Shown here in pieces: positions 1 to 41,005 of a stretch of 41,005 nt of DNA. Position 1 is the first letter of the stretch, and each line of letters opens with the position of its first letter. The notes beneath the pieces are model-generated. The model did no database searches and was not told the origin of the DNA. It saw nothing but the letters and a program-made list of their open reading frames with translations. Position numbers and translations under genes: made by a program. The DNA is from Hyperthermus sp. (GTDB lineage Archaea; Thermoproteota; Thermoprotei_A; Sulfolobales; Pyrodictiaceae): contig QNYQ01000016.1 in NCBI GenBank assembly GCA_003978665.1, forward strand, positions 1-41,005, in the 5' to 3' direction.

Positions 1-337
1 CCATAGCAAGGTCTCCCAGCCATATGTCCAGCGAAGTTCCGTTAACACGTGAGCTTAGCCCACATCTATCGCAATAAATCCTAATATTACTACTCCTCCC
101 GGTATCACGGCATGATCTATGGCTAGGAGGAGCCTCTCAGAGGCTATGGGGCCGGGGCCCCATATGTGGTATCTTGCGTAGAAGTTTACCGTGAGACAAC
201 AGCATCCCACAAGCTATGCCACACCTTCCTGGCGCAATACAAATTGTGTAGGTGGATAGGGCATACATACTATTTCGCTTGCAGAGCTAGGATACATGGC
301 GTACCGCTACCATACGGCAGCACATACAATGACCAAG
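1..337. other. Left-edge stretch without a confident gene
   Basis: No gene is supported on the + strand. On the minus strand an open frame runs off the left edge. It reads through an IYCDRCGL segment (a CxxC zinc-ribbon-like pair) and begins near position 85, about nine bases after a purine-rich GGGAGGAG. The only codon at a suitable distance is ATT (83-85), so this would be a rare-start partial gene, or a more conventional start has been lost. Nothing else is recognisable up to the RelE-like gene. Confidence 0.3.
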
Positions 338-619
338 CTATGCCGTGTGCTTGTAGGCTCTGCTCCTGGGGCCTATGAAGTGCACTATAATCGTCCCCGA
401 GGCCCAGTCAACGCTGTAGACGATCCTTATGCCGCCTAAACGGATTCTAAAGGTGCCCTCGAAGCCCCGGAGCTTCTTTAAATCGTACTCCTGGCGGGGT
501 AGGGGATTCTCCTCCAGCGTCTCTAGTACCTCTAGTACTTTAAGCTGGTACTCTCTGGGCAGCTCTTCCAGCGCCCGGGCTGCTCTACGCTTAACCCTTA
601 CCCGGAACCTCTCTGTCAA
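338..619 (-). CDS. relE: RelE/ParE-family toxin
   Basis: This 93-residue basic protein has the layout of RelE/ParE toxins, which in characterised members cleave mRNA in the ribosomal A site (RelE) or poison gyrase (ParE). An N-terminal FRVRVKRRAARALEELP helix is followed by a KKLRGFEGTFRIRLGGIRIVYSVD strand region, and the protein ends in a short beta strand with arginine and tyrosine (RSRAY). The length is normal for the family. The start is TTG with a GGGAGG ribosome site seven bases upstream. The gene lies 13 bases after a small acidic protein, the expected antitoxin-then-toxin order. The RelE fold is a confident call; the target is inferred. Confidence 0.88.
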   Translation of the reverse strand: MTERFRVRVKRRAARALEELPREYQLKVLEVLETLEENPLPRQEYDLKKLRGFEGTFRIRLGGIRIVYSVDWASGTIIVHFIGPRSRAYKHTA

Positions 620-632
620 CGAGAAGCCTCCC

Positions 633-827
633 TTAGCCTCTCAGCAGCTTTCTCCTAATTTCGTCGAGGTCTACAAGCTCGTCCCTAGACTGTATCGCCT
701 CGGCCTCGTCGGGGAGAGGCTCCTCCTCAGCCAGGTCCTTCTCGACCACCAGCCGCAGCATCGACTCGATTTGCGCCAGCCTCCTCTTTATCTCCCGAAT
801 CTCGGATAATAGCTCCGAAGACGACAA
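633..827 (-). CDS. RelB-like antitoxin of the RelE pair
   Basis: A 64-residue acidic protein directly upstream of the RelE-like toxin. A helical coiled-coil segment (ELLSEIREIKRRLAQIESML) is followed by an acidic tail rich in Glu and Asp (AEEEPLPDEAEA) that ends in RRKLLRG. Such tails commonly wrap around RelE toxins. The open frame extends to 905, but the hydrophobic N-terminal extension looks non-coding. I chose TTG at 827 because GGGAGTAGGGG lies just upstream. The antitoxin role rests on size, charge and position; no DNA-binding domain is obvious, so self-regulation is unproven. Confidence 0.7.
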   Translation of the reverse strand: MSSSELLSEIREIKRRLAQIESMLRLVVEKDLAEEEPLPDEAEAIQSRDELVDLDEIRRKLLRG

Positions 828-964
828 CCCCCTACTCCCAAGCAGAGCACTCCACCCAGTTCCTAAAAATCCCTTCACGAGCAGCAATGATATCCATATA
901 TGCATGCAGGGTAGAAGGAGGGCTGTATTTGTTATCGGGTCTTATCGGTACGTTTCTGGTGACG

Positions 965-1297
965 CTAGGCGAGTCTTATCGCGTTTTTCGAGTGTTTGAG
1001 CCACGTCTCTTTCCTCTCCTTGTACACGAAGTGTATCTCGAGCGGGTGGTGTACTGGGAGGTTTGCTAGTTCCTCGATCCTGGTCTTGGTCTCTGCCTCT
1101 TCGCGCGGTGTTTGGGGGGGTTTGCTCGTGGCCACTAGTAGGTCGAGGTCGCTTGACGCGGTATAGTTGCCCTCAGCGATGCTGCCTATTACGTAGATTT
1201 CTGCATCAGGGTATAGCTGCTTAATGGCTTCTACTACTCCCTGTATCCATTCTCTCCATTCACGTAGCATTCTAGCCCTTTCCGCTAGCAGGCTCAC
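965..1297 (-). CDS. MNT-type minimal nucleotidyltransferase
   Basis: A 110-residue protein of the minimal nucleotidyltransferase (MNT, pol-beta) superfamily. The signature is GS at residues 38-39 followed by SDLDLLV, giving D50 and D52 as metal-binding aspartates. The start overlaps the end of the HEPN gene by 26 bases, so the two are translationally coupled. In characterised MNT/HEPN pairs the MNT protein is the antitoxin and neutralises the HEPN RNase, in some systems by AMPylating or polyadenylylating it. The sequence shows the catalytic motif is intact; the antitoxin role follows from family context. Confidence 0.88.
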   Translation of the reverse strand: MSLLAERARMLREWREWIQGVVEAIKQLYPDAEIYVIGSIAEGNYTASSDLDLLVATSKPPQTPREEAETKTRIEELANLPVHHPLEIHFVYKERKETWLKHSKNAIRLA

Positions 1298-1706
1298 GGC
1301 TTTCGCCTCCCTCTACCCTCTCTATGAGCGAGAGTGTTTTCTCGGCTATTGTTATGAGTGCTTCGGAGTCTTCGCGGTCATACTGCTTGGGGGCGTATCT
1401 TGCAATAAGGTAGGCGTCTTCTAGCTCTGATAGGAGGGACCGGTGCTCCCTAATGAACTCCTCTATTCTATCCCCGGTTTCTTTCCCACTTATCCTTCGC
1501 AGCTCTCCTAGTAGCAGTCGGATTCCATGGATTCTTGGATGGTACCCTGCTAGGTGGAGAAGTGCTGCTTTTATGCGAAGCTGGACTGCCTGCTCAGCTA
1601 GGAACACCGCTATGTCGTATCGTTGCTTCTGATGGGCTTCTCTGGCCAGCTCCAGGAACCACTTGCTCCTCGTAACCATTAACCTGTATTCCTCTATGCG
1701 TCTCAC
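1272..1706 (-). CDS. HEPN-domain protein, probable RNase toxin of the MNT pair
   Basis: A 144-residue all-helical protein matching the archaeal HEPN family. It has an N-terminal WFLELAREAHQKQRYDIAVFLAEQAVQ helix pair, a YHPRIHGIRLLLGEL segment typical of this family, and a late ARYAPKQYDRED motif followed by a helix. HEPN proteins paired with MNT proteins often act as toxin RNases. The usual R-x4-6-H catalytic motif is not plain here, so activity is uncertain. The start is GTG at 1706. The MNT gene follows with an overlap. A perfect 16-base palindrome lies 11 bases upstream of the start. Confidence 0.85.
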   Translation of the reverse strand: MRRIEEYRLMVTRSKWFLELAREAHQKQRYDIAVFLAEQAVQLRIKAALLHLAGYHPRIHGIRLLLGELRRISGKETGDRIEEFIREHRSLLSELEDAYLIARYAPKQYDREDSEALITIAEKTLSLIERVEGGESREPASGKG

Positions 1707-1716
1707 GCCTCAGAGC

Positions 1717-1732
1717 ACCCCCTGCAGGGGGT
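1717..1732. repeat. Perfect 16-base palindrome upstream of HEPN/MNT
   Basis: ACCCCCTGCAGGGGGT is a perfect palindrome placed 11 bases before the HEPN start codon. It is followed at 1733-1756 by a second, slightly imperfect inverted repeat (CCTTGGGG / CCCCTAGG). Position and symmetry suit an operator for autoregulation of the HEPN/MNT operon or a hairpin in its leader. This function is inference. Confidence 0.55.
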
Positions 1733-2569
1733 CCTTGGGGGAAAAGTGCCCCTAGGAGACTTGGGGCCGTGGTTTCCTGGGCTTGTGTGTGGTGTGCCTG
1801 CTTATTCTATGGCCTATGGTGCTTGGCGGGATTGTATTACTCACCGGGTCTCTGGGAGCCAGGATGTATTAGCTGGTGGGGGGACAGCAAGCGAGGGAGA
1901 TGAAGCACCGAGCAATGCTGTATGCTATGGTTCATTGTCCTTCACAGGCTAGTGACGGGGATGATGTTACTTGGATTTCAGTATTTAGCTTCATTATCCT
2001 CTCAAACATGTCTCCTGTACCCCTTGAGAATCTATGAGGTCCCGCCGTGCGGGGGTCCGCCTGCTGGATAAATATGGGGATAGGTCTTCGCCGAGTATCT
2101 TCAAAATAATCTTATATTTATCCTGAGTCTCTCTGCCTCGGGGTTCAGGTCATATGATGTGGTAATCAATATGTCTAGGCTGCCTGCCGTAGCGGACTTG
2201 TTCTCGGCAGCACTGCCTAGTTACATAGGCCTTAACTCGGGAATAAGGCTTCTGGCCGCGCGTGCAATTGTATCCGCTGCTTCTCGCCAAGTATCACGCG
2301 GCCTCCGGAGGCCACTTAGCCATCATACGTCTATCGTTACTAGCCACTTCTAGCCACGGGCGTCTTCTCAGCGATCTCAGGGAATGCCTTGTTCTCCAAG
2401 TCTTCTCTTACCTCGGCGTGTAGGTTATGTTTCTGAAGCTGATCTAGTATTTGGCCTCCCGCCGCCGTCTATAAGGGCGTGCCTGGCCTCGTAGTGCGTG
2501 GGCGCGGGGTAAATGTAATACGTTACCTCTGTGCTGTATGTGCTACGGGCTGGAGGGTGGCTTGTTCCC
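1733..2569. other. Gene-poor stretch with decayed coding remnants
   Basis: No intact gene is supported here. Short open frames have no family resemblance and no good ribosome sites. Around 2340-2531 on the minus strand, two adjacent frames together read like one protein end (see the separate entry). The stretch separates two toxin-antitoxin modules and is plausibly a scar of insertion and loss. The open frame at 1746-1952 is not convincing as a gene; its small polar C-terminal part vaguely recalls a transposon protein end, but I cannot support that. Confidence 0.4.
2340..2531 (-). pseudogene. Possible frameshifted C-terminal gene remnant
   Basis: Read on the minus strand, one frame gives YIYPAPTHYEARHALIDGG, then a different frame gives GGQILDQLQKHNLHAEV, continues for about 20 more well-composed residues, and stops at 2340. 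The second frame opens directly after a stop codon and has no start, so joining the two needs a one-base correction near 2458. The composition is protein-like. The upstream part would lie antisense to the VapB gene, so if real the gene has been overwritten or truncated. I do not recognise the family. Confidence 0.3.
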
Positions 2570-2800
2570 TTGAGTGTGGTTATTAGTGTTAGGGTGCCGA
2601 GGAGGCTTAGGGAGGAGATGAGGAGGCTGGGTGGCGATGTTAACTGGAGCGAGGAGATTAGGAGGTTCCTTGAGGAGAGGGTTAGGGAGCTGCGTAGGAA
2701 GCGTGTGTTGGAGGAGGCTAGGAGGGTTATAGAGAGGCTTCCGGAGGCTCTGCGCGGCACTGCGGCCGGGTATGTGAGGGAGGATCGTGATAGTGGTTGA
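2570..2800 (+). CDS. vapB: VapB-type antitoxin
   Basis: A small protein (76 residues from the chosen TTG) that opens with VVISVRVPRRLREEM, the ribbon-helix-helix start of VapB/CopG antitoxins. A NWSEEIRRFLEERVRELRRKR helix and a C-terminal stretch for toxin binding follow. The open frame begins at 2531, but the first 13 codons do not fit the family. TTG at 2570 has GGAGGGTGG upstream; GTG at 2576 is an alternative. Its 3' end overlaps the VapC gene by 14 bases, the usual coupled arrangement. VapB proteins bind their own promoter and inhibit VapC. Confidence 0.85.
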   Translation: MSVVISVRVPRRLREEMRRLGGDVNWSEEIRRFLEERVRELRRKRVLEEARRVIERLPEALRGTAAGYVREDRDSG

Positions 2801-3392
2801 TGCTTCCGCGCTGGCAAAGTACCTGCTTCGCGAAGAGGGGTGGCGTAGTGTTGAGAGGTATTTGGAGCGTGGAGTGTACTCGGTGAGCTATGTCGTCAAG
2901 GAGGTTGCGAACGCTGTTTGGAAACACTCCGTAGTGCATGGCAGGATAGATGCTAGCCTAGCCTTAGAGCTCTATAGGGTGTTGAAGATGCTTATAGGCG
3001 ATGTAGTGGTATTAGAGCCCCAGGAAAACTACCTGGATGAGGCTGTAAGAATAGCTTTCGAGAACAGTGTGACAGTGTACGATGCACTATACATAGCGCA
3101 GGCGCTAAGCAAGGGAGAGCTCCTAACCGCCGACACCCGGCAAGCCAGGGTTGCTAGAATGCTAGGAGTGGTGGTCCACGAGGTGTGTAGAGTTAATCAA
3201 GCTACATGGACGCCATCCAACATCACAACACGAGGAGAGTCTTGGAAGCCCTTGGAGAGAGAACACATAGGAGGGGCTCACGCCTCTAGGCAGGCTACTA
3301 GGAAGAGAGACGAAGACACGTCGAAGGGTTGCCTGGAGGTCGCGGAGTGCATAGGACTAAAAAGCACCATAAGTGGGGTTCGAGCGTGTTGA
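2787..3392 (+). CDS. vapC: VapC-type PIN-domain ribonuclease toxin, with long C-terminal extension
   Basis: A PIN-domain endoribonuclease with the expected acidic active-site residues: D5 (IVVDAS), E39 (VKEVANAVW), D99 (VYDALYIAQAL) and D116 (LLTADTRQARVA). VapC toxins cut tRNA or rRNA using Mg2+. The PIN domain ends near residue 133 (VVVHEV), where family members normally stop. The frame continues for about 68 residues of low-similarity, polar, basic sequence, suggesting that the native stop was lost and the frame now reads into former intergenic DNA. The start is GTG with GAGGGAGG upstream. The catalytic part looks intact; the tail's effect is unknown. Confidence 0.9.
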   Translation: MIVVDASALAKYLLREEGWRSVERYLERGVYSVSYVVKEVANAVWKHSVVHGRIDASLALELYRVLKMLIGDVVVLEPQENYLDEAVRIAFENSVTVYDALYIAQALSKGELLTADTRQARVARMLGVVVHEVCRVNQATWTPSNITTRGESWKPLEREHIGGAHASRQATRKRDEDTSKGCLEVAECIGLKSTISGVRAC

Positions 3393-3588
3393 CCCATTGT
3401 AGCCCCATGTTGTAGGAGTATGCCGTGAGACTTTAATCGGTGTAACAACATTGCAGTATAGCCTAGCCGTATCAGCCCACGCAAACTTCAGACAAAACTG
3501 CTAGTCATAGACGTGTATCATGGCATGATACCTGGAGCATGCATTTTCAGCTGAGGGTTTTCCAGAGAAGCGTCGTGTAGGGGGTTGA

Positions 3589-4005
3589 CTAGCCTTCTAT
3601 GGTCTTTTGGCTTCGGGTGTGATTGGGTTCTCTGTTGGTGTTGCGTGCGCCAAGGTAGAGTATTCTTGATTTCCTCGTGTCTATATAGTAGCTGAGTATT
3701 CTCCTGTCTCCCTGTATCGTGAGGGTGGGTGTGGAACCGTCCATTATGGCCTCTAGTATCTCGGCTCCTAGGACTGCTACTTCTCCTGGCGTGCTGGCTA
3801 CGGAGCATTTTGAGTCGAGAAGCCTGCAGATCCTCTTGCCCCACCAGCCTGGCGGGGCCACTACCCCGTCGAGCTCGTGTGCTAGTACCAGGGCTTCTGC
3901 GAGCTCGCTGACCAGGCTGGCTCCGCGTATGGGGGAGGCTACCCTGTAGGGTTCTGGTAGGGCTAGGCCGAGCATGTGTTGGGGAGCGGGCTTTAGGGGT
4001 TCCAA
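3589..4005 (-). CDS. Hypothetical protein
   Basis: A 138-residue protein I do not recognise. It begins at TTG with GGTGGG upstream, preceded by a good TATA box. It has a proline-rich N-terminus, then alternating helix and strand segments (SLVSELAEALVLAHELDGVVAPPGWWG, CSVASTPGEVAVLGAEILEAIMDG), a probable strand region (TLTIQGDRRILSYYID) and a basic polar tail. No signal peptide or membrane segment is evident. Codon use resembles its neighbours. It lies alone downstream of the TrmY-like gene with its own promoter. A longer frame over the same bases (3518-4024) is a shadow. Confidence 0.6.
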   Translation of the reverse strand: MEPLKPAPQHMLGLALPEPYRVASPIRGASLVSELAEALVLAHELDGVVAPPGWWGKRICRLLDSKCSVASTPGEVAVLGAEILEAIMDGSTPTLTIQGDRRILSYYIDTRKSRILYLGARNTNREPNHTRSQKTIEG

Positions 4006-4044
4006 GAGCCCACCACTCTATCATAGTGGAGGAGCGCGGTGGCT

Positions 4045-4056
4045 GCTTATAAGCGT
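4045..4056 (-). promoter_or_regulatory. TATA box for the 3589-4005 gene
   Basis: CGCTTATAAGC on the minus strand is a good archaeal TATA element. It lies about 40 bases before the TTG start at 4005 and would place transcription initiation near 4022, leaving a short leader that contains the GGTGGG ribosome site. The stretch up to 4179 otherwise shows only G/T-rich sequence with short T-runs. Confidence 0.55.
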
Positions 4057-4179
4057 GGGGGTTTTAGGCTATGCCACTCCAAAAACCCCTCTGAATCGTT
4101 GGTGGGTCGGGAGCCTGGCTTCGCTCATCCCCCTTTTCCTCTTCTACGCGCTAACCGGCGTGATGGTGGTCTGCCGCTT

Positions 4180-4884
4180 TTAACCCTCCTCATCCCCTCC
4201 GCCGGCTATGCTTGCAATGTGTAGGTTTATGTAGCTTATTACTGATGTTGTGAGGTAGGCGTGGCAGCCTATGCTTGCAACGTGGTCTGCGTGGTGTGCT
4301 GCATGGATTGGCGGATCTTCTCGTGTGCCTATAATGAATAATATCTTCTCTCTGCCCCATATCTTTTTCAGCGTGTGTAGGGGTTTTGCACCTTCTTTTA
4401 GGAGGATCCTGGTGTAGCCGTGTTGTTTCATGCAGATTAGTATTCGGGATAGTGTCGCATGTGTTACGGGGCACTTGTTTTTTCTTAGCGCGTTGAGGAG
4501 TAGCTGTGATGATTCATGCTCGTAGTGCATTGTCTCGGGCAGGCATTGTTTATTGAAGATTATTGTGGCCTGCTCTCCTCCACCACCCGTGTCTATGTGG
4601 AGGAGTAGGGCGCTGCCGTTGTATCTGCCTGTAGGATAGAGGGCGGCGAGGAGGCCTCGGGCCGCAATGTCCAGTCTCCCGTAGTTGACTAGGCCACTCC
4701 ACCTACGCGGCAGCTGCTGGGCTGGCGGTAGTGTAGCGTAGAGGAGCCATGTTATCCTCGGGAGGGATGAGAGGACCGTGCATACGCTGCCTCCCATCCT
4801 ATGAGCGTTCATTCCCGCGTCTACCGCTGCCCAAGGCTCCTCCGAAAAGAGGCTTGCGCCTTGGGAGTCTCCCCTCGCAGACAC
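4180..4884 (-). CDS. TrmY-like (DUF358) SPOUT RNA methyltransferase
   Basis: The protein resembles TrmY, the archaeal SPOUT enzyme that methylates N1 of pseudouridine 54 in tRNA. Evidence is a GRLDIAARGLLAAL segment (family GRLD..aR), a beta strand with LLLHIDTGGGGEQATIIF, and a C-terminal LFIIGTREDPP..SIGCHAYLTTSVISYINLHI matching the SAM-binding trefoil knot. It is divergent: the usual GDHIG-type loop reads GTREDPP. The N-terminus is uncertain. GTG at 4884 gives 234 residues with about 35 unaligned residues, and ATG at 4808 is a possible later start. It follows S26e by 13 bases, so the two probably share a transcript. Confidence 0.65.
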   Translation of the reverse strand: MSARGDSQGASLFSEEPWAAVDAGMNAHRMGGSVCTVLSSLPRITWLLYATLPPAQQLPRRWSGLVNYGRLDIAARGLLAALYPTGRYNGSALLLHIDTGGGGEQATIIFNKQCLPETMHYEHESSQLLLNALRKNKCPVTHATLSRILICMKQHGYTRILLKEGAKPLHTLKKIWGREKILFIIGTREDPPIHAAHHADHVASIGCHAYLTTSVISYINLHIASIAGGGDEEG

Positions 4885-4897
4885 TACTGGTTGCTGC

Positions 4898-5188
4898 TTA
4901 GATTACCGGGCCCTTGATCACTTTCCTCTCCTCTTCAGGCCTCACCTTTACTATGCCATAGTGTACTGCGCAGCTCACACAGTAGCATTTCTCGACCGGG
5001 TACCTCATTATTATTGCTCCCTTCTTCTCCAGCTCCCTGGCCAGCTGGGGGTCTATTGGCGTGTACCACCTGGTTACACATATTGCTTTATCCCTCGGTA
5101 TTAACCTGCCACAGTTGTCGCATTGGACTGTTTTCGTGTGGCCTTTAGCCCCCTTGTGCCTACCCCTATTCTGCCTCTTCTTAGGCAT
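4898..5188 (-). CDS. rps26e: Small ribosomal subunit protein eS26 (S26e)
   Basis: A 96-residue zinc-binding protein of the 30S subunit, found in crenarchaea and eukaryotes, where it sits near the mRNA exit channel. It starts MPKKRQNRGRHKGAKGH, continues CDNCGRLIPRDKAI, and has CVSCAVHYGIVKV, giving two CxxC pairs for zinc. The frame is open to 5464, but homologues start at the MPKKRQ methionine (ATG at 5188). A TATA element lies about 45 bases upstream. The TrmY-like gene follows on the same strand, an informative pairing of a ribosomal gene with an RNA modifier. Confidence 0.95.
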   Translation of the reverse strand: MPKKRQNRGRHKGAKGHTKTVQCDNCGRLIPRDKAICVTRWYTPIDPQLARELEKKGAIIMRYPVEKCYCVSCAVHYGIVKVRPEEERKVIKGPVI

Positions 5189-5227
5189 AGCCTTTGCCCC
5201 GGGATGAGCGTAGGGGTTTAAGTGGCC

Positions 5228-5239
5228 ATATTTTAAGCT
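5228..5239 (-). promoter_or_regulatory. AT-rich promoter element between divergent S26e and HD genes
   Basis: The short stretch CATATTTTAAGC reads GCTTAAAATATG on the minus strand, a suitable TATA box about 45 bases before the S26e ATG. A second TTTAAG-like element lies at 5218-5222. The divergent HD gene starts at 5270, so the same AT-rich island may also serve the + strand. Everything around it is GC-rich. Confidence 0.5.
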
Positions 5240-5269
5240 AAGCCCCGGGCCCTTCTGACCCCCCGGGGA

Positions 5270-6826
5270 GTGTCTTGGGCTTTGGCTCGAATACACTGCG
5301 GGCGTGTTAAGAGCTTTAAGGACCCCGTGCACGGCTACTGCGACCTCTGTGACTCCGTGGCCAGCATGGTTGACGTGTGGGTTGTCCAGAGGCTTAGATG
5401 GATCCGGCAGACAGCGTTCGCCAACCTTGTCTACCATGGGATGGAGCACTCTAGGTTTAACCATAGTCTAGGCGTCGCCCATCTAGCCCGCGAGGTGTTA
5501 TCGTTTGTTGCCGGAAACACTAGGCTCTACTATAGCCATGCACCCGGCATGGATCTCGCCGAGGCTCTTTTAAACTCTGTCGAAATGTTTCAGCTGGCTT
5601 CGCTCATACATGACATAGGCCATTTGCCCTTCAGCCACGCGTCCGAGGCTGGTATTCTTGAGGCGCGCAGCGTGTTTGAGGTTGAAGGCTTTGAGCGTGT
5701 TCCCCCACGCCACGAAGAGTACACCTATAGCTTAATCCCGCTCGTAGCCAGTATCGCTGAGGATTACGGCATTGAGCCTGTTTTCACAAGCAGTGTTGCA
5801 GACGACCTGTCGCTCATTCTACGGGGAGTCTCAGGCGGCAAGGGTATTAGCGTGTTTGCCACCAGCTGGTGTGTGACGAGTATCCTTAACAGGCTTTTAG
5901 CCGGTGGCCTTGACATAGATCGTGTCGACTACCTGCTGCGCGACAGCATCTACGCGGGCGTCCGCTACGGTGTATTTGATGCTGACCGCTTGATTAGAGT
6001 GATCCTGGCCACGCCGATGGAGATCGAGTATAGGGAGGATAATGGAGGCGGGTATAGTATAGGAGTTAGCCCCGAGTACTCGTGCAGTATAGCAGTGATG
6101 GATAAAGGGCTTAGCATTGTTGAGAGCTTCCTCCTGGCAAGGTTTTACATGCATAGAGAGGTCTATCAGCATAGAGTTGTAGAAGCCTACAACTCCCTTT
6201 ACGCCCGCCTCTTCGGCCTAATGGCACGCGACGGCATTATCAGTGTGGGGGATGAGACCGGCTCCTCCACGATAGCCATCCCCTTGCCTGTAGATCTGGA
6301 AAGGATGCGCAGGGATGCCTTAGACCTATGGGCTAGACTGGATGATATAGAAGTGCTTAATGTGCTGAGGAGCATAGTCCACGGTGTCCTAGGGGCAGGT
6401 GAAGATACCAGGCTTCTGGCTGAAATGCTGCTGGGGAGGAGGCATCCAAGAGTAGTCTCTGTGATCGAGGATCGAAGGCTGTGGTCAGCTTATCGTGCCG
6501 TGCTTCAGGGCGCCAGGGTTGCGGGCAATGTTGACGAGTTGTTGAGGGATGTTGTCGAGTTTCAGAGGGAGAACCCACTTGTGATCGTCAGGCCCCTGGA
6601 GACTGATGTTGTAAGCTTCGGCCAAGTGAACATGTTCTATAGGAAGGAGGGGAGAATTAAGCCTCTAGGCCAAGGCCCTGAATCATCCAGGGTGGCTAAG
6701 CTGGCTGAGCTCGGCCTCTGGAGGGTTGCGGTCTACGCCGTAAAGGGCTATGAGGGTAAAGCCGAGAAGGTTGTAGACTTGCTTAGCGAAGCTAAAAGAG
6801 AGCTGGGTAGTGTTGAAAGGAGCTAG
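5270..6826 (+). CDS. HD-superfamily phosphohydrolase (COG1078-like)
   Basis: A 518-residue metal-dependent phosphohydrolase of the dGTPase/SAMHD1-like HD group. Near the N-terminus it has KSFKDPVHGYCDL, typical of COG1078. The HD metal site is H65 (RFNHSLGVAHLARE), H114-D115 (SLIHDIGHLPFSH), and a later aspartate in GGLDIDRVDYLLRDSIYAGVRYG. Family members hydrolyse nucleoside triphosphates, so a role in nucleotide-pool control is likely, but the substrate cannot be read from sequence. GTG at 5270 is used; GTG at 5306, just before KSFKDP, is an alternative. It is 126 bases upstream of the TIP49 gene. Confidence 0.9.
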   Translation: MSWALARIHCGRVKSFKDPVHGYCDLCDSVASMVDVWVVQRLRWIRQTAFANLVYHGMEHSRFNHSLGVAHLAREVLSFVAGNTRLYYSHAPGMDLAEALLNSVEMFQLASLIHDIGHLPFSHASEAGILEARSVFEVEGFERVPPRHEEYTYSLIPLVASIAEDYGIEPVFTSSVADDLSLILRGVSGGKGISVFATSWCVTSILNRLLAGGLDIDRVDYLLRDSIYAGVRYGVFDADRLIRVILATPMEIEYREDNGGGYSIGVSPEYSCSIAVMDKGLSIVESFLLARFYMHREVYQHRVVEAYNSLYARLFGLMARDGIISVGDETGSSTIAIPLPVDLERMRRDALDLWARLDDIEVLNVLRSIVHGVLGAGEDTRLLAEMLLGRRHPRVVSVIEDRRLWSAYRAVLQGARVAGNVDELLRDVVEFQRENPLVIVRPLETDVVSFGQVNMFYRKEGRIKPLGQGPESSRVAKLAELGLWRVAVYAVKGYEGKAEKVVDLLSEAKRELGSVERS

Positions 6827-6952
6827 CCAGGCTTACGCTGAGGCTCGGGAGAAAAGGTTTTGTAGAAGTAAGCCCTGCAAGGCTACCCTACTTGACAAGG
6901 AGAAGATGGAAGTTCCATAGCTCCCTTAGGCTTTAGGGCGAGGGGATGGCTA

Positions 6953-8317
6953 ATGGCTGAGATAAGGGAGGTTAAGCCGGCCGAGCAGGAGATGAAGAGG
7001 GTGAGTGCTCACAGCCACATAACGGGTCTCGGGCTTGACGAGAAGGGGAGAGCGAAGTTTGTTGGAGACGGGCTTGTGGGGCAGGTGGAGGCTAGGGAGG
7101 CTGCCGGGATCGTTGTGAAGATGATTCGTGACGGCAAGATGGCTGGGCGTGGAGTCCTTATCGTTGGGCCGAGCGGTACCGGGAAGACTGCTATAGCTGT
7201 CGGCATGGCTCGTGAGCTGGGCGAAGACACGCCCTTCGTGGCTATGGCGGGCTCGGAGATATATAGCTCTGAGATTAAGAAGACGGAGTTGCTCAAGCAG
7301 GCTATACGTAGAGCTATAGGTGTCAGGTTCCGCGAGGTGAAACTGGTCTATGAGGGTGTTGTGAGAAAGATCAAGGTTGGGTTCGTCAAGCATCCATTCA
7401 ACCCATATGCGAGGCTGCCCAGGGAGGCCGAGCTAGTATTAGAGACTAAGGATGATAGGGTAACGCTGAGAGTAGGCGAGGAAGTAGCCGTACAGCTCCT
7501 GCAGCAGAGGGTTAGGAGAGGCGATGTAATATGGATTGACGCTAAAACGGGGGAGGTGCATAAGTCTGGGAGGGCTTGCGGCAAGGAAGAGAGGAGGTAT
7601 GACGTCGAGGTTTACAAGTGCGTTGACATACCAAGTGGCCCGGTCAAGAAGGACAAGGAGATCGTGTACACATTGTCTCTCCACGCGCTTGACCTGAGCC
7701 AGGCTGCGCAACAAGCTGCTGTGCTAAGCCTCTTCGGCGTACCCGCATCAAAGGAGATACCTGACGAGGTGAGACAGCACGTCGATAAGAGCGTGAAGAA
7801 GCTGCTTTCGGAGCGTAGAGCAGAGCTCGTGCCCGGCGTCTTATTCATAGATGACGCACACATGCTTGACATAGAGGCCTACAGCTTTCTCACGAGAACA
7901 CTTGAGGAGAGCGAGTTCGTCCCTATTCTAGTACTGGCAACGAACAGGGGCTTCACCAAGATAAGGGGCACCGACATAGAGGCTCCGCACGGCATGCCCC
8001 TTGACCTTCTTGATAGACTACTCATAATAAGAACAAGACCGTACACTGCAGAGGAGATAAGGGAGATACTCCGTATAAGAGCTGATGAAGAGGAGGTGCC
8101 CTTGACCGAGGAGGCTCTGGAGCTTCTAACGAAGATAGGCGAGGAGCGCAGCCTGCGCTATGCTATGCAGCTCATGGAGCCTGCCAGGATCATTGCAGAA
8201 AGGGAGGGAAGAACCAAGGTGTTAGCCGAGGACGTTAAGAAGGCTGCAGAATACTTCGTTGACGTGAGAGAGAGTACACGCTACGTGCAGGAGATGGAGG
8301 AGAAGTTTCTACGCTAG
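6953..8317 (+). CDS. TIP49/RuvB-like AAA+ ATPase
   Basis: The archaeal counterpart of eukaryotic RuvBL1/RuvBL2 (Rvb1/2, TIP49), AAA+ ATPases that form hexameric rings and assemble chromatin-remodelling and snoRNP complexes in eukaryotes. The start RVSAHSHITGLGLDEKG is typical. Walker A is GPSGTGKT (residues 72-79). Between the Walker motifs is the OB-fold insertion specific to this family. Walker B reads GVLFIDDAHMLDIEAYSFL, with D300-D301 where eukaryotes have DE. Sensor 1 is ATNRG, and a C-terminal lid follows. The length of 454 is normal. ATG at 6953 follows GGGCGAGGGG. The archaeal role is not established. Confidence 0.93.
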   Translation: MAEIREVKPAEQEMKRVSAHSHITGLGLDEKGRAKFVGDGLVGQVEAREAAGIVVKMIRDGKMAGRGVLIVGPSGTGKTAIAVGMARELGEDTPFVAMAGSEIYSSEIKKTELLKQAIRRAIGVRFREVKLVYEGVVRKIKVGFVKHPFNPYARLPREAELVLETKDDRVTLRVGEEVAVQLLQQRVRRGDVIWIDAKTGEVHKSGRACGKEERRYDVEVYKCVDIPSGPVKKDKEIVYTLSLHALDLSQAAQQAAVLSLFGVPASKEIPDEVRQHVDKSVKKLLSERRAELVPGVLFIDDAHMLDIEAYSFLTRTLEESEFVPILVLATNRGFTKIRGTDIEAPHGMPLDLLDRLLIIRTRPYTAEEIREILRIRADEEEVPLTEEALELLTKIGEERSLRYAMQLMEPARIIAEREGRTKVLAEDVKKAAEYFVDVRESTRYVQEMEEKFLR

Positions 8318-8382
8318 GAGCCCCGGGGCAACCCCTCTTTTAATTCGAGCTGGTATGGCCTTCACTCCACTGGAGGCTGAAA

Positions 8383-9183
8383 TTGCAAGCTTCACAGGGC
8401 TCTTCGAGCGTTAGCAAGCTCTCAAGATTCCTCTATAGCGTGGTTTCCTCTCTACGCTCAGAGGAGCTTGATAATGTAGTTAGACTAGTAGAGCTTGGCG
8501 TGTACAGGGATCTAGCGGTAGTCTATGCTGCCTCTATCGTTAACGTAGTGTTCTCCTGGATTAGATGGGAGGAGGAGTGCAGGGTTAGGAGGCTTAGTTC
8601 ATTCTGCAGCGAGGTTGAGGAGGAGGTGAGGTCGCATGACAAGAGTTTGGGCATCGTCACCTACTTTAATACCAGGCTGAAAGAGTTGATGGTTAAGATG
8701 TACTTAGACATCTCTCCTCCACTTCTCATACCGCAATGGATAATAACGTACTCCCTGCGTATAGGTGAGAGACTCGTTGATAAGCTGACTGATCTTCCTC
8801 CTACAGAGCAGCTAGCGCGGCTTCCCCACTTGACCTCTACAATCAATTCTATAAACCTGCTACTCAAGAAATACATTAGGACGAGGGAGAGGGGTCTCGA
8901 CGAATTCGCCAAAACGACATACCAGTACATCGCGTATGAGCTCCTGGAGCCTTGTATGAGCATAGTAAACGCCTATCACAAGCTCGCCTCGATCAAGCCA
9001 GCTATCATAGAGGAGTTTCTCCCGGCCGAGCGGAAGGTAGACTGGGAGAGGCCAGGCAGGATCGTGAGCGTGCTGCTCAGAAGCCTCTACGACGCCTACG
9101 CTAAGCCTCTCCTAAAAATGATATCGGCGATAAGGCAACATAACATTAGCAGCCAAGAACTATACCAGGGTGTTCAGCCTTAA
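8383..9183 (+). CDS. Hypothetical helical protein
   Basis: A 266-residue protein I do not recognise. It starts at TTG 65 bases after the TIP49 gene on the same strand. It is predominantly helical, with leucine-rich amphipathic helices throughout (RFLYSVVSSLRSEELDNVVRLVELG, RIGERLVDKLTDLP), has two cysteines near residues 66 and 74, and lacks a signal peptide or clear membrane segment. Composition and codon use match its neighbours. The close spacing suggests co-transcription with TIP49 and perhaps a partner role, which is speculation. Confidence 0.7.
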   Translation: MQASQGSSSVSKLSRFLYSVVSSLRSEELDNVVRLVELGVYRDLAVVYAASIVNVVFSWIRWEEECRVRRLSSFCSEVEEEVRSHDKSLGIVTYFNTRLKELMVKMYLDISPPLLIPQWIITYSLRIGERLVDKLTDLPPTEQLARLPHLTSTINSINLLLKKYIRTRERGLDEFAKTTYQYIAYELLEPCMSIVNAYHKLASIKPAIIEEFLPAERKVDWERPGRIVSVLLRSLYDAYAKPLLKMISAIRQHNISSQELYQGVQP

Positions 9184-9223
9184 GGTCTACGGAGGATAGG
9201 ATTGGCCGCGAGAAGTTCGCCAT

Positions 9224-9273
9224 GTAAAAACAAGTAGTGTTGCTGCGGCAGCGTTTAACGCTTTCAGCGCTGC
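9224..9273 (-). terminator. Hairpin plus T-run after P1/L12
   Basis: Just past the L12 stop, reading the minus strand, GCAGCG and CGCTGC (9268-9273 and 9248-9253) can form a 6-bp stem with a 14-base loop. A TTTTTAC run follows at about 9224-9229. This fits a terminator for the highly expressed L12 gene; archaea mostly rely on the T-run and aCPSF1, so the stem may be incidental. Confidence 0.45.
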
Positions 9274-9281
9274 GGGGCCCG

Positions 9282-9614
9282 CTAGAAGCCGAAGAGGCTT
9301 TCGAGGCCTGCTGCGAGCTGTTCCTCGCTCACCTCCTCCTTCTTTTCCTCCTCCTTCTTCTCCTCTTCCTCCTCTTTCCTCTCTTCAGCCGCTGCTGGTG
9401 CAGCCGCTGCCGGCACGGCCGCTGGTGCTACTGGCATTGCTGTGGCTGACTTGACCACCTCGTCTATGTCTATGTTCTTTAGTGCCGCGACAACGGCTTT
9501 GACCCGTGCCTCGTCAACCTCTATGCCAGCTGCCTCCAATACTTTCCTCAGCTTTTCCTCTGAGAGCTCCTTTCCGGCCGAGTGGAGTAGGAGGCTCGCG
9601 TAGATGTACTCCAT
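9282..9614 (-). CDS. rpl12: Ribosomal stalk protein P1/L12
   Basis: The archaeal/eukaryotic-type acidic stalk protein P1 (L12p), which recruits translation GTPases such as EF-1alpha and EF-2. It starts [20 protein letters not shown] and dimerises through its N-terminal helices. An alanine-rich hinge ([14 protein letters not shown]) and a highly charged [14 protein letters not shown] segment follow, and it ends in the conserved GLESLFGF factor-binding tail. The length of 110 is normal. The ATG has a strong GGAGGTTG ribosome site and a TATA box upstream. It is followed by a hairpin/T-run. The usual L1-L10 neighbours are not adjacent here. Confidence 0.97.
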
Positions 9615-9676
9615 CGCGCTACAACCTCCATCCTTCCTTCCTATCCCGGTGGAGGTGTCTCGGGGGCGGCGAGGCT

Positions 9677-9691
9677 TCTTTATTTTTTCAC
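9677..9691 (-). promoter_or_regulatory. TATA box for P1/L12
   Basis: On the minus strand GTGAAAAAATAAAG is an AT-rich box in a GC-rich context, about 65 bases before the L12 ATG. It predicts initiation near 9655, giving a roughly 40-base leader that contains the GGAGGTTG ribosome site. Confidence 0.5.
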
Positions 9692-9698
9692 TCTGCCT

Positions 9699-10631
9699 TC
9701 AGGGGGATGAGGGGGCTAGGATTGTGGCTGTAGGTGCTGTGGAGGAGCCTGCGTAGGCTATGGGCATTGACTCCGCGTTTGTTGCTGCTGCAGCGTAGCC
9801 TTTGTGGTCGATTGCTATGATGCCTATGGTGTTTGGCCCGTAGTCTGATGTGTGCCTTTTCACTATCTCCTTTACGGCTTCTACTACTGGTAATCCTCTA
9901 CTCATTAAGTTTATTACTCGGCTGCAGGCCTGGCTTAACAGTATTGTTTCTCCTATCCCTGTAGCCGAGCATGCGCCAACATTGTCTAGGGCGTAGAAGC
10001 CGGAGCCTGGTATAGGCGTGTCTCCTATCCTGCCCGGATGCTTCAGCGGTAATCCTCCCGTGCTTGCCGCTGCTGCTGTCTCGCCTCCTACTACAGCTGC
10101 CGCTCCCACGGTGTCTCCATAGAGTTCTAGTAGTTGGCTGGGTATCTTTTTCTTCTCCTTTAGCCTCCTCCACATGTTTAAAGCCCTCTCTGTAGGTCCT
10201 GGATGCTTCTCCATTCCCAGTGCCGCGGCTAGCCTGTCTGCTTCAATGCCGACAAGCAGTATGTGGCTGAGGTTGTGTGCTATCCATGCAGCCAATCTTA
10301 TTGGGTTGCGTGGATAGCTTACGGCTGCAACAGCCCCCGCCCTGGTCTCCCATCGTCCCCCGCCAGACATCACGCCAGCATCCATTAGTATTCTGCCATC
10401 AATGCTTAGTGTGCTGCCGAGGCCCGCGTTTAGTACTCCGCTATCTTCCATCAGCCTAACAGCTTCTACGACTGCTGTGAAGGGGTTGTTGAGGTTAGTC
10501 TGCGACACAGCCTTCCTTACAGCATCTAGCACCTCATTAACCTTAGCTATTCCCCTCCAGCCGCCGACACCGCCGTGCACGATTATTCCTTCCTCGCCTA
10601 GGTATAGGGGGCCTATGGTCACTGTATCCAA
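9699..10631 (-). CDS. Ntn-hydrolase asparaginase / isoaspartyl aminopeptidase
   Basis: A plant-type (class 2) L-asparaginase or beta-aspartyl peptidase, an N-terminal nucleophile enzyme made as a precursor that cleaves itself. GIIVHGGVGGW near the start and LNAGLGSTLSIDGRILMDAGVMSG are typical. The autocleavage site is GDTVGA, making T174 the nucleophile. GGLPLKHPGRIGDTPIPGSGFYA follows. The protein ends near residue 310, normal for the family. TTG at 10631 has GGTGG upstream and overlaps the flavoprotein gene by 13 bases; GTG at 10622, overlapping the upstream TGA, is an alternative. The specific substrate is not determinable. Confidence 0.92.
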   Translation of the reverse strand: MDTVTIGPLYLGEEGIIVHGGVGGWRGIAKVNEVLDAVRKAVSQTNLNNPFTAVVEAVRLMEDSGVLNAGLGSTLSIDGRILMDAGVMSGGGRWETRAGAVAAVSYPRNPIRLAAWIAHNLSHILLVGIEADRLAAALGMEKHPGPTERALNMWRRLKEKKKIPSQLLELYGDTVGAAAVVGGETAAAASTGGLPLKHPGRIGDTPIPGSGFYALDNVGACSATGIGETILLSQACSRVINLMSRGLPVVEAVKEIVKRHTSDYGPNTIGIIAIDHKGYAAAATNAESMPIAYAGSSTAPTATILAPSSP

Positions 10632-11353
10632 GGCCTCGCCACCCTGCTCTCCGACTTAAGCCTCTCCACCTCAGCCCTTACAAGACCTACGATCTCCTTC
10701 ATGTCACTCTCGCCGAGTCTCACGTACCATTCATGCTCTACTCCAGCTCCCTTCCCCTTTAGAAGGGTTGATGCGATCACAGCTACCCTGCCGACGTTGT
10801 AGGAGTCGTTGACGGCTTCTTTGCTTTCAAGCACGTCTCCCCTTCCATGATAGTAGGCTGTGCCCCATGCCGGTATATGGACTCCCATCATGTTGAAGGT
10901 CAATGCGAGCCACGAGAGGGCTGCTGCTGCTCCTGCTTCTTCGCCAGCGGCCATGAGGCCGGCTACTTTACCTTCAAGCAGGCTTCTCCCAGTGTGATGG
11001 ATCATGTTCTCTAGCGCTGTAAGCCTATCTATGAGTGTTTTAAGGTGGCCGGATACATTGAACCAGTATACGGGAGTAGAGACCAGTATTACGTCGCTTG
11101 AGAGTATGGCTTCTGCAAGCCTTTTGAACTCGTCTTCGCCGCGCAGTATAGGACAGCCGTGTTTTGGGAAGTAACACTCCAAGGGGCTATCGGAGTAGCA
11201 GCCCTGGCAGGGTGCAATCTTGTAGTCATAGAGGTGTATGATTGTGGTTGAGGCGCCGAGGCGCCTGGCCGCGTGAAGGGCAACTAGTAGCATCCGCGCA
11301 GAGTTACCGTACTTGCGGGGGGAACCGTTTATGCCGAGGACCCTCACTCTCAT
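10619..11353 (-). CDS. NADPH-dependent FMN reductase / iron-sulfur flavoprotein
   Basis: A 244-residue flavodoxin-like protein. GINGSPRKYGNSARM near the N-terminus binds the FMN phosphate. A cysteine cluster follows (CQGCYS...CYF...GC, spacing CX2CX7CX6C) that resembles the Fe-S ligand motif of archaeal iron-sulfur flavoproteins. DVILVSTPVYWFNVSGHLKTLIDR is the typical second flavin loop. It probably carries electrons or reduces quinones or oxygen species; the partner is unknown. The C-terminus overlaps the asparaginase gene start, but a functional link is not obvious. Confidence 0.88.
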   Translation of the reverse strand: MRVRVLGINGSPRKYGNSARMLLVALHAARRLGASTTIIHLYDYKIAPCQGCYSDSPLECYFPKHGCPILRGEDEFKRLAEAILSSDVILVSTPVYWFNVSGHLKTLIDRLTALENMIHHTGRSLLEGKVAGLMAAGEEAGAAAALSWLALTFNMMGVHIPAWGTAYYHGRGDVLESKEAVNDSYNVGRVAVIASTLLKGKGAGVEHEWYVRLGESDMKEIVGLVRAEVERLKSESRVARPWIQ

Positions 11354-11453
11354 CTTCTAGCCACCATTCCCCAGATCAACCATTATTAGGAATGATCATG
11401 GAGGCTCGAACCAGCGCAAGCTGGCCGTGTCGGCTGGCCTGCTTGCATCACGG

Positions 11454-11466
11454 TTCATATAATAAC
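11454..11466 (+). promoter_or_regulatory. TATA box for the FeoA-epimerase-AMMECR1 run
   Basis: TTCATATAATAAC is a clear archaeal TATA box on the + strand. It is about 50 bases before the TTG start of the FeoA-like gene, predicting initiation near 11487 and a short leader with a GGGGAG ribosome site. Confidence 0.6.
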
Positions 11467-11511
11467 CGGGAGCCGGGCTTTCTAGACGCTTGTAGCGGGG
11501 AGTAGAGTGTT

Positions 11512-11754
11512 TTGAGGCCGCGGAGAATAACTCTTGACGAGCTTCCTAGGGGTGTTAGGGCACGCGTGGTAGGGCTTGAGGCTGGCACCAGGGCTTTGAG
11601 GAGGCTCGCCGAAATGGGGTTGACTCCGGGCACGCTGGTAGAGGTTGTGATGGATTATGGTGGCCCCATACTGGTCAGGGTTAGGGGGACTATAATAGCT
11701 ATTGGCAGGGGGATGGCGAGGAAGGTTATAGTTGAGCCCTTGTGGGAGGGCTAG
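11512..11754 (+). CDS. FeoA-family SH3-like protein
   Basis: An 80-residue FeoA-domain protein with a small SH3-like beta barrel. RITLDELPRGVRARVVGLEAGTRALRRLAEMGLTPGTLVEVV and GPILVRVRGTIIAIGRGMARKVIV align with FeoA along its whole length. FeoA normally works with the FeoB ferrous-iron transporter, or sits in DtxR regulators; neither lies in this window. The start is TTG with GGGGAG upstream. It is followed after 39 bases by an SDR-like gene. It may be a stand-alone regulator or adaptor. Confidence 0.88.
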   Translation: MRPRRITLDELPRGVRARVVGLEAGTRALRRLAEMGLTPGTLVEVVMDYGGPILVRVRGTIIAIGRGMARKVIVEPLWEG

Positions 11755-11793
11755 GAGACGGGGCACTAGGACTTTCCCCGGGGTTAGAGTGTT

Positions 11794-12783
11794 GTGAAGA
11801 TTCTCTTGGTAGGCGGTGTAGGCTACCTGGGACTTAACGGTGTAGTTTACCACTCGCGCCACAATGATGAAGTATATGTTGTAACGCGCCGCGCCAGTAT
11901 TGGGAAGAGGCCGAGAATATACAGAATAGTAGTTGACAGAGCTAGAAAGGTAATTGTTCTGCCCAGGCTTGATGAGGAAAGGTATGTGAAGGAGCTTGTT
12001 GCAGACATTGGATGTCCTCGTTTAGCCTACCTTCTGGTAGGAAGGTTGACGGGCACACCTAGCCAGCTATACGAGTCCAACACCTATATCCCAGAGGTTT
12101 GGGGCGAGGGCCTAATGGAGAGTTGCAGCGAAACTACCATAGTATTTGCTAGTAGCGTGCTCGCACTGGGAGACCCGCAGCGATGCGCGGCTGATGGCAT
12201 TGTTTATGAGGAGGAGTTTCACCTGGCTGGTTGCAGGCAGTTAAGTGATGCAGGCAGGTCTAAGGCTGAGGGAGAGCGCAGGCTTCTAAGGCTCTGCAGG
12301 GATTATGGGGGTAGGGTAGCGCTGTTTAGGCTAGGACTCCTTGCGGGTAGGGGCGCGTATCATAGGGAGTGGGGCATCCTCTATAAGCTGGCGAGGAGAA
12401 GGATCCTGCTAAACAGCGGGCTTAACATCCACCTTACCCCAGCATCTGACGTTTTCGGGTTTGCAAGGAGCTTTATAAGAGGTTCACGCTCAAGTGGCGA
12501 GCTTCCTGCGTGTGGCTGGTTTAACATAGCTCCATGGCGTCTTCAGCTTAAGAAACTACACATGCTGGTTGCCGATTCACTCTCGAAAACCAAGTATATG
12601 CTCAGGCTGCCTCTTCCAGAGGCGCTAGCCGCCAAGGCCTTTCCTCCCGAGATCAGCGTTCAGTCAAGATACACTATTAGGAGCAGGTATGTGAGTGTTA
12701 ACGCTTACCCCTGGCGTGAACCCGGCGAGGCTATTAGAGAGGTCGTGGAATGGTGTATTAGTCATGGTGGCTGCCTCCCCTAA
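11794..12783 (+). CDS. NAD(P)-binding epimerase/dehydratase-like protein (extended SDR)
   Basis: A 329-residue Rossmann-fold protein of the extended SDR type. The nucleotide-binding loop is VGGVGYLG (GxxGxxG, residues 7-13), preceded by a hydrophobic strand. Family members act on nucleotide sugars or related substrates. The position of the usual YxxxK catalytic pair reads AGRSK, so the lysine is kept but the tyrosine is alanine. It may therefore be a non-catalytic relative or use another acid. The start is GTG. It is sandwiched in a run with FeoA and AMMECR1. Confidence 0.75.
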   Translation: MKILLVGGVGYLGLNGVVYHSRHNDEVYVVTRRASIGKRPRIYRIVVDRARKVIVLPRLDEERYVKELVADIGCPRLAYLLVGRLTGTPSQLYESNTYIPEVWGEGLMESCSETTIVFASSVLALGDPQRCAADGIVYEEEFHLAGCRQLSDAGRSKAEGERRLLRLCRDYGGRVALFRLGLLAGRGAYHREWGILYKLARRRILLNSGLNIHLTPASDVFGFARSFIRGSRSSGELPACGWFNIAPWRLQLKKLHMLVADSLSKTKYMLRLPLPEALAAKAFPPEISVQSRYTIRSRYVSVNAYPWREPGEAIREVVEWCISHGGCLP

Positions 12784-12832
12784 AGGGCGTGGACGTCACT
12801 GGGGCTAGCTGACCTGGGCATTGCCGTAGGGG

Positions 12833-13510
12833 GTGGCTTGCTTGAAGTCTGTTAAGCCTAGTGAGCTCGGCTTTAAGGATGCTAGCTTTCTTGTTAGGAT
12901 TGCGCGGAAAGCTGTGGAGTACTATTTTGATCATGGAAGACCCCTACCCGCCCCCTCTGATGCGCCTAGCATAGTGTTTAGGCCGGGTGCAGCATTCGTA
13001 ACCATAACCACCTTCCATAGCTATGAACATAGGGAGCTTAGGGGCTGTATAGGCCATGTGACCCCCATAAAGCCCCTTATCGACTCCGTCATCGAGGTTG
13101 CTATTGAAGCAGCATTTAGGGATCCAAGGTTCCCGCCCCTCACCCGCCAGGAGCTCGGGAGAGTGACCTTTGAGGTGACTGTGCTAGGTCCTTTAGAGAA
13201 GCTGCCAAAGGAGCCCGCCCTGAGGATACGCTCCTTCACAATAGGATTGCATGGGCTCGTTGCTAGGAAGGGGTATTTGCAGGGTCTCCTCCTCCCTGAC
13301 GTACCCCTAGAGTACTTGTGGGATGAGGAGACCTTTCTGGCAGAAACATGTGTGAAAGCTGGGCTGCCTCCCTCATGCTGGCTTGATCCCAGTGTTGAGT
13401 TCTTCCGGTTTGAGGGGCGTGCGTGGCGTGAAAAAGAGCCTTTAGGCGAGATTGAGGAGAGGGATTTAGTGGAGGAGTACCGTTTAATGCTCTCTAGGCT
13501 TGCTGGGTAG
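12833..13510 (+). CDS. AMMECR1-domain protein
   Basis: A 225-residue protein containing the universally conserved AMMECR1 domain. Diagnostic stretches are FVTITTFHSYEHRELRGCIGHV, AAFRDPRFPPLTRQELGRVTFEVTVL and GLVARKGYLQGLLLPDVPLEYLWDEETFLAETCVKAGLP, which hold the conserved RGCIG and LLP motifs. Homologues are often genetically linked to Memo-like or radical-SAM proteins, but the biochemical role is unknown. GTG at 12833 is used; TTG at 12842, nine bases after GGGGTGG, is a plausible alternative. The 3' end overlaps the convergent FKBP gene by 17 bases. Confidence 0.93.
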   Translation: MACLKSVKPSELGFKDASFLVRIARKAVEYYFDHGRPLPAPSDAPSIVFRPGAAFVTITTFHSYEHRELRGCIGHVTPIKPLIDSVIEVAIEAAFRDPRFPPLTRQELGRVTFEVTVLGPLEKLPKEPALRIRSFTIGLHGLVARKGYLQGLLLPDVPLEYLWDEETFLAETCVKAGLPPSCWLDPSVEFFRFEGRAWREKEPLGEIEERDLVEEYRLMLSRLAG

Positions 13511-14234
13511 AAGCCTCCTCTTTCTCGCCCTTCTTGCTGCCGTACTCAACGTGGTCTATGAAGTCTATCTTGTCTACTTCGGGCCTCATGTACTTTGCTA
13601 TCTCACCCACCACTATGCGTCTTATAGTCTGCATTTCCGGCACCAGCAACGATTTCTCGTTGAATACTATGCGCGCGTACTTCTCCTTGGCATCATACTC
13701 TACCTTTACGTCGTCAACGCCTATCTGGGAGGGTAGTCTTCTCAGCAGTAGGTGCTGTAGTTTTTCTGGGGGTGTTTTCAGTATTTTGACTAGTTTCACT
13801 CTTGCCCATAGGGTCTTACCGGAGAGGGGGTGGTTGAAGTCTACTATGACTCTTCCGCCGGTGATTGCCCTAATTGTTGCTAGTTTCCCATTTATTTCGA
13901 CTATTTTGCCTGGCTCTGGCACTATGCCGTTTTTGATGAACTGTGTTTTTGGAATGATCTTTATTTTCTGCTGGTCTCTTTTCCCGAATCCCTTCTCGGG
14001 GGGTATGACCACTTCTTTTTCTTCTCCTTCATTGAGCTGTCTTATAGCCTCCTCTATCCCCGGTATTACACGTTTCTCGCCTACGATGATTAGTCTCGGC
14101 CCGTACCTTTCTTTTTCATCGTAAATATTTGCTTTCTTTGCTTCATCTCTGTCCGTTGTTTCTATAATCTCTCCTGTCTCCTTTACCTTGAGTGTGTATT
14201 CGACAAGCGCAAACTCGCCCTCTTGCAGGGTCAT
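13494..14234 (-). CDS. FKBP-type peptidyl-prolyl isomerase (long archaeal form)
   Basis: A 246-residue SlyD-like FKBP prolyl isomerase and chaperone of the long archaeal type. LQEGEFALVEYTLKVKETGEII begins the FKBP fold. VIPGIEEAIRQLNEGEEKEVVIPPEKGFG is the conserved flap, and the IF chaperone domain with ATIRAITGGRVIVDFNHPLSGKTLWARVKL follows. A C-terminal domain of about 100 residues, typical of archaeal long FKBPs, ends in a charged tail. I prefer ATG at 14234, which has GGGGTG upstream, over the open-frame start at 14267. It is the third gene of the NSUN-PUA-FKBP run. Confidence 0.93.
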   Translation of the reverse strand: MTLQEGEFALVEYTLKVKETGEIIETTDRDEAKKANIYDEKERYGPRLIIVGEKRVIPGIEEAIRQLNEGEEKEVVIPPEKGFGKRDQQKIKIIPKTQFIKNGIVPEPGKIVEINGKLATIRAITGGRVIVDFNHPLSGKTLWARVKLVKILKTPPEKLQHLLLRRLPSQIGVDDVKVEYDAKEKYARIVFNEKSLLVPEMQTIRRIVVGEIAKYMRPEVDKIDFIDHVEYGSKKGEKEEASTQQA

Positions 14235-14242
14235 GCCGGTTT

Positions 14243-14809
14243 CTACACCCCGCTTCTGAGGTACCATCCTATGTCTAGGCTGTTCCGGATTAATACTCCT
14301 TGATCAGTGGGTTGTATATGGCCATAGCCTATGGGCTCCCATTCTCTCGTCAGTACTATGACTGGTTTATCCTTACACTTCTCGTTTATGTTTAGCTCTA
14401 TTATTGAGCTTGGTAGTATGTCTCTTCCATAGGTGTATAGGGTGGCTGCTTTATCTGAGACTCTTGCATAGTGTTTTATTGGTTTTATTTCGGCTTTCCT
14501 CAGTATTGATAGTAGCCCTAGTGCTGGGATTAGCTTGTTACCTGCCGGGTTTATTGCTACCTGTATCCCTATTGTAACTACGTTGTTTGTCTCTAGGCTG
14601 GCTAGTAGTTGTGGTATTTGTTTTATTCTCGCAGCCTCTATGGTCATTACGAAGATGTAGGAGTATGGTTGTGTTGTTTTCCTTGCCGTGCACGTTATTG
14701 TTTTTTCTTTTAGCTTGCCTATGTTCTCCTTTGTAGTGTAGCATTGGAGTAGTGTGGCTAGTGGTTCTGTGAGGCCTATTGTGCATTTTATTTTTTCCTT
14801 AGTATGCAT
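14243..14809 (-). CDS. PUA-domain protein (RNA-binding, Nip7-like C-terminus)
   Basis: A 188-residue protein whose C-terminal half ends in PVIVLTREWEPIGYGHIQPTD..LIRNSLDIGWYLRSG, closely resembling the PUA RNA-binding domain and the GWYLR ending of archaeal Nip7/PUA proteins. The N-terminal part is a basic, threonine-rich alpha/beta region of unclear fold. Its start overlaps the upstream Nop2/Sun methyltransferase by 22 bases, so it probably guides or assists rRNA or tRNA modification with that enzyme. The linked function is inferred. Confidence 0.75.
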   Translation of the reverse strand: MHTKEKIKCTIGLTEPLATLLQCYTTKENIGKLKEKTITCTARKTTQPYSYIFVMTIEAARIKQIPQLLASLETNNVVTIGIQVAINPAGNKLIPALGLLSILRKAEIKPIKHYARVSDKAATLYTYGRDILPSSIIELNINEKCKDKPVIVLTREWEPIGYGHIQPTDQGVLIRNSLDIGWYLRSGV

Positions 14810-15813
14810 ACTGTGAAGCCCTCTGTGTGGTGTATGTGTGGGTAGAATCTCTTGCAGGCGTTTTTTACTCGTGGATCTATTGGTAGGTTTGCGTAGTCTT
14901 CCACTCCGGGCTCACCGGGGAGGGGGTTGTGTGATGCTTCGATGTCACTGTTTTTTATTGCTAGGCTAATTACATATTCGTTTTCCTCTACTGCAAGGCT
15001 GCATGTTGAGTAGACTAGTGTGCCCTCCTCTGTGAGTGCTTTTACTGCTGCTTCGAGTAGGCTGTATTGGATTTTTGTTCTCGATATTATGTCGTTGAAG
15101 CTTCTCTTTCTTCTGCGGGCTGGGAAGGGTAGTAGGCCTTCTCCGCTACAGGGCGCGTCTAGGAGTATTTTTTCTGCCTTTATGTGTTCTGGTGTTTTTC
15201 GTGCATCCATGTTTACGGCTATGATGTTTGCTGCTGCTAGTCTTGATGCATTGTTTTTTAGTGCTGCTAGTTTTCTGCGGTTTGTGTCTAGCGCTATTAT
15301 GGTGTGGTGGGGGTTGTGCTGGGATATCTGTGTTGTTTTTATTCCTGCTCCCGCGCACATGTCTACTATGGGCTTTTCTTTCGCCTCTTCGGGTTTTAGT
15401 GCTGGTACTGCTAGCATTGATGCTGGACCTTGTATCGTGTAGTATCCTAGCAGGTACTCTATTGTTGCTCCTGGAGAGTATGGCTGCTCCACCACTACTA
15501 TGCCGTAGGAGATGTATGGGTGTGGGCGTGTTCTGAAGCCTTTCTCTCTGAGTCTTTTTTCCAGTCTGCTTGGTGTTGTTAACAGTGTGTTTACTCTTAT
15601 GGTTTTCATTATTTCTTTCTCTGTTGTCGAAAATAGTTCTTCTGCTTCGTCTCCTAGGAGTGTAAGGTATCTAGCTGCTTGGTGTGGGTGTAGCCAGGGG
15701 TGTTTCGATAGTGTTTTCTCAAGCTTTTCCTGTTTAATTGTGTTTTCTATATGTTTATATGCTTTGTTTAGCTCTAGCTCTATTAGCTTAGGCATGGTGG
15801 TCAAGGGCTTCAT
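14788..15813 (-). CDS. Nop2/Sun (NSUN) RNA m5C methyltransferase
   Basis: A 341-residue SAM-dependent RNA cytosine-C5 methyltransferase. VDMCAGAGIKTTQISQ is the SAM-binding loop, LLDAPCSGEGLL holds one catalytic cysteine, and STCSLAVEENEYV holds the other, the NSUN two-cysteine arrangement. The N-terminal region with HPHQAARYLTLL is a recognition domain. It may modify tRNA or rRNA. A TATA box at 15817-15827 would initiate transcription close to the second ATG at 15795 (MPKLIELEL), so a leaderless start there is likely; ATG at 15813 is the open-frame start. It leads an operon with the PUA and FKBP genes. Confidence 0.93.
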   Translation of the reverse strand: MKPLTTMPKLIELELNKAYKHIENTIKQEKLEKTLSKHPWLHPHQAARYLTLLGDEAEELFSTTEKEIMKTIRVNTLLTTPSRLEKRLREKGFRTRPHPYISYGIVVVEQPYSPGATIEYLLGYYTIQGPASMLAVPALKPEEAKEKPIVDMCAGAGIKTTQISQHNPHHTIIALDTNRRKLAALKNNASRLAAANIIAVNMDARKTPEHIKAEKILLDAPCSGEGLLPFPARRRKRSFNDIISRTKIQYSLLEAAVKALTEEGTLVYSTCSLAVEENEYVISLAIKNSDIEASHNPLPGEPGVEDYANLPIDPRVKNACKRFYPHIHHTEGFTVCILRKK

Positions 15814-15815
15814 CC

Positions 15816-15828
15816 CTTATCTTATGAT
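15816..15828 (-). promoter_or_regulatory. TATA box for the NSUN-PUA-FKBP operon
   Basis: CATAAGATAAG on the minus strand is a suitable TATA box. It would put initiation about 25 bases downstream, near 15796, the position of the in-frame ATG at 15795. No ribosome site precedes that ATG, so the message may be leaderless. Confidence 0.5.
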
Positions 15829-15927
15829 GACTACCGCCTCTATAGCCTCTTCCTACTGCTTGGGATGTAGGGCGTCTCGGTTTTCTAGTCTTTTGGTTAG
15901 GGGCTAGCGGATGTCTGGGGTTATGGG

Positions 15928-16446
15928 TTGAGGGGCGTGTTTGTAGGCAGGTTTCAACCGCCGCATTTTGGCCATTTTAGCGTGGTTAAATGGGCTTTGG
16001 GCGAGGGGGGTTTTGAGGAGGTTATTGTGGTTATTGGGTCTGCCCAGGAGAGCCATACTGTTAGGAACCCTTTTACTGCTGGCGAGAGGTTTGAGATGAT
16101 TGTGCGTGGTCTTAGGGAGATGGGTATCGATCTTAGGAGGGTTTTTATTGTTCCTGTTAGCGATATCGCTATGAATCATGTGTGGGTAAGGTATCTTGAG
16201 CTCTTGCTGCCTCGTTTTGATGCTGTAATCTCCCGGAATCCTCTTGTTGTGAGGTTGTTCCGTGAGTATGGGTATCGTGTTGTCATGCCACCCTTGTTTA
16301 ATAGGGGCCTTTATAGTGCTACAAGGCTTCGTGAGCTTATGTTGAGGGGTGGTGACTGGAAGGCGTTGGTTCCTAGGAGTGTTGCCGAGTTTATTGAGAG
16401 TATTAGGGGCGTGGAGAGGTTAAGGGAGGTTGCGTTGGGTGATTAG
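15928..16446 (+). CDS. nadM: Nicotinamide-nucleotide adenylyltransferase (NMNAT, NadM)
   Basis: The archaeal NMN adenylyltransferase, which makes NAD+ from NMN and ATP. The nucleotidyltransferase signature is GRFQPPHFGHFSVVKWAL (residues 7-24) with HFGH, and the ISRNPLVV and YSATRLRELM segments match the archaeal NadM active site, where S-x-T-R binds ATP. The length of 172 is normal. The start is TTG with GGGG upstream. The gene is followed after two bases by rtcA, an unusual pairing that suggests co-transcription. Confidence 0.95.
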   Translation: MRGVFVGRFQPPHFGHFSVVKWALGEGGFEEVIVVIGSAQESHTVRNPFTAGERFEMIVRGLREMGIDLRRVFIVPVSDIAMNHVWVRYLELLLPRFDAVISRNPLVVRLFREYGYRVVMPPLFNRGLYSATRLRELMLRGGDWKALVPRSVAEFIESIRGVERLREVALGD

Positions 16447-16448
16447 TT

Positions 16449-17525
16449 ATGGGTTTGGTCGAGGTTGATGGGAGTATCGGTGAGGGTGGTGGCCAGATTT
16501 TAAGGACTGTTATTTCGCTATCAGCTCTTCTCGGGAAGCCTGTGAGGGTGTTTAATATTAGGGCTAAGCGTCCTCGCCCTGGGCTTCAGCGCCAGCATAT
16601 GACTGCTGTGAGGGCTGTCGCTGAGCTTAGTTCTGCGCGCGTTAAGGGATTGGCTCTCGGCTCTACGGTTCTAGAGTTTTATCCTGGCAGGCTTCGTTCG
16701 GGGAGTTTCTCGTTTAATGTGGGCACGGCTGGTAGTGTTACGCTCGTGCTGCAGGCTGCCTTGCCGGTGCTTGCTTTCATGGATTCTGGCGTTGAGGTTG
16801 AAGTGCGCGGTGGCACTGATGTTCCCTGGAGTCCTCCCGTCGACTATTTTCGCCACGTCTTGTCTAGGCTCTTGTCCCGCATGGGTTTTGTGTTCACCTT
16901 GACTGTTAAGAGGAGGGGACACTATCCTCGTGGAGGAGGAATTGTTAGGGTTAGGGTCGAGAAGCCTCCGCGCATGTTTAGGAGCGTTGCATTGCGTGAG
17001 CGTGGTAGGTTAAGGTTTATTGAGGGGATTAGTCATGCTGTGCGTCTACCTAAGCATGTGGCTGAGAGACAGGCGAGAGCGGCTAGGGATGTGTTGGCGG
17101 CTTCCCTGAATGTTCCTGTCGACATTGCTCTTGAGTGGTATGAGCCGGGCCGTGATCCCCATCTCGGGCCTGGGAGTGGTATAGTATTGTGGGCTGTGGC
17201 CGAGAACAGTGTTTTAGGTAGTGACTCCCTGGGAGCTAGGGGGAAGCCTGCTGAGGAAGTAGGCAGAGAGGCTGCGAACAAGCTTGTCGAAGATATTAGG
17301 ACGGGTATGGCGTTGGATAGACATGCCTCAGACATGCTTATACCCTATGCAGCCCTGGCGTGCGGTGAAAGCATCTTGGGAGGGGCCTCTCTTTCGCTTC
17401 ACGCTGAAACCAGTATTAAGGTTGTGGAGCTTATGGTTCCAGAGGCCAAGCTGGAGTTTGTCGAGGGCGGTGTAAGAGGTAAGCCTTTCGTGTTGAGGGT
17501 TAGGGGTGTGTGCTTTAAGAGGTAG
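16449..17525 (+). CDS. rtcA: RNA 3'-terminal phosphate cyclase
   Basis: Converts an RNA 3'-phosphate into a 2',3'-cyclic phosphate using ATP. GSIGEGGGQILRTVISLSALLGKPVRVFNIRAKRPRPGLQRQH is the family signature, and FNVGTAGSVTLVLQAALPVL and HYPRGGG follow. The catalytic histidine is in DRHASDMLIPYAAL (about residue 292), which carries the covalent adenylate. The length of 358 is normal. It begins two bases after NadM. The enzyme is linked to RNA repair and RNA end maturation; no RtcB ligase is nearby. Confidence 0.96.
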   Translation: MGLVEVDGSIGEGGGQILRTVISLSALLGKPVRVFNIRAKRPRPGLQRQHMTAVRAVAELSSARVKGLALGSTVLEFYPGRLRSGSFSFNVGTAGSVTLVLQAALPVLAFMDSGVEVEVRGGTDVPWSPPVDYFRHVLSRLLSRMGFVFTLTVKRRGHYPRGGGIVRVRVEKPPRMFRSVALRERGRLRFIEGISHAVRLPKHVAERQARAARDVLAASLNVPVDIALEWYEPGRDPHLGPGSGIVLWAVAENSVLGSDSLGARGKPAEEVGREAANKLVEDIRTGMALDRHASDMLIPYAALACGESILGGASLSLHAETSIKVVELMVPEAKLEFVEGGVRGKPFVLRVRGVCFKR

Positions 17526-17535
17526 TTGGGGGCTG

Positions 17536-18660
17536 CTAGGCGAAGATCCAGGGGGTTGTAGCCCGTAAGCACTCTAGAATGTGGTCTATTAGCTGTTCCA
17601 GCCCTACTCCTTTGAGCGCAGAAATTCTCGTGGCTTCTCTTCTACAGAGTCTGCTACTACTTACGCCCTCTAACTCTTTTACTAGCACGTCCTCCGCTTT
17701 TTTTACGACAGCCTGGGGGGCTAGGTCTATCTTGTTTATGGCGATCATGAGTCTCGTAAATTTCTTGTCTACTAGTTCTGCTATCTCACTTGCGAGTCTG
17801 GCTTGCTCCCGTATGCCGCTTGCCGGGCTGGGTGAGGCATCTACCAGGAAGAGTATTATGTCTGGTAGGCTCTTTAGTGCTGCTATGGCCTTCTTCTCTA
17901 TGGGCGTGTACTTGCTAGGTGCTTTCTCCAGTATTCCCGGCGTGTCTACTATGTAGAAGTGGGGTGTTCTCGTCGTTACTTTGCCTACTATTATTTGCTT
18001 TGTTGTGAAGGGGTATTCTGCGATCTCTGGCTTGGCTGTTGAGAGTTTCGAGACCAGGGTTGATTTTCCGGCGTTGGGTATGCCGGCTACAACTACTATG
18101 GGTAGGCCCTCGGCTATTACATGGGTTTTTGCGAGTTCCCGTCTAACCTCGGAGAGTAGTTTCAGGTGCTTGTTGAGCCTCCTTACCACTGAGAGTATTC
18201 TGCCGCAGCCCTCCTTCCTAAATCTCGCTGCTTCCCTTGGATTGTTTGAGGTGGTTATGAGTAGCTTGTACTCGTCCCAGAATTTCTTTACAAGTCCCAC
18301 TCCCTTCTTGAGTTGTCTTAGTGCTCTGCTGTATGCGTCTATTCCTATAAAGGCTTCCAGTAGGGCTTTATGGTAGTCTCCCATCTCCTTTATGCTGGGC
18401 ATTCTCGCTGCCTCCTTGAGCTTGGAGTACGCGATGGTGTATACTGTTTCGAGCCTTCTAAGCTCGAGCTCTATTTTTCCCCTACTACCTCTCCTACGTT
18501 GCCGAAGCTTTCTGTAACGTTTCCCAGCCATCTCTACTATCTCGTCACTAGTTGCTACATGTATGGATTGGATTCTTTTAGCTAGTGCTGCCAGGCGTTG
18601 TAGCTCTATGTGTCTTTCAAGCCAAGGGACCCTTAAGGATAGGTCCCCCTCCCCGCTCAT
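17536..18660 (-). CDS. NOG1-type GTPase, probable ribosome biogenesis factor
   Basis: A 374-residue Obg/NOG1-class GTPase. An N-terminal helical domain (to about residue 200) precedes G1 GIPNAGKSTLVSKLS, a conserved threonine in EYPFTTKQIIVG, G3 DTPGILEKAP and G4 NKIDLAP. Eukaryotic NOG1 acts in assembly of the 60S subunit; the archaeal counterpart is presumed to act in 50S assembly. It starts ATG at 18660, four bases after the TFB-like gene stops, indicating one operon. It runs convergently with rtcA, 10 bases apart. Confidence 0.93.
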   Translation of the reverse strand: MSGEGDLSLRVPWLERHIELQRLAALAKRIQSIHVATSDEIVEMAGKRYRKLRQRRRGSRGKIELELRRLETVYTIAYSKLKEAARMPSIKEMGDYHKALLEAFIGIDAYSRALRQLKKGVGLVKKFWDEYKLLITTSNNPREAARFRKEGCGRILSVVRRLNKHLKLLSEVRRELAKTHVIAEGLPIVVVAGIPNAGKSTLVSKLSTAKPEIAEYPFTTKQIIVGKVTTRTPHFYIVDTPGILEKAPSKYTPIEKKAIAALKSLPDIILFLVDASPSPASGIREQARLASEIAELVDKKFTRLMIAINKIDLAPQAVVKKAEDVLVKELEGVSSSRLCRREATRISALKGVGLEQLIDHILECLRATTPWIFA

Positions 18661-18664
18661 AGCC

Positions 18665-19291
18665 TTACCCGGTTATGGTTTTCAGAGCGGGAGCTTGATA
18701 TTGTTGCTGTTGAAGACTCTTAGCCAGGAGTTCGCGGAATGACTCTATTCCGAGGCACTTCCTGATCCTCGATAAAAGTCTTCTAACCTCTTTCTTTTCC
18801 ACTCCATAGGTCTCGGCTATTTCGGAGAGGAGGGGATAATCGTTATTGGCCAGGGTGATGGCGACATGCAGTGCTGCGGCTGCCTCCAACTTACTCCTCT
18901 TAGCCAGGAGCTTTCTCAAGCACTTGTTCTTGGAGAGTATGCTCAACGCCTCCCTTATATAGTAGTCCTCGCTGAAGACATCAAAGAACGGGTTTTGCTC
19001 GCCCAGTGATGAAGCCAGCTTGTACTCGGATCTCACAAGCACCAGTCTCGCTCTGCTTCTCCTCTCCTCGAACAAGTTGTTTATATACCGAAAAGTCCTC
19101 CCTTCTCTCGACGGCCCACCTTTACGCACGGCTGGTGATATGTCGAATAGGGTGTCTTCGATCACGTATCCGCAACTCCTACACACAACCTGGCCATGAG
19201 CATAGTCTACCACAATGTTGCTGGAGCCGCAAAAAGGACATGTGTATACGTCACGCGAAGCAACTTCTAACACTTGTCCCCTGGCCCTCAT
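18665..19291 (-). CDS. Short TFB-like protein with zinc ribbon and one cyclin-like repeat
   Basis: A 208-residue paralogue of transcription factor B (archaeal TFIIB). The N-terminal zinc ribbon is CPFCGSSNIVVDYAHGQVVCRSCGYVIED (CxxC...CxxC), followed by a B-finger-like linker. The C-terminal part has EAAAALHVAITLANNDYPLLSEIAETYGVEKKEVRRLLSRIRKCLG, resembling one cyclin fold; a full TFB has two repeats and about 300 residues. It may regulate RNA polymerase or compete with TFB, like Tfb3-type proteins. ATG at 19291 has GGTGTAGG upstream. It is directly upstream of the NOG1-type GTPase gene. Confidence 0.8.
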   Translation of the reverse strand: MRARGQVLEVASRDVYTCPFCGSSNIVVDYAHGQVVCRSCGYVIEDTLFDISPAVRKGGPSREGRTFRYINNLFEERRSRARLVLVRSEYKLASSLGEQNPFFDVFSEDYYIREALSILSKNKCLRKLLAKRSKLEAAAALHVAITLANNDYPLLSEIAETYGVEKKEVRRLLSRIRKCLGIESFRELLAKSLQQQQYQAPALKTITG

Positions 19292-19393
19292 AGGCTCCTA
19301 CACCTACCCTACCCGCGTCGCCTCCGCCCATGCACCCTTCCTGGGCATCCTCATCAAAAACATAACTATGTGTGTGAGTTGGCTGAAAGTGTT

Positions 19394-19432
19394 GTAGTAC
19401 TGGCAGCCCAGTATTACAATAATGAGTACTAC
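19394..19432. repeat. Nested inverted repeats between divergent genes
   Basis: GTAGTACTGG (19394-19403) and CCAGTATTAC (19408-19417) form a 9-of-10 inverted repeat around a four-base centre. A third element, AGTACTAC (19425-19432), is the exact reverse complement of the first eight bases. The array sits between the divergent TFB-like and proteasome beta1 genes, upstream of the beta1 TATA box. It suits a regulator-binding site or a structural DNA signal. Confidence 0.6.
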
Positions 19433-19451
19433 AAGGGAAGGGCTAGGCGAG

Positions 19452-19461
19452 AAGATAATAA
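19452..19461 (+). promoter_or_regulatory. TATA box for proteasome beta1
   Basis: AGATAATAAC on the + strand is a reasonable TATA box. It lies 40-49 bases before the TTG start, predicting initiation near 19482, inside the hairpin before the start codon. Confidence 0.4.
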
Positions 19462-19475
19462 CCGCTATGGGGTAG

Positions 19476-19494
19476 CCCGCCAGCGCGAGGCGGG
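19476..19494 (+). repeat. Hairpin immediately before proteasome beta1 start
   Basis: CCCGCC (19476-19481) and GGCGGG (19489-19494) form a perfect 6-bp stem with a 7-base loop, ending six bases before the TTG start. The right arm contains the most likely ribosome site (GGCGGGTG), so pairing would hide it. If transcription starts near 19482 the stem would be lost from the message. Confidence 0.5.
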
Positions 19495-19500
19495 TGTGCT

Positions 19501-20109
19501 TTGAGCTATGGTGTCGGGGCTACGGCTGTCGGCATAAGGGGAGAGGGTTTTGTCGTGCTTGCCGCCGAGAGGAGGGTAAGCTATGGCGGCTTTATAGTGA
19601 GCAGGAGCGGGAAAAAAATATATAAGATAACTAATTATTTAGGCATAGCCCTAGCCGGGCTCTTCGCAGACATACAAGCTTTAGCAAAGATCCTCGCAGC
19701 CGAACTATCCTACCACGAGATAACCGTTGGCCAGAGAATGAGTGTGAAAGCAGCATCAAAACTACTCGCATCCATACTCTACTCGTACAAATACTATCCA
19801 TTCCTCTCAGAGATACTCATAGGAGGTATAGAGGAGAGCGGAGAGGCAAAGCTATACGTAATGGACCCCCTAGGATCCCTAATAGAAGACGATTACGCCG
19901 CAATAGGCTCCGGAGCACCTATAGCCATAGGAGTAATAGAGAACGGGTACAAAGACTCGTTGAAAGTTGAGGAGGCAAAAGAACTGGCCCTCTCAGCTGT
20001 GAGAGCTGCGATAGAAAGAGACGCTATGTCCGGAGACGGGATAGACCTGCTGGTATTAGAGAGGAGGGGAGAAGCTATTACAGCCCAAGAGGAGAGCATA
20101 AAATTGTGA
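19501..20109 (+). CDS. psmB1: Proteasome beta subunit 1 (lacks catalytic Thr1)
   Basis: A 202-residue 20S proteasome beta subunit. The N-terminal GATAVGIRGEGFVVLAAERRVSYGG aligns with the TTTVGI motif of active beta subunits, but the nucleophilic Thr1 is alanine, so this subunit should be catalytically dead. Crenarchaeal genomes commonly carry one such beta subunit next to an active one, here 22006-22659. The rest of the fold is intact (GSGAPIAIGVIE, SGDGIDLLVL). The start is TTG. A very AT-rich tract (19612-19642) lies in the coding sequence at a composition switch. It overlaps the EndoV gene by four bases. Confidence 0.95.
   Translation: MSYGVGATAVGIRGEGFVVLAAERRVSYGGFIVSRSGKKIYKITNYLGIALAGLFADIQALAKILAAELSYHEITVGQRMSVKAASKLLASILYSYKYYPFLSEILIGGIEESGEAKLYVMDPLGSLIEDDYAAIGSGAPIAIGVIENGYKDSLKVEEAKELALSAVRAAIERDAMSGDGIDLLVLERRGEAITAQEESIKL
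19612..19642. other. AT-rich tract at the strand-composition switch
   Basis: About 31 bases beginning AAAAAAATATATAAG and ending TTATTTA are almost pure A/T inside an otherwise GC-rich gene (coding for KKIYKITNYLG). It coincides with the switch of the + strand from G/T-rich to A/C-rich. It has loose ATATAA..TTATTT symmetry, but the spacing does not match a standard dif site. Confidence 0.5.
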
Positions 20110-20888
20110 GAAAACCCATGGAGAGGAATACTCTAAGGAACATACTCCTCCGAGCGCAATACAGAATAGGCACACTAGCATTAGACTCCCTCAACAAGCC
20201 CTCCCTCACCGAGAGGCCGGAATGCTTCATAGGCTTAGACGCATCCTACTCCAAGAAGTACGGTGCAGTAGCTGTTGCAGCTCTCACAGACGCCTATGGA
20301 AACATAAAGTCTTATAGCATAGCCGTAGGCCAGCCCCCAATAGAATACATACCAGGGCTTCTAGCGTTTAGAGAAGCACCAATCCTCTACACAGCCTACC
20401 AAGAGCTTAGAGAGAAATGTGAAAACCAGGTAGTACTAGTGGACGGCCACGGAATAGCCCACCCAAGATATGCTGGCATAGCATCGCACCTAGGCCTAGC
20501 CCTACGCAAACCCTCCATAGGCGCAGCAAAGCGTAGACTCTATGGAGTAGAATATAGCTTATCAAGAGGCTGCAGACAATATCCCTGCATAGCCGGCGAG
20601 CTCATAGACCCAAAAGCAAGCAGAAAACTCGCAACCATAATCTTCGCGTCAAAAAGAAACAAGATATACGTGAGTCCAGGAGCATATATATCACTTCAGA
20701 AAGCCACAAAAATAATCTTATCTCTCCTACAACCACAAATTAGTCCAAGAATGCCTACACCCATATATTATGCAGATAAGATATCAAGAAACATAGCACG
20801 ATGCCTAGATAGAGGAGATTGCAACCCCACAGCCATAAGGAGAGGGGTGCTAGACTCCATCAACTTGATCGATAACACCAGTATTTAA
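20106..20888 (+). CDS. nfi: Endonuclease V
   Basis: A 260-residue EndoV nuclease, which nicks DNA (or RNA) next to deoxyinosine or inosine. It has GLDASYSKKYGAVAVAALTD with the first active-site aspartate, an YIPGLLAFREAPILYTAYQEL segment (PGLLAFRE is diagnostic), and VLVDGHGIAHPRYAGIASHLGLALRKPSIGAAKRRL with the second aspartate. It starts at GTG overlapping the beta1 stop (GTGA), so it is translationally coupled to it. Its 3' end overlaps the convergent egsA gene by 39 bases. Its third codon positions are A/C-rich. Deamination repair suits a hyperthermophile. Confidence 0.96.
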   Translation: MRKPMERNTLRNILLRAQYRIGTLALDSLNKPSLTERPECFIGLDASYSKKYGAVAVAALTDAYGNIKSYSIAVGQPPIEYIPGLLAFREAPILYTAYQELREKCENQVVLVDGHGIAHPRYAGIASHLGLALRKPSIGAAKRRLYGVEYSLSRGCRQYPCIAGELIDPKASRKLATIIFASKRNKIYVSPGAYISLQKATKIILSLLQPQISPRMPTPIYYADKISRNIARCLDRGDCNPTAIRRGVLDSINLIDNTSI

Positions 20889-21917
20889 TGCAAGCCGCAG
20901 CGCAGCCTCCCTCGTTAAACCACTATCTCCAAGAATAGTATACCTCTCTGGTCTAATCCTATGCGCCATAACCAGCGCATCAACTATAACCCTCCCGGGA
21001 ATACCCAGCTCCTTAGCCGAGGAAGGTAATCCAACAAGCTTCAGTGTCCTCTTAACACGCAGCCAATTACCACCGTGAAGATACATCATCATAACAGTGC
21101 CGAGAGCCACTTGCTCCCCATGAAGAGCTGCTCCAGGAACAAGCATGTCAAGAGCATGGCTAAACAAGTGCTCAGAGCCGCTCGCTGGCCTAGTAGAGCC
21201 AGCAATACACATCGCAACACCACTGCTAATCAACCCCTCAACCAAAACCCTCACACCAGCCTTACTCCCCCTACCAATCTCCGAAGCATACTCGATAACA
21301 TGCTTAGCAGACAATAAGGCAAGCTTAGCAGCATACTCGCCGTAATACTCGCCTTTAAGCTTATGAGCAAGCTTCCAATCACGAACAGCCGTAAGCTTAG
21401 CAATAAGGTCGCCAGCACCAGCCCTAATAAGCCTCAAAGGAGCAGAAGACAACACGTTAACATCAGCAACCAACGCAGCAGGCGCGGAAGCCTTAATGGA
21501 ATACGGCTTATCAGAACCCTTAAGAGAAACAAAGGGAGAAGATATACCGTCATGCGAGGGGCTAGTAGGCACACTGACAACAGGTTTGGAAAGCACATGA
21601 CCAACATACTTAGCTACGTCAATAGATTTACCTCCACCAAAACCTACAATAACACTAACATCACGCCCTCTAACACCATCAGCAACCCTCTCAGCAACAG
21701 CAATAGAAGCCTCAGAAACCTCAACAACCTTAACAACACCAACCCCCTCAACCACATCCATAAACCTGCCACCATACCTAGCCCACACATTAGGACCAGT
21801 AACAACCAGAACTAAACCATCACTTCCAGCCCTAACAAGCTTAATAATGTCTTGTAATTCTTCAAGAGCATCCTCACCAATAACAATACGCCTAGGCAGC
21901 TCAATGCCATGAATCAA
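20850..21917 (-). CDS. egsA: sn-glycerol-1-phosphate dehydrogenase
   Basis: Makes sn-glycerol-1-phosphate from dihydroxyacetone phosphate, the defining step of archaeal ether lipids, with NAD(P)H and Zn2+. GFGGGKSIDVAKYVG binds the dinucleotide, PTSPSHDGISSPFVS is a substrate loop, and zinc ligands lie in GAGDLIAK (Asp), SEHLFSHALDML (His) and AALHGEQVALG (His). I start it at TTG 21917, with GGGGAG upstream. The open frame to 21971 adds an unlikely hydrophobic leader. It is divergent from psmB2, sharing an AT-rich promoter region near 21956-21966. Confidence 0.95.
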   Translation of the reverse strand: MIHGIELPRRIVIGEDALEELQDIIKLVRAGSDGLVLVVTGPNVWARYGGRFMDVVEGVGVVKVVEVSEASIAVAERVADGVRGRDVSVIVGFGGGKSIDVAKYVGHVLSKPVVSVPTSPSHDGISSPFVSLKGSDKPYSIKASAPAALVADVNVLSSAPLRLIRAGAGDLIAKLTAVRDWKLAHKLKGEYYGEYAAKLALLSAKHVIEYASEIGRGSKAGVRVLVEGLISSGVAMCIAGSTRPASGSEHLFSHALDMLVPGAALHGEQVALGTVMMMYLHGGNWLRVKRTLKLVGLPSSAKELGIPGRVIVDALVMAHRIRPERYTILGDSGLTREAALRLALNTGVIDQVDGV

Positions 21918-21954
21918 TACTCCCCAAACCCTTAACGCCAACAGAGGCACATAC

Positions 21955-21967
21955 ACTGTTATTAACT
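21955..21967. promoter_or_regulatory. Shared AT-rich promoter of divergent egsA and psmB2
   Basis: The tract TGTTATTAAC serves as a TATA-like box in both directions. It is about 40 bases from each start codon (egsA TTG at 21917 on the minus strand, psmB2 ATG at 22006 on the plus strand). Expression of the two genes may therefore compete or be coupled. Confidence 0.5.
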
Positions 21968-22005
21968 CCAACTATACCCGCACATGCAGCGGTGAACACA
22001 CCACA

Positions 22006-22659
22006 ATGCTGAGCTACCCCTATCAGAGCAGACCGGAGCCAGAAACACTCAAGCCGCTCAAGGGAACAACCACAGTAGGCTTCATAACCAGAGACTACGT
22101 AGTACTAGCAGCAGACAGAAGAGCTACAAGCGGCTACTACGTAGCACACAAAAAGACCAAGAAAATAATAAAAATAGTAGACTACATGGCACTAACCACT
22201 GCAGGACTGGTAGCAGACGCACAAGTACTGGCTGAGTGGCTATCCAACCACCTACGATACCACAGCTACGTAGCAAAGCGCCCCCTCTCAGTAAGAGCAG
22301 CAGCAGAATATCTATCAGCAATACTCCACGCTTCACGCCTCTACCCCTACATCGTACAACTACTCCTAGGAGGCTTCGACACAAAACCAAGACTCTACAA
22401 CATAGACTGGTTCGGCAGCGTCACCGAAGAAAAATACGTAGCCACGGGCTCCGGCTCCCCCATAGCAATAGGCGTAATAGAGGACCAGTACAGGGACGAC
22501 CTAAGCATAGACGAAGCCGTAAAACTAGCATACAGGGCAGTCTACGCAGCAACAAAAAGAGACACATTCTCCGGAAACGGAGTAGACATCGTAGTAATAG
22601 GTAAAAACATTATGAAATGGTACACCATAAATGGAGAGCAGACAACAAAAAACATATAA
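22006..22659 (+). CDS. psmB2: Proteasome beta subunit 2 (catalytic)
   Basis: A 217-residue 20S proteasome beta subunit with an intact active site. A short propeptide (MLSYPYQSRPEPETLKPLKG) precedes TTTVGF, so Thr21 becomes the N-terminal nucleophile after self-cleavage. Downstream are DRRATSGYYVAHKKTKKI with the catalytic lysine, GSGSPIAIGVIEDQY and SGNGVDIVVI, all typical. It complements the Thr1-less beta1 subunit; both would assemble with an alpha ring not present here. It shares a promoter region with egsA. Confidence 0.97.
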   Translation: MLSYPYQSRPEPETLKPLKGTTTVGFITRDYVVLAADRRATSGYYVAHKKTKKIIKIVDYMALTTAGLVADAQVLAEWLSNHLRYHSYVAKRPLSVRAAAEYLSAILHASRLYPYIVQLLLGGFDTKPRLYNIDWFGSVTEEKYVATGSGSPIAIGVIEDQYRDDLSIDEAVKLAYRAVYAATKRDTFSGNGVDIVVIGKNIMKWYTINGEQTTKNI

Positions 22660-23057
22660 GGGCCCAAGAGACCAGACGACACATGACAAAAGCCTGGTAA
22701 GTAGAATGAACAAACCTCCCTCAAACAAACGCTAACCAACGAGAAAACCACGAACCATAATAATGCTTCACCTTTTTACCCTCCATAGAGGGGAGGGGGC
22801 CACGGCAAGCCCCCATACACCCTAGGCACACACCACTACCTCCCCGGGCCAAGTCCCCAGATACTACATAATGGAGAGCACTCGGCCCAAACTCCACTAT
22901 AGTCCGGAGACCATTGGGATGGAGGAATGGTGGAGAAACGATCCCCGGAAACTTCATTCTAGCCCCCGAGCCAGAAGACATGTTCACCCTAAGGTCTCAC
23001 TGATAGGTTCAAGGGGAATGTGGGGTGCAATTGTAAGCCTTGTATAAGCGTAGTGAA
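22660..23057. other. 398-base intergenic stretch with structured GC-rich DNA
   Basis: No gene is supported. A T-run (CTTTTTA, about 22772-22777) is a plausible termination site for psmB2. Beyond it are several potential hairpins: GGGGGC / GCCCCC at 22795-22814, a CCCTCC / GGAGGG stem just before it, and CCATT / AATGG near 22911-22930. The region could encode a structured RNA, but signatures of SRP RNA, RNase P RNA or tRNA were not found. A TATA-like GTATAAGC lies at 23042-23049. Confidence 0.4.
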
Positions 23058-24990
23058 ATGAGAAAGTTAATACTATTCATAGCAGGCCAGCTCATGCCAC
23101 GTGACGTGCAGATAACAAGAATAGAAGTTCGAAGGACCGGAAATAGCCGTCTATGTGAAAAATCCTAAAGTGCTTGTGGAAAAACCTGACCTGGCAAAAG
23201 AGATAGCCAAGAAGCTCAAGAAGAGGATCGTCATACGTACTGACCCTTCAGTTAGAAGGAGTATAAAGGAGACTAAAGAGATAATAATGCAGCTTGTACC
23301 CAAAGAGGCTGGAATAGAAGATATCTTGTTCGATACAGTGCTAGGAGAGGTGATAATAAAGGCGCGCAAGGTAGGCCTGGTATATGGTAAGGGAAGGCAA
23401 GTATACAATAAGATTATCGCAGAGACTGGGTGGAGGCCGAGTGTAGTAAGGGTTCCTCCCGTAAAACCCCAGGACCTAAACACGATAAACAAGATCATAG
23501 ACTACATGCTGTCACAGAACAACTATCGACTCGAAATGCTGCGCGCCGCGGGAGAGCGCATACACCGTGGCGTCATATTCGAAAACCGCTATGTGAGGAT
23601 AACAGGTCTTGGCGGATTCATGGAGGTAGGCAGGTCAGCAATACTAGTTGAGACGAGTGAAAGCAGGGTACTAATGGACGTGGGCATAAACCCGGGCGGC
23701 AGCGGCTATAGCGAGTTCCCACGCCTGGACATAGATCAGCTTAGAATAGACGAGATAGACGCCGTAATAGTTACACATGCACACCTAGACCACATGGGCC
23801 TGGTGCCGTACCTTTTCAAGTACGGTTACCGGGGACCAGTCTATGCTACAAGGCCTACGAGAGACCTCATGGTGCTTAGCCAGCTGGACCTATTAGATAT
23901 AGCGCAGCGCAGCAACCAGAGGCCACCCTACAGTCAGCTGGAAGTAAAGAAGATGGTCTTGCACACCATCCCCTTAGAATACGAGGAGGTGACAGATATA
24001 GCTCCGGACATCAAGCTAACCTTCTACAATGCTGGCCACATACTAGGCTCAGCCATGGTGCACTTACATATAGGCGAGGGCTTACACAACATCGTATACA
24101 CTGGCGACTTCAAGTTCGGGCGCACCCGCCTCCTAGACAAGGCGAGCACAGTATTCCCCCGCGTAGAGACTTTGATCATGGAGAGCACCTATGGTAACAA
24201 AGATCAACCACGCCGCGACATAGCAGAGCTAGAGCTCATAAGCACAATAAGCCGGACAATAGCGCGTAAAGGGAAAGCACTCATACCAGTAATGGCTGTG
24301 GGCAGGGCGCAGGAGATACTCCTCGTTCTGGTAGACGCGCTAAAGAGGAAGCTGTTGCCGCAAGACACTATGGTATACATAGATGGAAGTATAAAGGAGG
24401 TCACAGCAATACACCTAACATACCCCGAGCTACTATCAACCCATGTGAGAGCAAAGATACTAAACGATGAGAACCCCTTCGAACACGAGAACGTGATACG
24501 TGTAGACAGGAAGCAGGATAGGGAGGAGATAGCCAAAAGCAACGAGCCAGCAGTAATCCTGGCCACCTCTGGAATGCTTAACGGAGGCCCCTCTGTCGAA
24601 TACTTGAGAATGCTGGCCAAAGACCCAAAGAACACACTAATATTTGTAGCCTACCAGGCCAAGGGCACGCTTGGAAGACGTATACTTGACGGTGAGAGAG
24701 AGGTAACCATGGTTACCGAGGAGGGAAAAGTAGAAATAACAAGGATAAACATGGAGGTAGTCGACATAGACGGCTTCTCCGGCCACTCGGATCGGAGACA
24801 GTTGCTCGCATTCCTAGCTAACATGAAGCCAAAGCCCAGGAATATTATATTAAACCATGGCGAGCCTCAGGCAATAGCAGCCCTAGCCAACACTATAAGG
24901 CACCGCGCGGGACACCTAGGCCTACCCCCCGACGTGAGAGTCTACACGCCCAGCATACTCGAATCAATACACCTGGCAGGAGTGGCTTAA
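23058..24990 (+). CDS. aCPSF1 / FttA: KH-MBL-beta-CASP ribonuclease, N-terminus frameshifted
   Basis: The archaeal CPSF73-like ribonuclease aCPSF1/FttA, known to drive transcription termination. Two KH domains precede the metallo-beta-lactamase fold (HAHLDHMG zinc motif), then beta-CASP motifs, and GFSGHSD and LNHGE near the C-terminus. The intact frame begins at GTG 23155, yielding 611 residues and losing the first KH part. Upstream, ATG 23058 reads MRKLILFIAGQLMPRDVQITRIE. Removing G at 23127 restores the family motif ITRIEFEGPEIAVYVKNP in one frame. So either there is a sequencing error or a true frameshift with re-initiation at 23155. A start at ATG 23094 is also possible. Confidence 0.9.
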
Positions 24991-25039
24991 GCGTTCACAA
25001 CAACCCTCTATGCCTCATCAAGCGCGAAAACAACAACCA

Positions 25040-25585
25040 CTAAAGCCCCCCAGCAACCGCCCAGAAACGATCGCCGACATGGTGAAGACTCTCAGCAACC
25101 CTTCCCCTACTCATAGCAATCATGTCTCTGGAAGCGTAGAGAGAGCGGTGAACAGCCAGCGGAACACCCTTGGAGCCCTCAACAATAACCAGAATAGCCC
25201 CTGCCGGAAAATCCCCCCTAACCTCGACAACGCCGGGCCTCATAAGATCAGCGCCCCTAGCAATAGGAGCCACAGCACCCTCATCAACAACCACAACAGG
25301 CAACCATTCCTCAAAGTTCCCAGTAGAGAGGAGATACTTAAGGTGAGGTATTAATAGTCCCCTCTCACCCGCCTCTATGAATGCTGGAATAGAATCAAAC
25401 ACGTATATCCTGAAGTCCTCGGCAACAAGGATCTCAACCCTACAATCCCTACCGGGCAGGCTAAGCCGGGGATAAGCATCCATAAGCCTGGCAAACAGCC
25501 TTCTCCTATCACGCTTCGATAAAACCCATCTCCGCATGAACCCTACACTCACCCTGCTCAGTTCACCTAAGGCCGGGAGGGCCAT
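25040..25585 (-). CDS. PUA-domain protein (MCT-1-like, DUF1947)
   Basis: A 181-residue archaeal protein resembling eukaryotic MCT-1, which with DENR helps recycle ribosomes and re-initiate translation. An N-terminal SVGFMRRWVLSKRDRRRLFARL segment and FRIYVFDSIPAFIEAG form the pre-PUA part. VVVVDEGAVAPIARGADLMRPGVVEVRGDFPAGAILVIVEG is the PUA domain. It starts ATG at 25585 with GGAGGG upstream. It is divergent from the Sm gene, and a near-palindrome lies between them at 25596-25613. Confidence 0.87.
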   Translation of the reverse strand: MALPALGELSRVSVGFMRRWVLSKRDRRRLFARLMDAYPRLSLPGRDCRVEILVAEDFRIYVFDSIPAFIEAGERGLLIPHLKYLLSTGNFEEWLPVVVVDEGAVAPIARGADLMRPGVVEVRGDFPAGAILVIVEGSKGVPLAVHRSLYASRDMIAMSRGRVAESLHHVGDRFWAVAGGL

Positions 25586-25595
25586 AAAACTAAAA

Positions 25596-25613
25596 CCCTC
25601 CTAGACTAGGGGG
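25596..25613. repeat. Near-palindrome between divergent PUA and Sm genes
   Basis: CCCTCCTAG and CTAGGGGG are near-perfect inverted arms around a single A. The right arm lies just after a TATA-like ATAAAACTA (25584-25592) for the Sm gene. It may be a regulator site or a hairpin at the start of the Sm leader. Confidence 0.35.
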
Positions 25614-25634
25614 CATGCATGGGTGTAATCCGGA

Positions 25635-25862
25635 ATGGCTGAGACAACCCACCGTGTTCTCGGAGACAGTGTAGGCAGCATTGTGCTAGTCAAACTCCGC
25701 GGAAGCAACGAGGTACGTGGCAGACTAAAGAGCTATGACCAACACCTCAACCTTGTGCTAGAGGATGCCGAGGAAATACTCGAAGAGGGAACCACAAGAA
25801 AACTAGGAACAATCGTCATAAGAGGAGACACCGTGCTCCTAGTCTCGCCAGCAAAACCCTAG
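25635..25862 (+). CDS. Archaeal Sm/Lsm-like RNA-binding protein
   Basis: A 75-residue Sm-fold protein that forms heptameric RNA-binding rings. Sm1 is [37 protein letters not shown] and Sm2 is [14 protein letters not shown], with the conserved RG and D-x-H-x-N motif (DQHLN). It binds U-rich RNA and acts in RNA processing. It precedes L37e by 144 bases, an arrangement widespread in archaea. A TATA-like element is at 25584-25592. Confidence 0.96.
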
Positions 25863-25949
25863 CTGAGAAAGAGAGAAGGCTCCTCCCAACAACCACAACG
25901 CCCCGAAAACCCTCAATTCTAGAGGAGCACTAAGGCCGCTGGGAGGGGA

Positions 25950-25962
25950 AGCATAATATAAC
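25950..25962 (+). promoter_or_regulatory. TATA box for L37e
   Basis: GCATAATATAAC is a clear TATA box, about 45-55 bases upstream of the L37e TTG start at 26007. Initiation near 25985 would give a short leader with a GGGGTGA ribosome site. Confidence 0.55.
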
Positions 25963-26006
25963 ACCCTTACACTAGCACCGCTGTGCAAAGGGGTGACGGG
26001 AAAGCA

Positions 26007-26195
26007 TTGAGTAAAGGAACACCATCATTCGGTAAAATGAGCAAAAACTATACTCACATACGCTGCCCACGCTGCGGCAGACACTCTTACCATGCAGCTA
26101 AAGGCTACTGTGCGGCCTGCGGATACGGTAGGAGTAGAAGGCTTAGAAGGTACTCGTGGATGAACAAGAAGGTTAACCGTAAACGAATACGGTAA
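26007..26195 (+). CDS. rpl37e: Large ribosomal subunit protein eL37
   Basis: A 62-residue zinc-binding 50S protein. It begins [40 protein letters not shown], with CPRCG and CAACG forming the zinc site, and ends in a basic [19 protein letters not shown] tail. The frame extends upstream to 25983, but homologues begin at the (M)SKGTPSFG position. TTG at 26007 follows GGGGTGA. It stands between Sm and rpoH. Confidence 0.95.
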
Positions 26196-26245
26196 TATCA
26201 GCCTCCCAGGATCCCCCTAGGGCCATCCTCTGGGGTGCAAGCGTA

Positions 26246-26494
26246 TTGCCTAAACAGAGAAAGTTTAACATACTAGAGCACGAGCTCGTCCCGAAACACG
26301 AGGTCCTTCCCCCCGAGGAGGCTGCGAGAATACTAAAGGAACTGGGTGTAACACCACAGCAGCTTCCTTGGCTGCGCGTGACAGATCCCGTTGCACGCGC
26401 TATAGGCGCAAAGCCCGGAGATATTGTACGCATATACCGCAAGAGCCCAACATCGGGAGAGACCATAGCCTACCGTTACGTTGTAGGATACTAG
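26246..26494 (+). CDS. rpoH: DNA-directed RNA polymerase subunit H
   Basis: The 82-residue archaeal subunit H, equivalent to the C-terminal part of eukaryotic Rpb5. [73 protein letters not shown] covers the family end to end. It starts at TTG with GGGGTG upstream, 50 bases after L37e, and is the first gene of the rpoH-rpoB-rpoA1-rpoA2 block. Confidence 0.97.
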
Positions 26495-26547
26495 GGATCC
26501 GCCTCCCCTTAACCCCGGGAGTCCTCTAGACAAGCCTTATCCGCAAG

Positions 26548-29500
26548 GTGGTATGGTTGGGTAATGGTTTCCCCTCACCAGAGGATAGATGGCTCATTAT
26601 AAGCTCGTTTATAGAAGAGTATGGTCTCGTGAGGCAGCATATAGATTCGTTCAACAGGTTTGTGGAAAAGGATCTTAAGAGAATAGTGAAGGAATTCGGC
26701 ACGATCGCAACCCCGAGGAGAGAGTACGAGGTGAGGATAGTTGACGTCGAGCTAGGCACGCCATCGGTTATAGAAAGCGATGGAAGCGAGCATACCGTGA
26801 CACCCATGGAGTGCCGTATAAGAGACTTGACCTACTGGGCTCCCATAAAAGCCAAGGTAGTCATAGTAGAGGGTGGCATAGAGAGGGAGCCGGAGGAGAC
26901 AGTGCTAGGCTATCTTCCAATAATGCTGCGCTCTAAGGCAGACCCTCTCGCAAAGTGCTTCTATGAGCCCTATACTAACAGGGAGGAGTGTATCGAGAAG
27001 CTCATTGAAGCAGGCGAAGATCCCCGCGACCCCGGAGGCTACTTTATAATAAATGGGTCGGAGAGGGTAGTAGTTATCCAGGAGGATCAAGCCCTTAACC
27101 GCATACTCGTTGGAAGGGCAAGGGCTGGTACAAGTGCCCTATACACAGCCAAGGTTATCTCGTCGCACGCCGGGGTTAGGTACCAGCTAATACTCGACAT
27201 GCATAAGGACGGTACACTACACGTGTCAATGAGCAGGGCATTGAGCAAGATACCTTTCGTCATAGTTATGCGTGCACTGGGCTTGGAGAAGGATAGAGAC
27301 ATTGTCCTTGCCGTGAGCTCTGACCCGCAAATACAGCAGATGCTCATTCCATCACTGGAGCAGGCTAGGGCCATAAACACTGTAGAGGACGCGTTAGACT
27401 TCATGGGGAGCAGGTTTAGGGAGGGCATAGGAAAGCCCAGGGAGCAGAGGATAAGAGTTGCCGAGCGTATAATAGACCATATCCTCCTCCCCCACATAGG
27501 TGTAAAGCCGGAGGATAGGATACGAAAGGCTCTCTTCCTAGGCCAGATGGCTGCAAGGCTACTGGAATATGTCACTGGTAGGAGGGAGGAGGATGATAAG
27601 GACCATTACTCGAACAAGAGGCTGTTGCTGGCTGGAGACCTCATAGCAATGGTGTTCCGTATAGCGATGCGATCCCTAGCGCATGATATTAGGCAGCAGC
27701 TGGAAAAGCTTAGGGTGAGGGGAAGGAGGATTAGTGCAAGCCTCATTATACGCTCAGATATAATAACGAACAGGCTGCGTGAGGCGCTAGCTACGGGTAA
27801 CTGGCCTGGCCAGAGGACCGGTGTCAGCCAGATACTCGATAGAACAAACTGGATATCTACGTTGAGCCACCTACGCAGAGTGGTCTCCCAGCTAAGCCGG
27901 AGCCAACCCCACTTCGAGGCACGAGACGTCCACGGCACACAGTGGGGAAGGATATGTCCCTTCGAAACCCCAGAGGGGCCGAACTGTGGGCTGGTCAAAA
28001 ACCTTGCATTAATGGCTTACGTGTCCCCCGGCGTTGACGACACTGAGATCGAGAAGCTCGCCTACAGCCTAGGCGTACGCGATGCCGTAGAGGTGTTTGA
28101 GGACACGAGGAGGAAGGGCTATCCGCCAGAGGAACTGCAGAAATGGAGCAAGGTATTCCTAAACGGCCGGCTCCTAGGCTACCACCCAGACGGTAAAAAG
28201 CTGGCCGAGGAGTTGAGGTCGCTGCGGAGACAAGGCAAGATCTCACCCTTCGTTAACGTAGCCCTCTACGAGAACAAGTACGTTACAGAAGTATACATAA
28301 ACACTGATGCTGGCCGCCTCCTCCGACCAGTCTTTGTTGTTGAGGAAGGAAAGCTCCGCTATACTCCCGAACACGCCGAGAAGCTTAGGAGGGGAGAATG
28401 GAAGTTCAGCGACCTACTACGCAACGGCATTGTGGAAATGCTTGACGCAGACGAGGAGGAGAACGCTTACATAGCATTGAACCCTGACGAGCTAACCAGC
28501 GAGCACACACACATGGAGATATGGCCGGCAGCCATAATGGGCGTGTCGGCTTCAACCATACCCTACACGGAACACAACCAGTCACCACGCAACACTTACC
28601 AGGCTGCAATGGCTAAGCAGGCACTCGGCCTCTATGCCGCCAACTTCCAGCTAAGAGTAGATACGAGGTCCCACCTCCTCCACTACCCAGAGAAGCCTCT
28701 AGTGCAGACACGCGCGCTCGACGTAATAGGCTTCAACGATAGGCCAGCTGGACAGAATATGATAGTGGCCGTGATGTCGTTTACCGGGTACAACATAGAG
28801 GACGCCATAATAATGAATAAGTCTTCAATAGAGAGGGGGCTAGCACGGTCAACATTCTTCCGTCTATACGCTACAGAGGAGAGACGCTACCCTGGCGGCC
28901 TAAGCGATAGGATTGAGAAACCTGAGATAAAAGTGGAGGGCTCCAAGCCCCCTGAAATGTACGCGAAACTCGACGTAGACGGTATAATAAGCCCGGAGGT
29001 CGAGGTGAAGGGAGGAGAGGTGCTCGTAGGCAAGACCAGCCCCCCACGCTTCATGGAAGAGTACCGTGAGTTTGGAACGGTGTCGGTTAGGAGGAGGGAC
29101 ACCTCTGTCACGATGCGTCACGGAGAGAGGGGGTTCGTGGATACAGTGATACTGACCGAGAACATTGAGGGCTTCAAACTGGTTAAGGTTAGGGTTAGGG
29201 ATCAGCGCATACCGGAGCTGGGAGACAAGTTTGCATCGAGACATGGACAGAAGGGAGTAATCGGCATGCTTATACCACAGTACGACATGCCTTTCACAGA
29301 GGATGGAGTGACGCCAGACCTAATAATAAACCCTCACGCCTTCCCCTCGAGGATGACCCTCGGACAACTATTCGAGACCATAGCAGGCAAGGCTGCTGCA
29401 ATCAAGGCAAGATTCATCGACGCTACTCCCTTCTCGAAGGAGGACCTCAGCAATATAAGGATAGAGCTCTTGAAGCAGGGCTATGCGCCCGATGGGACGG

Positions 29501-29985
29501 AGCTCCTCTACGATGGTAGGACGGGAGAGCTGCTCAGAAACCCGATACTGATAGGCATAGTCTACTACCAGAAGCTGCACCACATGGTAGCAGACAAGAT
29601 GCATGCAAGAGCACGGGGCCCGGTGCAGGTGCTTACGAGACAGCCAACAGAGGGTAGGGCGCGTGAGGGTGGATTAAGGTTTGGCGAGATGGAGAGGGAC
29701 TGCCTAGTAGGCCATGGAGCGGCCATGCTGCTTAAGGAGAGGATGCTTGAGAGCAGTGATAAGTACGTGCTCCATGTCTGCGAGCTCTGCGGCAGCATAG
29801 CATGGTTTGACAGGAACAAGAGGAGGTACGTGTGTCCTATACATGGAGATAGAGGGAAAATAGCCACCACCGTGGTACCCTACGCGTTTAAGCTGCTCCT
29901 CCAGGAGCTCATGAGTATGTGCATAATGCCTCGCATACAGCTGGGCGAGAAGCATGAATGGAAGCCCGGCCAGCCAAGCCCGTAA
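26548..29985 (+). CDS. rpoB: DNA-directed RNA polymerase subunit B
   Basis: The 1145-residue second-largest subunit, undivided (many euryarchaea have split B'/B''). EDRWLIISSFIEEYGLVRQHIDSFN opens the protrusion. GRICPFETPEGPNCGLVKNLALMAYV, ELGDKFASRHGQKGVIG and GDLI-type segments are conserved catalytic and switch motifs. The C-terminal zinc site reads HVCELCG...YVCPIHGD, with His at the usual last cysteine. GTG at 26548 is used; TTG at 26557 with AGGTGG upstream is plausible. It forms an operon with rpoH and rpoA1. Confidence 0.98.
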   Translation: MVWLGNGFPSPEDRWLIISSFIEEYGLVRQHIDSFNRFVEKDLKRIVKEFGTIATPRREYEVRIVDVELGTPSVIESDGSEHTVTPMECRIRDLTYWAPIKAKVVIVEGGIEREPEETVLGYLPIMLRSKADPLAKCFYEPYTNREECIEKLIEAGEDPRDPGGYFIINGSERVVVIQEDQALNRILVGRARAGTSALYTAKVISSHAGVRYQLILDMHKDGTLHVSMSRALSKIPFVIVMRALGLEKDRDIVLAVSSDPQIQQMLIPSLEQARAINTVEDALDFMGSRFREGIGKPREQRIRVAERIIDHILLPHIGVKPEDRIRKALFLGQMAARLLEYVTGRREEDDKDHYSNKRLLLAGDLIAMVFRIAMRSLAHDIRQQLEKLRVRGRRISASLIIRSDIITNRLREALATGNWPGQRTGVSQILDRTNWISTLSHLRRVVSQLSRSQPHFEARDVHGTQWGRICPFETPEGPNCGLVKNLALMAYVSPGVDDTEIEKLAYSLGVRDAVEVFEDTRRKGYPPEELQKWSKVFLNGRLLGYHPDGKKLAEELRSLRRQGKISPFVNVALYENKYVTEVYINTDAGRLLRPVFVVEEGKLRYTPEHAEKLRRGEWKFSDLLRNGIVEMLDADEEENAYIALNPDELTSEHTHMEIWPAAIMGVSASTIPYTEHNQSPRNTYQAAMAKQALGLYAANFQLRVDTRSHLLHYPEKPLVQTRALDVIGFNDRPAGQNMIVAVMSFTGYNIEDAIIMNKSSIERGLARSTFFRLYATEERRYPGGLSDRIEKPEIKVEGSKPPEMYAKLDVDGIISPEVEVKGGEVLVGKTSPPRFMEEYREFGTVSVRRRDTSVTMRHGERGFVDTVILTENIEGFKLVKVRVRDQRIPELGDKFASRHGQKGVIGMLIPQYDMPFTEDGVTPDLIINPHAFPSRMTLGQLFETIAGKAAAIKARFIDATPFSKEDLSNIRIELLKQGYAPDGTELLYDGRTGELLRNPILIGIVYYQKLHHMVADKMHARARGPVQVLTRQPTEGRAREGGLRFGEMERDCLVGHGAAMLLKERMLESSDKYVLHVCELCGSIAWFDRNKRRYVCPIHGDRGKIATTVVPYAFKLLLQELMSMCIMPRIQLGEKHEWKPGQPSP

Positions 29986-30052
29986 TGGGAGATTCACCCT
30001 ATCTTTATCATAATCCTGCAGTAGCGCATGCACATAGTGTAGGGGTAGGGTC

Positions 30053-32698
30053 ATGATCCCCGAGGAGAAGTTCATAAAGGGCATAAAATTCGGGATACTC
30101 TCCCCCGACTACATAAGGAAGATGTCAGTGACTGCAATTGTTACAAGCGATCTCTACGACGAGGATGGAAGACCTATTCAGGGAGGCTTGATGGATCCCA
30201 GGCTTGGCGCTATAGCACCCGGCCAGGTATGCCCCACCTGCGGTAATGACGCAAAGACTTGCCCGGGGCACTTCGGCCACATAGAGTTAGCTAGGCCCGT
30301 CATCCACGTCGGGTTCGCTAAGCACATCTATGACGTGCTTAGGACGACATGTAGGCGTTGTGGCAGGCTACTGCTACCCGAGCAGGAGCTCGCCAGGTAT
30401 GTTAGGCTGCTGGAGAGACTGAGGGATAAGTGGCCTCTTCTAGCCAACATGCTCACCATAGTAGTCAAGAGGAAGGCAAGCAAGATAATGGAGTGTCCGC
30501 ACTGCGGCGAGAAACAGTTTAGGATAATCTTCGAGAAACCCTACACTTTCTACGAGGAGAGGCCCGAGGGGAGAATCCAGCTCAACCCCTTCGAGATAAG
30601 GGAGAGGCTGGCGAGAGTGCCCGATGACGACGCCATACTATTGGGCTTCGACCCTCAGGCTGCGAGGCCAGAGTGGATGGTACTAACCGTGCTCCCCGTG
30701 CCTCCCATACAGGTTAGGCCTTCAATAGTGTTGGAGTCCGGTATAAGGGCCGAGGATGACTTAACACACAAGCTTGCAGATATTGTAAGGACTAATGAGA
30801 GGCTGAGAGAGCTTCTCGATAGCGGTGCGCCTCAAAAGCTCATAGACGACCACTGGTTCCTGCTACAATACCATGTGGCAACCTATATAGACAACGAGCT
30901 TCCACGAATACCAGTAGCCAGGCATCGCGGAGGCAGACCTCTTAAAGGCGTGGCCCAGAGGCTTAAGGGGAAGGAGGGCAGGTTTAGAGGAAACCTTAGC
31001 GGTAAAAGGGTCGACTACTCAGCCCGTACCGTGATCTCGCCCGACCCCAACATAAGTATAAACGAGGTCGGGGTTCCCGAAGAGATAGCTAAGATCCTTA
31101 CGGTACGCGTGCCGGTAACCCCCTGGAACATTGAGGAGATGAGACGCTATGTTCTCAACGGCCCTAACAAGTGGCCTGGGGCAAACTATGTAATAAGCCC
31201 TGATGGAAGAAAGATGGATCTACGCTACGCCGACCGCAAACGCATCGCCGAGCTCCTAGCCCCCGGATGGCAGGTCGAGAGGCACCTAAGAGACGGGGAC
31301 ATAGTGCTCTTCAATAGGCAGCCAAGCCTGCACCGTATGTCAATAATGGCTCACGTGGTTAAGGTGCTGCCCGGGCGCACGTTTAGGCTAAACCTGCTCG
31401 TGTGCCCGCCCTACAACGCTGACTTCGACGGGGACGAGATGAACCTTCACGTGCCTAGAACGGAGGAGGCACAGGCTGAGGCAAGGGAGCTGATGCTGGT
31501 ACAGTACCACATACTGTCTCCAAGATACGGTGGCCCGATAATAGGGGGTGTACAGGACTATGTTAGCGGCGCCTACCTGTTGACGAGTAAGGCCACGCTC
31601 CTAAGCCTAGAGGATGTAGTGGACCTGCTCTCGGCTGCCGGCTATAAGGGTGAAATACCCGAGCCCGCCATTCTCTCCCCAAAGAAGAGGTGGACGGGTA
31701 AGCAGCTGATAAGCCTCTTCCTGCCAAAAACCTTCAACTTCCGCGGAAAGGCAAGAGTCTCCGCCGGCATCTTCGCATGCGATAGCGAATGGTGCTGGAA
31801 TGACTCCTTCATACTAATCAAGAGGGGAGAGCTTCTCACCGGGGTATTAGACAAGAAGGCTGTTGGAGCAGAGCAGCCAGAGAACATGATGCACTGGCTG
31901 ATCAAGGAATACGGCAGCGACTACGCTAAGTACGTTTACGACCACATGTTCAAAATGTTCATAAGGTTCATAGAGAAGAGGGGGTTCACGATGACCGTGG
32001 ACGATGTAGCGTTGCCTCCGGAGGCGAAGGAGAAGGTCAAGAGCATACTCGCTGAGGCAGAGGAAAAGGTGAGGGAGACAATAAGGAAGTACCGTGAGGG
32101 CGGTCTTGAGCCGGTGCCGGGCAGAACTCTTGAGGAAACACTGGAGCTCGAAATACTTGACGTACTGTCTCAGGCGCGTAAGAAGGTAGAGGATGTGGTT
32201 GTCAACTATCTTGACCCCTTCAACAACGTGTTCATAATGGCCCGTACGGGTGCGAGAGGGAACGAGCTCAACATAACTCAAATGGCCGCGCTACTCGGCC
32301 AGCAGTCTGTTAGGGGGGAGAGGATTCATAGAGGCTACCGTGGCAGGTATCTACCACACTTCCGCAAGGGAGACCTGAGCGCTGCGCCACGAGGCTTCGT
32401 GTACTCCAACTTCTACGATGGCCTCTCCCCAATAGAAGTGTTCTTCCACGCCGCAGGAGGCAGAGAGGGCTTGGTTGACACTGCTGTACGCACCTCTCAG
32501 AGCGGCTATATGCAGCGTAGGCTCATAAACGCTCTCCAGGACTTGAGAGTCGAGTACGATGGAACCGTACGCACACCTTACGGTGAGCTAATACAGATAC
32601 GTTACGGAGAAGACGGCGTCGACCCCATGAAGAGCTCTCACGGGAAGGCAGTTAATATTGAGAGGGCGATCGAGCGCGTAATAGGCTGGAGGATATAG
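30053..32698 (+). CDS. rpoA1: DNA-directed RNA polymerase subunit A'
   Basis: The N-terminal two-thirds of the largest subunit (881 residues). It starts [25 protein letters not shown]. Zinc ligands are [17 protein letters not shown] and CRRCG...CPHCG. The lid and clamp follow, and [14 protein letters not shown] holds the three catalytic aspartates for Mg2+. [26 protein letters not shown] and the [45 protein letters not shown] bridge region are typical. The gene is 67 bases after rpoB. It continues as A'' in the next gene. Confidence 0.98.
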
Positions 32699-34368
<1,670 letters not shown>

Positions 34369-34390
34369 CTGAGGTGGCCACGGGGGTGTC

Positions 34391-34825
34391 GTGATGGCGG
34401 ATATTAGGCTTACGGCTGAGGAAATGAGGTACATAGCCCTGCTCCAGGACATTACGGGGGCCATTGCGAGGGACTGTGTGGTCGACCAGGATAGCAACAA
34501 GATCATATTCGTGGTGAGGCCTGGCGATGCTGGGAAAGCTATAGGGAGGAGGGGATCAAATATAAACAAGCTGCGCAGAATACTCAACAAGGACATAGAG
34601 GTTGTCGAGCACGCCGAGAACCTTGAGACAATGGTCAAGAACATTTTCTCGCCCGCACGGATACTAAGCATTAGGCTAACCAATAGGAACGGTAAGAAAA
34701 TACTCTACGTCACCGTAGACCCCAGCGACAAGGGCAGAGCCATCGGGAGGGGAGGGAGAAAAGTCTACACTGCCAGGCTCCTATTGAAGAGGTACTTCGA
34801 CGTAGACGACATAAAAATAAGATAG
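34391..34825 (+). CDS. nusA: NusA-like transcription factor
   Basis: A 144-residue archaeal NusA, consisting of two KH domains without the bacterial N- and S1 domains. [20 protein letters not shown] carries the first GxxG loop and [24 protein letters not shown] the second. It probably binds RNA polymerase or nascent RNA. It begins at ATG 34394 or, with GGGGGTG upstream, GTG 34391. It sits in the rpoA2-L30e-nusA-S12 order conserved in archaea. Confidence 0.95.
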
Positions 34826-34863
34826 AGGACCCTGGAGCCCGCGGGGTGCTGGGTGAGGAAGAG

Positions 34864-35307
34864 GTGACGGGGAAGAAGTCTCCCCAGGGGTTCTTTGCCG
34901 CGAGAAAGCTTAGGAGGAAGAGGCTCAAGTTTAAGTGGAGTGAGAGGGAGTTCAAGATTAGAATGCTGGGCTTGAAGAGGAAGTATGACCCCCTTGAAGG
35001 AGCACCTATGGCTCGGGGCATAGTGTTGGAGAAGGTTGGCGTGGAGGCTAGGCAGCCTAATTCGGCTGTGAGAAAATGCGTTAGGGTGCAGTTGATCAAG
35101 AATGGCAGGGTAGTTACAGCGTTCGTCCCAGGTGACGGTGGGCTTCTGGTGGTTGATGAGCATGACGAGGTGCTTATAGAGGGTATTGGAGGCCCTAGGG
35201 GTAGATCAATGGGTGATATTCCAGGTGTTAGGTATAGGGTTGTCACAGTTAATGGTGTATCGCTCAAAGCGATCTTAGAAGGGCGTAAGCAGAAGCCTCA
35301 GAGATGA
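34864..35307 (+). CDS. rps12: Small ribosomal subunit protein uS12
   Basis: uS12 of the decoding centre. [29 protein letters not shown] begins the archaeal form. [25 protein letters not shown] holds the conserved PNSA loop, then [49 protein letters not shown] prefer GTG at 34864, which gives the expected MTGKKSP N-terminus and has GGTGAGGAAGAG upstream. The open frame begins at GTG 34846. It follows nusA by 38 bases. Confidence 0.96.
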
Positions 35308-35398
35308 CTCCTGGGAGAAGGGCTGGCTAAGGGAGGGGAGTGTTTTCGAGCATCTTATTAGCTGTTTTCCCGCGCACCGTTCCCCTGGGGGTTGTCTT

Positions 35399-35893
35399 GT
35401 GCCTCCACCTAAGGATGCTGATGTCATGCTTGAGGCGCGTCATGTAACGGCCATGCTGCTTCCCGGCGGGGCTGGTCTTCCTCCCGTCCCCGTAATTGTG
35501 CTAGAGCTTGAGGATGGGCGAGAGTTCACCCTCTACAATGTCCCCTACGATATTGTGCGTGCTGTTAATAGGCTGCAGAGCAAGGAAAGCTATGGGTTTG
35601 GTGATAGGGAGAGTGTTTTCGAAATAGTAGTCGACATGAGAGACAGTATTGCTGGCCTCGGCAGACTCCTTGAATACGTAGTGATAGATGAAATGGATTA
35701 CACCACCTCCCTCTACACCGCCAAGGCCCGCTTCAACCTCGGCGGGATATATATGACCAGGAGGATGATACCTAGCCATGCAGTGTTTCTAGCATTGTTG
35801 TTCAGTAAGCCTATATACGTGTCGAAGAGGCTTGTCGACCAGCAGGAGGCCTTCAGCAGGCAGCAGTACGAGGAGGAAGTCGAGGAGGAGTAG
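35399..35893 (+). CDS. Bifunctional-nuclease-family (DUF151/BFN) protein
   Basis: A 164-residue protein of the DUF151 bifunctional-nuclease family. VIVLELEDGREFTLYNVPYDIVRAVNRLQ, IDEMDYTTSLYTAKARF and MIPSHAVFLALLFSKPIYVSKRLVDQ match the family; a charged acidic tail ends EEEVEEE. Family members have been reported to have DNase and RNase activity, but the archaeal role is unknown. GTG start. It has its own TATA-like ATCTTATTAGC near 35351-35361. It interrupts S12 and S7, which are usually adjacent. Confidence 0.85.
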   Translation: MPPPKDADVMLEARHVTAMLLPGGAGLPPVPVIVLELEDGREFTLYNVPYDIVRAVNRLQSKESYGFGDRESVFEIVVDMRDSIAGLGRLLEYVVIDEMDYTTSLYTAKARFNLGGIYMTRRMIPSHAVFLALLFSKPIYVSKRLVDQQEAFSRQQYEEEVEEE

Positions 35894-35977
35894 GCGGGCT
35901 AGCTGGCGGTGGGAGGATAAAGCTTCTAGTACACTCCCTGAGCACTCCCTACCAGCACCGGGCAGGGTGAAGGATAG

Positions 35978-36568
35978 GTGACGGAGCAGGTTGGGATAGA
36001 CCCCGTGGATATTAGGCTCTTCGGCAAATGGAGTTTTGAGAACGTGGAGGTTAGGGATCCTAGTCTAAAGAAGTACGTGAGCCTCAAGCCAGTATTCCTG
36101 CCACATACCGGGGGCAGGCACGAGCACAGGCGCTTCGGCAAGGCCGAGGTACCTATCGTGGAGAGGCTGATAAATAAGCTCATGAGGCCCGGTAGGAACA
36201 TGGGCAAGAAGCATCTAGCCTACAATATCGTGAAGCAGGCCTTCGAGATCATACACCTACGTACCGGCGAGAACCCCATCCAGGTGCTTGTAAGGGCTAT
36301 TGAGAACGCTGCACCGCGTGAGGATGTTACACGGATAATGTATGGAGGCATCACTTACTTCGTTGCCGTCGACGTATCCCCCCAGCATCGTGTCGATGTA
36401 GCGTTGAAGCACTTGACTGAAGGCGCTAGGATGTGTGCCTTCAACAATCCAAAGCCTATTGAGGAGTGCCTTGCAGACGAGATCATTGCTGCAGCCGCTG
36501 GAGATACCAGGAGCTATGCTGTGAGGAGGAAGGAGGAGATTGAGAGAATAGCTTTGAGCAGCAGGTAA
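35978..36568 (+). CDS. rps7: Small ribosomal subunit protein uS7
   Basis: A 196-residue archaeal uS7, a primary 16S rRNA-binding protein. The archaeal extension [82 protein letters not shown] leads to [44 protein letters not shown]. The start is GTG with AGGGTGAAGGA upstream. It precedes EF-1alpha by 106 bases and is a normal member of the str cluster. Confidence 0.97.
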
Positions 36569-36587
36569 ACAGGGAACTCTATTACTA

Positions 36588-36600
36588 AAGCTTTATTAGG
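36588..36600 (+). promoter_or_regulatory. TATA box for EF-1alpha
   Basis: AGCTTTATTAGG follows the S7 stop and lies about 80 bases before the EF-1alpha GTG. It predicts initiation near 36622 and a leader with a GGAGGT ribosome site. EF-1alpha probably has its own strong promoter within the cluster. Confidence 0.5.
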
Positions 36601-36674
36601 GTAGGGGGTGTGTCGTAGCCTCGGCATAAGAGATGGGGGTATAGTGTTATCGGGACTGTGAGGTGGAGGTTGCC

Positions 36675-37994
36675 GTGAGCCAGCAGAAGACGCACATAAA
36701 CCTGGTGGTTATAGGCCATGTTGATCACGGTAAGAGCACGCTCGTAGGCCACCTGCTCTTCCGCCTTGGCTTCGTCGATGAGAAGACGCTGCGGCAGCTT
36801 GAGGACGAGGCTAAGAAGAAGGGGAAGGAGTCGTTTAAGTTCGCGTGGCTCATGGATAAGCTCAAGGAGGAGCGTGAGCGCGGAGTAACAATAGATCTTA
36901 GCTTCGTGAAGTTCGAGACAAAGAAGTACTACTTCACTATAATTGACGCGCCCGGGCACAGAGACTTCATAAAGAACATGATAACGGGTGCAAGCCAGGC
37001 TGATGCAGCAATACTAGTAGTGTCTGCTAGGAAGGGTGAGTTCGAGGCTGGTATGAGTGCTGAGGGTCAGACGCGCGAGCACCTAATACTTGCTAAGACA
37101 ATGGGTATAGACCAGATGATTGTTGCTATAAACAAGATGGATGCCTCAGACGTCAACTATAGTAAGCAGAGGTACGAGCAGATCGTTGCCGTGCTCAAAA
37201 AATTCATGAAGGGACTGGGCTACAAGGTTGACGCAATACCCTTCATACCAGTATCGGCGTGGACCGGGGAGAACCTTATCGAGAGGAGCCCCAACACTCC
37301 ATGGTATAATGGGCCTACCCTCGTAGAGGCCCTCGACAACTACATAAGGCCGCCTAAGAAGCCTGTTGACAAGCCGTTGAGGATACCAATACAGAACGTG
37401 TACACCATACCCGGAGTCGGTACCGTGCCCGTAGGCCGTGTTGAAACCGGTGTAATGAAGGTTGGAGACAAGATAGTGTTCATGCCGCCTGGTGTGACGG
37501 GAGAGGTGCGCAGCATAGAGATGCACCACCAGCCCATCCAGCAGGCTGAGCCCGGAGACAACATAGGCTTCAACGTGCGTGGAGTATCAAAGAAGGATAT
37601 AAAACGCGGAGACGTTGCAAGCCACGTCAACACGCCGCCGACGGTGGTCGACGAGTTTACGGCTAGAATATTCGTCATATGGCATCCTAGCGCGATCACG
37701 GTAGGCTACAGCCCAGTAATCCACGCCCACACCGCCAGCATAGCTGCAAGAATCCTTGAGATACAGGCAAAACTCGACCCCAGGACTGGACAGGTGGTAG
37801 AGAAGAACCCACAGTTCCTAAAGGCTGGAGAGGCCGCGATAGTAAAGTTCAAGCCTATAAAGCCAATGGTCATAGAGAAGTACAGTGAGTTCCCGCAGCT
37901 AGGAAGGTTCGCGATGAGAGACATGGGTAAGACCGTGGGCATTGGCGTGGTAATAGACGTTAAGCCGGCCAAAGTAGAGATAAAGAAGAAGTAG
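36675..37994 (+). CDS. tuf: Translation elongation factor 1-alpha
   Basis: The EF-1alpha GTPase (439 residues) that brings aminoacyl-tRNA to the ribosome. G1 is [10 protein letters not shown]2 RERGVTID, G3 DAPGHRDF, and G4 NKMD. Domain II starts [17 protein letters not shown] and domain III ends in [18 protein letters not shown] start at GTG 36675 because GGAGGT lies four bases upstream and homologues begin close to [13 protein letters not shown]; the open frame starts at 36663. It is followed by 225 bases before S10. Confidence 0.98.
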
Positions 37995-38219
37995 CCGTAA
38001 ACAGGGAGGGAAAAGCCCCTACATGCAACAATAACATCATATTTTAGCCTCAAAACAAACCTCCTCAACCCCTTACTAGACGCAGGTTCATTCTTAGCTT
38101 CTGGGAGAGGGGTATCTTCCTGGCTGCGAGGAGGGAGTCGAGAAGTCCCCTTAGGAAATGGTGCATGCGAAAACAATATACCATAGCCTCTCCGCCCTCC
38201 CCCTGAAGGGTGTCAGGGT
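37995..38219. other. Intergenic region between EF-1alpha and S10, with S10 promoter
   Basis: No gene or tRNA is found here. After the EF-1alpha stop, an A/C-rich run with CATATTTTAGCC (about 38037-38048) is a plausible T-tract termination site. AAACAATATACC at 38171-38182 is a TATA box 40 bases before the S10 start. Between them is a purine-rich segment without a clear pattern. Confidence 0.45.
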
Positions 38220-38528
38220 ATGGTGCAGAGGGCTGAGATAAAGCTCTGGAGCACTAATGTTGACAACCTGAACACTATTGTGAACGAGATTAAGAGGATA
38301 GCGCAGAGGGCCGGGATAAGGGTGAGGGGGCCTATACCGCTACCCACTAAGAGGCTTATCGTGCCAACTCTTAAGCTTCCTCATGGTGAGGGCTCTAAGA
38401 AGTGGGATAAGTGGGAGTTGAGGATACATAAGAGGCTGATAATACTTGACGCTGATGAGAGGGTTATGAGGCAGATCATGAGGGTTAGGGTTCCCGAGGA
38501 CGTGTATATTGAGATAAGGCTGCGCTAG
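38220..38528 (+). CDS. rps10: Small ribosomal subunit protein uS10
   Basis: A 102-residue uS10. [97 protein letters not shown] covers the family. It terminates the str-type cluster and has its own promoter. The 3' end overlaps the convergent CYTH gene by four bases. Confidence 0.98.
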
Positions 38529-39085
38529 GTTTTCTTGGTTTTCTTGGAGAGGAGGAGTTCCAGGTAGGATTTTGTTATCCTGGGTTTCCCACTCAGCCCC
38601 AGCGCCTCCACTATCTCTTCGAGCCTTCTCCTAGCCTCCTCGACGCCTCCCTCCCCCCTGTATTCTATCTCGATGAAGCAGCCTAGATCCTCCACCCTGT
38701 CGAGGGCTACTATTGCGTCTCTGAGCCGATAGTATGTCCTCTGCTTCTTCACCGTAAGCACTCGCTTGAACCCTAGAGTGTTCAGGAGCTTTAGCAGCTG
38801 CTGGGCTCTACCTGGCTCGAAGACTATTGTGATCTCTGTCCTCGACTTCACACCGCCCACGAGCTTCTTAGGACCCTTGTATGTTAGTTCCATTCTCCCG
38901 TTCACCGACCTGACACGTAGGGCTTCATCGGTTAAGGCAAAGTCTCTGCATGGATGCTGCAGGTAGATGTCCTCCTCGACTACATCCTCCTCCTTCACTG
39001 CTCCCTGAACCTCTACGAGAAGTCTCTCGACTCTATCGATCTCACCGCAGCCTCCCAGCTGAAGCTTGACCTCGATCTCGATCAA
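38525..39085 (-). CDS. CYTH-domain enzyme (class IV adenylyl cyclase / triphosphatase)
   Basis: A 186-residue CYTH-fold protein. The N-terminal ExExK is IEIEVK (E3, E5, K7). The barrel follows with [62 protein letters not shown], and a C-terminal helix ending in a lysine-rich tail. Archaeal relatives hydrolyse triphosphates such as thiamine triphosphate or inorganic PPP, or act as class IV adenylyl cyclases; the substrate cannot be chosen from sequence. It lies 51 bases downstream of MoxR on the same strand. Confidence 0.93.
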
Positions 39086-39136
39086 GCCCGGGCATCCCCC
39101 ACCGGGAAGGCTCTCCTGATGAAGGGCTTGCTGGTG

Positions 39137-40078
39137 TTAGGGTATTGGTACCGGTACTTCTTGGAGGAGCCTCTCAACCACGCTCTCACCCGTTACTCCC
39201 TCTGCCTCAGCCTCGGGTGTTAGTACTATGCGGTGCGGGAGGGTGTAGCGTGCTGCTGTTTTGACGTCGTCTGGGATCACGTAGTTTCTTCCGTCGAGTG
39301 CTGCAAGGGCTCTTGAGAGCTGTAGTAGCGCTATCGCTGCACGGGGGCTTGCCCCCAGCCTTACTCCCTCAACCCGCCTGCTGGCTTCGACAAGCTCTAT
39401 TATATAGTCTATAACGGGGTCCTTGACCTCGATGCTCCATATGCTGTTTCTCGCCTCAAGTATGTCTTTGGCTGTTGCAACAGCTCTAATAGGCCAGTTC
39501 ATGATCCTCTTCACGTCCCTGAGAATCCTCCTCATAACCTCCTTTGACGGGTACCCTATACGTATTCTTACAAGAAACCTGTCAAGCTGCGCTTCGGGGA
39601 GCGGGAAGGTTCCCTCGAGCTCTATGGGGTTTTGGGTGGCTATCACCATGAAGGGTTCGGGAAGCCTATAGGTGGCGCCCTCTATTGTAACCTGCCTCTC
39701 CTGCATAGCCTCCAGCAGCGCGCTCTGGGTTCTCGGCGATGCACGATTGATCTCGTCTGCTAGCAGTATGTTAGTGAATATTGGCCCCTTTTTCACCCTA
39801 AACTCTCCCGACCCCTGATCAAACACTACAGTGCCTATGATGTCGCTTGGGAGAAGATCCGGGGTAAACTGGACTCGCTTAAAGCCCAGCTCAAGGGAGG
39901 CTGCGAGAGCCCTGGCAATAGTTGTTTTCGCGACACCCGGCACACCCTCAAGCAGCACGTGGCCCTCGACGAGAAGAGCGGCAACAAGCACAGTAACCTC
40001 TTCATCCAGCCCGTAAACAACCTTACCCACCTCACCGACGATGAGCCTGCCCAGCTTCGCAATAACCCCAGCATTCAA
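39137..40078 (-). CDS. MoxR-family AAA+ ATPase
   Basis: A 313-residue MoxR AAA+ ATPase. Walker A is GVPGVAKT (residues 45-52), and the Walker B region reads [31 protein letters not shown]. Sensor 1 is [28 protein letters not shown], and a lid domain follows. MoxR ATPases act as chaperones that insert cofactors or mature protein complexes, often beside VWA-domain or DUF58 genes. None of these accompany it here; the downstream gene is CYTH. The start is ATG at 40078. Confidence 0.95.
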
Positions 40079-40325
40079 GCAGCCTCACCAGCGCCCAGAG
40101 AAGGTCCCGCGATAGAGCAGCCTAGTCCATGTTAATGAGGATTAGCCCCTCCCATAACGCCGCCCTTCATAGTTTAAGCGCCGGGACCGGGCAAGACGCC
40201 TCCCTTACACGCTTTGTGCGCTGGCTTGGTCTCCGAGTTTAACGCTCCTACCCTAGACCTATTGCGTTGATCGGCATCAAACTGTAGTGCGTAATGTTTT
40301 TATTACTAGTATGCTCCTGCTATAC
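40079..40325. other. Divergent intergenic region between MoxR and the HTH gene
   Basis: No gene is seen. It contains a TATA-like CGCTTAAAC (minus strand, about 40169-40178) that may serve MoxR, and TTTTTATTAC (about 40298-40307) that serves the + strand HTH gene. Related copies of AGTTTAA-GC occur at about 40169 and 40235. Confidence 0.4.
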
Positions 40326-40652
40326 TTGTGGTGGGAGGGGCTGTGCAGAGAGCTGGAGGAGCTGGCGCTTCTTCTGGACGCGCTATCTCACCCGTTGAGG
40401 CTCCGTATCGTAGCGTTGTTGTGGAGTCGTGGAGAGCTCTACCTGGCGGAGATAGCGTCGATCCTGGGCGTGTCGAGAGCGCTTGCAAAGATCCACTTGA
40501 AGAAGCTGGAGGCTGCTGGGATCGTGGAGTCAAGGGTTGTCGTGGAGGAGGAGAGGGCTGTCGCTCGACGCTTCTATAGGCTCAGGTGGGGTGGGGAGCT
40601 GTGCATCTCCCCGGGCAAGGTGGCCCGTCTACTGGAGTCGTGTAAAGGGTGA
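40326..40652 (+). CDS. ArsR-type winged-helix regulator
   Basis: A 108-residue winged-helix DNA-binding protein. LALLLDALSHPLRLRIVALLWSRGELYLAEIASILGVSRALAKIHLKKLEAAGIVESRVVVEEERAVARRFYRL matches ArsR/HTH_5 domains. The frame is open from 40287, but its first codons cover a TATA box (TTTTTATTA). I therefore start at TTG 40326, where transcription would begin, giving a leaderless message. The gene is followed after three bases by a small membrane protein, forming a pair. The ligand is unknown; metal cysteines typical of ArsR are missing. Confidence 0.82.
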   Translation: MWWEGLCRELEELALLLDALSHPLRLRIVALLWSRGELYLAEIASILGVSRALAKIHLKKLEAAGIVESRVVVEEERAVARRFYRLRWGGELCISPGKVARLLESCKG

Positions 40653-40655
40653 GGG

Positions 40656-40979
40656 GTGTTGTCGGAGCTGAGGGAGATCGTGAGGGAGATGGTGTGGAAG
40701 ACTGATCGTACGCTGATACTGGTTTCAGCCATAGTGTGGGTCTCCCTCACAGTGTACTCCGCGCTGCTAGTAGCTAATGCGAGTGTTGCGGGCGGCGGAA
40801 TAGCGTTCATAGTGTACGTGCTAGCCCTCCTAGTCTGGGGCAAGCTGGTTAAAGACTGGCTGGACGAGAGAAAACAGCTCCTAAACAGGCTGTTGAACGC
40901 GAGCCATGCAGACGCTGGCAATGAGCTTCGGAGGCTACGTGAAGCCATAGAGAGGCTGCGGGAGAGCCTGGAATCGTAG
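40656..40979 (+). CDS. Small membrane protein with coiled-coil tail
   Basis: A 107-residue protein with two predicted membrane helices (about residues 19-40 and 46-63; LILVSAIVWVSLTVYSALLV and GIAFIVYVLALLVWG). An acidic and basic helical C-terminus (RRLREAIERLRESLES) probably forms a coiled coil in the cytoplasm. It starts GTG three bases after the HTH regulator stop and is likely co-transcribed. I do not recognise the family. The pair may be a membrane-sensor and regulator module; this is inference. Confidence 0.7.
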   Translation: MLSELREIVREMVWKTDRTLILVSAIVWVSLTVYSALLVANASVAGGGIAFIVYVLALLVWGKLVKDWLDERKQLLNRLLNASHADAGNELRRLREAIERLRESLES

Positions 40980-41005
40980 AGGAGGGGGTGGCCTTCTCCC
41001 CTTGG

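Follow-up and report, generated by a model that had tools for sequence, protein, structure and literature searches.

The window, a 41,005-nt stretch of Hyperthermus sp. DNA, contains a short gene on the minus strand for a protein with a TFB-type zinc ribbon, followed by a NOG1-type GTPase gene and facing a divergent proteasome gene. The locus has the following features:

17536–18660, minus strand: NOG1-type GTPase gene, 374 aa, 4 nt downstream of the tfb3-type gene; MMR_HSR1, NOG1_N and NOG1 matches
18665–19291, minus strand: tfb3-type gene, 208 aa, ATG start; zinc ribbon, long helix and a single predicted cyclin-like repeat
18743–18973, minus strand: predicted five-helix cyclin-like repeat, residues 107–183, with a profile link to TFB core repeats
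19007–19099, minus strand: predicted long helix after the ribbon, residues 65–95, of low confidence (block pLDDT 46–67)
19133–19246, minus strand: TFIIB/TFB zinc ribbon, residues 16–53, four Cys (PF08271)
19292–19500, no strand: divergent promoter region between the tfb3-type gene and psmB, from gene coordinates
19361–19370, minus strand: putative weak TATA-like sequence, CATAGTTATG, 20 nt downstream of the point where the element below begins
19385–19390, minus strand: ACTTTC, which fits the A(N)TTTC damage-response element of PMC5817253 and PMC9738581 and has its start 99 nt before the ATG
19501–20109, plus strand: psmB, proteasome beta subunit (PF00227), the divergent neighbor, a locus marker in Sulfolobaceae-type genomes too

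Families are numbered, with the Pyrodictiaceae as f1, and the genome of the window is G000.

A preliminary description of the gene, made from the letters alone, had proposed that the protein keeps the zinc ribbon of TFB. PF08271 matches residues 16–53 with an E value of 8.5e-15 and all four Cys retained, and the nearest solved structure to the ribbon is 1pft (TFIIB; E 6.6e-8). The B-reader, present after the ribbon in the canonical TFB of the same genome (L002; assembly 61 percent complete), is absent, and the best match of the NCBIfam TFB model NF001658 spans residues 12–57 with 46.8 bits against a cut-off of 384. The ribbon alone was reliably detected, as Pfam, NCBIfam and phmmer gave no match to a cyclin-like repeat. 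An assignment to the canonical TFBs, which carry a B-reader and two cyclin repeats, was rejected for a protein of 208 residues with one modeled repeat that lies on the far side of a tree branch with 100/99 support. Brf factors have two cyclin repeats and a C-terminal Brf homology region, and a TFIIIB/Brf assignment was also rejected given the 208 residues and single predicted repeat. Two further Cys residues, 124 and 179, lie inside the predicted repeat and are invariant across the window protein and seven close orthologues; a disulfide is possible in a hyperthermophile protein. The main canonical TFB of Pyrodictiaceae retains two of the four zinc-ribbon Cys (CPPE...CTLT type) in all 17 loci read (L002, at 1438–2385 of G000:C24, and L153–L169), whereas the short protein keeps four. 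The same Cys loss occurs in Sulfolobus TFB1.

The part after the ribbon was modeled with AlphaFold2 from eight sequences. The model contains the ribbon, a low-confidence helix (65–95) and a helical bundle (108–180), with an overall pLDDT of 72.0 and a pTM of 0.46; ten-residue blocks from 111 to 180 reach pLDDT values of 81–96. The top Foldseek match was a chain of a TFIID-based pre-initiation complex (E 7.2e-4), identified as TFIIB by its length and its neighbors in the match list; single chains are otherwise called TFIIB/TFB from entry titles or, for 5iy7, from a sequence match. Structural alignment placed residues 107–183 onto one TFIIB/TFB repeat (5iy7_M, Z 7.1, rmsd 3.1 over 76 residues; 1ais_B of the P. 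woesei complex, Z 6.3), but a common helical arrangement could give Z values below 8, and helical bundles can reach them by chance. Cyclins and sigma region 4 were also among the matches. The model of an Ignisphaera orthologue has a similar architecture, with Spo0A ranked first (Z 7.6 and 7.2) and many TFIIB/Brf chains below (Z of 6.3 or less). Post-ribbon profiles matched canonical TFB with E values of 1.9e-5 for the other families, 4.9e-4 for f1 and 5.9e-4 for f11 (hhalign probabilities of 78, 32 and 29 percent), where the best of 20 column-shuffled controls each were 0.063, 0.19 and 0.13, respectively. Because the model, the structural alignment and profiles that beat their shuffled controls agree, we think that Tfb3 retains one degenerate cyclin-like repeat, a view that draws on the profile comparison mainly via the order-wide family. 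This is in line with the preliminary description, which had expected about one repeat and pointed to residues 90–200. In PMC2246294 and PMC5817253, Sulfolobus TFB3 is described as lacking a C-terminal HTH or DNA-binding domain.

The coupling to NOG1 was confirmed by the coordinates of the 208-residue frame and by the domain matches of its neighbor. The stop codon (18665–18667) is 4 nt from the ATG of the GTPase gene, whose product matches MMR_HSR1 (6.8e-22), NOG1_N (4.8e-17) and NOG1 (1.2e-14), and the two genes probably share a transcript. This spacing had led the preliminary description to suggest a regulator of ribosome-related transcription, and the linkage does recur: by tblastn with the window NOG1 (E < 1e-10, within 1 kb), NOG1 lies downstream of tfb3 in 28 of 77 loci from four families (f1, 13/18; f6, 8/8; f9, 5/7; f10, 2/3). 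It was not found in any of the 41 loci of f2, f3, f4, f5, f8 and f11, contig ends not excluded; in f11 a thermosome gene occupies its place. No ribosomal gene was recognized downstream of the element sites described below, which were read by inspection and unsystematically. The linkage is not universal. The coupling is real but a regional neighborhood, and because NOG1 is a regional neighbor only, the ribosomal role lacks support; we regard it as very improbable.

Proximity to psmB was scored in the 76 further loci, of which 31 have a divergent PsmB within 500 bp and 12 at 0.5–3.5 kb. By family, and with the window included in f1, it is found in 17/18 loci of f1, 12/12 of f11, 4/4 of f4, 5/7 of f9, 3/3 of f10 and 3/8 of f6. 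In f2, f3, f5 and f8, psmB was found beside tfb3 at no locus, and nor was NOG1; orthology in these four families therefore relies on profile, tree and promoter. In G002:C1, the cluster NOP2-NMNAT-RtcA-NOG1-tfb3-psmB-EndoV-G1PDH-psmB2-CPSF occurs twice, about 126 kb apart (L034, L035), with clearly different tfb3 sequences, reflecting either duplication or a mixed assembly.

The short gene belongs to a family widespread in its order. Of 98 related genomes, 86 gave matches in a protein search; many of these matches were short frames (about 170–250 aa), and others were to the ribbon of a canonical TFB alone. When 300 genomes drawn from the phylum were searched with the family profile, the near-full matches listed outside the window's class were TFBs of canonical length, except for a 199-aa frame in G452 (C164:2834-3373) that matches nearly the whole profile and could represent contamination, transfer or a wider family. 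Short frames inside the class yet outside the order were found in G098, G101 and G102. A search with a narrower family alignment found 16 loci in named records; five of these, close matches among them, were labeled Pyrodictium or Pyrodictiaceae, which places the window's genome near that family, and none was a Sulfolobus record. A Micrarchaeota-labeled match (L126) was rejected as a short family member, being a TFB of canonical length.

Shortening from about 300 to 208 residues could suggest a decaying TFB duplicate, and damaged copies do occur: in the nearly complete relative G008, tfb3 is split into two frames (L048, G008:C16:6124-6628), and G159 has two frames of about 90 aa (C105, C71), both matching the first half of the profile only. 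Against decay, length and zinc ligands are kept across families, the promoter element is conserved, and dN/dS is 0.07–0.24 in 11 of 14 close relative pairs, the other three being saturated. The tfb3-type gene is thus, by its sequence record, a selected family rather than a chance frame or a decayed TFB. Neither of the two grounds for refutation named in the preliminary description was borne out: the model does have a helical repeat, and the gene is no decayed copy, despite the split frame of G008. Decay is refuted in substance and can be given almost no weight.

In a tree of 77 rows, 20 canonical TFB rows lie on one side of the branch with 100/99 support and 57 short rows on the other. The 18 Pyrodictiaceae rows form one group (100/98). 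Just 12 percent of bootstrap trees unite the 13 f11 rows, and a branch with 99/95 support separates these and four f6 rows, on its canonical side, from the other short rows, Pyrodictiaceae included. The rows are short, several branches are long, and 26 of the 52 "rest" rows were used. Because of the 99/95 branch and the scattering of f11, the tree speaks against a simple story, and a single origin of Tfb3 is a possibility only. Left out of the 77 loci counted elsewhere were L048 (split frame), L062 (cut), L108, L109 and L112 (canonical TFB), L111 (long frame) and L110 and L152 (fillers); L142–L146 and L149–L151 are likewise not among them. Family f7 is absent from the count, having divergent short frames alone (184 aa in G025, 193 aa in G035 and 171 aa in G070). 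These frames (G025:C1:1271010-1271513, G035:C1:1247872-1248288 and G070:C66:3175-3576) match the Tfb3 profile from position 17–19 on and are perhaps Tfb3 proteins with a damaged zinc ribbon.

The relationship to Sulfolobus TFB3 was traced with published S. solfataricus qPCR primers for tfb3 (PMC2246294). The forward primer has no mismatch in one (G217) of nine genomes tested, and the reverse primer also matches G217 exactly, with outer ends 148 bp apart inside a short TFB gene and including its stop codon. That gene is divergent to genes for a 92-aa protein, HisS and PsmB, and is followed by a thermosome gene; because of the exact primer matches, f11, the family of G217, is taken to be the Sulfolobaceae. 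TFB3 also goes by the name TfbX, and Saci_0662 is psmB. A primer match with three mismatches in G226 (L142) was dropped as tfb3, psmB not adjoining it. Compared directly, the post-ribbon profiles of f1 and f11 matched weakly (E 0.02, hhalign probability 2 percent; shuffled controls 0.25 or worse). Intermediates gave stronger links, with E values of 9.5e-6 between f1 and the other families and 1.3e-7 between the other families and f11; the best column-shuffled control across all post-ribbon comparisons was 0.063. Since the direct match is weak and TFB probabilities are low, the orthology of f1 and f11 is argued from the locus and the intermediates.

The upstream region supplied a further link. 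According to PMC5817253, A(N)TTTC is required by the upsX and upsE promoters of S. acidocaldarius and also precedes tfb3 orthologues in those Sulfolobus species that were tested, and S. islandicus Orc1-2 binds ANTTTC (PMC9738581). This hexamer lies at −110 to −40 upstream of tfb3 in 59 of 77 loci, compared with 8.6 expected from letter shuffles and 6/77 on the opposite strand, and is present in at least half of the loci in 29 of 38 genera. It is absent from that interval in 18 of the 77 loci, including 3 of the 18 from Pyrodictiaceae. Within 150 nt upstream, the counts are 15/18 for f1 (2.5 expected, 1 reverse), 10/12 for f11 (4.6 and 3) and 38/47 for the others (9.3 and 7); the excess in f11 is the weakest because its promoters are rich in A and T. 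The element was found in 25/31 loci with psmB nearby, 8/12 with psmB further off and 25/33 without psmB, and these counts indicate that it goes with tfb3 and not with psmB. Most Pyrodictiaceae tfb3 promoters carry an extended form, TASTTTCGG. The window's own box at −99, CACTTTCAG, is not of this form, and the spacing between element and TATA at tfb3 differs from that of the published Sulfolobus promoters.

The extended box also occurs before the recombinase gene radA. In 20 genomes of the family, TASTTTCGGYY has 75 sites and its reversed pattern 57; of the 75 sites, 70 were read, with 13 preceding radA, and 8 precede tfb3 by their coordinates. The box lies 68–70 nt before the radA start codon in 13 genomes, including that of the window (an earlier start is possible in two, again including the window's), and TATATA begins 24 nt after the box start in 13/13 of these promoters. 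RadA of the window's genome matches PF08423 with an E value of 3.3e-91. In total, a radA box was present in 14 of the 16 Pyrodictiaceae genomes with a radA match, the remaining two being G007, with a box at tfb3 and none at radA, and G009, where the gene start was not read; the G016 gene start was read via L204, not L253 or L260. Outside Pyrodictiaceae, the radA promoters of 35 of 73 matched genomes were looked at. TASTTTCR occurs within 150 nt upstream of the radA match in f4 (3/3), f7 (2/4), f10 (1/1) and f6 (1/10); it was not found there in f8 (0/1, where a plain A(N)TTTC is present), f9 (0/4), f2 (0/3) or f3 (0/1). The f7 genomes with a radA box are ones where the Tfb3 profile finds divergent short frames only. 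All eight f11 (Sulfolobaceae-type) genomes sampled lack TASTTTCR before radA, which fits the measured near-lack of radA induction in Sulfolobus: after UV, radA was not induced in S. solfataricus and changed two-fold in S. acidocaldarius (PMC2246294). One TASTTTCGGYY site, seen in a single genome (L193, G001:C59), is followed 62 nt on by a gene that was labeled topoisomerase VI subunit B-like by inspection.

For the second of the Orc1 paralogues of Pyrodictiaceae, a script detected the element inverted directly before the ATG (GAAANTATG) in 12 of 15 loci, and inspection by eye added L302; the first paralogue gave 0/13. Three loci were set aside: L291 (in the window's genome; the other paralogue type by its N-terminus), L283 (no frame) and L307 (weak match). 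The position of the element directly before the start codon suggests that the second paralogue controls its own gene. Loci such as L298 and L304 have another inverted copy of A(N)TTTC, about 30 bp past the first and within the coding sequence, which may simply reflect residue conservation there.

A pattern derived from tfb3 promoters for use across the order gave 35 sites in 96 genomes, compared with 6 for its reversal. Among 30 sites read, 20 precede tfb3, Orc1, radA, pilin-like or other small genes: tfb3 at 8 (expected by construction), Orc1 at 2, radA at 1, pilin-like small proteins at 4, a small protein with two hydrophobic stretches at 1, a SWIM-finger protein at 2, and a short zinc-ribbon-like and a short ribbon-helix-helix-like frame at 1 each. 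The other 10 are intragenic or lack a clear downstream gene. The Orc1 genes in this set, and the labels pilin-like, two-stretch, zinc-ribbon-like and ribbon-helix-helix-like, were assigned by inspection; one pilin-like gene is in the window's genome (G000:C2), and the f11 one alone has a sub-threshold Pilin_N match. The small SWIM zinc-finger proteins (L352, L353; G032, G042) have the order-type element about 50 nt before the start, with PF04434 at an E value of 3.8e-7 for L352. The element is thus common to tfb3, an Orc1 paralogue, radA and (by inspection) pilin-like genes.

The box shared by tfb3 and radA might instead be a general promoter element, given that a strong TATA box follows it at a fixed 24 nt in 13/13 radA promoters, a position where a core-promoter element could sit. 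Once the tfb3 and radA sites are removed, however, TASTTTCGGYY is no commoner than its reversal (54 and 57 sites), and it is missing from the radA promoters of the eight f11 genomes. The same hexamer is moreover functionally defined at the ups and orc1-2 promoters of Sulfolobus and present at tfb3 (PMC5817253, PMC9738581). A general promoter role is a possibility, if an unlikely one, and a damage-response element is the preferred reading.

Taken together, locus, promoter and family comparisons, with the analogy to Sulfolobus, make it likely that the window gene is the Pyrodictiaceae orthologue of Sulfolobus tfb3, encoding a co-activator that would bridge RNA polymerase to a damage regulon, one that probably includes the recombinase outside Sulfolobaceae. 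By analogy with the Sulfolobus orthologue, DNA damage would cause an Orc1-2 regulator to act at the element, so that tfb3 is made, and the zinc ribbon of Tfb3 would dock on RNA polymerase. The single cyclin-like repeat and the helix may contact the TFB-TBP-promoter complex or Orc1-2, and the polymerase would thereby be bridged to element-bearing promoters, which in Pyrodictiaceae, judged by promoter sequence, would include radA and tfb3 itself. The second Orc1 paralogue, a candidate counterpart of Orc1-2 only, would read the box, and NOG1, second on the transcript, is probably a passenger.

Sulfolobus TFB3 is UV-induced, binds RNA polymerase and competes with TFB1 for it in vitro (PMC2246294). 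Competition with TFB at the polymerase, which the preliminary description had put forward, has hence been observed for the orthologue, and it raises a different reading: a dominant-negative TFB whose ribbon fills the polymerase dock and which, having one core repeat and no B-reader, would block TFB and damp general transcription under stress. The short ribbon might even bind better, because the main Pyrodictiaceae TFB keeps two of four zinc Cys (17/17 loci) and the short protein all four. Later work nevertheless has TFB3 as an activator that stimulates transcription together with TFB1-TBP-DNA (as cited in PMC7289017 and PMC5817253), deletion of tfb3 makes Sulfolobus UV-sensitive (PMC6934391), and the box in tfb3's own promoter is that of activated genes. 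A blocking role is consequently judged quite improbable beside that of a co-activator. In the open-licence PubMed Central literature we found no report of Tfb3 or of A(N)TTTC in Pyrodictiaceae or of a box at radA, no expression or binding data for any member of the family, and no mention of a cyclin-like repeat in Tfb3.

The window protein and TFB3 of Sulfolobus/Saccharolobus (SSO0280, Saci_0665) are alike in the four-Cys ribbon, the missing B-reader, the short length, the divergent psmB and the upstream A(N)TTTC. They differ in that the post-ribbon sequence of the window protein is very divergent, NOG1 and not a thermosome gene lies downstream, psmB is adjacent and not two genes away, and radA shares the box in Pyrodictiaceae but not in the eight f11 genomes sampled. 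The single degenerate repeat proposed here from the model also contrasts with the description of Sulfolobus TFB3 in the papers cited above, and offers a structural idea of how Tfb3 might touch the promoter complex. With canonical archaeal TFB and TFIIB, the window protein shares the zinc ribbon and a predicted repeat that aligns with the core repeats; it differs in lacking the B-reader and B-linker, in having one repeat instead of two and in lying across a supported branch. The protein itself joins a known family; what differs is the wiring. The finding points to a function for the short TFB-like genes that many genomes of the order carry, and it widens the range of the damage element, for which we found descriptions in Sulfolobus species.

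Pyrodictiaceae are hyperthermophiles that live near or above 100 °C. We give even chances to a wider proposal based on these promoter sequences, in which Pyrodictiaceae and some neighboring families would use one box, an Orc1-type regulator and Tfb3 to control the regulators and RadA, forming a LexA-free counterpart of the SOS response, and in Sulfolobaceae the recombinase would have dropped out of the regulon or never have belonged to it. As in the Sulfolobus Orc1-2/Tfb3 damage response (DDRE), the element occurs at tfb3, an Orc1 paralogue and pilin-like genes; in contrast, the Pyrodictiaceae element is also at radA with fixed spacing and stands inverted immediately ahead of the second Orc1 paralogue's start codon. 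The 2007 UV study (PMC2246294) concluded that repair genes show no strong induction in Sulfolobus and that only bacteria appear to have a coordinated SOS response. If the radA box works as the element does at damage-induced Sulfolobus promoters, that conclusion would fail for Pyrodictiaceae, which would induce recombination. The arrangement would resemble the bacterial LexA/RecA system (PMC2246294) in one respect, in that the recombinase gene and the genes of the regulators themselves are preceded by the box of a regulator; it would differ in having no LexA, since by analogy with Sulfolobus an Orc1-type AAA+ protein and a TFB paralogue would read the box, and in acting by activation and not by derepression.
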